Origin: Tessaracoccus rhinocerotis
GTDB taxonomy: Bacteria > Actinomycetota > Actinomycetes > Propionibacteriales > Propionibacteriaceae
DNA length: 64,000 nucleotides
Assembly: GCF_007197885.1 (NCBI RefSeq)
Contig: NZ_VKKG01000001.1
Coordinates: forward strand, 642,334-706,333
Reading direction: 5' to 3'
Below, piece after piece: positions 1 through 64,000 of the stretch (its first letter is position 1; each line of letters starts with the position of its first letter). The position numbers were made by a program, and so were the translations under genes. The notes under the pieces were generated by a model. The model was given only the letters and a program-made list of their open reading frames with translations, searched no databases and was not told where the DNA came from.

Positions 1-458
1 ACACCGACCACTCCCCAGACCCCCTGCAACGCCACCGCGTGGCACCCGTCCGCCACCCCGTCGACGTGGAACTCTTCAACGAGGCCGCCGGGCTCCTGCG
101 CGGGCTGCGTGACTTCGCTGCCTTCTGCAAGCCCCGCGAGCGCGCCACCACCATCCGGGACCTGCGCGAGGTCTCGGCCACCCGGACCAGCGACGGCGTC
201 GTCGAGGTGCACCTGCTGGCGGATGCGTTCTGCCACTCGATGGTGCGCTCGGTGGTGGGGGCGCTGACGGCCGTGGCCGGAAGGCGTCGCAGCATGGAGT
301 GGTTGGCCGATGCCAGCGCAAGCACCACCCGCCACAACGAGATCCTCGTGATGCCCGCGCGAGGGCTCACGCTGGAGGAGGTCGGCTACCCCGCCGACGA
401 CGAACTCGCCGTCCGCGCCGAGCAGGCGCGGGCCGTGCGGACCCTGGAGGACCGATGA
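1..458 (+). CDS. truA: tRNA pseudouridine synthase A, 3' part
   Basis: This is the C-terminal part of TruA, which converts uridines 38-40 of the tRNA anticodon stem-loop to pseudouridine. The frame is open from base 3 and the 5' end, including the catalytic Asp, lies outside the window. The segment DFAAFCKP and the later DAFCHSMVRSVVGAL are the hallmark TruA C-terminal motifs. In most bacteria truA follows rplQ directly; here rplQ is about 10 kb away and on the other strand. The stop overlaps the ATG of the next gene (ATGA), so the two are probably translationally coupled. Confidence 0.93.
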   Translation, partial: TDHSPDPLQRHRVAPVRHPVDVELFNEAAGLLRGLRDFAAFCKPRERATTIRDLREVSATRTSDGVVEVHLLADAFCHSMVRSVVGALTAVAGRRRSMEWLADASASTTRHNEILVMPARGLTLEEVGYPADDELAVRAEQARAVRTLEDR

Positions 459-1060
459 GCCACTACTTCACCAACGACGCAGGCCCGATGGTCACCCGCG
501 AGGTGGACGCGACGATCTTCGGCATCGACCACACGTTCACCACCGCCAACGGGGTCTTCTCAGGCAGCCGGCTGGACCTGGGCACCAGCGTGCTGCTGCG
601 CACCGTCGCACCGCCCCAGGAGGGTCACGTGCTCGACCTGGGTTGCGGTTTCGGGCCGATCGCAGTTGGGGTGGCCGCCGCGTCCCCCGGGGTCACCGTC
701 GACGCCGTCGACGTGAACGAACGCGCCCTGCTCCTCACCGAGCGCAACGCCGAGGCCGCTGGGGTGGCCGCGCGCGTGGCGGCCAGGCTCCCCCACGAAG
801 TCGGGGAGAGGACCACCTACGACCAGATCTGGTCCAACCCGCCCATCCGGATCGGCAAGGAGGCCTTGCACGACCTGCTGCTGCACTGGCTCCCCCGGCT
901 CAAGCCGGAGGGAACGGCCTGGCTCGTGGTCAGCAAGAACCTCGGCGCCGACTCGCTCGCCGTCTGGCTGACCGAGCAGGGTTGGCCAACAGCGAAACTG
1001 GCCTCGGCCAAGGGGTTCCGCATCCTGAAGACCACGCACCGTTTGGACCCGGATGCCTAG
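455..1060 (+). CDS. RsmC-like class I SAM-dependent methyltransferase
   Basis: The product is 201 aa. Residues 61-67 (DLGCGFG) form the SAM-binding motif I and residues 128-130 (NPP, inside SNPPIRIGK) form the catalytic motif of N-methyltransferases that act on guanine N2. This combination is typical of the RsmC/RsmD family, which methylates 16S rRNA. The protein is about the size of a single RsmC catalytic domain and lacks the N-terminal pseudo-domain of enterobacterial RsmC. The ATG is chosen because it overlaps the truA stop codon. Both neighbours concern RNA modification, which fits an rRNA or tRNA target. The exact target base cannot be read from the sequence. Confidence 0.85.
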
Positions 1061-1115
1061 GATGGGCAGGGAACGCGCGGTGACACCGCGGAACGACGGA
1101 GAAGGGACAAGCAAA

Positions 1116-1730
1116 GTGAACTACACACTGCCGGATCTGGACTACGACTACGGTGCGCTCGCGCCGCACATCGCCCCCGAGATCATGGAGCTGCACCACA
1201 GCAAGCACCATGCCACCTACGTCAAGGGCGCCAACACCGCCCTCGAGCAGCTGGCCGAGGCCCGCGCCAACGGCGCCCTCGGCAACGTCAACAAGCTGGA
1301 AAAGGACCTGGCCTTCCACCTCGGCGGCCACATCAACCACTCCGTGTTCTGGAAGAACATGTCCCCGGACGGCGGTGGCCGCCCCGAGGGTGAGGTCGCT
1401 GCAGCCATCGACGAGTTCTTCGGCGGCTTCGACGCCTTCCAGGCCCACTTCAACGCCGTCGCCAACGGCGTGCAGGGCTCCGGCTGGTCCATGCTCGTCT
1501 GGGACACCTTGGGCCAGCGCCTCAACGTGAACCAGCTGTTCGACCAGCAGGGCAACCTGCCGTCGGGGCAGATCTCGCTGCTCCAGCTCGACATGTGGGA
1601 GCACGCCTACTACCTGCAGTACAAGAACGTGAAGGGCGACTACGTCGATGCGTGGTGGAACGTCGTGAACTGGAACGACGTCGCCGAGCGCCTCACCAAG
1701 GCGAAGGCAGCCTCCGCAGCCCTCGCCTGA
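1116..1730 (+). CDS. sodA: Superoxide dismutase, Fe/Mn family
   Basis: The product is a 204-aa cytosolic enzyme converting superoxide to oxygen and hydrogen peroxide. Metal ligands are visible as H27 (ELHHSKHH), H75 (HINHSVFW), D159 and H163 ([11 protein letters not shown]). A GTG start at 1116 is preferred over the upstream in-frame codon at 1053, because it is preceded by a purine-rich site (GGAGAAGGG, 1098-1106) and gives the family N-terminus [14 protein letters not shown]. The enzyme of Propionibacterium freudenreichii in this family works with Fe or Mn, so the metal is left open. A strong hairpin follows the gene. Confidence 0.96.
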
Positions 1731-1747
1731 CTCAGTCGAGAGTCCAA

Positions 1748-1786
1748 CCGGCCCCGGTCCATCACGGACCGGGGCCGGCTTGTCTC
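1748..1786 (+). terminator. Bidirectional terminator-like hairpin after sodA
   Basis: A perfect 13-bp GC stem (1748-1760 with 1766-1778, loop ATCAC) is followed by CTTGTCT. It lies between convergent sodA and the repeat-protein locus and could serve both. Confidence 0.8.
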
Positions 1787-1811
1787 ACGGGGCCGACGCC
1801 ACCTCAGCGGG

Positions 1812-3793
1812 TCACTCGTCAGCCTCGACGGTGGGTACCTCCTCGGGCTCGAGCGAGGGCGTCGACTCAGGCGTGGGCGTCGACTCAGGCTCCGGCGTCG
1901 GTTCTGGCGTGGGCGTCGACTCAGGCGTGGGCGTCGACTCAGGCTCTGGCGTCGGCTCCGGCGTCGGTTCCGGCGTGGGCGTCGGCTCCGGCGTCGGTTC
2001 CGGCGTGGGCGTCGTCGGCTCAGGCGTGGGCGTGGGCTTCGGCTCGGGCGTGGGCGTCGGCTCCGGCGTCGGCTCGGGCAGCGTGCTGGCCGTGATGCTG
2101 CTGACGTCGGAGTAGTGACGCACTCCGTCGACGATCCGGTACGCACGTGCACTGAGCACGTACTCGGTGCCGGGCTGCAGGCCGGAGAACTTGAAGCCGG
2201 GGTCGGGATCGTCACAGGGCGCCGTCATGAAGCCACCGTGGTCGTACCAGTCGGCGAACGACCCACCCAGGAACTCGTAGCCGATGTCGGGGTTGCACAC
2301 CCCGTTGGACTCCGGCGCGCGGTCCACGACGATGCTGATCGTCGTGGTCGTCCGGTTGACGGGACCGCGCATCGGGGGCGGAGATGATCGCCGGCTCCCC
2401 GGTCGGGGTGGGCGACGGCGAGGCCGTGGGTTCACCCGTGGGCCTGGGAGTGGGCGACGGCGTGGGGTCGGTGCCCGCTTCGCCCAGGGCGGTGGCCGTG
2501 AGTGAGGACGCCGACGAGAACTGAGCCTTCACGCCATCTACGAGTCGGTAGGCGCGGACCTGCAGGTCGTAGGTGGTGCCGTGCGAGAGTCCGGAGAACT
2601 TGTAGCCCGGGTCCGGGTTCGTGCATGCACTGCCGCTGAAGCCTCCGGCGTCGACCCAGCCGGCGCCGCGGTTGAACTCGTACCCGATGTCGGCCTGGCA
2701 GACGCCGTCGGACTCGGCCGGACGGACGAACCGCACGCTGATGGTGGTGAGCGTCCGGTTGGTCGGTCCGTGGATACCCGGCGCGGACAGGGCGTTCGGG
2801 TCGGCCGTCGGCTCGGGGCTCGGGTCGGGGGTTGGCTCCCCTGTCGGTTCGCCGGTGGGCGTGGCAGTCGGTTCCGGAGTGGGAGTCGGTTCGGCAGTGG
2901 GTGTCGGGGTCGGCTCCGGCGCGGCATCGCCCAGGGTGGTGCCGCTGATGCTGGCGACCGGCGAGTACTCGGCCTTCACGCCGTCGACCACCAGGTACGC
3001 GCGAATACTCAGCTCGTAGTTGGTCCCGGAGGCCAGTGCCTTGAACTTGTAGCCGGGATCGGGGTTGTCGCAGGCGTTGCCGCTGAAGGTTCCCGCGTCC
3101 GTCCAGGTGGCGCCGTGGCTGAACTCGTAGCCGATGTCGGCGCGACAGACGCCGAGCGACTCCGCGACCCGGTCGAAGCGCACGCTGATGGTGCTGGTGG
3201 TCCGGTTCGTCGGACCGTGCAGCCGTGGCGCCGAAAGGCCCGCCGGGTCCGGAGAGGCGGTGGGGGTCGGCTCAGCCGTCGGATCCCCCGTCGGCTCGGG
3301 CGTGGGCGTCGGCTCCGGCGTGGGCGTCGGCTCTGGAGTCCTCCCCCAAGGTGGTCCCCGTGAGCGTGCTCGGCTGCGAGAAGTCCACCTTGGCACCGTC
3401 GACGAGGCGGTAGGCGCGCACGCTCAACCGGTAGGTGGTCCCGGAAGCGAGGTTCTTGAACTTGTAACCCGGGTCCGGGTTGTCGCACGCGTTGCCGCCG
3501 AACATCCCGCCCTCAAGCCAGCCGGAACCGCTGTTGAACTCGTAGCCGATGTCCGTCTGGCAGGTCCCTGCGGACTCCACGACCCTGTCGAAGCGCAAAC
3601 TGATGGTGCTTGTCGTCCGGTTGGTCGGTCCGTACAGCGTCACGGCGGTCAGCTCTGCGGCACTGGCCGTGTGCGGTGTCATCGCCAGCCAACTGACGGC
3701 CAGCGCGAGTGCGGCGATGATTCCCAGCAGCGTTCGCCCCATGGCCGTTCCCCGGCCCGATGGGCATGCATACTTCCCAGCGATGTCGTTCAT
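1812..3793 (-). pseudogene. Secreted four-repeat (FN3-like) PT-linker protein, broken by two frameshifts
   Basis: Read across two frame changes, the locus encodes a secreted protein. A signal peptide begins at ATG 3793 (or at ATG 3742, MGRTLLGIIAALALAV) and ends ...TASA. Four repeats of about 100 aa follow, each carrying GPTNRT or GPVNRT near the start, DIGYEF, a pair of cysteines, DPGYKF or DPGFKF, and VRAYRLVDG or variants. The repeats look like beta-sandwich, FN3-like modules. They are joined by PT-rich linkers (TPEPTP), and the protein ends in about 90 residues of such linker without a sorting signal or membrane anchor. The reading frame breaks at C5 3343-3347 and G5 2374-2378; removing one base from each run restores a continuous frame. 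It is therefore either a pseudogene, a phase-variable gene or an assembly artefact. The function is unknown; a cell-surface or matrix role is likely. Confidence 0.75.
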
Positions 3794-3823
3794 GGTTCCC
3801 CCGATCCGTCGACACCTGCGCAG

Positions 3824-3852
3824 AGTCTTTACCCAAGCGATCCTCCTGTCAA
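3824..3852 (-). promoter_or_regulatory. Promoter of the repeat protein
   Basis: On the minus strand, TTGACA (3852-3847) is separated by 17 nt from AAGACT (3829-3824). It is about 30 nt upstream of the ATG at 3793. Confidence 0.6.
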
Positions 3853-3878
3853 CGTCCCTTGCCGTCGTGGACCCGGCA

Positions 3879-3884
3879 TAGGCT
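3879..3884 (+). promoter_or_regulatory. -10 box of a leaderless transcript (TAGGCT)
   Basis: TAGGCT lies 6 nt before the ATG at 3891, so transcription should begin at or next to the start codon. No Shine-Dalgarno sequence is visible. Confidence 0.6.
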
Positions 3885-3890
3885 GGCCAC

Positions 3891-4952
3891 ATGGCGCTGA
3901 GCACGGAACGACACACTGACCACCTCGAGTTCGGACTGCACACCTTCGGTGACATCACCAACGGTCCCGACGGCGAGCGGCTGCCGCACCCGCAGGTGCT
4001 GCGGAACCTGGTGGAGGAGGGCGTCCTGGCCGACAGGGTGGGCGTCGACGTCATCGGCATCGGAGAGCACCACCGTGCCGACTTCGCGGTCTCCGCCCCC
4101 GACGTCGTGCTCTCGGCCATCGCGGCCCGCACCAGCAACATCAAGCTGATCTCGGCCGTGACCGTGCTGTCCTCGGACGACCCGATCCGGGTGTACCAGC
4201 GGTTCGCCACCATCGACGGCATCTCCTCGGGCCGTGCGGAGGTCTCTCTGGGACGGGGCTCGTTCATCGAGTCCTTCCCACTGTTCGGCCACGACCTGTC
4301 CGACTACGAGGACCTGTTCAACGAGAAGCTCGACCTCTTCGCGGCCCTGCGCGCAGAGGACGCGGTCACGTGGTCCGGGCAGACCCGGCCCCCGCTCACC
4401 GAGCAGCGCGTCTTCCCCACCACCGACCACGAGTTCGGGCTGCCCACCTGGGTGGCCGTTGGTGGCACCCCTGCATCCGTCGTCCGGGCTGCGAAGTACG
4501 GGCTCGGCCTGGAACTGGCGATCATCGGCGGGGCCCCCTCGAGGTTCCAGCCGTTCACGGAGTTGTTCCACAAGGCGCTGGCGCAGTTCGGGCACGGCGA
4601 GCGCCGCATCGCCGTCCACTCCCACGGCTTCGTGGCCGAGACCGACGACGAGGCGGCGGACCTCTACTGGCCGCACTACGCCGAGAACATGACGCGCATC
4701 GGCCGGGAACGCGGCTGGCCGCCGGCGAGCCGCGCCCAGTTCGAACAGGAGATCCACCACGGCGCCCTCCACCTCGGCTCGCCGGAGACCGTGGCACGCA
4801 AGATCGCCACGACGGTCAGGGAGCTGGGCGCGACCCGATTCGGCATGAAGTACGGCGCCGGGACGCTCCCCCACGAGGACATGATGCGCAGCATCGAGCT
4901 CTACGGCACGAGGGTGAAACCACTGGTGCTGGAACTCCTCGCCGAGGACTGA
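3891..4952 (+). CDS. Luciferase-like (LLM class) flavin-dependent oxidoreductase
   Basis: The product is 353 aa. The start (residues 13-20, LEFGLHTF), the EHHRADF segment, the central LGRGSFIESFPLFG stretch and the late TVARKIA segment are characteristic of bacterial-luciferase-like TIM-barrel monooxygenases that use FMNH2 or F420. Substrates in this family range from alkanals to xenobiotics and cannot be assigned here. No signal peptide is present, so it is cytosolic. The gene stands alone, convergent with the histidine kinase 12 bp away, and appears to be translated from a leaderless mRNA. Confidence 0.85.
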   Translation: MALSTERHTDHLEFGLHTFGDITNGPDGERLPHPQVLRNLVEEGVLADRVGVDVIGIGEHHRADFAVSAPDVVLSAIAARTSNIKLISAVTVLSSDDPIRVYQRFATIDGISSGRAEVSLGRGSFIESFPLFGHDLSDYEDLFNEKLDLFAALRAEDAVTWSGQTRPPLTEQRVFPTTDHEFGLPTWVAVGGTPASVVRAAKYGLGLELAIIGGAPSRFQPFTELFHKALAQFGHGERRIAVHSHGFVAETDDEAADLYWPHYAENMTRIGRERGWPPASRAQFEQEIHHGALHLGSPETVARKIATTVRELGATRFGMKYGAGTLPHEDMMRSIELYGTRVKPLVLELLAED

Positions 4953-4964
4953 TCGAGCCCGACC

Positions 4965-6059
4965 TCAGTTGGCGGGTGTCTGCGCCCGCGACGGCATGGG
5001 CAGCACGACCTCGCAGATCCACATCCCGTCGACCTCCTTGGAGTGCACGCTCCCCCCGAGGGTTGAAGCCCGCTCCTTCATCGCCCGCAGCCCCAGCCGC
5101 GTCGGGGATCCGGTGCCGCCCCGGCCCGGCAGGTTGGAGACCATCATCTCCAACGCGTCGGCCGTGCGTTCGACGGTCACCAGGCAGGGCGCCTGGGCGG
5201 AGCCGTGCTTGGCGACGTTGTGCAGCGCCTCCTGCAGGATGCGGCCGGCAGCCGTGTCGACGCCCGGGGCCAACTCGCCCACGAGCGCCGCACGTGCCTG
5301 CACCGTGAACCCGAGCGAGCGCAGTTCGTGCGTGCCGGACTTGAGGGCGGACTCGAGCGAGATCTCCGGAACGGTGTTGCGGTTGGCACCGCCAAGCAGG
5401 CGGGCGACCTCCCGGACGGCTTGGTTCGCCGAGCGGGCACGCTCGGCGAGCGACTCCAGTTGCTCGGGTGAAGCCGTCCCGGAGTGGTTGGCCGCCTCCG
5501 CCTGCATCACCAACATCGACAGGTCCCGACAGACGGAGTCGTGCAGTTCGAGTGCCAGTTCCAGCTGCTGGCGGCGGTACCTGGCGGCGAGTCGCGCCGC
5601 CTCATTGCGGGAGGCGGCCCGCATGCCGAGGCCGATGCCCCAGATGATGGCGTACAGGACGAGCCAGGTCAGGACGATGCCGAAGGGGTCCGCCTGGTCA
5701 CCCGCGAGCCTGAAGCTGGTGATCCAGCCGACCCCGACGTTGATCGCGGTGACGATCACGGCCAGCGGGATTTTGTCACGCCGGATCGCCGTCAGTGCGG
5801 GAAGCATCAGGAGGTAGGTGGACACACCGGCGGAGACCGGGTCGACGGTGAGCAGCAGGACCGAGACGGCGAGCGCGGCGGCGATCCCGATCCGCAGCCA
5901 CCTCAGGGTGAGTAGGACCGCCGCCAGCGCGGCCAGGTCCACGACGACGCTGGCGACAGGAATGCGCCCACTGAGTCCGGCCTGGAGCGAGAGCGCGGTG
6001 ATCAGGGCGGCGACGACGATCTCGACCCACCCCCCACGCAGCTGCCGCAGGCTGTTCAC
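4965..6059 (-). CDS. Orphan membrane histidine kinase, NarL-partner (HisKA_3) type
   Basis: The 364-aa product has five or six membrane segments within residues 11-150, a short linker, the phospho-acceptor helix ALELHDSVCRDL with H173, and a HATPase_c domain (N-box around LQEALHNVAKHG 275-286, G2 region GLRAMKER 323-330). This architecture belongs to kinases that phosphorylate NarL/LuxR-type response regulators. No response regulator is encoded next to it, which is unusual because these pairs are normally adjacent. The GTG start is chosen because TAGACT lies exactly 7 nt upstream. A divergently transcribed small secreted peptide gene begins 121 bp away and is a possible signal or target. Confidence 0.87.
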   Translation of the reverse strand: MNSLRQLRGGWVEIVVAALITALSLQAGLSGRIPVASVVVDLAALAAVLLTLRWLRIGIAAALAVSVLLLTVDPVSAGVSTYLLMLPALTAIRRDKIPLAVIVTAINVGVGWITSFRLAGDQADPFGIVLTWLVLYAIIWGIGLGMRAASRNEAARLAARYRRQQLELALELHDSVCRDLSMLVMQAEAANHSGTASPEQLESLAERARSANQAVREVARLLGGANRNTVPEISLESALKSGTHELRSLGFTVQARAALVGELAPGVDTAAGRILQEALHNVAKHGSAQAPCLVTVERTADALEMMVSNLPGRGGTGSPTRLGLRAMKERASTLGGSVHSKEVDGMWICEVVLPMPSRAQTPAN

Positions 6060-6066
6060 GGGGCCA

Positions 6067-6072
6067 AGTCTA
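6067..6072 (-). promoter_or_regulatory. -10 box of a leaderless transcript (TAGACT) for the kinase
   Basis: On the minus strand TAGACT ends 7 nt before the GTG at 6059. Transcription would begin at the start codon. Confidence 0.6.
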
Positions 6073-6180
6073 GGGTCAACACGTCGGAAAAGCCCGGAAT
6101 GTTCACGGACGTCACCGGCTGGTCGGGAGCAATACACGATTCTCGTGGAAGTTGTTGGTTTCTCAGGGCACACTGGAGGG

Positions 6181-6333
6181 GTGAAGACACTCATTGTTGG
6201 TGTAGCTCTGACCCTCGTCGGCTCACTCTCGCCCGCCCCTGCCGCGGCGGCGATACAGGGTGACATCGTCCGGCCGCAGGGTTGGTGTCAGGTGATTCCG
6301 TGGATGCCCATGTGTCCACCGATGAACCGGTGA
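6181..6333 (+). CDS. Small secreted two-cysteine peptide
   Basis: This 50-aa open frame begins at GTG 6181. Residues 1-24 form a good signal peptide (VKTLIVGVALTLVGSL then APAAAA). The predicted mature part is about 26 residues, rich in Pro, Trp and Met, with two cysteines (WCQVIPWMPMC) that could form one disulfide. The start is directly preceded by GGAGGG and, further up, by CACACT, so initiation could be leaderless or by an unusually close ribosome site. I recognise no family. Its position, divergent from an orphan histidine kinase, suggests a signalling peptide or a small bacteriocin-like product, but this is inference. Reality as a gene rests on the signal peptide and position. Confidence 0.5.
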   Translation: MKTLIVGVALTLVGSLSPAPAAAAIQGDIVRPQGWCQVIPWMPMCPPMNR

Positions 6334-6355
6334 GGCGGACGAACTCGTCCGCCGT

Positions 6356-6961
6356 TCAGTCACGCCGCCGGTAGATCCACGGCGCGACATCCCGGCCGGT
6401 CAGCCATGCCCGCCACACGCCGAACGTGATGAACGGGACCAGGCCCAGGCCAACGGTGTAGGGCGTGCTGCGCCTGTACGCCAGTTCCTCGCTAACCGGC
6501 ACGAAGCCAACCTCGCCCAGTCTGTTCGTGCTGCGCGACGCGCACGCATCCAGCCAACGCCCCTCCAGATTCACCTTCACCCAACTGTGGCTCGAGTAGA
6601 ACCACGGGTGGCGCCAGCCCCGGACCCGTGCGGCGTGCACGCGCCGGACCTCGAAGCCGAGGGCACGCAGCACCTGGGCCAGGATCGCGTTGTACTGGTG
6701 CGACCAGCCACGACCGTTGGCCAGTGCGGTCTCCGGCGACTCCCACAGGTGCCACACGGAGTGCTGGGGGAAGCCCTCGTTGACGGCGGCGATCGCGGCG
6801 TCGGCCAGTTCCCGTCCCTCCAGGCCGGATGACCGCAGCCGGGCCAGGATGCCGCCGAGACTCCGATCGGGGCCGCTCCGCCCCGGCCGGGGGGCGCCCG
6901 CGATCCCGCCCGCCACCGCGACACCGGCGAGCACCGCCAGGTCGGTCAACTTGATCCTCAT
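6356..6961 (-). CDS. Transglutaminase/arylamine N-acetyltransferase-like protein lacking the catalytic Cys
   Basis: The product is 201 aa, with a hydrophobic N-terminal segment (residues 5-22) that may anchor or export it. The core resembles the cysteine-protease-fold NAT/transglutaminase families: GRGWSHQYNAILAQVLRALG (83-102) aligns with the Cys-motif helix, H125 lies in SSHSWVKV, and D138 lies in GRWLDAC. The His and Asp of the triad are in place, but the expected Cys is Ser87. The ATG overlaps the stop of the upstream glycosyltransferase (ATGA) and has a GGAGG site 5 nt away, so the two are coupled. It may act on, or merely bind, a glycoconjugate or peptide made with that enzyme. The function is unproven. 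Confidence 0.6.
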   Translation of the reverse strand: MRIKLTDLAVLAGVAVAGGIAGAPRPGRSGPDRSLGGILARLRSSGLEGRELADAAIAAVNEGFPQHSVWHLWESPETALANGRGWSHQYNAILAQVLRALGFEVRRVHAARVRGWRHPWFYSSHSWVKVNLEGRWLDACASRSTNRLGEVGFVPVSEELAYRRSTPYTVGLGLVPFITFGVWRAWLTGRDVAPWIYRRRD

Positions 6962-8100
6962 GTCCGCCTCCTGCGTCGACTCTCGAACCCGCCCAGGGAC
7001 TGGTAGGGGGCCCGCTCGGCCAGTTCCTCGTGCAACGCCAGCATGCGCTCGACGGTGTGGGACCAGTTGTAGGCCTCGGCGCGGCGGCGCGCCGCGGCTC
7101 TCAAGTCCGGTCCCAGACGGGGCACGAGGGACTCGACGGCGTCGGCCAGGGCCGCCGGGTCCGGCGGTCCCTGCGCCCCCGAGTTCTCGTCGACCAGTTC
7201 GCTGGCCCCACCCCGGTTGGCGGTTACCACGGGGGTGCCGCAGGCCATCGCCTCCAGCACCGCGAGCCCGAAGGTCTCCGAGGGGCACACCGAGAGCGAG
7301 ACGTCGCTCCGGGCGAACCGCCCGGCTACCTCCTGCCGGCCGTCGACGAAGCCGTGGAAGAACACGGGCGCATCGCCGGCCAGAACGCGCAGCTCCTCGA
7401 GGTCCGGACCGGTGCCGTACACGTCCAGGCGGACCCGGCGTCCCCTCCGGTGCAACTCCACGGCGGTGGCCACGGCCAGTTGCGGGCTCTTCTCGTGGCT
7501 GAGCCTGCCGATGTAGCAGAGCTTCAGGACGCCGTCGTCAGCCGGTTCCCCCGCAGCCGGGTTGAAGGTCTCGAGGTCCACCCCGAGTGGCACCAACTCG
7601 AGTCTGGCGCCGATGCCGTCGAACTCCTCGGCAGCGAACCGGGAGGTGACCACCACGGCGTCGAACTCCTTCGCGAGGCGCCGGTTGAGGGCCCCCACCG
7701 TCGCCTCCACCCCGAGGCCCCTGCGCAGCCAGTCCGTCAGCATCTCGGAGAGCCGCTCGTGGCTGAACAGCACTGAGCCGACCCCACGCCGGGACGCCCA
7801 GCGGCCGGCCGGGGAGAGCGTCCACTTGTCCGAGACCTCGATCGAGTCCGGACGGAACCTTGCCAGCACGTCGAGGGCCCGCCAGGGCTTGAAGATCATC
7901 CGGTACTGCGGCGTCAGCCGCGGCGCGCGCACGAAGACGTGGATGCCGGACGACGTCTCCATCACCTCGTCCCGGGGTCCCGGTGAGACGAAGATCCGCT
8001 CGTGGCCCGCGTCGACGTACCCCTCGGCCAGCTTGTCGATGACCACCTTCATGCCTCCCGAGGTGGGTCCCACGAAGTTGGCCAGCTGGGCGATGCGCAT
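6958..8100 (-). CDS. GT4-family glycosyltransferase (PimC/mannosyltransferase-like)
   Basis: The product is 380 aa. The N-terminal Rossmann half contains GPTSGGMKVVIDKLAEGY, typical of GT-B enzymes. The C-terminal half carries LCYIGRLSHEKSP and the E-x7-E motif in SETFGLAVLEAMACGTPVV, which binds the sugar nucleotide. This is a GT4 retaining glycosyltransferase. The N-terminal pattern resembles actinobacterial mannosyltransferases acting on phosphatidylinositol mannosides, but the acceptor cannot be read. The gene lies 6 nt downstream of the ABC ATPase gene and overlaps the next gene, so it is the fourth member of a likely five-gene transcript. Confidence 0.85.
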   Translation of the reverse strand: MRIAQLANFVGPTSGGMKVVIDKLAEGYVDAGHERIFVSPGPRDEVMETSSGIHVFVRAPRLTPQYRMIFKPWRALDVLARFRPDSIEVSDKWTLSPAGRWASRRGVGSVLFSHERLSEMLTDWLRRGLGVEATVGALNRRLAKEFDAVVVTSRFAAEEFDGIGARLELVPLGVDLETFNPAAGEPADDGVLKLCYIGRLSHEKSPQLAVATAVELHRRGRRVRLDVYGTGPDLEELRVLAGDAPVFFHGFVDGRQEVAGRFARSDVSLSVCPSETFGLAVLEAMACGTPVVTANRGGASELVDENSGAQGPPDPAALADAVESLVPRLGPDLRAAARRRAEAYNWSHTVERMLALHEELAERAPYQSLGGFESRRRRRT

Positions 8101-8106
8101 GCTCGA

Positions 8107-8898
8107 TCAGTCCAGCAACGTGCGGTCCGACAGGGAGGCTCCCTTGATCCGGCCGAACTCTGCGAGCAGGTTCTCGGGCGTCGTGGTCCGCTTGCGCTCC
8201 TCGTCGACCTCCAGGACGATCTCGCCCTCGTGCATCATGATCAGCCGGTTGCCGAGCTCGATCGCCTGGTGCATGTTGTGCGTCACCATCAAGGCCGTCA
8301 GGTTGTGGCGCTCGACGGCTTCCTTGGTCAGGCGTGTGATCAGCTCGGCACGGGATGGGTCGAGCGCGGCCGTGTGCTCGTCGAGGAGGAGGATCGAAGG
8401 CTCCAGGTAGGTTGCCATCAACAGGCTCAGGGCCTGCCGCTGGCCGCCGGAGAGCATGCCCACCCGCAGCTGGAGCCGGTCCTCCAGCCCGAGCTCGAGA
8501 GTCGCGAGTGCCTCGCGGAAGACGTCGCGGCGATCCTTGGTCACGGCCATCCTGAGCCCACGGGACTTGCCGCGGTGGAAGGCGATGGCGAGGTTCTCCT
8601 CGATGGTCAGGTGGGGGCTGGTGCCCGCCATGGGGTCCTGGAACACCCTGGAGACCCAGCGGGCGCGCCGGTGCTCGGGCAACTGGGAGACGTCGAGGTC
8701 GTCGATCAGGACGGCCCCCTCCTCCGCCCGGTACCGGCCGGCGATGACGTTGAGGAGCGTGGACTTGCCGGCGCCGTTGGAGCCGATCACCGTGACGAAG
8801 TCGCCCTCGACGAGGCTGAGGCTCAGCCGGCGCAGGGCGACCCGCTCGTTGTTGGTGCCGGGGAAGAACTTCTTGGTGACCGAATCGATCTTGAGCAT
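8107..8898 (-). CDS. ABC transporter ATP-binding protein, TrpZ-like
   Basis: The product is 263 aa with Walker A GSNGAGKST (39-47), the signature LSGGQRQ (149-155), and a Walker B ending in LLLDE (E174) followed by the H-loop TH of MVTHNM. It energises import with the permease whose stop codon it overlaps by one base. The set of lipoprotein, one permease and one ATPase matches the TrpXYZ type of importers. The ligand (tryptophan, tyrosine or another small molecule) is not determined by sequence. Confidence 0.92.
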   Translation of the reverse strand: MLKIDSVTKKFFPGTNNERVALRRLSLSLVEGDFVTVIGSNGAGKSTLLNVIAGRYRAEEGAVLIDDLDVSQLPEHRRARWVSRVFQDPMAGTSPHLTIEENLAIAFHRGKSRGLRMAVTKDRRDVFREALATLELGLEDRLQLRVGMLSGGQRQALSLLMATYLEPSILLLDEHTAALDPSRAELITRLTKEAVERHNLTALMVTHNMHQAIELGNRLIMMHEGEIVLEVDEERKRTTTPENLLAEFGRIKGASLSDRTLLD

Positions 8899-9797
8899 CA
8901 GCTGACACCTGCCTCTGCGACTCGGCGGCGCCGCATCCGCGCGCGCATCGCCTTGACTGCCGGGACCTGGGGCACCACGAGCGCGACCACGACCAGTACC
9001 GCGGACACGAGCTTCATGTCGTTCGGGTTCAGGTTGGCGTTGAGCGCGAGTTGGATCACCACCCGATAGATCACGGAGCCCGCCATCGCCGCGAGGATCG
9101 CCTGCCAGACCGCGGTCATCCCGAACAGCGCCTGGCCTATGATCACCGAGGCGAGGCCCGCGACGATCAGGCCGATCCCCATCGAGATGTCCGCGTAGCC
9201 CTGGTACTGCGCCAGCAGCGAGCCGCACAGCGCCACGAGCCCGTTGGACAGCGCGAGCCCGACGATCTTGGCCGTGCCGGTGTTGATGCCCTGGCTGCGG
9301 GCCATCAGTTCGTTGTCCCCCGTCGCCCGCAGGGCGACGCCGTAGCCGGTTCCGAGGAACCAGTAGAGGATGGCTCCGATGGCGACGGCTCCCACTGTGA
9401 GGAACCCGGCGCTGCCCCACGTGCCGAGCAGCCCTGCCTCCCGCAGTGGCGTCATGATGGTGGACTCCCGCAGCAGCGGTACGTTCGACTTGCCCATGAT
9501 GCGCAGGTTGATGGAGTACAGCGCGATCTGCGTCAGGATGCCCGCCAGCAGCGGGTTGATGTTGCCCAGCACGTGCAGCAGCCCCGTCACCACTCCGGCG
9601 AGCACGCCCGAGAGCGTACCCGCGAGCATCGCAACCGCCACGGGCACGTCGGAGATGATCAGCACGGCGGTGACGGCCGCGCCGGTGGTGTAGGAGCCGT
9701 CGATGGTGAGGTCCGGGAAGTCCAGGACGCGATAGGTGAGATAGACCCCCACGGCCATCACCGCGTAGAGGAGTCCCAGCTCGACTGCTGTGATCAT
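8898..9797 (-). CDS. ABC transporter permease, TrpY-like
   Basis: The 299-aa integral membrane protein has eight or more hydrophobic segments and belongs to the branched-chain-amino-acid-type permease family (BPD_transp_2). DFPDLTIDGSYTTGAAV near the N-terminus is characteristic of the TrpY subgroup. A single permease gene implies a homodimeric channel. The gene lies 22 nt after the binding-protein gene and its stop overlaps the ATPase ATG (TGATG), so all three are co-transcribed. Confidence 0.92.
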   Translation of the reverse strand: MITAVELGLLYAVMAVGVYLTYRVLDFPDLTIDGSYTTGAAVTAVLIISDVPVAVAMLAGTLSGVLAGVVTGLLHVLGNINPLLAGILTQIALYSINLRIMGKSNVPLLRESTIMTPLREAGLLGTWGSAGFLTVGAVAIGAILYWFLGTGYGVALRATGDNELMARSQGINTGTAKIVGLALSNGLVALCGSLLAQYQGYADISMGIGLIVAGLASVIIGQALFGMTAVWQAILAAMAGSVIYRVVIQLALNANLNPNDMKLVSAVLVVVALVVPQVPAVKAMRARMRRRRVAEAGVS

Positions 9798-9819
9798 GGC
9801 CTGTGGGGTTCCGTCTGGG

Positions 9820-10806
9820 TCAGAAGGTGTTGCCGGCGCGCTCGACGACCGCGTCGGGGATGGTCACGCCCATGCGCTCGGCGGCGTCCGGGTTGATGCT
9901 CAGCATGAACTCCTCCTGGACCCGGACCGGCATCTCCGCAGGCTCGGAGCCCTCGAGGATCTCGATCGCCATGATGGCCGCGTCGCGTCCCTGCTGCTCG
10001 TAGTCGACGGTGAGGGATGCGATGGCGCCGCGCTCGACGGAGCCCTCGTCCGAGGACACCACTGGCAGCCCGCTGCCCTCGGCGACCTGCAGCAGCGCCT
10101 CGATGGCGGCCACGACGTTGTTGTCGGTGGGCACGTAGAACGCGTCGACGTCGAGGGACTCGGCGGCCTGCTGCACCTCCGAGGAGTTGGACACGGCTGC
10201 CTTCTCAATGGTCAGGCCGAGTTCGGCCGCAGCCGCCTCGGCGGCCTCCACCTGCACCTCGGAGTTGATCTCACCCGAGGAGTACACGATGCCGACGGTC
10301 TTGACGTCGGGCGCGATCTCGAGGAGCAGCTCCAGCTGGCCGTCGACGGGGTTCATGTCCGAAACGCCGGTGACGTTGCCCCCGGGCGCGTCCCAGCTCG
10401 CCACGAGCTCGGCGGCGACGGGGTCGGTGACGGCTGCGAAGACCACCGGCTGCTCCGGGATCACCTGGGCGACGGCCTGGGCGGCCGGGGTGGCGATGGC
10501 CAGGACGAGGTCCTTCTCGTCCTGGGCGAACTGGTTGGCGATCTGGGTCAGCGTCGCCTGGTCCGCCTCCGGGTTCTGGACCTCGACGTTGATGGTGTCG
10601 CCGTCGACGTAGCCTGCAGCCTCGAGCTCCGCGATGAACCCGGTCTGGACGGCGTCGAGGGCGTCGTGCGAGACGTACTGCACGATGCCGATCTCGAGTG
10701 GGGAGTCGCCGCTGGGCGTCTCCTGGTTCCCCTCGGCGCCACCGCAGGCGGTCAGGGCGAGTGCGGCGGCGGCGCTGGTGGCAACGAAGTACTTGCGGAG
10801 GTTCAT
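9820..10806 (-). CDS. ABC transporter substrate-binding lipoprotein, TrpX-like
   Basis: The product is 328 aa, with a lipoprotein signal peptide whose lipobox is LTAC (C21), so it is anchored outside the membrane. Segments such as IGIVQYVSHDALD, FAAVTDPVAAELV and YVPTDNNVV are typical of the ABC_sub_bind (TrpX) family of periplasmic-binding-like proteins. It delivers a small organic solute, probably an aromatic amino acid or related compound, to the downstream permease. A TAGAGT -10 candidate lies at 10853-10858 (minus strand), about 47 nt before the ATG, with no evident attenuator or T-box between them. Confidence 0.92.
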   Translation of the reverse strand: MNLRKYFVATSAAAALALTACGGAEGNQETPSGDSPLEIGIVQYVSHDALDAVQTGFIAELEAAGYVDGDTINVEVQNPEADQATLTQIANQFAQDEKDLVLAIATPAAQAVAQVIPEQPVVFAAVTDPVAAELVASWDAPGGNVTGVSDMNPVDGQLELLLEIAPDVKTVGIVYSSGEINSEVQVEAAEAAAAELGLTIEKAAVSNSSEVQQAAESLDVDAFYVPTDNNVVAAIEALLQVAEGSGLPVVSSDEGSVERGAIASLTVDYEQQGRDAAIMAIEILEGSEPAEMPVRVQEEFMLSINPDAAERMGVTIPDAVVERAGNTF

Positions 10807-10870
10807 GCGGGTTTCCTGTTCTGCGATGAGACTGTCGCGTCGGCCTGCACGGACTCTACCGCAACGAGAA

Positions 10871-10900
10871 GGAGGGACCCGGCGGATGCCGGGCCCCTCC
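10871..10900 (-). terminator. Terminator of the rplQ operon
   Basis: The inverted repeat is 10871-10882 with 10889-10900 (one mismatch, loop GGAT-like). It is followed on the minus strand by TTCTCGTT and ends the infA-rplQ transcript 22 nt after rplQ. Confidence 0.75.
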
Positions 10901-10922
10901 TGGGCGTGAACTGCTCAGCAGG

Positions 10923-11516
10923 TCACTTCTCGTCTGCAGCCTCTTCGGTGGCTTCCTCGGACGTGGTCGCCCCAGCCTCGGCCGTGGGCTCCTCGACGTC
11001 GGCGGCCTCGGTGGCCTCGACCTCTTCGGTGTCCTCCACTGCGGGGGCCTCTTCCTCGGACTTGGTGGCCTTGGACTTGGACTTCGACTCGGCCTTGGGC
11101 GCCTCGGACTTGGCAGCGGCGCGCGGGGCCTTGGCGCGGTTGGCGCGAGACTCCTCCACCGACTCGGTGATGACCTCGATGATGGCCATCGGGGCGTTGT
11201 CACCCTTGCGGGGGCCGATCTTCGTGATGCGGGTGTAACCGCCCTCACGTCCCTCGAGAGCAGGTGCGATCTCGGCGAACAGCGTGTGCACCACGGACTG
11301 GTCGGTGATCGACTGCAGCACCAGACGACGCGAGGCGAGATCGCCGCGCTTGGCCTTGGTGATCAGCTTCTCGGCCAGGGGCTGCACGCGGCGGGCCTTG
11401 GTCTCGGTGGTGGTGACGCGGCCGTGCTCGAAGAGCTGGGTGGCCAGGTTGCGCAGGATGATGCGCTCGTGGGTGGGGCTACCGCCCAGGCGGGGTCCCT
11501 TGGTTGGCTTCGGCAT
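10923..11516 (-). CDS. rplQ: 50S ribosomal protein L17 with long C-terminal extension
   Basis: The product is 197 aa. Residues 1-120 are canonical L17 ([19 protein letters not shown] at the start), which binds 23S rRNA near the exit-tunnel side of the large subunit. About 75 further residues are rich in Ala, Glu, Lys and Thr, a low-complexity tail seen in many actinobacterial L17 proteins and absent from E. coli. It is the last gene of the infA-rpmJ-rpsM-rpsK-rpsD-rpoA-rplQ group, 41 nt after rpoA, and is followed by a terminator. Confidence 0.98.
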
Positions 11517-11557
11517 GAAGGTATCTCTTTCGGTTCAGTCCGAGCAGTGCTCGGGGA

Positions 11558-12601
11558 TCAGTACTGCTCGGTCTCGGTGAGGTCGTCCTCGGCCTCGTCG
11601 GCTCCGGCCTCGTCCTCGTTCTCCTCGTCGTAGGCCTCGATGACCTGCAGCGGATCGAAGTCCGGGGCGGAGTCACGCAGGGCGAGCCCAAGGTTGTGGA
11701 GGGTGACCTTCACCTCGAGGATCGACTTGGAGCCGAAGTTGCGGATGTCGAGGAGGTCCTCCTCGCTGCGGGCGACGAGCTCGCCGACGGTGTGGATACC
11801 TTCGCGCTTCAGGCAGTTGTAGGAGCGCACGGACAGGTCCAACTCCTCCACCGGGAGGCTCAGCGACTCCGCGATCTGCTCGTCGACGGGCGACGGGCCG
11901 ATCTCGATGCCCTCTGCGGCGACGTTGAGCTCGCGGGCCAGCCCGAACAGCTCGACGAGCGTGGTGCCGGCAGAGGCGATGGCGTCACGAGGAGCCATCG
12001 AGGGCTTGGTCTCGACATCGATGATCAGGCGGTCGAAGTCGGTGCGCTGGGCCACGCGGGTGGCCTCCACCTTGTAGGTGACCTTCAGCACCGGCGAGTA
12101 GATCGAGTCCACGGGGATGCGACCGATCTCGGCCTCGGGGTCCTTGTTCTGGACGCTCGAGACGTAGCCACGGCCGCGCTCCACGACGAGCTCCATCTCG
12201 AGCTTGCCGTTGTCGTTGAGGGTGGCGATGTGGAGTTCCGGGTTGTGGATCTCGACGCCGGCCGGGGGCTGGATGTCACCGGCGGTGACGGCTCCGGCGC
12301 CGGACTTGCGCAGGTACATGACCACGGGCTCGTCCTCCTCCGAGGACAGGACGAGTCCCTTGAGGTTCAGGATGATCTCGGTGACGTCCTCGACGACACC
12401 CTCCACGGTGGAGAACTCGTGCTGGTTGCCCTCGACCTTGACGCTGGTCACCGAGGCTCCTGGGATGGACGAGAGCAGGGTGCGGCGCAGGGAGTTGCCG
12501 AGGGTGTAGCCGAAGCCGGGCTCGAGGGGCTCGATGATGAACTTCGAGCGGAACTCGGAGACCGACTCCTCGGAGAGGATGGGTCGCTGTGCGATGAGCA
12601 T
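11558..12601 (-). CDS. rpoA: RNA polymerase alpha subunit
   Basis: The product is 347 aa. The N-terminal assembly domain begins [12 protein letters not shown] and contains [21 protein letters not shown]. The C-terminal domain ([31 protein letters not shown]) contacts UP-element DNA and activators. The protein ends in an acidic tail ([16 protein letters not shown]). The ATG at 12601, preceded by GGAAGGAAACAA, is chosen over an upstream in-frame start at 12658 because it gives the family N-terminus. A 131-nt gap with two hairpins separates it from rpsD. Confidence 0.98.
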
Positions 12602-12643
12602 TTGTTTCCTTCCCGCGCCGACCACTATTTGAGGGCGCGAAAC

Positions 12644-12668
12644 CCGGCAGGGAACCACTCCCTGCCGG
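12644..12668 (-). terminator. Hairpin in the rpsD-rpoA gap (leader side)
   Basis: A perfect 10-bp inverted repeat CCGGCAGGGA/TCCCTGCCGG (loop ACCAC) sits 43 nt before the rpoA start. It lacks a T-tract, so it may attenuate, stabilise or protect the mRNA rather than fully terminate. Confidence 0.55.
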
Positions 12669-12689
12669 ACGGGCCCGAGGGCCCAAGAT

Positions 12690-12721
12690 GGGGCCGGTCG
12701 ACTCAGGCGTCAACCGGCCCC
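12690..12721 (-). terminator. Hairpin directly after rpsD
   Basis: GGGGCCGGT (12690-12698) pairs with ACCGGCCCC (12713-12721) 11 nt after the rpsD stop. There is no T-tract. It may set the rpsD/rpoA expression ratio. Confidence 0.55.
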
Positions 12722-12732
12722 ACGGGGAGCTG

Positions 12733-13338
12733 CTACTTGGAGTAGAGCTCGACGATCATCTGCTCCTGGACGTCCACGACGATCTGCTCGCGGACGGGGA
12801 GCTGGTGGACCAGGATGCGCATCCGGTTCGGACGAGCCTCCAGCCAACCCGGGACGGAACGCTCGCCGTGGGTCTCACGGGCGACGACCAGCGGGTGCAG
12901 GTTCAGCGACTTCTCGGCGACGTCGATGATGTCGTGCGGCTTGACGCGGAACGACGGCACGTTCACGCGCTGGCCGTTGACCAGGAAGTGGCCGTGCACG
13001 ACGAGCTGGCGGGCCTGGCGACGGGTCGACGCGAAACCTGCGCGGTACACGACGTTGTCCAGACGCGACTCGAGGATCTGGAGGAGCTTCTCACCGGTCT
13101 TGCCGGGGTGGCGGTCAGCTTCCTCGTAGTAGCGACGGAACTGCTTCTCCAGCACTCCGTACGCGAAACGAGCCTTCTGCTTCTCCTTGAGCTGCAGCGA
13201 GTACTCGGAGTCCTTCGTGCGGCCACGGCCGTGGACGCCCGGAGGGTAGGGGCGGCGTTCAAACGCCTGGTCATTGCCAACGAGGTCCGTGCCGAGGCGA
13301 CGGGACTTCTTGGTCATTGGGCCGGTGTAACGAGCCAT
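12733..13338 (-). CDS. rpsD: 30S ribosomal protein S4
   Basis: The product is 201 aa. S4 nucleates 16S 5'-domain assembly and in E. coli represses the alpha operon. The S4 RNA-binding domain is evident (residues about 91-150, including RRQARQLVVHGHFLVNG). The N-terminus lacks the four cysteines of the zinc-binding S4 form, so this is the zinc-free version. It precedes rpoA, separated by two hairpins. Confidence 0.98.
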   Translation of the reverse strand: MARYTGPMTKKSRRLGTDLVGNDQAFERRPYPPGVHGRGRTKDSEYSLQLKEKQKARFAYGVLEKQFRRYYEEADRHPGKTGEKLLQILESRLDNVVYRAGFASTRRQARQLVVHGHFLVNGQRVNVPSFRVKPHDIIDVAEKSLNLHPLVVARETHGERSVPGWLEARPNRMRILVHQLPVREQIVVDVQEQMIVELYSK

Positions 13339-13370
13339 TTTCTTTCAGTCCTTTTCTAGTCTCGGGCGGA

Positions 13371-13781
13371 TCAGACGCGACGGCGCTTGGGCGGGCGGCA
13401 GCCGTTGTGCGGCACCGGCGTCACGTCGGAGATGGTTCCGACCTCGAGGCCGACGGCGCCCAGCGAGCGAATCGCGGTCTCACGGCCCGAGCCGGGGCCC
13501 TTGACGAACACGTCGACGCGCTTCATGCCGTGCTCCATGGCACGACGGCCAGCGGCCTCGGCGGCCATCTGGGCGGCGAAGGGGGTCGACTTGCGCGAGC
13601 CCTTGAAGCCGACGGTGCCGGCGGAGGCCCATGCGATCACGGCGCCGTTGGGGTCCGTGATGGAAATGATGGTGTTGTTGAAGGTGCTCTTGATGTGAGC
13701 CTGGCCCGCGAGGACGTTCTTCTTCTCCTTGCGGCGCACCTTCGTCTTGGCGGCGGATGCCTTGCGGCTTGCAGTAGCCAT
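13371..13781 (-). CDS. rpsK: 30S ribosomal protein S11
   Basis: The product is 136 aa. S11 lies on the 30S platform and contacts the E-site region. Family segments are [18 protein letters not shown] and the basic C-terminus [12 protein letters not shown]. The N-terminal 20 residues are Lys/Ala-rich. It lies 32 nt upstream of rpsD and 43 nt downstream of rpsM in the same operon. Confidence 0.98.
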
Positions 13782-13824
13782 AAGTCTTGGTTTCTCCTGT
13801 GTCCTGTTTCAGCTCACCCGGGGG

Positions 13825-14199
13825 TCAGCGTGCCTTCTTCTTGCCGGCAACTGCCTTCTTCTTGCCCTTGCGTGTGCGGGCATTGGTGCGGGTGCGCTGG
13901 CCACGAACGGGCAGGCCGCTGCGGTGGCGACGACCCTGGTAGTTGCCGATCTCGACCTTGCGGCGGATGTCGGCTGCGACGCTACGGCGAAGGTCACCTT
14001 CGATTTCGTAGTTGCCTTCGATGTGGTCGCGGAGGGCGACGAGCTGGTCGTCGTTGAGCTCGTGGACACGGAGGTCGCCACTGATACCAGTGGCGGCGAG
14101 GGTCTCGGCGGCGCGGGTACGTCCGACGCCGAAGATGTAGGTGAGTGCGACTTCCAGGCGCTTTTCGCGCGGGAGGTCAACACCAGCGAGGCGTGCCAT
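13825..14199 (-). CDS. rpsM: 30S ribosomal protein S13
   Basis: The product is 124 aa. S13 sits on the 30S head, contacts the P-site tRNA through its C-terminal tail and forms bridges to the 50S subunit. The start [14 protein letters not shown] is used, because an upstream ATG at 14217 would add six atypical residues. The C-terminal [16 protein letters not shown] tail is intact. The 266-nt gap back to rpmJ contains several GC hairpins (for example GGAGGT-GACT-ACCTCC at 14301-14316), and no gene is seen in it. Confidence 0.98.
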
Positions 14200-14465
14200 C
14201 AGGCGGTTACCTTTCATTGGTTTCGGTCCTGGCCCTGCGTACAGGGACCGGTCTGCGGACCGCGAAGGTGTGCGGCGTGAAGCTTCCCCGCTTGCCTTGC
14301 GGAGGTGACTACCTCCGACGGGGCCCCGGCCTTCGTCCGGGGGTGGGAGCCCACTCCGTGAGGAGTCGGACCCTTGCGTTCACGTGGTTTGTGTTGAGTT
14401 GTGTCGGGCGGGGTGGGCGTGCGCCCGTTCCGCGATGTTCTGTCGAGAACCGGACAGCGCTGGGC

Positions 14466-14579
14466 TCAGCCCTGGCGCTGCTTGTGACGAGGGTTCTCGC
14501 AGATCACCATCACACGACCGTGCCGGCGGATGACCTTGCACTTGTCGCAGATCTTCTTGACGCTCGGCTGAACCTTCAT
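14466..14579 (-). CDS. rpmJ: 50S ribosomal protein L36, zinc-binding form
   Basis: The product is 37 aa, a short gene that is easily missed. C11, C14, C27 and H32 form the zinc ribbon of the metal-containing L36 paralogue. This form is usually repressed and replaced by a zinc-free copy under zinc starvation in actinobacteria. No zinc-free copy is in this window. It lies between infA and rpsM as in most bacteria. Confidence 0.97.
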
Positions 14580-14751
14580 TCGAGCAACCTTTTCAATCGG
14601 CGATGAGGGTCCGGGGACCCCAATCAGTGGTGGATGAACTCGGCCCTTGTCCCGGCACCGCACGCGCAGGCGCGACTTGGTGACCGGATGTTGGACCGAC
14701 AGACCACTTTACGCCAAAACCGCCCGGTTCCCCAAATCCCCGGGAATGCGA

Positions 14752-14776
14752 AACGCCCGGCGGACGGCCGGGCGTT
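14752..14776 (-). terminator. Hairpin between infA and rpmJ
   Basis: AACGCCCGGC and its complement (loop of five) lie 18 nt after the infA stop. The tract that follows is T-poor (TCGCATTC), so partial termination is more likely than complete termination. Confidence 0.65.
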
Positions 14777-14794
14777 CATCTCCAGGACTGCTGG

Positions 14795-15016
14795 TCACTT
14801 GTGACGGTAGACGATGCGTCCTCGGGTCAGGTCGTAGGGGGAGAGTTCCACGACCACGCGGTCCGCAGGGAGGATGCGGATGTAGTGCTGCCGCATCTTG
14901 CCGCTGATCGTGGTCAGGACCTTGTGGCCGTTGGCGAGCTCAACGCGGAACATCGCGTTGGGCAGTGCCTCGACCACGGTGCCCTCGAGCTCGAGGGCTC
15001 CTTCTTTCTTCGCCAT
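14795..15016 (-). CDS. infA: Translation initiation factor IF-1
   Basis: The product is 73 aa, a single OB-fold that binds the 30S A site during initiation. The family sequence [20 protein letters not shown] and the [20 protein letters not shown] segment are intact and the length is standard. It is the first gene of the infA-rplQ group, with its own consensus-like promoter about 75 nt upstream. Confidence 0.98.
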
Positions 15017-15089
15017 ATGCTCTCAATCTTCGCTCGGACCCCGGTGCGCCGGGGCATTCCGGCCAGAAGAATTCCAGCCCGTCTCGGAT

Positions 15090-15117
15090 ATTTTACGCTC
15101 CCCCGCGGCGTTTCCAA
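15090..15117 (-). promoter_or_regulatory. infA operon promoter
   Basis: On the minus strand TTGGAA (15117-15112), a 16-nt spacer and TAAAAT (15095-15090). Confidence 0.7.
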
Positions 15118-15157
15118 AATCTCGGTCCGGATCCGGGCCACCCGGGGCCCGGATCGG

Positions 15158-15163
15158 TAGCGT
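15158..15163 (+). promoter_or_regulatory. -10 box of a leaderless transcript (TAGCGT)
   Basis: TAGCGT lies 6 nt before the ATG at 15170, with no Shine-Dalgarno sequence between them. Confidence 0.55.
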
Positions 15164-15169
15164 TGGGGC

Positions 15170-15451
15170 ATGAACCTCTACGCAGTCGAGTACTCCTACG
15201 TGACCGACGCCGCCGCACTGGACGAGCACCGTCCGGCCCACCGAGAGTTCCTCCGGGCGCTGCTGCCGACGCCGCTGGTGGTGGCCGGGGCCTACCAGGA
15301 GGCCGACTCCCCCGGTGCCCTGCTGCTCGTGCGCGCGGACAGCGACGCGGAGGTGGAGCAGCTGCTGGACGAGGACCCCTTCTGGCAGCGCAAGCTGATC
15401 ACGCAGCGTCGCGTCCGGTTGTGGAATCCCGGGATCGGGACCGTCCAGTAG
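15170..15451 (+). CDS. YciI-like protein
   Basis: The product is 93 aa, a small ferredoxin-like-fold protein of the YCII superfamily. DEHRPAHREFLRALL contains the conserved His region and GALLLVRADSDAEVEQLLDEDPF follows the family pattern. Some members are hydrolases or dehydrochlorinase-like, and most have no known substrate. The gene is divergent from infA and convergent with the zinc peptidase genes, so it is a single-gene unit with a leaderless promoter. Confidence 0.8.
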   Translation: MNLYAVEYSYVTDAAALDEHRPAHREFLRALLPTPLVVAGAYQEADSPGALLLVRADSDAEVEQLLDEDPFWQRKLITQRRVRLWNPGIGTVQ

Positions 15452-15473
15452 CCGGTCGCGGCGCAGGGGCAAG

Positions 15474-16628
15474 CTAGCGGACCCACTCGGAGCCGACGAG
15501 CCAGGTGTTGCACTCGGCCGCGTGGTCGCCGTAGAAACCACGCATCCCCCAGTAGGCCAGTGAATCCTTGCTGCCGTGGATGCCGTCGTCGAGGAAGCTG
15601 CGCAGGTGTGGCTCCAGGTGGTCGAACGACTCCTGTGTGAGGACGTGGGAGCGGTCCTTGCGCAGCATGCCCATGGAGAAGCAGGTGGCCTGGATCTCCA
15701 GGCGCCGCCAGACCTCGTCACCGCCCGGCAGGTCGCCCGTCACGGCATAGAACCCACCGAGAGCCTGCAGGTGGTGGCCGTACTCGTGCCCCACCAGGTC
15801 CTTGGCCCAGATCGGGTCGTACGCGGTGCCCAGGAGGAGGTCCTCCCCGAGGTAGATGGCTCCCCCGCCCGCGGAGCAGTAGAAGGCCGGGGCGGTGCTC
15901 GTCCCGCATGGTGAACTCACGGTGGAGCCCTCGTAGTAGTGGTGCGGGATCTCGTGGCTCGGGAGTCCGAGTGCGTCCAGGACGGGTCCCCAGGCCGACT
16001 GCACACACGCCAGCTGTGCTGTGGTGTGCTCCTGGAGCGTGGCCATGTCCTCCACGTACGCCGGCTCGGGGCAGCCCTCGGAGACCGGGAACCGGGCCGT
16101 GTACAGGTCGGACTGCTGCACCCTCACCCAGGCGGGGTCGGTGGAGTGGGGCGGTGGCAGCTCCCCGAAGTCGCGGGCCGGGGGCTGGAACGGCTCGGGC
16201 TCCGGCGGCGGCTCGGGCGCCGGATCCGGTTCGGGATCGGGTTCGGGTGTGGTCGGGGTCGGCTCGGGGGCGACGGTGGTGGCGACCACGGTCGTGGTCG
16301 CCGTCGGTTCGGAGACCACCGCCGAGACGCCGAGCAGGCCCAGCAGCAGGCCCGGGACCACCACCAGGACGACCATGGCGATCCCGCAGCCGAGCAGGAG
16401 GCCGCCACCACGCCTGCGCGCTGCCGTGCCGCGGGTGTGGTGCTGCGGTGCACGCCACCCGTGGGAAGCCGCGTGTGGCGAGGGCTGCCGGAAGCGGCCG
16501 TCGAACCCGAACGAGGAGTTCTGGAAGGTCCCGGGGCCCGGTTCGGGTCGAAACCCCGGCGGGGGCGGTCCGGGGCTCGGGATGGTGCCGGGGCCGGGCG
16601 CCGACCACGATCCGTCAGGGCGACTCAC
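15474..16628 (-). CDS. Membrane-anchored neutral zinc metallopeptidase, YpfJ-like (copy 1)
   Basis: The 384-aa product has a Pro/Gly-rich cytoplasmic N-terminus (1-70), one membrane segment (about 75-105, MVVLVVVPGLLLGLLG), a PT/PE-rich linker, and an extracellular catalytic domain. The zinc site is HEYGH (281-285) with a probable third ligand E311 in RRLEIQATCF, as in the YpfJ/putative neutral zinc metallopeptidase family. The start is GTG 16628. It lies 55 nt downstream of a paralogous peptidase with the same layout, so the pair arose by tandem duplication. Substrates are unknown. Confidence 0.85.
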   Translation of the reverse strand: MSRPDGSWSAPGPGTIPSPGPPPPGFRPEPGPGTFQNSSFGFDGRFRQPSPHAASHGWRAPQHHTRGTAARRRGGGLLLGCGIAMVVLVVVPGLLLGLLGVSAVVSEPTATTTVVATTVAPEPTPTTPEPDPEPDPAPEPPPEPEPFQPPARDFGELPPPHSTDPAWVRVQQSDLYTARFPVSEGCPEPAYVEDMATLQEHTTAQLACVQSAWGPVLDALGLPSHEIPHHYYEGSTVSSPCGTSTAPAFYCSAGGGAIYLGEDLLLGTAYDPIWAKDLVGHEYGHHLQALGGFYAVTGDLPGGDEVWRRLEIQATCFSMGMLRKDRSHVLTQESFDHLEPHLRSFLDDGIHGSKDSLAYWGMRGFYGDHAAECNTWLVGSEWVR

Positions 16629-16683
16629 TCGGGGATCCTCTCGGGGTGGGCCTGTCGGGGACCAAGTGTGCCCCGCTGGGGGC

Positions 16684-17949
16684 TCAGGAGACGTGGGCCG
16701 ACTCGACGGCCCACGTGTTGCAGTCGTTCAGGGTCTCCGCGTACAGGCCGCGCGTGCCCCAGTAGCGCAGCGACTCCCGGCTCCCGTGGACGCCATCGAC
16801 CAGCATGGTCTCCAGACGCGCCTGCCAGCTGTCGTAGTCCTCCTGCCCGAACTCGAAGCTGCGGTTGTGGTAGGTCATCATGGCCGACCAACAGGTGGCC
16901 TGCAGCTCGGAGCGGCGCTCGACGTCGTCGGTGGCAACCACCTGCTGCTTGGCGGCGGTGAGGCCCGCGAGGCTCTGGATGTGGTGGCCGTACTCGTGGT
17001 TGACCATCTCGTTCACCGAGAGGTCCCACTTCTGCGCCATCGCGAAGTGGTCACCGCCGAAGTAGGCGGTGCCGTCGCCGGCGGAACAGTAGAAGGCGGG
17101 TGCCTCGAGGTAGCCGCACTCGCTCTTGGAACCCTTCCCGGGGTAGAACTCCACGGCCGGCTCCACGGTTGACCAGCCCATGGCCTCGTACACGGGGACC
17201 CAGGCTGCGTGCACGCACGTCCACTGCTCGCGGACCGTGCCGCGGTACTCGGCCTCGGTCTGCACCGTCGCCGGGTCCGGGCAGTCCAGCAGCGTCACCG
17301 GGTTCTGTCCGTACACGTCCGCGACCTGGAGGCGCGCCCAGTACTCGTCCGCCGCCTCCAGTTGGGGCAGCGGCTCCCAGACGCGCTCGGGCAGCGTCCA
17401 GCTCCGCCCCCCGGGGTCTGCCATGGTCCCCTGCTGGGTGGGCTCCGCGGGACGGCCGGGCTGCCTGTCCCCCGGGCTCTGCGACCTTGAGGTGGCCTGG
17501 TTCGCGGTCGGCGTCGGCGTCACGCTCGCGACGCTGTCGCTCGCCATCTCGGAGCCGCTGGGCAAGCCACGGATACCGACCAGCACCAGAGCGATCACCA
17601 CCACGAGGGCGAGCGTTGCCGCCATGAGCCGGGTGGGCAGGTTGCGCCGCCGGCGGGCGGAGGGGTTGCCGGTGGCGAGCACCGGTCTCGAGCCCGTCGG
17701 AGAGGGCCACGAGGTGGGCCTTGGAGCACTCGGACGGTATACGTCGGGTCGGGTTGCCGGGGGCTGCTGCCCCACGGCCGGGTCCGTGGGCTCGTGGTCC
17801 CGCGGGGTACCGGCGAACACCCAACCGGGCCTTGGTCGCGGTCCGGGGCGAGGTAGGCCGGCGCGCGGCGGCGTCAGGGGGCTCCGGGGCACCCCGTCAC
17901 CGTTGTCACCCCCCGACCAGCCGGCCGGGCTGCTTGGTCCTTGCGCCAT
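16684..17949 (-). CDS. Membrane-anchored neutral zinc metallopeptidase, YpfJ-like (copy 2)
   Basis: The product is 421 aa with a Pro-rich N-terminal region (1-100), one membrane segment (about 107-127, LMAATLALVVVIALVLVGI), a Ser/Thr/Pro/Gln-rich linker and an extracellular peptidase domain. HEYGH spans 318-322 and the third ligand is probably E348 (RRSELQATCW). Conserved Cys pairs (APAFYCSAG, NDCNTW) are shared with copy 1. Copies 1 and 2 diverge strongly outside the catalytic core. The gene is 45 nt downstream of the DUF1707-like gene and may be transcribed with it. Confidence 0.85.
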   Translation of the reverse strand: MAQGPSSPAGWSGGDNGDGVPRSPLTPPRAGLPRPGPRPRPGWVFAGTPRDHEPTDPAVGQQPPATRPDVYRPSAPRPTSWPSPTGSRPVLATGNPSARRRRNLPTRLMAATLALVVVIALVLVGIRGLPSGSEMASDSVASVTPTPTANQATSRSQSPGDRQPGRPAEPTQQGTMADPGGRSWTLPERVWEPLPQLEAADEYWARLQVADVYGQNPVTLLDCPDPATVQTEAEYRGTVREQWTCVHAAWVPVYEAMGWSTVEPAVEFYPGKGSKSECGYLEAPAFYCSAGDGTAYFGGDHFAMAQKWDLSVNEMVNHEYGHHIQSLAGLTAAKQQVVATDDVERRSELQATCWSAMMTYHNRSFEFGQEDYDSWQARLETMLVDGVHGSRESLRYWGTRGLYAETLNDCNTWAVESAHVS

Positions 17950-17994
17950 TTCCTCACCCCCTCGCTGGTTCGTTCACGTCGGTTCCCGGTGGGC

Positions 17995-18357
17995 TCAGAA
18001 GATCAGTACGGCCAGCACGCCGAGGACGAACAGGAGCACGAGCACGCCACCGGCAGCCATCATCGTGGGCACGAGCACGTTGCGGGACTGGGTCACCTCG
18101 CCGGCGGGGGCCGAGCCGGCGCTCACGATGGCGGGCGTGTTGTCGGCGGCTGCGGGCAGCTTCTCCACGACGGGGACCAGTTCGCCCAGACTGCGGGCGG
18201 CGTAGACGACGTCCAAGGAGGACATGTAGTCGTCCTGAGACATCCGGCCGTCCGCGTACGCGTCCGAAAGTCTCTGCGTGATGGACTCTCGCTCCTGCTC
18301 CTCCACGGGCTCGTCCGGCCGTTGCAGGTACTTCGAGGACGGAGGGAGGCTTGTCAT
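17995..18357 (-). CDS. DUF1707/SHOCT-like small membrane protein
   Basis: The product is 120 aa. Residues 21-70 (RESITQRLSDAYADGRMSQ, then DYMSSLDVVYAARSLGELVPV) resemble DUF1707/SHOCT domains, short helical modules common in actinobacterial membrane proteins. A single C-terminal membrane helix (about 95-119) leaves the domain in the cytoplasm. The ATG is preceded by TAGAAT at 7 nt, the leaderless layout. Function is unknown. It lies upstream of, and is possibly co-transcribed with, two zinc peptidase genes. Confidence 0.7.
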   Translation of the reverse strand: MTSLPPSSKYLQRPDEPVEEQERESITQRLSDAYADGRMSQDDYMSSLDVVYAARSLGELVPVVEKLPAAADNTPAIVSAGSAPAGEVTQSRNVLVPTMMAAGGVLVLLFVLGVLAVLIF

Positions 18358-18364
18358 GACGTCA

Positions 18365-18370
18365 ATTCTA
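18365..18370 (-). promoter_or_regulatory. -10 box of a leaderless transcript (TAGAAT)
   Basis: On the minus strand TAGAAT ends 7 nt before the ATG at 18357. It lies downstream of map, giving the DUF1707-like gene its own promoter. Confidence 0.6.
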
Positions 18371-18396
18371 GGTCAGTGGGTGGCGCACGCCGGCGC

Positions 18397-19227
18397 TCAG
18401 TCTCCGAGGGGTCCGAAGTCTACCCCGCGAGCGGTGAGTTCGGCCTCGCCGCCGTCCGGGGCGGTGAGCACCCACAGCCCCTTCGGGGTGATGGCCACGG
18501 TGTGCTCCCAGTGGGCGCCTCGGGACCCGTCGCGGCTGACCACGGTCCAGTCGTCCTCGCAGATCGAGGTCTGGTGCAGACCGAGGGTGAGCATCGGCTC
18601 GATGCATATGGTCATGCCGACGCCGAGCCGCGGCGTGGGGCGGCGGCGCGCGTAGTTGGGCACGTCCGGTTCCATGTGCATCTCGGTGCCGATGCCGTGT
18701 CCGGTGTACTCACGAAGCGTGCCGTAGCGACGTGGCTGCGCCAGCACGAAGTCCTCGATCGCGCGGGAGACGTCGTTGACGCGGCCCCCGTCGCGGGTCG
18801 CGGCGATACCGGCCCACATCGAGCCACGGGTGACCTCGATCAGTGTCTCGTCCTCGGCGGCACCCGTCCCGAGGATGAAGGTGCGTGCGGCGTCGCCGTG
18901 CCAGCCGCCGACGACGGCACCGAAGTCCACGGAGACGACGTCGCCCTCGTCCAGCACCCGGCTGCCGGGCATGCCGTGCACGAGTTCCTCGTTCACCGAG
19001 ATGCAGGCCACGCCGTTGAAGGGGGTGCCGTACTCCGCCCCGTAGCCGAGGAAGTTCGAGGAGGCGCCGGCGCGGCGCAGGACCTCCCGACCGACCTCGT
19101 CGAGCTCGGCGGTGGTCATGCCGACCACGGCCGCGTCCTGCATGGCCTGGAGGCCCTCGGCCACCACGAGCCCTGCGCGACGCATGAGTTTCAGTTCATC
19201 GGTGGACTTCACCTGGATGGTGGCCAC
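18397..19227 (-). CDS. map: Methionine aminopeptidase, type I
   Basis: The product is 276 aa and removes the N-terminal Met from nascent proteins. Metal ligands are visible in VSVDFGA (Asp), GDAARTF (Asp), TGHGIGTEMH (His), CIEPM (Glu) and WEHTVAIT (Glu). The GTG at 19227 is chosen because it lies 4 nt after the adk stop with a GGAGG site about 10 nt upstream. The secY-adk-map order is the common bacterial arrangement. Confidence 0.96.
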   Translation of the reverse strand: MATIQVKSTDELKLMRRAGLVVAEGLQAMQDAAVVGMTTAELDEVGREVLRRAGASSNFLGYGAEYGTPFNGVACISVNEELVHGMPGSRVLDEGDVVSVDFGAVVGGWHGDAARTFILGTGAAEDETLIEVTRGSMWAGIAATRDGGRVNDVSRAIEDFVLAQPRRYGTLREYTGHGIGTEMHMEPDVPNYARRRPTPRLGVGMTICIEPMLTLGLHQTSICEDDWTVVSRDGSRGAHWEHTVAITPKGLWVLTAPDGGEAELTARGVDFGPLGD

Positions 19228-19231
19228 CCGA

Positions 19232-19831
19232 TCAGTCCTCCGTCGAGAAGGGGAAGTCCTGCTCCCCCCGGGCCTCGACCGCTGAGAGCATGCGCTCGCG
19301 CACCTCGTCCACCGTGCCGGTGCCCTCGACGTCGACCAGCACGCCCTGCTTCTCGTAGTGGAACAGCAGGGGCGCGGTCTGGCCCGCGTAGACCTCCATC
19401 CGGCGACGGATGGTGTCCTCGTTGTCATCCGCACGGCCCTCGATGTTGGCACGCTCCAGCAGGCGCTCCACCAGGACCTCCGGCTCGACGACCAGCGACA
19501 CGACGGCGTCGATCTGTTGGCCCTTCTCGGCGAGGTGCTTGTCGAGGAAGTGGACCTGGTGCATGGTCCGGGGGAAGCCGTCCAGCAGGAAGCCGTCGGC
19601 GCAGTCGGGCTCGGCCAGTCGGCTCGCGACGATGTCCTCGGTGACCTCGTCGGGGACGTACTCCCCGGCGTCGATCAGTTCCTTGACCTTGACCCCCAGC
19701 GGAGTCTGCCGCTTGATGTGGTCGCGAAAGATGTCACCGGTGGAGATGGCAGGCACCCCGTAGCGGCCGGCCAGCGCTGTGGCCTGGGTGCCCTTGCCGG
19801 CCCCCGGTGCTCCCATGATGAGGAGCCTCAT
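19232..19831 (-). CDS. adk: Adenylate kinase, short-LID form
   Basis: The product is 199 aa and catalyses ATP + AMP to 2 ADP. The P-loop is [10 protein letters not shown] (8-17) and the AMP-binding segment is [12 protein letters not shown]. The LID region is short ([16 protein letters not shown]) and has no zinc cysteines, which fits the 181-200-aa actinobacterial form. Its ATG overlaps the secY stop (ATGA), so it is translationally coupled. Confidence 0.98.
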
Positions 19832-21132
19832 CGCAGGAAGCCCTCGTAGTTCCGCTGCTGGAGCTGGCTCTCGATGCGCTTGACCGTGTCAAGGGCCACA
19901 CCGACGATGATCAGGATGGACACGCCGCCGAACGGGAAGTTCTCAGCGGCACCCATCGACATGAAGGCCACGGTGGGCACCAGGGCGATGACGGCGAGGT
20001 AGAGCGAGCCGGGCGCGGTGAGGCGGCTCAGCACGTAGGCGAGGTAGCGCTCGGTGGGCTTGCCGGCACGCACGCCGGGGATGAAGCCGCCGTACTTCTT
20101 CATGTTGTCCGAGACCTCTTCGGGGTTGAAGGTGATCGAGACGTAGAAGTAGGTGAAGGCGATGATCAGGACGAACATGGCCACCGAGTACCAGGTGCTG
20201 CTGGTGGTGAAGTTGACCGCGATCCACTGGCCCAGGGCACTCTCCGGACGGAACGTGGAGTAGAGCACCGGCAGGTACAGGATCGACGACGCGAAGATGA
20301 CGGGGATCACGCCTGCCTGGTTGACCTTCAACGGGATGTAGGTGGTGGAGCCGCCGACGAGGCGCTGGCCAACCATCCGCTTGGCGTACTGCACAGGGAT
20401 GCGGCGCTGGCCCTGCTCCATGAACACGATGCCCAGCATCACCAACAGGCCGATGGCCAGCACCAGGAAGAACAGGAACCAGCCGGTGGCGCCGGGGTTG
20501 GCCTGCTTGATGCTCCACATGCCGGCGGGGAAGCTCGCGGCGATCTGGGTGAAGATCATCAGGGACATGCCGTTGCCGATGCCACGGTCGGTGATGAGCT
20601 CGCCGAGCCACATGATGACGACGGTGCCCGCGGTCATCACCATGACCATGACGACGAGCGGGAAGATGTCCTGGGAGTACAGGATGCCGTCGCAGCCGGG
20701 GAACAGCTGCCCGGTGCGCGCCAGCGTGACGAACGCCGTCGAGTTCAGCACCGCGAGGACCACCGTGAGGTAGCGCGTGTACTGGGTGATCTTCTGCGTC
20801 CCGGCGGCGCCCTCCTTCTTGAGGGTCTCCAGACGCGGGATCACGACGACGAGCAGCTGCAGGATGATCGATGCGGTGATGTAGGGCATGATGCCCAGCG
20901 CGAAGACCGTCAGCTGCAGCAGAGCCCCACCTGAGAACAGGTTGATCATGGAGTAGAGCCCGGCGGCATCACCCTGACCGGCCAGCGCGATGCACTGGTC
21001 GATCCGCGAGATGTTCACGTTGGGCGATGGCACGGTCGATCCAAGGCGGAACAGCGCGATGATTCCGAGCGTGAAGAAGATCTTCTTGCGCAGTTCCGGC
21101 GTCTTGAACGCGTTTGCGAAGGCGGAGAGCAT
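19828..21132 (-). CDS. secY: Preprotein translocase subunit SecY
   Basis: The product is 434 aa with ten membrane helices, the protein-conducting channel of the Sec system. The N-terminus ([20 protein letters not shown]) and [24 protein letters not shown] and [16 protein letters not shown] are classic SecY motifs. Unlike many genomes, rplO and secY are separated by 180 nt holding a terminator and a new promoter, so secY-adk-map forms its own transcript. Confidence 0.98.
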
Positions 21133-21193
21133 CCGGCCCCACTTTCATTTCCAGGTACGTCATCTGTGGCTGCCGACGGCAGGCAACCAAGGC

Positions 21194-21223
21194 AGCCTAT
21201 CAAGCAGCGACCGCCGGACCCAA
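21194..21223 (-). promoter_or_regulatory. secY-adk-map promoter
   Basis: On the minus strand TTGGGT (21223-21218), an 18-nt spacer, and TAGGCT (21199-21194), about 60 nt before the secY ATG. Confidence 0.6.
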
Positions 21224-21246
21224 CCGACGATCACCGCCCGGACACA

Positions 21247-21280
21247 GAAGTGGCCGACACCCTGGGGTATCGGCCACTTC
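21247..21280 (-). terminator. Terminator after rplO
   Basis: An 11-bp stem (21247-21257 with 21270-21280) lies 32 nt after the rplO stop and is followed by TGTGTCC. It separates the spc operon from secY. Confidence 0.75.
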
Positions 21281-21312
21281 CGGCTTGTGTTCCTACGGAG
21301 TCCGGGAAGGGC

Positions 21313-21753
21313 TCAGAGCTCGGTGATCGAGCCTCCGGCCTTCTCCAGCTTCTCCTTGGCAGACGCGGAGTACGCGTGCGCGGTCACGTTGATCGCAACG
21401 TCGATGTCACCGTTGCCGAGCACCTTGACGAGCGAGCCGTCACGGACGGCACCTGCCTCGACGAGGTCCTCGACGGTCACGGTGCCACCCTTGGGGAAGA
21501 GCTCCCCGAGGCGGGCGACGTTGACGACCTGGTACTCGACGCGGAACGGGTTCTTGAAGCCCTTCAGCTTCGGAATCCGCATGTGCATCGGCATCTGGCC
21601 GCCCTCGAAGTTGGCGGGGACGTTCTTGCGAGCTCCCGTGCCCTTCGTGCCGCGACCAGCGGTCTTGCCCTTGGAGCCCTCACCGCGGCCGACACGAGTC
21701 TTCTCGGTCTTGGCACCGGGGGCAGGGCGCAGGTGGTGAAGCTTGAGCGCCAT
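21313..21753 (-). CDS. rplO: 50S ribosomal protein L15
   Basis: The product is 146 aa. L15 is a late-assembly large-subunit protein with an extended N-terminus; the Gly/Arg/Lys-rich stretch [17 protein letters not shown] (residues 19-35) threads into 23S rRNA. It lies 2 nt after rpmD and is the last gene of the spc transcript before the terminator. Confidence 0.98.
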
Positions 21754-21755
21754 GA

Positions 21756-21938
21756 TTACTTGACCTCTTCCACAACAACGAGGTGGGCGACGGTCCTGAC
21801 CATGCCGACGACCTCGGGACGGTCCTCACGGACCACCGAGTCACCGACGCGCTTGAGACCGAGGGTGCGAAGCGTGTCCTTCTGGTTCTGCTTGCTGCCC
21901 ACTCCGGACTTCGTCTGGGTGATCTTGAGTTCGGCCAT
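21756..21938 (-). CDS. rpmD: 50S ribosomal protein L30
   Basis: The product is 60 aa ([20 protein letters not shown]). It is the standard bacterial short L30. The ATG overlaps the rpsE stop by one base (TGATGG), so initiation is likely coupled to S5 translation. The start at 21938 is chosen over longer upstream options because it gives the family length. Confidence 0.97.
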
Positions 21939-22543
21939 CAGCTGGCCACCTCCTTGCGAGCGCGGAGCATCGCCGCCGGGGCGACATCCTCCACGGGGAG
22001 CCCGCGACGCTTTGCGACCGCCTCGGGCTCTTCGAGCTGCTTGAGCGCATCGACCGTCGCGTGCACGACGTTGATCGCGTTCGCGGAGCCGAGGGACTTG
22101 GACAGCACGTCGTGCACGCCAGCGCACTCCAGGACCGCACGGGCGGAGCCGCCTGCGATCACACCGGTACCGGGGGAAGCGGGACGCAGCAGCACGACGC
22201 CGCCGGCCTTCTCACCCTGGACCCAGTGCGGGATCGTCTTCTGGATCATCGGGACGCGGAAGAAGTTCTTCTTCGCCTCCTCGACACCCTTGGAGATCGC
22301 CGCGGGCACTTCCTTGGCCTTGCCGTAGCCGACGCCGACGGTGCCTTCACCGTCGCCGACCACCACGAGGGCGGTGAAGCTGAAGCGACGACCACCCTGC
22401 ACGACCTTGGCGACGCGGTTGATGGCAACCACCCGCTCGATGTACTGGTCCTTGTTGTCCTTGGGAGCCTGGCCACGACGATCGTCACGGCCACGACGCT
22501 CACCGCTGCCACGGCCGGAGCCGCGCTGCTGGGTTTCACTCAT
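21938..22543 (-). CDS. rpsE: 30S ribosomal protein S5
   Basis: The product is 201 aa. S5 lines the mRNA entry channel with S3 and S4 and affects decoding fidelity. An Arg/Gly-rich N-terminal extension (residues 1-33) precedes the dsRBD-like domain ([21 protein letters not shown]) and the second domain ([17 protein letters not shown]). The extension is typical of actinobacteria. Confidence 0.98.
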
Positions 22544-22569
22544 CGTGTTCCCTTACCTTTCGTCGATTG

Positions 22570-22953
22570 TCAGAATCCGAGACCTGCTTCGCGCGCTGCG
22601 TCAGCGAGCGCGGCGATGCGGCCGTGGTACTTGTTGCCTGCGCGGTCGAAGACGACGTCCTCGACACCGGCCTGCTTCGCGCGCTCGGCGATCAGCTCGC
22701 CGACCTTGCGGGCCTTGTCGGACTTGTCCGCGGTCAGTGCGCGGAGGTCCGCCTCCATGGTCGATGCCGACGCGAGCGTCTTGCCCTCGACGTCGTCGAT
22801 CACCTGGACGAAGAGGTGACGCGCAGAGCGCGTGACGACGAGACGGGGACGCTCGGCGGAACCGTGGATGCGCTTGCGTCCACGCAGCTGGCGGCGGGCC
22901 CGAGAAGCAGTCTTCGGGGCCAGGCCCTTGCGCTGTCCCAGCGAGATAGCCAT
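22570..22953 (-). CDS. rplR: 50S ribosomal protein L18
   Basis: The product is 127 aa. L18 binds 5S rRNA together with L5. The start [20 protein letters not shown] and [15 protein letters not shown] are family features. The ATG overlaps the rplF stop by one base (TAATGG). Confidence 0.98.
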
Positions 22954-23495
22954 TACTTACCAGCCTTTCCGGCCTTGCGGCGGACCTGCTCGCCCGCGTA
23001 GCGGACACCCTTGCCCTTGTAGGGCTCGGGCTTGCGGAGCTTGCGGATGTTCGCAGCCGTCTCACCGACGAGCTGCTTGTCGACGCCACTCACCGCGAAC
23101 TTGGTGGGCGACTCGACGGTGAACGTGACACCCTCGGGGGCGTCGATCACCACGGGGTGGGAGAAGCCGAGCGCGAACTCGAGCTGCTTGGGGCCCTTGG
23201 CGATGACGCGGTAACCGACGCCGACGATCTCGAGCTTGCGCTCGTAGCCCTCGGTGACACCGATGACCATGTTGTTGACCAGCGTGCGGGTCAGACCGTG
23301 CAGCGAGCGGTTCTCACGCTCGTCGTTGGGACGGGAGACCTGGATCTCGCCAGCCTCGTTCTTCTCAATGGTGAGCGGTTCGGCAATCGTCAGCTGAAGG
23401 TTGCCCTTGGGGCCCTTCACGTCGACGTTGCGACCGTCAAGCTTCACCTCGACACCGGCGGGAACGGTGATCGGGAGCCTGCCAATTCGTGACAT
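22953..23495 (-). CDS. rplF: 50S ribosomal protein L6
   Basis: The product is 180 aa with two homologous alpha/beta domains. L6 sits near the sarcin-ricin loop and factor-binding site. [16 protein letters not shown] at the start and [18 protein letters not shown] near the end are characteristic. It follows rpsH by 29 nt. Confidence 0.98.
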
Positions 23496-23524
23496 TTTCG
23501 ATTCTCCTTTTCAGTTCCGGCCGG

Positions 23525-23929
23525 TCACCAGACGTAGGCGAGTACTTCGCCGCCCACGGACTTGGCGTTTGCTTGCTTGTCGGTCAGCAGACCCTGCGAG
23601 GTGGAGATGATGGCGACACCGAGGCCACCGAGCACCTTCGGCAGTGCGTTGGCCTTCGCGTAGACGCGCAGGCCCGGCTTGCTGATTCGCTTGAGGCCTG
23701 CGATGGAGCGCTCGCGGGAGTCCCCGTACTTGAGGGTCACCTTGAGGACCTTGCCCACCTGCCCCTCGACCTCGTCGAGTTCGAAGTTGGAGATGTAGCC
23801 CTCCGCCTTCAGGATTTCTGCGATGCCGACCTTGATCTTCGACGACGGCATGGTCGTCGAGTCCAGGTAAGCCTGATTTGCGTTGCGGACACGCGTGAGC
23901 ATGTCTGCGATCGGATCAGTCATTGTCAT
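23525..23929 (-). CDS. rpsH: 30S ribosomal protein S8
   Basis: The product is 134 aa. S8 binds the 16S central domain and, in E. coli, represses the spc operon by binding the L5 leader. Motifs are [15 protein letters not shown] and [16 protein letters not shown]. Two in-frame ATGs lie at 23929 and 23923; the second gives the more usual N-terminus MTDPIAD. Confidence 0.98.
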
Positions 23930-24011
23930 GGCTGTTGAACTTCTTTCTCACACCGGTTTCCGAGCTTTGTGCGGACCTGGCGCGTTGGAAATCTTGTAGT
24001 GGGGTCGATCC

Positions 24012-24197
24012 TCACCAGGACGACTTGGTGATGCCGGGAAGCTCGCCGGCATGGGCCAGTTCGCGAAGGCAGATCCGGCACAGGCCGAACTTGCGGTAAA
24101 CCGACTTGGGACGACCGCAGCGCTTGCAGCGGGTGTATGCACGCACGCCGAACTTGGGGGTGCGGGACTGCTTGACCTTGAGTCCTGTCTTTGCCAT
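24012..24197 (-). CDS. rpsZ: 30S ribosomal protein S14, zinc type (type Z)
   Basis: The product is 61 aa with zinc ligands C24, C27, C40 and C43. This is the short S14Z form, built into the 30S head. Actinobacteria often carry a second, zinc-free S14 elsewhere, used when zinc is scarce. It lies 8 nt after rplE; the 82-nt gap to rpsH holds no gene. Confidence 0.98.
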
Positions 24198-24205
24198 GTG
24201 TCAGC

Positions 24206-24856
24206 TCACTTCTTCTTCTTGGCGTAGTACGCGGGTCCACGCTTGGCGCGGGCCTTCTTGGGATCGTCCACAGCCTTGAAGGGGAAGCCGAGATGCTTCA
24301 GCAGAGCGCGGCCCTCCTCGTCGTTGGTCGCGGTGGTGACGAACGTGATGTCCATGCCGCGGACGCGGTCGATCTTGTCCTGGTCGATCTCGAGGAACAT
24401 GACCTGCTCGCTCAGACCGAAGGTGTAGTTGCCGTTGCCGTCGAACTGGCGGCCGTTGAGCCCGCGGAAGTCGCGGATTCGGGGCAGGGCCAGCGTCAGC
24501 AGGCGGTCGGCGAACTCCCACATGCGGTCGCCGCGGAGGGTGACGTGGCAGCCGATGGGCTGGCCCTCGCGCAGCTTGAACTGTGCGATGGACTTGCGTG
24601 CCTTGGTGACCGCGGGCTTCTGGCCGGTGATGGCCGTCAGGTCGCGGATCGCGCCGTCGATGATCTTGGAGTCGCGAGCCGCGTCGCCGACACCCATGTT
24701 GACCACGATCTTCACGAGACCGGGGATCTGCATGGTGTTGGCGTAGCCGAACTCCTCGTTCAGCGCCTTGGCGATCTCCTCGCGGTACTTCTTCTTCAGG
24801 CGGGGGATCTCGGTGCTCTTGGGGGTCTGGGTGGCCTCGATGGTGTCGGTGCTCAT
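24206..24856 (-). CDS. rplE: 50S ribosomal protein L5
   Basis: The product is 216 aa, longer than E. coli L5 by an N-terminal extension ([19 protein letters not shown]). L5 binds 5S rRNA and contacts P-site t[22 protein letters not shown] and [20 protein letters not shown] are conserved. Its start overlaps the rplX stop. Confidence 0.98.
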
Positions 24857-25227
24857 CAGATCTCCTTCCCGGTCTTGCGGGCGACGCGCTTGCTGCGGAA
24901 CGCCTTGTACTCGGTTCCGTCGGCGCGCTTCTTCATGACCTCTTCGCGCTCGTAGCCCACGCGGGTGACAACTTCCTTGCCGTCCACCTTGGTGACGAGC
25001 TGGACGTTGGAGACGTGGATCGGGGCCTCGGCCGAGATGATGCCGCCCTCGATGCGACGGCCGCCGGCGCCCTGGGACTCCCGACGGTGACGCTTCATGA
25101 TGTTGACGCCCTCGACGACGACGCGCTGGTCCTCGACGTGGACGGCGATGATCTCGCCGACAACACCCTTGTCCTTGCCTGCGATGACCATGACGCGGTC
25201 ACCCTTCTTGACGTGCAGGGATGCCAT
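24856..25227 (-). CDS. rplX: 50S ribosomal protein L24
   Basis: The product is 123 aa. The N-terminal KOW motif ([20 protein letters not shown]) is intact. L24 initiates large-subunit assembly and lies at the exit tunnel. It follows rplN by 1 nt and overlaps rplE by one base. Confidence 0.98.
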
Positions 25228-25228
25228 T

Positions 25229-25597
25229 TCAGATCACCTCGGGTGCCAGGGAAATGATGCGCATGAACTTCCGCTCGCGCAGCTCACGGGCCACGGGGCC
25301 GAAGATGCGGGTTCCGCGGGGTTCGCCGTCGGCCTTGAGGATGACGGCTGCGTTCTCATCGAACTTGATGTAGGAACCGTCGGCGCGGCGACGTTCCTTG
25401 CTGGTGCGCACTACGACAGCCTTGACGACCTCGCCCTTCTTGACGTTGCCGCCGGGGATTGCGTCCTTGACCGTGGCGACAATGGTGTCACCGACGTAGG
25501 CGTAACGACGCTTCGTGCCACCGAGAACACGGATGCAAAGGATCTCCTTGGCACCAGTGTTGTCGGCGACCTTCAGTCGCGACTCCTGCTGGATCAT
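25229..25597 (-). CDS. rplN: 50S ribosomal protein L14
   Basis: The product is 122 aa. L14 binds the silencing factor RsfS and forms bridges to the 30S subunit. The start [19 protein letters not shown] is clear, with a TTTCTCC/GGAG-type site before it. In most bacteria rplN follows rpsQ directly; here it is separated from rpsQ by a plus-strand three-gene operon and must have its own promoter in 25,598-25,888, which I could not identify with confidence. Confidence 0.98.
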
Positions 25598-25827
25598 TGT
25601 TTCTCCTCCGTCCGACTGGTTCCCGCGAGGGGGCCTGTGTCGGAACTTGTGATGAACCCCCTGGATTTTGCCAGGAGGCGCCCCGAACCAGGGGTACGGG
25701 GTTCCGTCGCCCGGGAAAGGTCCCCGAGCACGCGAGTACCCGGGCACAGACCCAAGACAACTTGACAAGCGTACATCACCCAACCCAAGCCGATGAAATC
25801 GACCGTGGTGGCGCCTCCCCCGGCGGG

Positions 25828-25888
25828 TTCTCCACAGGGAGGGCGTCGGCGTGACGGATCGGGGCGGCCGGCAACCAGAGTCTGGGGT
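25828..25888 (+). promoter_or_regulatory. Leaderless promoter element shared with the 62.4-kb locus (copy A)
   Basis: In order the element contains a DnaA-box-like TTCTCCACAG (25828-25837), GTGACG (25851-25856, a plausible -35), a 19-nt spacer, and CAGAGT (25876-25881, a plausible -10), then 7 nt to the ATG at 25889. The same parts, with the same -35/-10 spacing, lie before the gene at 62,480. Confidence 0.55.
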
Positions 25889-26869
25889 ATGACTGACTAC
25901 AAGGTACTTCCACCGCCTCTGGTGACCCACGCCGGTCTCCGGGGAGGCGTGTTCACCAACTCCGACGCGACTCGCTTCGGCCTGCGCGGGTTCACCGCGG
26001 CGCTGCGCTCCGGGGAGTGTTTCCGGGTCCACCCCGGGCTCTACAGCCTCCATCCCGAACTGGACGTCGCCGGCCGCATCTGGGCCGGGCTCAAGCTCGG
26101 TGGCCCGGCGGCCACCCTGGGGCTCGGCGCGGCCGCCTGGGTTCGGGGGCAGGGACCGGAACCCGATGTCATCGACGTCTGGTGCGGACGGCGCAACCTG
26201 AAGGACCGGGGCCCGTGGCGGTTCCACAGCGGAGAGCCCGACGAGGTGCAGTCCTGCGAGGCCGTGGACGAGGCCTTCGGCAGGTTCCTGCTGTCCCCGA
26301 CCGCAGACGCCGGTCTCGCGCGGAAACTGGCGGGCCGGGCCCTCAGGCTCCGGGACCGGGAGCGGTTCCTGGAACTTTGCACCGCCCCCCGGGCCGAGGG
26401 ACGCAGCGCCTTCGAGACCGCTCTCAACCGCGACGTCCTGCTGGCGCACGGGCTGCCTCTGCTGGAGTGGGCCCCGCTGCCCGACGGCACGCAGCACTCC
26501 GTGCGGGCGGCCCTGTTCGGCGTCGACGTCAACCTGCACTTCGACGGGTCGCTCACCGGGCGCAACCTGCGGCCGAGCTACGGGTGGATGGGCCGACCAC
26601 ACCACGACGACCCGGAGGAGCCGCAACTGTTCGGCTGGCCGGACGTCCTCGAGACACCCTGCCTCGTCGCCGGCAAGATTGCGCGGCGGCTGCGGGCGCG
26701 CGCCTGGCAGGGCGAGGTCCTCGACTGCCGCAACTGCACGCTGTCCCCCTCCGCGTTCAGCATGATGCGCGAGGAGGACGGCCGCAGCCTGACCGAGTGC
26801 CCCACCTGCGGCTCGCAACTGGTCCAGCTCTGGCGCATGCCCGAACGCAGGGAGGCCGCGCTCCGATGA
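25889..26869 (+). CDS. AbiEi-like winged-helix / DUF559-like protein with C-terminal zinc ribbon
   Basis: The product is 326 aa. Residues 17-53 ([20 protein letters not shown], then [10 protein letters not shown]) match the N-terminal DNA-binding domain of AbiEi-type antitoxins. Residues 172-275 follow the outline of a DUF559/Vsr-like nuclease fold ([49 protein letters not shown]), but active-site residues are not obviously kept. A zinc ribbon follows (C280, C283, C304, C307). The ATG at 25889 is chosen for its leaderless promoter context. The stop overlaps the ATG of a surface-protein gene, so this presumably cytosolic DNA-binding protein is coupled to a sortase system. Its role is unproven; regulator and defence-related nuclease are both possible. 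Confidence 0.6.
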
Positions 26870-28842
26870 GACCCGACTGGAGAACCCCGCTGTCGGCGGT
26901 GGTCGTCCTCGTGCTCGGCCTGGCCCTGCTCCCCTCGGCGGCGGGTGCGCGGTCCCAGGACGGGGACCTGGCCGGCTCCGGCCACCCGATGCCCACCCGC
27001 TCCCACCCCGAGCACTGGTACGGCGCCAAGAAGCTGGGCGAGGTGACCGCCTACTGCATCGACCTGAACTCCGGCCCGCCGCGGGAGGCGAGCGCCTGGA
27101 CCGAGTACACCAACTACACGCTCCACCGCCAGACCGGCTGGGGCGGCCCCCGGGGGGAGCACGGCAACGGAACCCGCAAGACGCTGGTGGCCGAACTGGC
27201 CGAACTGTCCTGGATCCTGCACGAGACCGGCCCCTCCCCCAGTCCGGACGTCGGCGCAGCGGTGGAGCACGCCGTCCGGCTGCGGACGCTCGACGGCACG
27301 GCGCAGGAGCGGAAGGAGGCGGACCGGTGGTCGGCCGTGTCAGGGGCACATCCCGGCACGGTCACCGAGTTCGAGCGCCTGCAGCGGGAGGCCGACGCCT
27401 TCGCCGGTCCGTACACCCTGGACATCAGGTGGAACCGGCGCCCTTCGTCGTCCAACGCGACCGGCGAGCTGGCCATCAGGGTGCTTGCCGCCTCCGGCGC
27501 GCAGGTGCCCGGGCGACACGTCACCACTCGTGGCAGCGGAGCGCTGGAGGTCACCTCGACCACCCGCAGCACCGGCCCGGAGGGCACGACCCGCGTGTGG
27601 GTGCAACTGCCCGTTCCGTCCGATCGGGCCGTCACCGGCGCCCTCGACGTCGAGGTCTCCGGTCTGCCCGGTCCCCGGCCGCGGCTCTTCGTCCCGAGGG
27701 AGAAGACGATCCAGCGCATGATCGCGGCTCCTGAACCGGTCACGATGTCGTGGCGAGACGAGATCCACCTCGAGCCCGAACCATGGCGCCCCACCGTCAC
27801 AACCCGGACCAGGGACGTCATCGCATCCGCGGGTGGGGCGGCCGTCGACGTGGTCACCGTGGCCGGGGGTAGGCCCGGTCACGGGTTCTCCGGCCAGAGC
27901 ACGCTCCTCGGACCCTTCGGCACGCTCGAGGAGCTCGCGGCGGCATCCCCGGACACCGCACCAAGTGTCGGGGTCGCCACGTTCACCGGAACCTATGACG
28001 ACGAGGGGTCCGCCGAGGTGCACACGAGCGCCCTCGAGTTCCCCGGACCCGGGTACTACTCGTGGCGGGAGCGCTTGGACGAGGCCGAACTGGTGCTGTC
28101 CCCCGAGCCGCCCTCCTGGCCGCAACTGTCGGAGACCAGCGTCGTGCTCGCACCGTCCGTGAGCTCCGAGCTGGTGGTCACGGGCGCCCCACGACTGGGC
28201 GCGACGGTCTCCGACACCCTCCGCGTGGCGGGGTTGCCGGACGGGCGTGAGGTACCGGGTTCGGAGGTACCCCTGCTGGTCCATGCCTCGGGTGAACTCC
28301 TGGGGCCCATGCCCCCGGTCGAGACCGAGGGTGGACAGACCTGCGACGCCGTCGACTGGCGGGGAGCACCGGTCGCGGCGACGTACGAGGACGTAGAGTT
28401 GCCCGGGCCGGTTCTCGAGGGGCTCCTGCGGACGAAGCTGGAGGACCCCGGCTGCTACACCGCGACGGCCCTGCTCAGCGTCAGCCACGCGGGCGGTGTG
28501 GTGGCCGAGGTCATGCATGGGCCCGGACTGGCCAGCCAGAGCGTCCTGGTCCCCGATCCACCCCGGGAGACTCCGCCTCCGGTTGTCCCGACACCTCCGA
28601 CCGGCCCGACCCCACCTGTGGCGACCTCGCCACCACCCACAGCGACCACCCCTCCCGCCGAAGTGCCCCCGCCGGTGCCCACTCCGCCGCCAGTCACAGC
28701 GCCGCCTCCGGAGCCGGAGACCCCGCGCATCAACTCGGGAGCCCCCATCCGGGAGGTGCGCTGGCAGCTGGTGCACGTCGGCCTCGCGATCGGTCTGCTG
28801 GCATTCGCGACGCGGGTCCGAAGGTCGGGGCGCAGGCCGTGA
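26866..28842 (+). CDS. Thioester-domain-like, sortase-anchored surface protein
   Basis: The product is 658 aa with a signal peptide (1-28). [13 protein letters not shown] (58-70, C64) resembles the Cys motif of Cys-Gln thioester adhesin domains. The partner motif, usually Q-A-x-W, reads AAVEHAV (131-137), with Glu where Gln is expected, so the thioester may not form. The middle (about 190-560) is predicted beta-rich and unassigned. A Pro/Thr-rich stalk (about 565-615) leads to RINSG (621-625), a hydrophobic segment (633-648) and a basic tail (RVRRSGRRP). This is a cell-wall sorting signal in form, but with RINSG in place of LPxTG. It overlaps both neighbours (ATGA, GTGA), and the next gene is a sortase, its likely anchoring enzyme. 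Confidence 0.7.
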
Positions 28843-29552
28843 CCGCACCTCGGAGGGCGGCACCGCCGGTGGGGCGTTCCCCGTCAACCCGGCTGCTCGA
28901 CTGGTGCCGGACGGCGTGGCAGCCCGCCGCCCTGGCCGCGGCAGCGTGCCTCGTGGTGGCCGGACTCTGGCCCGGGCCAAGTCAGCCACCGGCGCCCGCT
29001 CCCGAGGCCCCCGGCGCACAGGTCACGGCACCGGTCCGCCCCTCGGCCGGGAAGCCCGAGGAGACGACATCCGCCCCGGGCGACGGGACGACCCCGGCTC
29101 CGACCGCGACGGTGGCCCCTGCCACCCCCTCGCCCCGGCTGATGGTGGCCTCGTTGGGGATCTCCGCACCGGTGCGGGAGGTGGGCGTCGTGGGCCAGGA
29201 GCTGGAGGTCCCCGAGGATCCGGGTGAGGTCGGCATCTGGCGCGACGGTGCCCGGCCCGGCGATGACGCGGGGACCGTCCTGGTGACCGGCCACGTGAGC
29301 TGGGACGGGCGGCGTGGAGCGCTGTGGTCGTTGGCCGCCGCAGGCCCCGGAGACATCATCGACCTGCTCACCCCTGACGGGGACGCCTCCCGGTGGCGCG
29401 TGGTCTCGATCGACCGGCTGCCCCGGGACGCCGACCACCCGGAACTGTTCACCACCGACGGGCAGCATCGCCTGGTGGTCGTGACGTGTGGCGGCCCGGT
29501 GGTCGACGGCCACTACCGCGACCTGGTGCAGGTGGTCGCCGTCCGGAAATGA
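28839..29552 (+). CDS. Class F-type sortase
   Basis: The product is 237 aa. A membrane segment (about 29-45) and a Pro/Thr-rich linker precede the catalytic beta-barrel. Catalytic residues are H152 (VTGHVSW), C217 (VVVTCGG) and R227 (GHYRDLV). Spacing and the compact core fit class F (or closely related class E) sortases of actinobacteria. It starts with GTG within the stop of the surface-protein gene, strongly suggesting a dedicated enzyme-substrate pair. A strong hairpin ends the operon. Confidence 0.85.
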   Translation: MTAPRRAAPPVGRSPSTRLLDWCRTAWQPAALAAAACLVVAGLWPGPSQPPAPAPEAPGAQVTAPVRPSAGKPEETTSAPGDGTTPAPTATVAPATPSPRLMVASLGISAPVREVGVVGQELEVPEDPGEVGIWRDGARPGDDAGTVLVTGHVSWDGRRGALWSLAAAGPGDIIDLLTPDGDASRWRVVSIDRLPRDADHPELFTTDGQHRLVVVTCGGPVVDGHYRDLVQVVAVRK

Positions 29553-29554
29553 CG

Positions 29555-29586
29555 AGAGGGCCCCGGGATCCATCCCGGGGCCCTCT
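29555..29586 (+). terminator. Bidirectional terminator between sortase gene and rpsQ
   Basis: A perfect 14-bp stem (29555-29568 with 29573-29586, loop TCCA) starts 3 nt after the sortase stop and lies 20 nt from the rpsQ stop on the other strand. It insulates the inserted operon from the ribosomal cluster and ends the S10-rpsQ transcript. Confidence 0.85.
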
Positions 29587-29606
29587 GCGTCGGTTCTACG
29601 AGTGCG

Positions 29607-29903
29607 TCACTTGGCGCGCTCGGTGACCTCGACCAGACGCCAACGCTTGGTGGCGGACAGCGGACGGGTCTCCATGACGCGGACACGGTCGCCGATGCCG
29701 GCGCTGTTCTCCTCGTCGTGGGCCTTCAGCCGCGTGGTCTTGGTCATGACCTTGCCGTAGAGCGGGTGCTTGACGCGGTCCTCGACGGCGACGACGATGG
29801 TCTTGTCCATCTTGTCGCTGACGACGATGCCCGCGAGCACCTTGCGGCGGCCACGCTCGGTGGTCTCGGCCGTGGTGGCCTCGGTGGTGGATTCTTCACT
29901 CAT
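29607..29903 (-). CDS. rpsQ: 30S ribosomal protein S17
   Basis: The product is 98 aa. S17 is an early-assembly OB-fold protein. It has a Thr/Glu-rich N-terminal extension ([18 protein letters not shown]) before the canonical [19 protein letters not shown]. It is the last gene of the S10-rpsQ transcript; the next gene in most bacteria, rplN, lies 4 kb away across the inserted operon. Confidence 0.98.
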
Positions 29904-29905
29904 GG

Positions 29906-30139
29906 TTACTTCTCCTCAACAGCCGGCTCGTCGACAATGCCGAGGTTGCGCTCCTGCAGCACGGTGTAGATGCGTGCGATGTCCTTGCGGACCTCGCGGA
30001 GACGTCCGTGCGACTCCAGCTGGCCGGTGGCAGCCTGGAATCGGAGACCGAACAGTTCTTCCTTGAGCTCCACGACCTTGCCGTTGAGCTGGTCACGCGA
30101 CAGGCCACGCAGATCGTGGGCAGTCAATGACTTGGGCAT
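29906..30139 (-). CDS. rpmC: 50S ribosomal protein L29
   Basis: The product is 77 aa, a two-helix protein at the exit tunnel that helps form the docking site for trigger factor and [22 protein letters not shown] is the family signature. It is packed against rplP (1-base overlap) and rpsQ (2-nt gap). Confidence 0.98.
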
Positions 30140-30558
30140 CAGATGTCACCTGCTTCGCGCTTGATGAAGCGTGCCTTGAAGGGCAGCTTGTGGATGGCCA
30201 GGCGCAGCGCCTCGCGGGCGACGTCCTCGGGGACGCCGGACAGCTCGAACAGCACGCGGCCGGGCTTGATGTTGGCGACCCACCACTCGGGCGAGCCCTT
30301 GCCGGAACCCATGCGGGTTTCGGCGGGCTTCTTCGTGAGGGGGCGGTCCGGGTACACGTTGATCCAGACCTTGCCGCCACGCTTCATGTGGCGGGTCATG
30401 GCGATACGAGCGGACTCGATCTGACGGTTCGTCAGGTACGAGGACTCGAGCGCCTGGATTCCGAAGTCACCGAAGGTCAGCTTGGTGCCGCCCTTGGCCA
30501 TCCCGTTGCGCTTGGGGTGGTGCTGCTTGCGGAACTTAACTCGACGAGGAATCAGCAT
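30139..30558 (-). CDS. rplP: 50S ribosomal protein L16
   Basis: The product is 139 aa. L16 organises the A-site tRNA-binding region of the 50S. The start [18 protein letters not shown] and [18 protein letters not shown] are typical. The gene lies 2 nt after rpsC. Confidence 0.98.
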
Positions 30559-30560
30559 GC

Positions 30561-31376
30561 TCAGGCTCCTGCGTTCTCGCTGGCGGGTGCAGCCTCGGCC
30601 GGGGCCTGGGCTGCATCGGCGCGACGGCGACCGCCGCGCTCAGGACGGTCACCGCGGCCCTCGCCGCGGCCGGGGCGACGGCCGGGGCGTCCGCCACGGC
30701 CACCGGGGGCTGCGTTGCGGGCTGCCTTCTGGGCAGCGCGCTCGGCGCGGGTACCGGTGACGTCACCCTTGTAGATCCAGACCTTCACGCCGATCCGGCC
30801 GAAGGTCGTGCGGGCCTCGTAGAAGCCGTAGTCGATGTCGGCGCGGAGGGTGTGCAGCGGGACACGGCCCTCGCGGTAGCCCTCGGAGCGCGACATCTCG
30901 GCGCCACCGAGACGACCGGAGCACTTGATGCGGATGCCCTGGGCACCTGCACGCATGGCGGTCTGCTGCGCCTTGCGCATCGCACGGCGGAACGCCACAC
31001 GGGCGCCCAGCTGCTCGGCGACGCCCTGTGCGACCAGCTGCGCATCGATCTCGGGGTTCTTGACCTCGAGGATGTTCAGCTGAACCTGCTTGCCGGTCAT
31101 CTTCTCAAGTGCACCGCGGACACGCTCCGCCTCGGCGCCGTTGCGGCCGATGACGATGCCCGGACGCGCGGCGTGCAGGAAGAGGGTCACACGCTCGGAA
31201 CGACGCTCGATCTCGATCGAGGAGATGCCGGCGCGCTCGAGGTTCTTCGTGAGGTACTCACGAATCTTGATGTCCTCTTCCACGTACTCGGCGTACTTCT
31301 TCTCCGAGTACCAACGCGTGGTGTGGTCGGTGGTGATGCCGAGACGGAAACCGTTCGGGTTGATCTTCTGGCCCAT
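30561..31376 (-). CDS. rpsC: 30S ribosomal protein S3 with Arg/Gly-rich tail
   Basis: The product is 271 aa. The KH domain and C-terminal S3 domain are present ([20 protein letters not shown] at the start; [20 protein letters not shown]). S3 forms part of the mRNA entry helicase. About 55 extra residues at the C-terminus are rich in Arg, Gly and Ala, a disordered tail found in many actinobacterial S3 proteins. Confidence 0.98.
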
Positions 31377-31379
31377 AAC

Positions 31380-31781
31380 TCAGGCTCCCTTCGTCTCACG
31401 GGGCTCGACAACCACAGTGATGTGTGAACCGCGCTTGAGGATGCGGCTCGCGGACCCCTTGGCTCGGGGACGGATACGTCGGAGGGTGACGCCCTCGTCG
31501 ACGAACGCCTGGGAGATGTACAGCTCCTCAGTGCGCAGGTCCTCTGCGCTCTCGGCGTTGGCGACGGCGGATGCGACCACCTTGTAGACCGGCTCGGAAG
31601 CGGCCTGCGGCGCGAACTTCAGCGCGGTGAGCGCCTCTGCGACGTCCATACCGCGGACCAGGTCGATGACACGGCGCACCTTGGTGGGGCTCATCCGGAC
31701 GTGCTTCGCGACGGCGAAGGATCCGGGACGATCACCCAGCAGGATGTCGCGACGACGGCTGTTGCCGTTTTCGTTGCTCAT
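31380..31781 (-). CDS. rplV: 50S ribosomal protein L22
   Basis: The product is 133 aa. L22 reaches into the exit tunnel with an extended hairpin (residues about 90-112, including [20 protein letters not shown]), where macrolide-related changes arise in other species. The hairpin is intact. It is 3 nt from rpsC and 28 nt from rpsS. Confidence 0.98.
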
Positions 31782-31809
31782 TGTGAAATCAATTCCTTCT
31801 CTGCCGGCC

Positions 31810-32091
31810 TCAGCGGCGGCGGGCCTTCTTGTCGTCCTTCACGTGCCCCTTGAAGGTACGCGTGGGGGCGAACTCGCCCAGCTTGTGGCCGATCATCGCC
31901 TCGGTGACGAACACCGGGATGTGCTTGCGACCGTCATGCACGGCAATGGTGTGACCCAGCATGTCCGGAACGATCATCGAACGGCGCGACCAGGTCTTGA
32001 TCACGTTCTTGGTGCCCTTTTCGTTCTGGACGTCTACCTTCTTCTGAAGGTGGTCGTCAACGAAGGGGCCCTTCTTAAGGCTGCGTGGCAT
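31810..32091 (-). CDS. rpsS: 30S ribosomal protein S19
   Basis: The product is 93 aa. S19 partners S13 at the 30S head. [18 protein letters not shown] and [16 protein letters not shown] are signature segments. It follows rplB by 18 nt. Confidence 0.98.
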
Positions 32092-32109
32092 ATTTCCTCA
32101 GGCTCCCTA

Positions 32110-32946
32110 TCAGCGCTTCTTGCCGGTCTTGCGGCGACGGACGATCAGACGGCTGCTCGCCTTGTTCTTGTCACGGGTGCGGCCTTCCTTCTTGCCCCAG
32201 GGGGACACAGGATGACGGCCACCGGAGGTGCGACCCTCGCCACCACCATGGGGGTGGTCGATCGGGTTCATGACCACGCCGCGGACGGTCGGGCGGACGC
32301 CCTTCCAACGCTTGCGGCCGGCCTTGCCCCAGTTGATGTTCGACTGCTCGGCGTTGCCCACCGTTCCGATGGTGGCGCGGCAGCGGACGTCCACCATGCG
32401 CATCTCGCCCGAGGGCATGCGCAGGGTGGCGTACTTGCCCTCGCGGGCGACCAGCTGGATGGAGGCACCGGCCGAGCGGCCGAGCTTGGCTCCACCGCCG
32501 GGGCGGAGCTCCACAGCGTGGACGGTGGTGCCGACGGGGATCTGACGCAGTTCCAGGTTGTTGCCCGGCTTGATGTCAGCACCCTGACCGGCAGCGATGA
32601 TCGTGCCCTGGGTCAGGCCGTTCGGCGCGATGATGTAGCGCTTCTCGCCGTCCACGTAGTGGAGCAGGGCGATACGGGCGGTACGGTTCGGGTCGTACTC
32701 GATGTGAGCGACCTTGGCCGGGACCCCGTCCTTGTCGTAGCGCTTGAAATCGATGATTCGGTAAGCCTGCTTGTGCCCACCGCCGATGTGGCGGGTGGTG
32801 ATGCGGCCGGTGTTGTTGCGACCACCGGTCTTCGGCTTGGGAGCGAGCAGCGACTTCTCAGGAGTCGAGCGGGTGAGCTCGACGAAGTCGGACACGCTGG
32901 AGCCGCGACGACCTGGCGTGGTCGGCTTGTACTTGCGGATAGCCAT
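32110..32946 (-). CDS. rplB: 50S ribosomal protein L2
   Basis: The product is 278 aa. L2 is needed for subunit association and peptidyl-transferase assembly. The conserved loop near the active centre ([18 protein letters not shown], then RHP) is intact. It lies 39 nt after rplW. Confidence 0.98.
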
Positions 32947-32985
32947 GAGGAATCAGTCCTTGTCTTGTCTTCTTCGCACTCGGGC

Positions 32986-33294
32986 TCAGGAGCCCGAGCC
33001 CCCGAAGATGTCGATGGATTCGCCCTCGGCGACGGTCACGATGGCGCGCTTGGTGTCGGCCTTCTTGCCGACTCCGAAACGCGTACGGCGACGCTTGCCT
33101 TCGCGGTTGAGCGTGTTGACGGAGGTGACCTTGACGTCGAAGATGGCCTCGATGGCGATCTTGATCTCGGTCTTGTTGGCGTCCGGGGCGACGATGAAGG
33201 TGTACTTGCCCTCGTCGAGCAGGTTGTAGCTCTTCTCGCTCACGACCGGGCGCAGGATGATGTCGCGGTGGTCACGGATCTTGAGGTCGGTCAC
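32986..33294 (-). CDS. rplW: 50S ribosomal protein L23
   Basis: The product is 102 aa, the main docking site at the exit tunnel for trigger factor. [20 protein letters not shown] and the loop [15 protein letters not shown] are characteristic. The GTG start at 33294 overlaps the rplD stop (GTGA) and is preferred over an upstream in-frame start. Confidence 0.97.
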
Positions 33295-33995
33295 TTCTTG
33301 TTCTCCTTGCCATCGGCCTGGTCGGCCTCGGACTCGGTGGCCTCGGCCTCGACGGCCTCGGAACCGGCGGGGTTCACGAACGCTGCGAGCGCGGCGGAGG
33401 TGAACACGATGTTGTCGGCCGCGAGCACGTCGTAGGTGTTCAACTGGTCGACCGCGAGCACGTGGACGGTGTCCACGTTGCGCAGCGACAACCATGCGAC
33501 GTCCTCGAAGCGGTCGAGCACGACGAGCACCTTGGAGAGCTCACCCAGCGCGGCGAGCGTGTTCAGCGCTGCCTTGGTGCTGGGGACGTCACCCGAGACG
33601 AGCTCGGAGACGACGTGGACCTGACCGTCGCGGGCCCGGTCGGACAGGGCGCCACGCAGGGCGGCGGCCACCATCTTCTTGGGGGTGCGCTGGGCGTAGT
33701 CGCGCGGCTGCGGACCGTGGACCGTGCCACCGCCGACCCAGATCGGGGAACGACGCGAGCCGTGACGGGCGCGGCCGGTGCCCTTCTGGCGCCAGGGCTT
33801 GATGCCACCGCCGCGAACCTCGCCGCGGGTCTTGGTGGAGTGGGTTCCCTGACGGGCGGCAGCGAGCTGCGCCACGACCACCTGGTGGATCAGGGGAATG
33901 TTGGTCTGGACGTCGAACAGGTCACCGGGGAGGTCGACCTTGCCGGCCTTCTTGCCCTTCGCGTCGATGACGTCAACGGTGCGTGCTTCGCTCAT
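33291..33995 (-). CDS. rplD: 50S ribosomal protein L4
   Basis: The product is 234 aa. L4 extends a loop into the exit tunnel ([20 protein letters not shown] region) and in gamma-proteobacteria controls the S10 operon through its leader. The C-terminal 25 residues are acidic ([18 protein letters not shown]), an addition relative to E. coli. Its ATG overlaps the rplC stop. Confidence 0.98.
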
Positions 33996-34654
33996 GCTGC
34001 ATCACCCTTCTTGGCTGCGGTGCGCACGACGACGAGCGAGCCCTTGTTGCCGGGGACCGCTCCGCGGACCAGCAGCAGCCCGCGCTCAACGTCGACGGCG
34101 TGGATCTTGAGGTTCTGGACCGTCACCTTGTCGTTGCCCATGCGGCCAGCCATGCGGAGGCCCTTGAACACGCGGCCGGGGGTGGAGGCGCCACCGATCG
34201 AGCCGGGCGAGCGGTGCTTGCGGTGCACACCGTGCGAGGCGCGCAGACCGTGGAAGCCGTGGCGCTTCATGACGCCGGCGGTGCCCTTGCCCTTGGAGGT
34301 GCCGGTCACGTCGACGACCTCGCCATCGGCGAACACGTCGGCGGTCAGCTCCTGGCCCAGGGTGTACTCGGACGCACCGGAGGTGCGGATCTCGAGCAGG
34401 TGCTTGCGCGGGGTCACGTCCGCCTTGGCGAACTGGCCGGCGTCAGGCTTGGTGAGCTGCTTGGCCTTGACGGCGCCGAAGCCGAGCTGGACGGCGCTGT
34501 AGCCGTCGGTCTCAGGCGTGCGGATCTGCGTCACGACGCAGGGACCGGCCTGGATCACGGTGACCGGGACGACCTTGTTGTCGGCATCCCAAAGCTGGGT
34601 CATGCCGAGCTTGGTGCCCAGGATGCCCTTCACGTTTCGTTCAGTAGTGCTCAT
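33992..34654 (-). CDS. rplC: 50S ribosomal protein L3
   Basis: The product is 220 aa. L3 has an extension close to the peptidyl-transferase centre ([17 protein letters not shown]). I start it at ATG 34654 ([20 protein letters not shown]), which has GAGG 5-6 nt upstream. A GTG at 34666 overlapping the rpsJ stop is a possible alternative that adds four residues. Confidence 0.96.
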
Positions 34655-34662
34655 CTCGGACC

Positions 34663-34974
34663 TCACGGAAGCTTGATCTCAATGTCGACTCCAGCCGGGA
34701 GGTCGAGTCGCATCAGCGAGTCGACGGTCTTCGGCGTGGGGTCGAGGATGTCAATCAGCCGCTTGTGCGTACGCATCTCGAAGTGCTCGCGGCTGTCCTT
34801 GTACTTGTGGGGCGAACGGATGACGCAGTACACGTTCTTCTCCGTCGGCAGCGGCACGGGGCCAGCGACCTTTGCACCCGTGCGAGTCACGGTGTCGACG
34901 ATTTTCCGCGCGCTGGAGTCGATGACCTCATGGTCATACGCCCGCAGCCTGATGCGGATTTTTTGTCCCGCCAC
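34663..34974 (-). CDS. rpsJ: 30S ribosomal protein S10 / NusE
   Basis: The product is 103 aa. S10 works in the 30S head and, as NusE, links ribosomes and NusG to RNA polymerase. [20 protein letters not shown] at the start is standard. It is the first gene of the S10 operon, with a leader of about 345 nt if transcription starts from the promoter at 35,326. Confidence 0.98.
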
Positions 34975-35386
34975 AGTTGGTTCCTTCTACTCGTCCCTGG
35001 TGAAAGTTCTTCGAACTATCGGGGGTGATTCCCCTTGTCGCCCCGACCCCCGAGGTCGGGAGTGTCGCACTGTCAGCCACAGCTTGGGACAGCCTCCGAG
35101 ATCCCTCTCGAAGGACACGTCCCGCCCGTTGGCAATCTGTCCGACCTCGAACACGAGGGGCGGCCGGCCGGCGCGAACCCGGCCCTGACGGACCCGTTCG
35201 ACAACACGGTGAAGCCTGCCCCCGCTCGCGGAGCAACCTAGTTATTCTTGCACGCCACGCGCCCTGCACAAAATCATCGTCGTGCGGGGCCGCGAGACAC
35301 TGGGAGACGATCTCCCGGCCGTACGAGTGTAGTCACCGCTCCCGTAGAGGTCCAATCGGCACTGCAATCCGGCCGACCCGGCACTC
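34975..35386 (-). promoter_or_regulatory. S10 operon leader region
   Basis: These 412 bases contain no gene. They hold the main S10 promoter (35326-35355), a second possible start region on the minus strand near 35,240-35,270 (TTGTGC ... AAGAAT), and several hairpins nearer the gene, such as CCCGACC (35042-35048) with GGTCGGG (35054-35060). A leader this long is compatible with regulation by a ribosomal protein, but the sequence alone does not show which. Confidence 0.55.
35326..35355 (-). promoter_or_regulatory. S10 operon promoter
   Basis: On the minus strand TTGGAC (35355-35350), an 18-nt spacer, TACACT (35331-35326). Confidence 0.65.
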
Positions 35387-36238
35387 CTACTGGGCGACGA
35401 TGCCCCCGAGGAGCTCTTCGACGGCGGCTTCGGTCCCGGGATGGCCCTGCGGGTGGAAGCCGATCACCCCGGCGAGGCTGCCCTCCTGCCCGGAGTCCAG
35501 CGCGAGGACGCGGATGGTGGTGGCCCCGTACTCCCCCTCCTCGGGGTAGGCCATCGTCATCGACCAGCCTGGCATCCCGTCCACCGTGACCGCACCGGAC
35601 TCGCTGATCTCCATCTGCTCGCCAGTGTTGAAGGGCCCGTGGGACAGCAGGCACTCGACCATCGCCTCGGCCGCCTGCCGCGGCTCCCCGAAGCCGCTGC
35701 CGGCCTCCAGCCGTCCGACGACGATGCCCGCTGCCCACTGCTCGCCGCGCGGCTCGATGTCAACGGTCCCCCAAGCGTGCAGGTCGTGCAGCCACGTCCA
35801 CTGCGAGCTGTCGAACCGGAAGCCCCACTCGTCGTGGACGCCGAACGGCACCACGATCCCCGCCACGCGCAGCTCCGGCCCGCTGTCGAAGTTCGACGAC
35901 GAGGCGGCCACACAGTCCAACTCCCCCACCTGCGTCGGCTCCTGTACCGGTGTCGTGGCCTGCGGCGACGTGCCCTCGCTCGACGTGGCGGTCGGCGCGG
36001 GCGCGGGATCGCCGTCGGAGAAGAGGAGTGGCCCGAGCTGCCAGACCCCGAGCCCGACCAGCACTGCCGAGACCAGGACCACCACTGCCGGCACGAGCCA
36101 GGCGGGCCTGCGCGGGCCGTCGGGTTCAGATCCGGGCGTCGGAGCCCCCGGCGCGGGTGCCCAGCGGTTGCCGTCCCAGTAACGGGCCTGCCCGGCCGGC
36201 CCCTCGGGATCCTGGTACCAGCCGGGCTGTGCGCTCAT
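35387..36238 (-). CDS. DUF2510 membrane protein with extracellular domain
   Basis: The product is 283 aa. The N-terminal DUF2510 motif is clear (GWYQDPEG near residue 6, then RYWDGNRWAP). It is followed by a Pro-rich stretch, one membrane helix (about 46-72, AWLVPAVVVLVSAVLVGLG), a Pro/Thr/Ser linker and an extracellular domain of about 180 residues with two cysteines (LDCVAAS, MVECLLSHG). Extracellular domains of such proteins are varied and mostly unassigned. The ATG has TAGGCT 6 nt upstream, overlapping the lacZ stop codon, so it has its own leaderless promoter. Confidence 0.75.
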   Translation of the reverse strand: MSAQPGWYQDPEGPAGQARYWDGNRWAPAPGAPTPGSEPDGPRRPAWLVPAVVVLVSAVLVGLGVWQLGPLLFSDGDPAPAPTATSSEGTSPQATTPVQEPTQVGELDCVAASSSNFDSGPELRVAGIVVPFGVHDEWGFRFDSSQWTWLHDLHAWGTVDIEPRGEQWAAGIVVGRLEAGSGFGEPRQAAEAMVECLLSHGPFNTGEQMEISESGAVTVDGMPGWSMTMAYPEEGEYGATTIRVLALDSGQEGSLAGVIGFHPQGHPGTEAAVEELLGGIVAQ

Positions 36239-36247
36239 GGTTGAAGC

Positions 36248-39292
<3,045 letters not shown>

Positions 39293-39351
39293 TCATCACG
39301 GTGGGCCACTGTCGTCCCGGCCAGCCGAAGAGCAGACGCAGGAGGACGACA

Positions 39352-39939
39352 ATGACCCAGACCCTGAACCGCACCGCCGTGACCAGCGCACCCATCTCCG
39401 AGGTGATCGCGAACCGGTGGAGCCCCCGCTCCTTCGACGTCTCCGTCGACGTGCCCGAGGAGAACATCACCGCCTTCCTGGAGGCCGCCCGGTGGAGCGC
39501 GTCGGCGTCGAACACCCAGCCGTGGCGCTTCATCGTGGGCCGGCGCGGTACCGCCACCCACTCCACCATCGTCGAGCACCTGATGGGCTTCAACAAGGCA
39601 TGGGCCGGCAGCGCCTCCGTGCTCGTCGTGAACCTGGCCGAGACCGTCAGCCCCGAGGGCGCGGAACAGCGCTGGGCGCACTACGACCTGGGACAGGCAG
39701 CCGCCACGCTGGCCCTGCAGGCCCACAAGGACGGCTTCCACGTGCACCAGATGGGCGGCATCGAGGTCGACCCCCTGCGTCGCTCGTTCAACGTCGACGA
39801 TCGCTTCGACATCGTCTCCGTGACGGCCGTCGGCGTGCTCGCCTCCCCCGCCGCGCTGGCCGACGAGGTGCTGCGGGAGCGCGAGGTTGCCCCGCGGGTG
39901 CGCAAGCCCCTCGCCGAGCTGCTGCTCGCCGACGACTGA
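39352..39939 (+). CDS. Nitroreductase-family protein
   Basis: The product is 195 aa. NRWSPRSFD, EAARWSASASNTQPWRFIV and the late GIEVDPLRRSFNV fit the FMN-dependent nitroreductase fold (nitroreductases, quinone reductases and dehydrogenases). The start at 39352 is preceded by GGAGG (39341-39345). The gene lies 18 nt upstream of the quinone-reductase-like gene, so a joint role in quinone or electrophile detoxification is plausible. Confidence 0.87.
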   Translation: MTQTLNRTAVTSAPISEVIANRWSPRSFDVSVDVPEENITAFLEAARWSASASNTQPWRFIVGRRGTATHSTIVEHLMGFNKAWAGSASVLVVNLAETVSPEGAEQRWAHYDLGQAAATLALQAHKDGFHVHQMGGIEVDPLRRSFNVDDRFDIVSVTAVGVLASPAALADEVLREREVAPRVRKPLAELLLADD

Positions 39940-39944
39940 GCGAC

Positions 39945-39950
39945 TAGCCT
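39945..39950 (+). promoter_or_regulatory. -10 box of a leaderless transcript (TAGCCT)
   Basis: TAGCCT lies 7 nt before the ATG at 39958. It gives the second gene its own start even though the nitroreductase gene ends only 18 nt upstream. Confidence 0.55.
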
Positions 39951-39957
39951 TGCGGGC

Positions 39958-42387
<2,430 letters not shown>

Positions 42388-42427
42388 GATGGGCCAGATC
42401 CTACCGGCACGGTGGCATCCTTGAATC

Positions 42428-43051
42428 GTGAGCAAAGAGCCGGCGAAGAACCCGGACTCCCTCGAGGAGGCCATCCGGAGGGCCGAGGCGGCCCTGTCGG
42501 AGCGCGGCGACGGCGCCCCGGACAAGGGCCGCACCGAGGTGTCCGAGCGCGCACTCGCGGAGGCCAGGAAGGTGATGGAGCACCTGCCGCGCGACACCCC
42601 GGCGCGCGTCACCCGCACGTTCGCGCACGTCCTGGACAGCCTCGTGCGCGTGCCCGGCACCAACTTCCGCTTCGGGGTGGATCCGCTGCTCAGCTTCATC
42701 CCGGGCGCCGGGACCGCCGTCGGCGCCGCGTTCGGCTCGGTCGTGCTGGTGGACGCCGCCCGGCTCCGGGCCCCCGTTCCCGTGCTGGCGCGCATGCTGG
42801 GCAACTACCTGATCGACTGGCTGCTCGGGCTCGTCCCGTTCCTGGGTGGGTTCCTCGACATGGCCTACCGCTCGAACGCCAAGAACCTGAAGCTGCTCAC
42901 GCGTACGATCGAGGACCGCGAGCAGGTGCGCAGGGCGTCGGTGACCTACTGGGTCTCCGTCGCGGTGATGGCAGCCGTGGTGCTGGCTGTCGTGGTGGGT
43001 GTGCCGATCGCCCTGCTGGTGTGGCTCAACGGGGTCCTGCCGGGGGGCTGA
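42428..43051 (+). CDS. DUF4112 membrane protein
   Basis: The product is 207 aa. The central segment (LDSLVRVPGTNFRFGVDPLL, then SFIPGAGTAVGAAFG and NYLIDWLLGLVPFLGGFLD) is the DUF4112 signature, with two hydrophobic stretches. A C-terminal membrane helix (about 180-202) follows. The family is widespread and uncharacterised. The GTG start at 42428 sits close to the divergent gltX promoter (40 nt between the two start codons). Confidence 0.82.
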   Translation: MSKEPAKNPDSLEEAIRRAEAALSERGDGAPDKGRTEVSERALAEARKVMEHLPRDTPARVTRTFAHVLDSLVRVPGTNFRFGVDPLLSFIPGAGTAVGAAFGSVVLVDAARLRAPVPVLARMLGNYLIDWLLGLVPFLGGFLDMAYRSNAKNLKLLTRTIEDREQVRRASVTYWVSVAVMAAVVLAVVVGVPIALLVWLNGVLPGG

Positions 43052-43073
43052 GGACGGAACGGTGCCCCGATGG

Positions 43074-43079
43074 TAGCTT
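43074..43079 (+). promoter_or_regulatory. -10 box of a leaderless transcript (TAGCTT) for glnS
   Basis: TAGCTT lies 7 nt before the ATG at 43087; the intervening TTCCTCC cannot act as a Shine-Dalgarno site. Confidence 0.6.
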
Positions 43080-43086
43080 TTCCTCC

Positions 43087-44781
43087 ATGACTGAAGCCGC
43101 CGGGACCGCGCCCTCCAACTTCATCTCCGACATCGTGCGAAACGACGTCGCGAAGGGGCTCCACGGTGGCCGCGTCCAGACGAGGTTCCCACCCGAGCCG
43201 AACGGCTTCCTGCACATCGGCCACGCCAAGGCCATCGTCGTCGACTTCGGCACCGCGCTGGACTTCGGCGGCTCGTGCATGCTCCGCCTGGACGACACCA
43301 ACCCGGAGACCGAGGAGACGTCCTTCGTCGACTCCATCATCGAGGACATCCGGTGGCTCGGGTACGAGCCGGCGGAGGTGAGACACGCCTCGGACTACTT
43401 TGAGCAGCTCTACGCGTGGGCAGAACTGCTGGTCAGCAAGGGCCTGGCCTACGTCGACGAGCAGTCGCCGGAGGCGATCTCCGCCGGCCGCGGCGGGTAC
43501 GGCAAGCCGGGCATCGAGTCCCCCTACCGGGACCGGCCCATCGAGGAGAACCTCCGTATCTTCCGCGACATGCGCGCGGGCCAGTACAGCGACGGCTCCC
43601 GCGTCCTGCGAGCCAAGATCGACATGCAGCACGAGAACATGCAGCTGCGTGACCCGATCATGTACCGCATCCGCAACATCGAGCACCACCGCACCGGTGA
43701 CGAGTGGTCCATCTACCCGACCTACGACTGGGCCCACGGCCAGAGCGACGCGATCGAGGGCGTCACGCACTCCATCTGCACGCTCGAGTTCGAGTCCCAC
43801 CGCCCACTCTACGACTGGTTCCTGCAGCAGCTGGACCTGGACCGCACGCCTCCCAAGCAGATCGAGTTCGCCCGCCTCGAGTTCACCCACACCGTCACCT
43901 CGAAGCGGCGCCTCGCCAAGCTCGTGTTCGACGGCGTGGTCGACGGCTGGGACGACCCCCGGATGCCCACGATCCGAGGACTGCGCCGGCGCGGCTACCC
44001 GGCCGCCGCCATCCGCCAGTTCTGCCGGGAGGTCGGCACCACCCGCACCAACTCGCGCAAGTCCATCGAGGAGCTGGAGTCCTACGTCCGCCGCGAGCTC
44101 AACGCCACCGCGCAACGCCGCATGGCGGTGCTGCATCCGCTCAGGCTCGTGCTGGACAACTGGCCCACCGATGAGGACGGCCGCCCCGTCGTCGAGTACT
44201 TCGAGGTTGCGAACAACCCGGAGCGCCCCGAGGACGGGACCCGCCAGGTGGCCTTCACCGGAGAGCTGTGGATCGAGGCCGACGACTTCCGCGAGGTCCC
44301 GCCCGCGAAGTACTTCCGGCTCTCCCCCGGCCGGGAGGTCCGCCTGCGCGGCGCCTACTTCGTGACCGCGACGGACGTCGTCAAGGACGAGTCGGGCAAC
44401 GTCGTCGAGGTGCGTGCCACCTACGACCCGCTGTCCCGGGGCGGCAACTCCCCCGACGGGCGCAAGGTGAAGTCGACCATGCACTGGGTGAGCGCCCGGC
44501 ACGCCGTCGACGCGACAGTGTCCCTGTACGACAGGCTCTTCACGGCCGAGGCTCCCGGTGAGCGCACCGGGGAGGCCCTCGACGACCTGAACCCCAACTC
44601 GCGCGAGGTCCTCACCGGGTGCCGACTGGAGGCCGCCCTGGCCGACGCCGAGCCCGGCGAGGTCGTCCAGTTCGAGCGCCTGGGCTACTTCGCCGCCGAC
44701 CTCGAGCACCCCATGACGTTCCACCGCACCGTCGGCCTCCGGGACGAGTGGGCGGCCGTCCAGAAGCGCGCCGGGGCCTAG
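43087..44781 (+). CDS. glnS: Glutamine--tRNA ligase
   Basis: The product is 564 aa. HIGH is HIGH at 43-46 (PPEPNGFLHIGHAKAI), and the KMSKS loop is VTSKR (270-274). The C-terminal double beta-barrel anticodon domain is present and no YqeY tail is fused. GlnRS is uncommon in actinobacteria, which mostly make Gln-tRNA with GatCAB, so this gene may have been acquired by transfer; base composition matches its neighbours. A hairpin follows the gene. Confidence 0.95.
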   Translation: MTEAAGTAPSNFISDIVRNDVAKGLHGGRVQTRFPPEPNGFLHIGHAKAIVVDFGTALDFGGSCMLRLDDTNPETEETSFVDSIIEDIRWLGYEPAEVRHASDYFEQLYAWAELLVSKGLAYVDEQSPEAISAGRGGYGKPGIESPYRDRPIEENLRIFRDMRAGQYSDGSRVLRAKIDMQHENMQLRDPIMYRIRNIEHHRTGDEWSIYPTYDWAHGQSDAIEGVTHSICTLEFESHRPLYDWFLQQLDLDRTPPKQIEFARLEFTHTVTSKRRLAKLVFDGVVDGWDDPRMPTIRGLRRRGYPAAAIRQFCREVGTTRTNSRKSIEELESYVRRELNATAQRRMAVLHPLRLVLDNWPTDEDGRPVVEYFEVANNPERPEDGTRQVAFTGELWIEADDFREVPPAKYFRLSPGREVRLRGAYFVTATDVVKDESGNVVEVRATYDPLSRGGNSPDGRKVKSTMHWVSARHAVDATVSLYDRLFTAEAPGERTGEALDDLNPNSREVLTGCRLEAALADAEPGEVVQFERLGYFAADLEHPMTFHRTVGLRDEWAAVQKRAGA

Positions 44782-44802
44782 CCCGACTCAGACACACAAG
44801 AA

Positions 44803-44828
44803 GGCCCCGCACCATTCGGTGCGGGGCC
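44803..44828 (+). terminator. Bidirectional terminator between glnS and tuf
   Basis: An 11-bp stem (GGCCCCGCACC with its complement, loop ATTC) is followed by CTCGTGT. It lies between convergent glnS and tuf. Confidence 0.75.
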
Positions 44829-44854
44829 CTCGTGTCGTGCTGGGTCAGATCAGA

Positions 44855-46048
44855 TCACTTGAGGATCTTGGTGACGTTTCCGGCGCCGACGGTGCGACCA
44901 CCCTCGCGGATGGCGAACTTGAGCTGCTCCTCCATCGCGACGGGCTTGTTCAGGTGAACGGTCATCTCGGTGTTGTCGCCGGGCATGACCATGTCGGTGC
45001 CCTCGGGCAGCTGGACAACGCCGGTCACGTCCGTGGTGCGGAAGTAGAACTGGGGCGAGTAGTTCGAGAAGAACGGCTTGTGACGGCCACCCTCGTCCTT
45101 GTTCAGGATGTAGACCTGCGCCTCGAAGTCCGTGTGAGGGGTGGTCGAGCCGGGCTTGATGATGACCATGCCACGCTCGACGTCTTCCTTCTTGGTGCCA
45201 CGGAGCAGCAGGCCGACGTTCTCTCCGGCGCGACCCTCGTCGAGGATCTTGCGGAACATCTCGACACCGGTGATGGTGCTGGTCTGCTTGTCCTCGCGGA
45301 TGCCGACGAGGTCGACGGTCTCACCGGTGCGGACGATGCCGCGCTCGATGCGACCGGTGACGACGGTGCCACGACCGGTGATGGTGAAGACATCCTCGAC
45401 GGGCATGAGGAACGGCTTGTCCGTGTCACGCTCGGGCTGCGGGATGTGCTCGTCGACGGCGTCCATCAGCTCGAGGATGCTCTTGCCCCACTTCTCGTCG
45501 CCGTTGAGCGCCGGGAAGGCCGCCACGCGGACGATCTTGGTGTCCTCGAAGCCCTGGGCGGAGAGGATCTCGTCCAGCTCCATCTCGACGAGCTCGATCA
45601 GGTCCGCATCGGCGTCGTCGATCATGTCGCACTTGTTGAGGGCGACGACCATCGCGGGCACGCCGACCTGACGGGCGAGCAGGATGTGCTCGTGCGTCTG
45701 GGCCATCGGGCCGTCGGTGGCTGCCACGACGAGGATCGCGCCGTCCATCTGGGCGGCACCGGTGATCATGTTCTTGACGTAGTCAGCGTGACCGGGGCAG
45801 TCGACGTGCGCGTAGTGGCGCTTCTCGGTCTGGTACTCGACGTGGGAGATCGAGATGGTGATGCCGCGCTGGCGCTCCTCGGGCGCCTTGTCGATCATGT
45901 CGAAGGCCGAGGCCTCGTTCAGATCGGGGTATGCATCATGGAGCACCTTGGTGATCGCCGCGGTCAGAGTGGTCTTGCCGTGGTCGACGTGTCCGATGGT
46001 GCCGATGTTGCAGTGCGGCTTGGTCCGCTCAAACTTGGCCTTTGCCAC
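44855..46048 (-). CDS. tuf: Elongation factor Tu
   Basis: The product is 397 aa and delivers aminoacyl-tRNA to the A site. G1 is [10 protein letters not shown]3 is DCPGHADY and G4 is NKCD. The GTG at 46048 with AAGGAG upstream is chosen. No unusual changes are seen at the kirromycin-site residues I could check by eye. It is last in the str cluster, but a terminator and its own promoter separate it from fusA. Confidence 0.98.
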
Positions 46049-46168
46049 TTGGGCTCCTTCTAGGTATCGCCGCACACTCTGCGCGACGTGTTCGTCTGGT
46101 GTGACCCGCGCCTTTTGACGGGCAGGGGTACGGCGCCCAAGTCTACAACCCGAACGCATACTCGTGTA

Positions 46169-46196
46169 ATGCTAGCGATCTGAGCGCCAGAGTCAA
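46169..46196 (-). promoter_or_regulatory. tuf promoter
   Basis: On the minus strand TTGACT (46196-46191), a 16-nt spacer and TAGCAT (46174-46169), about 120 nt before tuf. Confidence 0.7.
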
Positions 46197-46246
46197 ACGA
46201 GCGACCACCCATGCTACACGCCCACCAGTGACTCGCCCAACCCGTG

Positions 46247-46286
46247 CAAAACAGCCGGCCGGCACCCTTTCGGGCACCGGCCGGCT
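46247..46286 (-). terminator. Rho-independent terminator after fusA
   Basis: AGCCGGCCGG (46286-46277 on the minus strand) pairs with its complement (46253-46262) and is followed by GTTTTG. It is the best classical terminator of the window. Confidence 0.85.
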
Positions 46287-46307
46287 GAGCGTCTGGGACG
46301 GCTGGGA

Positions 46308-48398
<2,091 letters not shown>

Positions 48399-48469
48399 TG
48401 TTGTGTCCTTATCTGGCTTCGTGAGTTAACGGTGAATGCCCTCGAGCGCAGGGCTCGAGGGCAGGGAGG

Positions 48470-48940
48470 TCACCAGCGGTAGTGGGCGAAGGCGCGGTTG
48501 GCCTCGGCCATCTTGTGCGTGTCCTCGCGACGCTTCACGGCGGCACCGAGGCCGTTGGAGGCATCCAGGATCTCGTTCATCAGACGCTCCGTCATGGTCT
48601 TCTCGCGACGATCGCGGGAGAAGTTGACGAGCCAGCGCATGGCCAGGGTGGTCTGACGGCCGGGCTTGACCTCGATCGGCACCTGGTAGGTGGCGCCACC
48701 GACGCGGCGGGACTTGACCTCGATCGAGGGGCGGATGTTGTCCAGTGCGCGCTTGAGCGTCTGCACCGGGTCCACACCGGTCTTCTCACGGGTGCCCTCG
48801 AGGGCGTTGTAGACGATGCTCTGCGCGACGGTCTTCTTGCCGTCGAGCAGGATCTTGCTCACGAGCTGGGAGACCAGCGGGGAGCCGTAGACGGGATCGA
48901 TGTTGATGGGGCGCTTCGGCGCAGGACCCTTGCGAGGCAT
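48470..48940 (-). CDS. rpsG: 30S ribosomal protein S7
   Basis: The product is 156 aa. S7 nucleates assembly of the 30S head and contacts E-site t[23 protein letters not shown] at the start and [14 protein letters not shown] are standard. Its ATG overlaps the rpsL stop by one base. Confidence 0.98.
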
Positions 48941-49311
48941 TACTTCTCCTTCTTGGCGCCGTAGCGGCTGCGAGCCTGCTTGCGACCCTTGACACCCTGG
49001 GTGTCGAGGGAGCCGCGGACGATCTTGTAGCGGACACCGGGGAGGTCCTTCACTCGGCCACCGCGGACGAGCACCATCGAGTGCTCCTGCAGGTTGTGGC
49101 CGACACCCGGGATGTAGGCGGTGACTTCGATGCCGGAGCTCAGTCGGACGCGCGCGACCTTGCGCAGCGCGGAGTTCGGCTTCTTCGGCGTGGTCGTGTA
49201 CACGCGGGTGCACACGCCGCGGCGCTGGGGCGAACCCTTGAGCGCGGGGGTATTGCTTGATGACGACTTGTCGTGTCGGCCCTTTCGGACCAGCTGCTGA
49301 ATTGTTGGCAC
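48940..49311 (-). CDS. rpsL: 30S ribosomal protein S12
   Basis: The product is 123 aa. S12 monitors codon-anticodon pairing. K43 and K88 are both present ([21 protein letters not shown]), the wild-type state at the residues where streptomycin-resistance changes occur. The start is GTG 49311 with only a weak upstream purine site. The 245-nt region before it contains no gene, and I see no clear consensus promoter there. Confidence 0.97.
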
Positions 49312-49556
49312 CTGTTTGGTATCACTTTCGCTGTCTGGACATGTAATTCCCTGGCATTTTGCGGCTTCAGCCAGATACGTTCCGGGTCACCGTTTCCGTA
49401 GTTGCACTGCGCCTGCGGCCGGCCGTGCGAGCTCCGCACGACCCCGCCAACGCTGCAACTCGAGGCTGGGGCCCATGCCAGGGCACGCACAAGTGCCCGC
49501 GAGGGCGGACACGCTCCACAAGGTTACTCCCCCACCCCCACAGGGTCAAAATGCGG

Positions 49557-50450
49557 CTACTTCACCGAGCCACTCATGAGGCCTGAGACGAAGTACTTGC
49601 CGAGCGCGATGTAGACGATCAGCGTGGGCAGGCTGGCGATCAGCACGCCCGCCATCATCCGGGAGTAGTCGGGGTTCTGCGCCGAGGCCAGCTCCTGCAG
49701 GGCGTAGGTCACCGGGCCGGTGTTGCGGTTGGTCAGGAACAGCGCGAACAGGAAGTCGTTCCAGGCGCTGGTGAACTGCCAGATCAGCGTCACGACGAAG
49801 GCCGGCGCGGAGACCGGGAGCACGATGGAGCGGAAGATCCTGAGGGTGCCCGCGCCGTCGACGCGTGCCGCCTCCACGATCTCGTCGGGCAGCGCGGTGG
49901 CGTAGTAGTTCCGGAAGATCAGGGTGCAGATCGGGATGCCGTAGATCGTGTGGGCGATGATCAGCGTCGGGATGCCCGCGAGCCACTGGGCCGTGGACTG
50001 GACGTCGATCATGAGCGACTGCAGCGGGATCATGATGGCCTGGTACGGGATGAACATTCCGAACAGGAACAGCGTGAAGATCAGCGTAGCGCCGGGGAAC
50101 CGGAGCTTGGAGAACACGTAGCCGTTGAGGGACCCCAGGAACGACGACAGCACGGCGGCGCTGACCGCCAGCACCATCGAGCGCAGCATCGCGGGAGCGA
50201 GCGCCTCCCAGGCGGCCGCCCAGCCCGCGCCGGAGAGCTGCCTGGGTAGGCTCCAGGCGGTCAACGAGGTGTACTCGGCAGGTGACTTCAGGCTCGTGAC
50301 GACCACCACGTACAGGGGCATCAGGACGATGGCGGCGAAGAAGACGAGCAACAGGTACTGGGTCCCGGTCAGTGCCAGCTTCTTGCCGCCCACCTTCTTC
50401 TTGCGGGGGACGATCTTCTCGACGGTGTCAACGGTCGCGGTGCTCATCAT
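49557..50450 (-). CDS. Sugar ABC transporter permease, MalG/GtsC-like
   Basis: The 297-aa membrane protein has six hydrophobic segments. The EAA loop that docks the ATPase is visible (EIVEAARVDGAGTLRIFRS). It pairs with the upstream permease to form the channel of a carbohydrate importer. The ATG overlaps the stop of the first permease gene (ATGA; a second ATG follows at once). No ATPase gene follows it; the next gene on that side belongs to the str operon. Confidence 0.92.
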   Translation of the reverse strand: MMSTATVDTVEKIVPRKKKVGGKKLALTGTQYLLLVFFAAIVLMPLYVVVVTSLKSPAEYTSLTAWSLPRQLSGAGWAAAWEALAPAMLRSMVLAVSAAVLSSFLGSLNGYVFSKLRFPGATLIFTLFLFGMFIPYQAIMIPLQSLMIDVQSTAQWLAGIPTLIIAHTIYGIPICTLIFRNYYATALPDEIVEAARVDGAGTLRIFRSIVLPVSAPAFVVTLIWQFTSAWNDFLFALFLTNRNTGPVTYALQELASAQNPDYSRMMAGVLIASLPTLIVYIALGKYFVSGLMSGSVK

Positions 50451-51349
50451 CGGCCCGCCTTCTCGGTTCGGTTGGTGTAGACGAGGTAGGGCACGACGAC
50501 CAGCGCGACGAGGAGCAGCAGGATGGTCGCGTTGACCGCGGCCGCGACCGGGTCGTTCAGGTTGAACAACTGCAGCCACATCAGCGTTGCCGGTACCTCG
50601 GAGACGTAGGAGTTCTGTCCCGCGATCGCGTAGATCAGGTCGAACATCTTCAACGACATGTGGCCCATGATGATCAGCGCGCTCAGCGCGATCGGAGACA
50701 GCTGCGGGAACAGCACGTGGCGGTAGATCTTCCACTCGGAGGCGCCGTCCATGCGGGCCGCCTCACGCTGGTCGGTGGTGATTCCACGGAACCCGGCCAG
50801 GAACAGTGCCATCACGTAGCCGGCGAGCTGCCAGACGGCCGGGATCGCCATGGCCGCCATGTTGAACCGGGAGTCCGAGGACCACCACGAGTTCTGCAAC
50901 TGCGGCAGTCCGAGTTCGATCAGCAACCGGTTCAGTCCTACCGCCTCGTAGTCCCCGGTCCCTGGCGACATCAGCCAGCGCCACACGACGCCGGAGGCGA
51001 TGAAGGACACGGCCATCGGGAACAGGTAGATGGAGCGGAACGCCCCCTCCCCCGTGACCCCCTTCTCCAGGAGGATCGCCCACAGCAACCCGAAGAACAT
51101 GGCCCCCACCACGAACACGACGGTGAGCACGAGCAGGTTCCACAGGGCGTGCTGGTATCGCTCGGAGCCGAGCAGGGTGGCGTAGTTCGCCAGTCCCCCC
51201 TCGCTCACGAGTCGTCCTGACTTGGTCTCCACCCTGTCGAACGAGCTGGCGATGTTGCGACCGATGAGTCCGTAGACGAACACCAGGACGAGCAGGATGG
51301 ACGGCAGCAACAGCAGGACGCCGGGCAGCCAGGTCTTCACCTTCTTCAT
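50447..51349 (-). CDS. Sugar ABC transporter permease, MalF/GtsB-like
   Basis: The product is 300 aa with six membrane segments and an EAA loop (DQREAARMDGASEWKIYRHV). ATG 51349, preceded by GGAGAG, is preferred over a longer start at 51379. It forms a heterodimer with the permease encoded downstream and accepts sugar from the binding protein encoded 79 nt upstream. Confidence 0.92.
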   Translation of the reverse strand: MKKVKTWLPGVLLLLPSILLVLVFVYGLIGRNIASSFDRVETKSGRLVSEGGLANYATLLGSERYQHALWNLLVLTVVFVVGAMFFGLLWAILLEKGVTGEGAFRSIYLFPMAVSFIASGVVWRWLMSPGTGDYEAVGLNRLLIELGLPQLQNSWWSSDSRFNMAAMAIPAVWQLAGYVMALFLAGFRGITTDQREAARMDGASEWKIYRHVLFPQLSPIALSALIIMGHMSLKMFDLIYAIAGQNSYVSEVPATLMWLQLFNLNDPVAAAVNATILLLLVALVVVPYLVYTNRTEKAGR

Positions 51350-51428
51350 GGGGTCTCTCCGTTGGTAGGGGCTGAACACGATGGCGGGTTGCCGTCCCGG
51401 AGGCCGACAACCCGCTGCGTGGTGTTTC

Positions 51429-52739
51429 TCAGGCGCCGTAGGTCTCGGCGGCTGCGACGAGGTCGCTGACGAGGGTCTCCTCCTCGCGTCCGCTGTAGAA
51501 CTTGGACATCGCCGTCGAGATCTCCGACAGCCAGGCCATGTTCACGGCCGCACCGTGGGCGATCGACGACGCGATCGCGTCGGCCCCGAACGACTCCATC
51601 GCGCTCTGCTGGTAGGCGGGGAACTCGTCGGCCGCGACGTCCGTGCGGGCCGGGATGGAACCCTTGGCCAGGTTGAAGGCCAGCTGGCCCTCTGCCGAAC
51701 CGACGAGGCGCAGCCAGTCCTTGGCGCCCTCGGGGTTGGGTGCGCCGTTGGGCAGGGTGAAGGAGTCGGCGAGGAAGTCGAAGACGCCGTCGCTGCCGGG
51801 GACCGGGAAGTACGTGTAGTCCTCGCCGTCGACCTGGTCCTTGGAAGCGAACTGGGCCACGGCCCAGTCACCCATGACGTTGTAGGCCGCGCGGCCCTCG
51901 ATGACGGCGTCGGTGGCTGCGGGCCAGTCGTCGCCGTCGGAGGCGGTGTTGGCGAACTCGATGATCTGTGCGTACTTCGAGACGGCCGACTTGACCCCGT
52001 CGGAGTCCCAGGAGCCGCCGGTGAACAGCCCGTTGTACTCGTCCACGCCGAGCTCGGCCATGAGAATGGTCTCGAACAGGTGGACCTGGGTCCAGGTGCC
52101 GCCGATGGTGATGGGGGTCTCGACGCCGGAGTCCTTGACCTTCTGCATGTCGGAGATCCAGGAGTCCAGGTCCGCGGGGACCTCCGCGGCGCCGGCGTCG
52201 GCGAGTACCTTCGGGTTCGCCCACACGACGTTGGCGCGGTGCACGTTGGAGGGCACCGAGTAGATGTCACCGTCGATGGTGATCCGGTCCAGCAGGTTCT
52301 GCGGGAACACGCTGGCGCCACCGAGCTCCTCGATGACGTCGTTGACCGGGACGATCTGGTCCGCGTCGATGTAGTCCATGAGTTCGGCGCCCGCGTGGCC
52401 CTGGAACGAGTCCGGCGGGTTGCCGTTCTGCAGGTCGGCGGCCAGCTTCGCCTTCGCGTTCGAGCCGGCGCCACCGGCGACGGCGAGGTTCTCGAAGGTG
52501 TTGTTCGGGTACTTCTCCTTGAACAGGGACTCGAGCTCGTCGAGACCGAGCTTCTCGGAGCCCTCGGCCCACCAGGTGAAGACGCCGACGGTGCCACCGG
52601 CGCCGCCCTCGACGGGACCCTCCCCCGTGGTGGTGGGTTCGGTTCCGGGTGTCTCCTCGTCGGTGCCGCAGCCGGCGAGGCCGACCACACCGACGGCGCT
52701 CGCGGCCCCAAGGCCGATCAGAAACTGCCTGCGATCCAT
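51429..52739 (-). CDS. Sugar ABC transporter substrate-binding lipoprotein (GtsA-like)
   Basis: The product is 436 aa. The signal peptide has a twin-arginine-like start (MDRRQFLIG) and a lipobox LAGC (C24). FTWWAEGSEK and GNPPDSFQGHAGAELMDYI resemble the binding proteins of glucose/mannose-type importers (Pseudomonas GtsA, Thermus glucose-binding protein). It is the first gene of a three-gene operon with two permeases and no ATPase. The true ligand is uncertain. Confidence 0.9.
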   Translation of the reverse strand: MDRRQFLIGLGAASAVGVVGLAGCGTDEETPGTEPTTTGEGPVEGGAGGTVGVFTWWAEGSEKLGLDELESLFKEKYPNNTFENLAVAGGAGSNAKAKLAADLQNGNPPDSFQGHAGAELMDYIDADQIVPVNDVIEELGGASVFPQNLLDRITIDGDIYSVPSNVHRANVVWANPKVLADAGAAEVPADLDSWISDMQKVKDSGVETPITIGGTWTQVHLFETILMAELGVDEYNGLFTGGSWDSDGVKSAVSKYAQIIEFANTASDGDDWPAATDAVIEGRAAYNVMGDWAVAQFASKDQVDGEDYTYFPVPGSDGVFDFLADSFTLPNGAPNPEGAKDWLRLVGSAEGQLAFNLAKGSIPARTDVAADEFPAYQQSAMESFGADAIASSIAHGAAVNMAWLSEISTAMSKFYSGREEETLVSDLVAAAETYGA

Positions 52740-53002
52740 TGCTCAGTCCTTCCTCGGCACGCAACCTCGTGTGCCTCGTACTAGAGATTTCCAGGCGGAG
52801 AGACGCCTCCGCGAGTGGCCCGCTCCTCGGCGAGCACGGCCATTCAATCGCTCTCCATCACGATATGGAAGTCGAAATGCGCAAATGAACATTCCGCTTT
52901 GGTAACGATCCTTCCAGTTCCCCGCAGGACCCTGACGGAACCCTGAAAACCACCGAGGACTCTTGGTGGCGGCTCCTCCCGGGTGGCAGACTTCTGCGGG
53001 CC
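52740..53002 (-). promoter_or_regulatory. Divergent control region of the sugar importer and MFS genes
   Basis: This 263-nt gap is the richest in A and T in its surroundings and must hold the importer promoter. A dyad TCCAT-N6-ATGGA at 52854-52869 is a possible operator. I could not fix a -35/-10 pair with confidence, and no gene is seen. Confidence 0.35.
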
Positions 53003-54424
53003 ATGAGAACCTTCCACGCACTGCTCGCGAACACCTTGGTGGCCAACATCGCGACGAACTACATCTGGTTCGCCGTCACGTTCTGGGTCTACCTCGAGAC
53101 CCGCTCCGTCCTCGCCACCGGCATCCTCGGGGGCGCCTACATGGCTCTCCTCGCCCTCCTGGGCGTCCCGTTCGGCACCTTCGTCGACCGGCACCAGAAG
53201 CGCCCGGTGCTCGCCATCGCTTCCCTGGCCACCGTCGTCGCGTTCGCCCTGGCGTTCGTCCTGATGCTGCTCGCCCCGGACTCCGCCCTGTTGTCGGTCA
53301 CCAGCCCGGGATTCTGGGCGTTCGTCCTGCTGGTCCTGCTCGGCTGCATCGTCGAGTCCGTGCGCTCCATCACGCTGTCGTCGTCCGTCACGCTCCTGGT
53401 GGAGCCGGAGGGGCGCGACAGGGCCAACGGCCTGGTCGGCATGGTCAACGGCGTCGCGATGCTGATCTGCTCCGTGCTCTCGGGGCTGTCCGTCGGGCTG
53501 CTCGGGATGCAGACCACCCTGCTCATCGGCCTGCTGGCGATGATCGCCTCCATGGTGCACGTGCTCACCCTGGACATCCCGAGGACCAGGATCGAGGCGG
53601 AGGACCACCACGGCCAGCGGGCCCAGTTCCGGCTGGCGTGGCGGACCGTGGTCGCGATCCCCGGCCTGCTGGCCCTGATCGTCTTCTCCACTTTCAACAA
53701 CTTCTTGGGCGGCACCTACATGGCGTTGCTCGACCCATACGGGCTGGAACTGGTGAGCGTCGAGTGGTGGGGCATCCTGTATGCCTTCTGTTCCGTCGGC
53801 TTCGTCGTCGGCGGCGCCGTCGTGGCCAAGCGAGGGCTGGGCGGGAACCCCATCCGGACCATGCTGCTGGTGCTGGTGGGGATGTGGATCGTCGGCATGG
53901 CGATGTCCATCCGTGAGTCCGTCGTGCTGCTGGCGGTGTGCATGTTCATCTACATGGCGATCGTCCCCGCCGTCGAGGCCGCGGAGCAGACCGTCCTGCA
54001 GCGGACCGTGCCGTTCGCCAAGCAGGGCCGCGTGTTCGGCCTGGCGCAGTCGATGGAGCTGGCAGCCTCCCCCATCAGCGCCTTCCTCGTGGCACCGCTG
54101 GCGGAGTTCTGGCTGCTTCCCTACATGCGCGAGGGCGGGGGCCAGGAGGACTGGGCCTGGCTGCTGGGCCACGGCGAGGGGCGCGGCATCGCGATGGTGT
54201 TCCTCCTCGGGGGCCTCGTGGGCCTGGCTGTGACGGTCGCGGCGTTCTTCAGCCCCGCCTACCGGCGGGTCTCGCGGAGTTTCGCGGAGACGCCCGCGAG
54301 CATGGCCGAACTGGAGGGCCAGTCGCGTCCGACCGACCTGCCGGGCACGACGGCGGAGGGCCTCGGAGCCGCCGGACGCGCCGTCCCCGGCGCGATCGAG
54401 GAGCACCAGGAGCGCCACCACTGA
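53003..54424 (+). CDS. MFS transporter
   Basis: The product is 473 aa with about twelve hydrophobic segments. The first loop after helix 2 (GVPFGTFVDRHQKR) matches the MFS motif A region, and the helix arrangement fits MFS exporters. The C-terminal 60 residues are hydrophilic. It is divergent from the sugar importer, and its substrate is unknown. Confidence 0.85.
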   Translation: MRTFHALLANTLVANIATNYIWFAVTFWVYLETRSVLATGILGGAYMALLALLGVPFGTFVDRHQKRPVLAIASLATVVAFALAFVLMLLAPDSALLSVTSPGFWAFVLLVLLGCIVESVRSITLSSSVTLLVEPEGRDRANGLVGMVNGVAMLICSVLSGLSVGLLGMQTTLLIGLLAMIASMVHVLTLDIPRTRIEAEDHHGQRAQFRLAWRTVVAIPGLLALIVFSTFNNFLGGTYMALLDPYGLELVSVEWWGILYAFCSVGFVVGGAVVAKRGLGGNPIRTMLLVLVGMWIVGMAMSIRESVVLLAVCMFIYMAIVPAVEAAEQTVLQRTVPFAKQGRVFGLAQSMELAASPISAFLVAPLAEFWLLPYMREGGGQEDWAWLLGHGEGRGIAMVFLLGGLVGLAVTVAAFFSPAYRRVSRSFAETPASMAELEGQSRPTDLPGTTAEGLGAAGRAVPGAIEEHQERHH

Positions 54425-54440
54425 CCTCTCCGGGGACGAC

Positions 54441-54474
54441 AGCAGGGCCCGGTGCGCGTGCACCGGGCCCTGCT
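54441..54474 (+). terminator. Bidirectional terminator between the MFS gene and rpoC
   Basis: A perfect 15-bp stem (54441-54455 with 54460-54474, loop GCGT) is followed by GTTCGTTT. It ends both convergent transcripts. Confidence 0.85.
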
Positions 54475-54495
54475 GTTCGTTTCAGGCTCTCAGCC

Positions 54496-58434
<3,939 letters not shown>

Positions 58435-58538
58435 GTTTCTTCTCTTTCCTCTACCTATGTCAGGTGATGTGTTGTTCGTCTGAGTTGTTCTTGGGACCGA
58501 GCCCCTCCCCTGCGGTCGCAACCACAGGACGGGGGGCA

Positions 58539-58560
58539 CACGGGGGGCGAGCCCCCCGTG
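58539..58560 (-). terminator. Hairpin directly after rpoB
   Basis: CACGGGGGG and CCCCCCGTG (loop CGAG) lie 7 nt past the rpoB stop. There is no T-tract, so it is probably an attenuator or an mRNA-processing or stabilising element between rpoB and rpoC. Confidence 0.55.
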
Positions 58561-58567
58561 CGTGTGC

Positions 58568-61500
58568 TCAGACTTCGCCGACGTCCATGAATCCGGTGTC
58601 ACCACCCGGGCGGCGGCCCAGGTCGATGCCGAAGTCCTCTGCGGAGCGCAGGTCCTCCTCGGAGTCACGCAGGTCGATGATCCGGCCGTCGTCGGAGAGC
58701 ACCTCGACGTTCAGACACAGCGACTTCATCTCCTTCACGAGAACCTTGAACGACTCCGGGATGCCCGGCTCGGGGATGTTCTCGCCCTTGACGATCGCCT
58801 CGTAGACCTTCACTCGGCCGGGGACGTCGTCGGACTTGATGGTCAGGAGCTCCTGCAGTGCCCAGGCGGCGCCGTAGGCCTCGAGTGCCCACACCTCCAT
58901 CTCACCGAAGCGCTGGCCACCGAACTGTGCCTTACCACCGAGCGGCTGCTGGGTGATCATGGAGTACGGGCCGGTGGAGCGTGCGTGGATCTTGTCGTCG
59001 ACGAGGTGGTGCAGCTTCAGCATGTACATGTAGCCGACACCGATCTTCTCCGGGTACGGCTCGCCGGAGCGGCCGTCGAAGAGTCGGGCCTTGCCGCCCG
59101 CGTCGATCAGGCGGTCGCCATCACGCGTGGGCAGCGAGTTCCCGAGCAGCCCCTGGATCTCCGTCTCGGAGGCGCCGTCGAAGACGGGGGTGGCGACCTT
59201 GGCGTCGCCCTCGACCCGGCCGAGGCCGACGTCGCGCAGGCGCTCGGCCCAGGCCTCCTCAACCCCGGTGACGTCCCAGCCGGTCTTGGCGATCCACCCG
59301 AGGTGGTTCTCCAGGACCTGGCCGATGTTCATTCGGGACGGGACACCCAGCGGGTTCAGGACGATGTCGACGGGCGTGCCGTCCTCCAGGAACGGCATGT
59401 CCTCGACGGGCAGGATCTTCGAGATGACGCCCTTGTTCCCGTGGCGGCCGGCGAGTTTGTCGCCGTCGGAGATCTTGCGCTTCTGGGCGACGTGGACCCG
59501 CACCAGCTGGTTGACGCCGGGGGGAAGCTCGTCGTCCTCCTCGGAGGCGTCGAAGACGCGGACGCCGATGACGGTGCCGGACTCGCCGTGGGGAACCTTC
59601 AGGGAGGTGTCGCGGACCTCGCGTGCCTTCTCGCCGAAGATGGCGCGCAGGAGGCGCTCCTCGGGGGTGAGTTCGGTCTCGCCCTTCGGTGTGACCTTGC
59701 CCACGAGGATGTCGCCCGCGGAGACCTCGGCGCCGATGCGGACGATGCCGCGCTCGTCGAGGTCTGCCAGCATCTCGTCGGAGACGTTGGGGATGTCGCG
59801 GGTGATCTCCTCGGCGCCCAGCTTGGTGTCGCGGGCGTCGACCTCGTGCTCCTCGATGTGGATCGAGGTGAGGACGTCGTCCTGGACGATGCGCTGGGAC
59901 AGGATGATCGCGTCCTCGTAGTTCAGACCCTCCCAGGGCATGAAGGCGACGAGGAGGTTCTTGCCGAGCGCGAGCTCGCCCTGGTCGGTGCACGGGCCGT
60001 CGGCCAGCGGGGTGCCGACCTCGACGCGGTCACCGGGGGCGACCAGCGGGCGCTGGTTGATGCAGGTGCCGGCGTTGGAGCGCACGAACTTGTCGAGCTT
60101 CCAGGTGGTGTAGGTGCCGTCGTCGTTGGCGATCTCGATCAGGTCGGCCGAGACGGCGTGCACGACGCCCGCCTTCTTAGCGACGGTGACGTCACCGACG
60201 TCGACCGCGGCGCGGTACTCCATGCCGGTGCCGACGAACGGGGCCTCGTTGCGGACCAGCGGGACCGCCTGGCGCTGCATGTTGGCACCCATCAGGGCGC
60301 GCGAGGCGTCGTCGTGCTCGAGGAACGGGATCAGCGCGGTGGCCACGGAGACCATCTGGCGCGGGGACACGTCCATGTACTCGACCTCGGCGGCCGAGAG
60401 TGCATCGGCGTCACCGTGCTTGATCCGGACGAGCACCCGCTCCTCCGTCAGGCGGCCGTCCTCGTCGAGCGCGGCGTTGGCCTGCGCGATGGCGTAGCGG
60501 TCCTCCTCGTCGGCGGTGAGGTACTCGATCTGGTCGGTGACCTGGCCGTCGACGACCTTGCGGTACGGGGTCTCGATGAATCCGAACGCGTTGATGCGCG
60601 CGAACGTGGCCAGCGAGCCGATCAGGCCGATGTTCGGGCCTTCAGGGGTCTCGATGGGGCACATGCGGCCGTAGTGCGACGGGTGGACGTCTCGGACCTC
60701 CATGCCGGCGCGGTCACGCGAGAGGCCACCGGGGCCCAGGGCGGACAGGCGACGCTTGTGCGTCAGGCCCGCGAGGGGGTTGTTCTGGTCCATGAACTGC
60801 GACGACTGGGAGGTTCCGAAGAACTCCTTGAGCGCCGCGGTGACGGGCCGGATGTTGATCAGCGTCTGCGGCGTGATCGCCTCGATGTCCTGCGTGGTCA
60901 TGCGGTCCCGCACGACGCGCTCCATGCGGCCGAGGCCGGTGCGCAGCTGGTTCTGGATCAGCTCGCCCACGGTGCGGAGGCGACGGTTGCCGAAGTGGTC
61001 GATGTCGTCGGCCTCGACGATGACGCCGTCGAGGTCCTCCTTGTGCTCGTGGAGGGCCACGATGTACTTGATGGCGGCGACGATGTCCTCGATGGTGAGG
61101 ACCTGCTGGTCGAACGGCAGCTCGAGGCCCAGCTTCTTGTTGATCTTGTACCGGCCGACCTTGGCCAGGTCGTAGCGCTTCGGGTTGAAGTAGTAGTTCT
61201 CCAGCAGCGCCTGCGCAGCGTCGCGCGCCGGCGGCTCACCGGGGCGGAGCTTGCGGTAGATGTCGAGGAGGGCCTCGTCCTGGGTGTGGACCGAGTCCTT
61301 CTCCAGGGTCAGGCGCATCGACTCGTACTCGCCGAACTCCTCGAGGATCTTGTCCTCGGTCCAGCCGAGCGCCTTGAGCAGGACGGTGACGTTCTGCTTG
61401 CGCTTGCGGTCGAGGCGGACGAACACCATGTCACGCTTGTCGACCTCGAACTCCAGCCACGCACCGCGCGACGGGATGACCTTGCAGGAGTAGATGTCCT

Positions 61501-62047
61501 TGTCCGACGTCTTGTCCGGGGTCTGCTCGAAGTAGACGCCCGGGGAGCGGACCAGCTGGGACACGACGACACGCTCGGTGCCGTTGATGATGAAGGTGCC
61601 CTTCTCGGTCATCAGCGGGAAGTCGCCGATGAACACGGTCTGGGACTTGATCTCGCCGGTGTCGTTGTTGACGAACTCGGCGGTGACGAACAGGGGCGCG
61701 GCGTAGGTGACGTCGCGGTCCTTGCACTCCTCGATGGTGTGCTTGGGCTCCTCGAAGCGGTGGTCGCGGAAAGACAGCGACATCGTCTCGTTGAAGTCCT
61801 CGATGGGCGAGATCTCCTCGAAGATCTCCTCCAGGCCGGAGCGGGTGTTCACATCGGTGCGGCCGGCAGCCAGTCGCTCCTCGACGGACTTGCTCCACTC
61901 CGCGTTTCCGATCAGCCAGTTGTAGGCGTCGACCTGTAGGTCAAGCAGGTTTGGGACCTCGAGCGGCTCATGGATCTTCGCGAATGAGATCCTTCCGCTG
62001 GTCGATACGACATTGGTGTTCTTCAACGCAGAGCGCGAGGTTGCCAA
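58568..62047 (-). CDS. rpoB: RNA polymerase beta subunit
   Basis: The product is 1159 aa. The rifampicin region ([20 protein letters not shown], then [11 protein letters not shown]) is wild type at the positions equivalent to E. coli D516, H526 and S531. I place the start at TTG 62047 ([14 protein letters not shown]), preceded by GGAAGGA about 8 nt upstream, as this gives the actinobacterial N-terminus before [14 protein letters not shown] codon at 62089 would add 14 residues. It has its own promoter about 100 nt upstream. Confidence 0.98.
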
Positions 62048-62144
62048 GATTCGGTCCTTCCAAGAACGCGAGAAGCTGGTTCTTCGCACAGCAAAAGACC
62101 CGTGTCAAATGACAGGGCACGTTTGCATAGCAGGGCAAAAAACC

Positions 62145-62173
62145 ACTATAGGCCACGCCGACAGAATCGGCAA
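62145..62173 (-). promoter_or_regulatory. rpoBC promoter
   Basis: On the minus strand TTGCCG (62173-62168), a 17-nt spacer and TATAGT (62150-62145). It is the closest match to the sigma-70 consensus in the window and separates rpoBC from rplJL. The rest of 62,048-62,479 holds a direct-repeat copy and no gene. Confidence 0.75.
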
Positions 62174-62315
62174 CCCGCTGACCGTACCCGGGGAGGTCAC
62201 CCTCGACCTGTGGCCAGCATATCCGAGACCCCTGCCAGATGCCACGCCCCCTCCCCTTCGGCGCGTGCGCCCTGGGGACATGCGCGCGGCGGGTCCGTGG
62301 GCCCGCCGGGCGGCC

Positions 62316-62407
62316 GACCCGACACGCCGCACGGATTCGCCCATGGGGTGGCCCGTGCCCTCTGCGTCGATTCCGATCGGCAGTTCGGGTCGGGTGGTCG
62401 CGGTCGA
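62316..62407 (+). repeat. Direct repeat, left copy, flanking the decayed DUF559-type gene
   Basis: About 92 bp, beginning GACCCGACACGCCGCACGG and ending TTCGGGTCGGG...GTCGA. It is similar to 63102-63189 (about 80 % by eye) in the same orientation. Confidence 0.65.
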
Positions 62408-62420
62408 GTCGAGCCGAGAC

Positions 62421-62479
62421 TTTTCCACAGACGGTCGCCGTCGTGACGGACGGCGGTGCGCCACAACCAGAGTTCGGGC
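62421..62479 (+). promoter_or_regulatory. Leaderless promoter element shared with the 25.8-kb locus (copy B)
   Basis: The element contains TTTTCCACAG (62421-62430), GTGACG (62443-62448), a 19-nt spacer, and CAGAGT (62468-62473), then 6 nt to the ATG at 62480. Order and -35/-10 spacing match copy A at 25,828. Confidence 0.55.
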
Positions 62480-63050
62480 ATGGAGGAACTCATCGACACC
62501 TGCGCGGTCGACGGCGTGGTCGCGCGGAAGGACCTCGTCGCCGCGGGCGCGACCAGGGCACAGTTGAAGGCGGCCGAGGACGGCGGCCTGTTGGTCCGTC
62601 TCGGGAGGTGCCGGTACGCGACGGCGGACGCCGACGAGGGCGTCGTCACGGCCGTGACCGCCGGCGGCACCCTGACCTGCCTGTCGGCACTCGAGCGGCT
62701 GGGGGTCTGGACACTCGACGTCGGCCCGGACCACCACGTGCGACGGGCGGCCCGACGGCGGCGCGACGGTCCCGTGGTGGGGGCGATCGAGTGCCGCTCC
62801 ACCCTCTCCCACCGCGGACCCGCTCGGACCTGGAGGACCTGCTCGTCGGCCGGAGGGTCCTCGTCGAGTGGACGGCTTCGAGCACCACCGCTCCCGCAAA
62901 CAGTTCCGCGAGGACCGACGCCGCGACCGGCGGGCGCGCGAGCTGGGCTACGTGGTGCTGCGCTTCACCTGGGAGGACGTGATGCACGCCTGGCCGAAGG
63001 TCGTGGCCGAGATCCTCGCCTCCGTTGGCAACGACTACCACCGGCTCGCG
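62480..63050 (+). pseudogene. Decayed AbiEi-N / DUF559-type gene
   Basis: The 5' part (ATG 62480) encodes a winged-helix AbiEi-type N-terminus (MEELIDTCAVDGVVARKDLV, then GLLVRLGRCRYA) and continues to about residue 112. The 3' part, in another frame from about 62,868, encodes a DUF559 nuclease-like C-terminus (VDGFEHHRSRKQFREDRRRD, GYVVLRFTWEDVM). The middle of such proteins, about 100 residues, is missing. The frame also changes near GTCGAG/TGGACG at 62,865-62,871, where one G appears lost. No clean stop follows. The gene is flanked by diverged direct repeats and lies between rpoB and rplL. It is an inactivated relative of the gene at 25,889. Confidence 0.7.
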
Positions 63051-63101
63051 CCGCGCCCCCAGGGCGGCCGCCGGTCCCGCAGGTCGACGCCGCCATTGGA
63101 C

Positions 63102-63189
63102 GACCCGAAACGCCGCACGGAATCGCCCCATGGCCCGTCCCCTCCCCCTCGATTCCTGTCGGCGGTTCGGGTCGGGCATCCGCCGTCGA
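63102..63189 (+). repeat. Direct repeat, right copy
   Basis: About 88 bp, beginning GACCCGAAACGCCGCACGG and sharing TCGATTCC and GGTTCGGGTCGGG with the left copy at 62316-62407, in the same orientation. Confidence 0.65.
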
Positions 63190-63225
63190 CACGGCCGCGA
63201 CAACAGCGACCACTCCAGGAACAGC

Positions 63226-63263
63226 GAGTGGCCCGCACCCCTCGGAAGGGGAACGGGCCACTC
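63226..63263 (-). terminator. Terminator after rplL
   Basis: GAGTGGCCCG (63226-63235) pairs with CGGGCCACTC (63254-63263), with an inner stem CCCCT/AGGGG. It lies 24 nt after the rplL stop and separates rplJL from rpoBC. Confidence 0.75.
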
Positions 63264-63287
63264 GTGAGTCGTTGGCTCAGGCCGAGG

Positions 63288-63683
63288 TCACTTGACCTCG
63301 ACGGTGCCGCCGGCAGCCTCGAGGGACTCCTTGGCCTTGGCCGCGGTGTCCTTGTCGACCTGCTCGAGGACGGGCTTCGGAGCACCCTCGACGAGGTCCT
63401 TGGCCTCCTTCAGGCCGAGGGAGGTCAGAGCGCGGACCTCCTTGATGACTGCGATCTTCTTGTCGCCACCGGAGGTGAGGATGACGTCGACCTTGTCGGA
63501 GCCAGCCTCTTCGTCACCGGCGTCGTCGCCACCGGCAGCGGCCGGGGCGGCGGCAGCCACGGCCACCGGAGCGGCAGCGGTGACCTCGAAGGTGTCCTCG
63601 AAGAGCTTGACGAACTCGGAGAGTTCGATGAGGGTCATTTCCTTGAACGCGTCAAGGAGGTCTTCCTTGGAGAGCTTCGCCAT
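63288..63683 (-). CDS. rplL: 50S ribosomal protein L7/L12
   Basis: The product is 131 aa. The N-terminal dimerisation domain ([20 protein letters not shown]), the Ala-rich hinge (about 40-55) and the factor-binding C-terminal domain ([20 protein letters not shown]) are all present. It forms the flexible stalk with L10, encoded 54 nt upstream. Confidence 0.98.
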
Positions 63684-63737
63684 GTTGGGCGTTCCTTTCG
63701 TCTCAGTTCGTCAGCAGCGGTACTTGCTGCGGGCGGA

Positions 63738-64000
63738 TCATTCCGCAGCGTCTGCTGCTTCGGTTGCCGCGTCAGCGGCGGTGACGTCGCCAGTGGCGGC
63801 GTCGTCGTTCGTGGCCTCGGCAGCCGGCGCGGAGCCTGCGCCACCGATGAGGGCCGGGTTGGCCTCTGCGGCACCCTGGAGGGCACCGAGCAGACGGGCG
63901 CTCTTGGACAGCGGGGCTGCCAGAGTGCCTGCGGCCTTGGCCAGGTTGCCCTTGAGCGCACCAGCCATCTTCGCCAGCAGGACCTCGCGGGACTCGAGGT
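63738..64000 (-). CDS. rplJ: 50S ribosomal protein L10, C-terminal part
   Basis: This is the last 87 codons of L10; the gene continues beyond the right edge of the window. [20 protein letters not shown], near the left-hand edge of the frame, is followed by the helix that binds L12 dimers ([15 protein letters not shown]), then an Ala/Asp/Thr-rich tail of about 30 residues that is an actinobacterial addition. Confidence 0.95.

Follow-up and report, generated by a model that had tools for sequence, protein, structure and literature searches.

Variable Cargo at the rpsQ–rplN Junction in Part of the Propionibacteriaceae and a Candidate uS8-Binding Leader of the spc Operon

Gene Organization at the rpsQ–rplN Junction

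The operon located between rpsQ and rplN is, taken as a whole, best explained as a single set of cargo genes occupying an insulated slot where the S10 and spc operons meet, a reading that is given a probability of about 0.75. The sequences show that the cargo at this junction differs between species and that both borders are conserved, namely a hairpin after rpsQ and a −10-like box plus leader before rplN. The passengers probably vary at the junction because spc is transcribed from a promoter of its own and begins with a structured RNA leader. Taken by itself, the set of three genes adds a modest new member to kinds already known.

The window, which is the whole stretch of 64,000 nucleotides that was analyzed, corresponds to positions 642334–706333 of contig C1 (1.09 Mb) in a draft genome of 3.55 Mb (G000). 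In rplX, the closest of the named relatives is a MAG from the Propionibacteriaceae (81%), which makes this the probable family. The relevant features of the window are as follows.

23941..23986, minus strand: similar hairpin, immediately upstream of rpsH (uS8)
25229..25597, minus strand: rplN (uL14), which opens the spc half
25595..25765, minus strand: conserved leader RNA ahead of rplN (model R1), with the rplN ATG at its end
25606..25648, minus strand: the leader's core hairpin, carrying the AA-bulge motif
25768..25773, minus strand: −10-like box TACGCT, conserved, no sigma-70 consensus match
25795..25800, minus strand: GATTTC element upstream of the −10-like box, conserved, possible −35
25889..26869, plus strand: AbiEi/DUF559-like protein, 326 aa, C-terminal CxxC...CxxC (Cys 280, 283, 304, and 307), all profile matches below cut-off
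26866..28842, plus strand: secreted surface protein, 658 aa, with a weak Ig-like signal, a Pro-rich stalk, and a hydrophobic tail
28729..28743, plus strand: INSGA, candidate sorting motif ahead of the hydrophobic tail
28839..29552, plus strand: class-F-like sortase, 237 aa, GTG start, with His152, Cys217, and Arg227
29555..29586, no strand assigned: terminator-like hairpin between convergent genes, perfect and GC-rich
29607..29903, minus strand: rpsQ (uS17), which closes the S10 half

The preliminary description of three plus-strand genes, joined by ATGA and GTGA overlaps and lying between rpsQ and rplN, was borne out in coordinates and strands. The start that it gave, 25828, is 61 bp upstream of the preferred start codon at 25889; a longer reading of the first gene, from 25793 and 358 aa in length, is also open. 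The trio is not an assembly quirk, since G026, a different species of the same genus, has the identical three-gene set in the same order and at the same place.

Junction Size and Cargo in Related Genomes

The genes rplN and rpsQ were searched in 146 genomes (the window's own and 145 relatives), and the distance was computed when both were on one contig. The gap was measurable in 134 of the 146 genomes, the remaining 12 being G013, G014, G015, G018, G024, G029, G035, G036, G048, G064, G075, and G083. The gap data include partial matches to rplN in G039, G040, and G079 and an rpsQ split over two frames in G008. In the genus of the window, the gap exceeds 1 kb in 30 of 31 measurable genomes and ranges from 1.4 kb to a maximum of 24.7 kb, with a genus median of 4.8 kb. 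A near-empty site of 352 bp appears in G025, with no cargo gene called and both the hairpin and the leader kept. Gaps above 1 kb were found in 13 of 44 measurable genomes from other genera of the family and in 0 of 59 measured genomes from three sister families, where the maximum is 185 bp. For a separate collection of 80 named loci, 78 were measurable and every gap is 300 bp or less. The habit of carrying an insert therefore belongs to part of this family. The proposal of a tolerant site was supported, although the tolerance is confined to part of one family.

We take the junction to be the boundary of the S10 and spc operons as in E. coli, and an insert placed there would therefore not need to break transcription. 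In the available part of PMC10931766, uL14 is listed first in the spc operon.

Genes were called in 49 stretches using a simple purpose-made caller, which gave 225 cargo proteins, 156 of them in the genus of the window. A Pfam scan covering 30 of the 225 identified FtsX-type exporters, sugar and betaine transporters, ferritin, a DEAD helicase, CinA-like proteins, glycosidases, a LacI regulator, a two-component system, rhodanese and TauE proteins, and holin-like and DUF families. The cargo types mostly track clades, as judged by eye on a rough tree of 30 genomes; a patchy exception is the c24-c25-c26 block in G003 and G038, which stand apart on that tree. The surface protein is present at the junction in nine species, always on the strand opposite the ribosomal genes, and its identity tracks that of the ribosomal proteins with a Spearman coefficient of 0.70 (35 of 36 pairs). 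Such a falling pattern of identity would be expected for old residence with many losses.

Borders of the Insert

The best 44-nt fold of the window's hairpin has an energy of −39.7 kcal/mol versus −18.7 ± 3.2 kcal/mol for 60 mononucleotide shuffles. In all 31 stretches of the genus with an rpsQ call, which leaves G008 and G029 outside the count, the best hairpin within 90 nt after rpsQ ranges from −28.5 to −46.5 kcal/mol. Eight of these hairpins were tested with 60 mononucleotide shuffles each, and every one lies below all of its shuffles. The sequence TTTT occurs within 90 nt after rpsQ in only 8 of the 31 stretches. A scan of 25400–29900 for consensus elements returned no terminator and no sigma-70 promoter. 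The window's hairpin, originally proposed to be a strong bidirectional terminator, has no T run. On the rplN side, the −10-like box reads TAnnCT in most cases. Given the negative consensus scan and the scarcity of TTTT, termination and initiation at the two borders are putative. Transcription of S10 would end at the hairpin after rpsQ, and transcription of spc would restart at its own promoter, so that the DNA in between could be gained, lost, or exchanged at little cost.

Leader RNA of rplN

The structured leader conserved ahead of rplN is approximately 165 nt in length. RNAalifold gave −92.7 for 35 leaders versus −48.7 ± 4.2 for 30 column shuffles. With the structure derived from the same alignment, 40 cells are changed on both sides versus 9.9 in the shuffles, and 12 pairs carry such changes versus 4.5. 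Model R1 matches 62 of the 146 genomes. All but one of the 39 genus genomes (38) are among them, the other 24 come from elsewhere in the family, and the sister families have none; the assembly of the sole genus genome lacking a match, G035, has no rplN match. The matched places adjoin rplN in 63 of 64 cases. Since weak leader matches, overlapping rpsQ, were also obtained for G076 and G062, two genomes of the family without an insert, the leader alone does not bring insertion. The notion that the leader is confined to loci with an insert was dropped in light of the R1 matches and of the hairpin pattern in the named loci (see below).

Rfam returned no credible family for either leader region or for one Streptomyces and one Nocardioides region. 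The leader combines conserved structure and covariation just before a ribosomal gene, by which ribosomal-protein leaders are recognized, and the candidate ribosomal leaders described in the available text of PMC7247131 are likewise structured RNAs before ribosomal genes. The terms L14, uL14, rplN, and S17 are absent from the main text of that paper, and a leader of rplN is neither named in the accessible portions of two papers on candidate RNAs nor found in the literature searched.

Related Hairpins before rplN and rpsH

In most actinobacterial loci examined, rplN is preceded by the leader's core hairpin. This 3′ hairpin has the form GUUCCGCCAGG-stem-GAACCGGC with an AA bulge, and the pattern was found before rplN in 67 of 80 named loci. 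At stem positions 3–6, 318 of 384 cases pair versus a mean of 57% with exchanged partners, a figure that is inflated because stem length was one of the criteria by which matches were chosen; 113 of 126 sequences gave a match, a few of them plainly spurious. When one fixed structure was imposed on 51 pattern-chosen sequences, 73 cells were changed on both sides versus 24.5 in shuffles, and 84.1% of the cells pair versus 75.5%; five outer pairs fail, each in 16 to 21 of the 51 sequences. At E 0.01, a model of the hairpin, R2, matched 30 genomes among 296 from the phylum, and some of these may be species of its training set. Match and rplN coincide at the 12 best of these loci and at none of the 18 weaker ones. 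Under strict filters, R2 missed the window's own genome, and such filters thus lose true cases.

In G019 and L055, a second match to R1 is located approximately 1.55 kb downstream of the rplN start, directly before rpsH. In 76 of 87 loci, the hairpin pattern lies no more than 60 nt from the start of rpsH, versus 1 of 88 for rpsN, 0 of 86 for rplF, 0 of 88 for rplX, 1 of 85 for rplR, and 13 of 88 for rplE, these control regions being largely coding sequence and hence not fully matched. The Streptomyces match at rpsH has a short inner stem and a long loop. For the analysis of covariation, 36 sequences were aligned from a set of 38 that was already free of duplicates, of sequences longer than 62 nt, and of those lacking AGGUC...GAAACC, the columns of which are constant by this selection. 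At the other pairs, 76 cells are changed on both sides versus 28.6 in shuffles, 86.9% are paired versus 67.7%, and the covariation is 0.437 versus 0.133. A double change occurs in 8 pairs, no excess over the shuffles (7.5), and pair 8–49 fails in 22 of the 36 sequences.

The two hairpins share a core that consists of a G-C pair, a two-nucleotide bulge ending in A, and then U-A/C-G. The core of helix h21 in 16S rRNA is defined by a G-C pair, a two-nucleotide bulge ending in A, and U-A and C-G pairs. The sequences are GGUC/GAAACC for the rpsH element, GGCY/RGAACC for the rplN element, and, in the window's own 16S rRNA, CGUCG/CGAUACG for h21. C-G replaces U-A in the rplN version. The uS8 site of 16S rRNA is h21 (PMC10931766, available part), and uS8 is the first candidate ligand because the hairpin core resembles the organism's own h21. 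The leader is a probable site of feedback on the spc operon, with uS8 most likely as the ligand, and the hairpins before rplN and rpsH constitute a candidate uS8 feedback system. As described in the same part of PMC10931766, autoregulation of the E. coli spc operon by uS8 relies on an element of the spc mRNA that mimics the uS8 site in h21; the E. coli site is at rplE, whereas the hairpins reported here, candidates for such an element, precede rplN and rpsH. That part of the review states that spc regulation in B. subtilis or other species is unknown.

A more extended proposal, held with a little less than even confidence, is that two uS8-binding hairpins, before rplN and rpsH, control the actinobacterial spc operon. 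In some Propionibacteriaceae, the rplN element would then have gained its own promoter and a longer leader, cutting the S10–spc supercluster in two and making an insulated slot for cargo out of a junction that is among the most conserved in bacterial genomes.

Surface Protein and Sortase

The cargo in the window consists of a surface protein and a class-F-like sortase, plus an AbiEi/DUF559-like neighbor. The sortase scores 40.2 bits against Pfam PF04203 (cut-off 26.6) and has the active-site residues His152, Cys217, and Arg227. The enzyme, initially described as class F-type, is called class-F-like only, because its score against NCBIfam class F (NF033748) is 63.1 bits, below the curated cut-off of 166. 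A thioester reading, also proposed initially for the surface protein, was dropped, as no thioester profile was found among 13 members (Pfam, E 0.1). Cys64 is invariant in 13 of 13 members, and a partner Gln was not identified. Profile searches gave a weak Ig-like signal only. Structure prediction for the 658-aa protein alone provided a mean pLDDT of 39.1. The profile of the 13-member alignment gave only two weak matches in the PDB, with E values of 0.18 and 0.37, both to the Pro-rich stalk. Protein P0002, used as the query against the genome contigs, returned no relative.

Matches to the surface protein occur in 16 genomes; nine of these hold such a pair (G029 being seen in part), six of them outside a mobile region. 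A sortase is present in 39 of 39 genomes of the genus. In G052, G057, and G039, a relative of the surface protein (27–30%) is followed by a class-F-like sortase beside comEC-type genes, which have a Competence or metallo-beta-lactamase domain, and in G085 the same two genes are found in a different setting. The pair thus looks like a real module, since its relatives adjoin in four other genera at places outside the junction. G011 and G031 share the mobile region as near-identical DNA, at 99.95% over 10.5 kb and at 99.91% over 4.5 kb, and G029 has 3.8 kb of it, which reaches into the sortase gene. The region encodes a 1310-aa VaFE/T-Q protein with a match to residues 307–569 and a class-F-like sortase, together with type IV conjugation genes in the G011 and G031 part.

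Candidate sorting motifs were read by eye. INSGA or INSGD, followed by a hydrophobic stretch and a basic end, appears in G000 and G026, and LPSTG[RA] is located at the very C-terminus, with no hydrophobic stretch, in G003, G019, G022, G030, and G031. Elsewhere, the candidates are IRAGG (G039) and ISTGA (G085) with a tail, IRSGA (G057) and IPSG (G052) with no tail, and PPGTGR (G029); none was found in G038. The class-F-like sortase would most likely attach the surface protein to the wall through the candidate motif INSGA. The AbpA–SrtB system of oral streptococci, as presented in the available part of PMC4974636, likewise has a secreted protein beside a sortase, and its short sorting signal, which lacks a tail, is a precedent in the literature. 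The protein and the sortase class are different there, and the window's protein has a hydrophobic tail whereas several of its relatives do not. The pair, with its relatives that lack a membrane tail, is a case for comparison with AbpA–SrtB.

AbiEi-like Gene

The sole close relative of the AbiEi-like protein among the 146 genomes is found in G026 (59%), and the second CxxC is confined to G000 and G026 among eight aligned sequences. More distant relatives are widespread, occurring in 66 of 146 genomes when the window's own is counted. The relation to DUF559, which we presume from the alignment read by eye, is accompanied by no profile match. The match to AbiEi_4 has an E value of 0.075 and 13.6 bits versus a cut-off of 25, PADLOC returned no match for this gene, and its neighbors are the surface protein gene and rplN and not an AbiEii toxin. 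A toxin–antitoxin reading was dropped on these grounds. With one close relative only, the suggested role as the operon's own regulator is unsupported.

Discussion

The preliminary description tied a functional module to the co-location of its three genes in related genomes. The pair of surface protein and sortase is so located in four other genera, whereas the trio is found in two of the nine species with the surface protein at the junction; six have neither neighbor, and the contig of G029, which covers the rplN side only, ends 0.4 kb past the surface protein gene. By that test the pair stands and the trio does not. If all three genes formed a module dedicated to surface display, with a regulator included and with selection keeping it at this site, the ATGA/GTGA coupling and the same trio in G026 would be accounted for. 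Such a module is nevertheless improbable, given these species and given that in the four other genera the pair had no AbiEi-like gene next to it (4 kb covered in G085) and that AbiEi-like genes lie at the junction with no surface protein in G023, G035, and G057.

Two further explanations concern how the cargo arrived. Surface protein and sortase pairs do move, since the conjugative region shared by three species carries a related one, and a site-specific mobile element directed at rpsQ–rplN could have brought the cargo. This is very improbable: no integrase, recombinase, or transposase was identified among the 30 scanned proteins of the 225, the cargo types follow the tree by eye, and the distances of the surface protein follow the ribosomal ones. 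Homologous recombination within the conserved ribosomal flanks, by which species would exchange cargo, is the less unlikely of the two, although still unlikely; the flanks supply the homology and blocks such as c24-c25-c26 are patchy, but much of the cargo fits descent plus loss. An insulated slot at the S10–spc boundary is preferred over these readings.

Known insertions at operon boundaries likewise place nonribosomal genes in this cluster, bfd-bfr between str and S10 being one of them. The available parts of the sources describe selected events in Gammaproteobacteria and Bacilli, whereas in the genus of the window almost all measured species carry cargo, of varied kinds, at a single junction. 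Of more value than the operon itself are the slot and the paired hairpins, the latter being the best by-product of the analysis. The slot suggests a route by which a near-invariant ribosomal gene order opens harmlessly, and some thirty natural insertions are at hand with which this may be tested.

A near-identical region (99.9% among three species) encodes a surface protein of VaFE/T-Q type together with a class-F-like sortase, with type IV conjugation genes in the portions seen. The L147 copy carries an additional rve-type transposase insertion. In three other genera, the surface protein/sortase pair is adjoined by comEC-type genes and, at two of the three loci, likewise by helix-hairpin-helix comEA-like genes. 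The loci are as follows.

L146 3169-18072; L147 3642-19901; L049: near-identical region
L142 7752-13003; L143 8260-11743; L144 6874-12175: pair adjoining comEC-type genes
L144 2202-4364; L150 and L186 (G003 and G057 junctions): rhodanese-type and TauE-type gene pair
Window 23941-23986 (-); L055 1706-1747: rplN-leader-like hairpin directly 5′ of rpsH

The rhodanese-type/TauE-type pair is found within the rpsQ-rplN cargo slot of G003 and G057. In G039, such genes apparently also lie close to the surface protein pair, as judged by inspection of the sequence. Five surface protein orthologues (L150, L163, L166, L172, and L173) end in LPSTG plus one residue, and the membrane tail is absent from all five. 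The C-termini of the G057 and G052 relatives are IRSGA and IPSGIPGGE, respectively.

The hairpin preceding rpsH is of the rplN-leader kind; its covariation (alignment A5, 36 loci) was detected, and it is a candidate uS8 site.

The 352 bp rpsQ-rplN site of G025 (L168) lacks cargo and retains both the hairpin after rpsQ and the rplN leader. This site is a natural "before" or "after" state.
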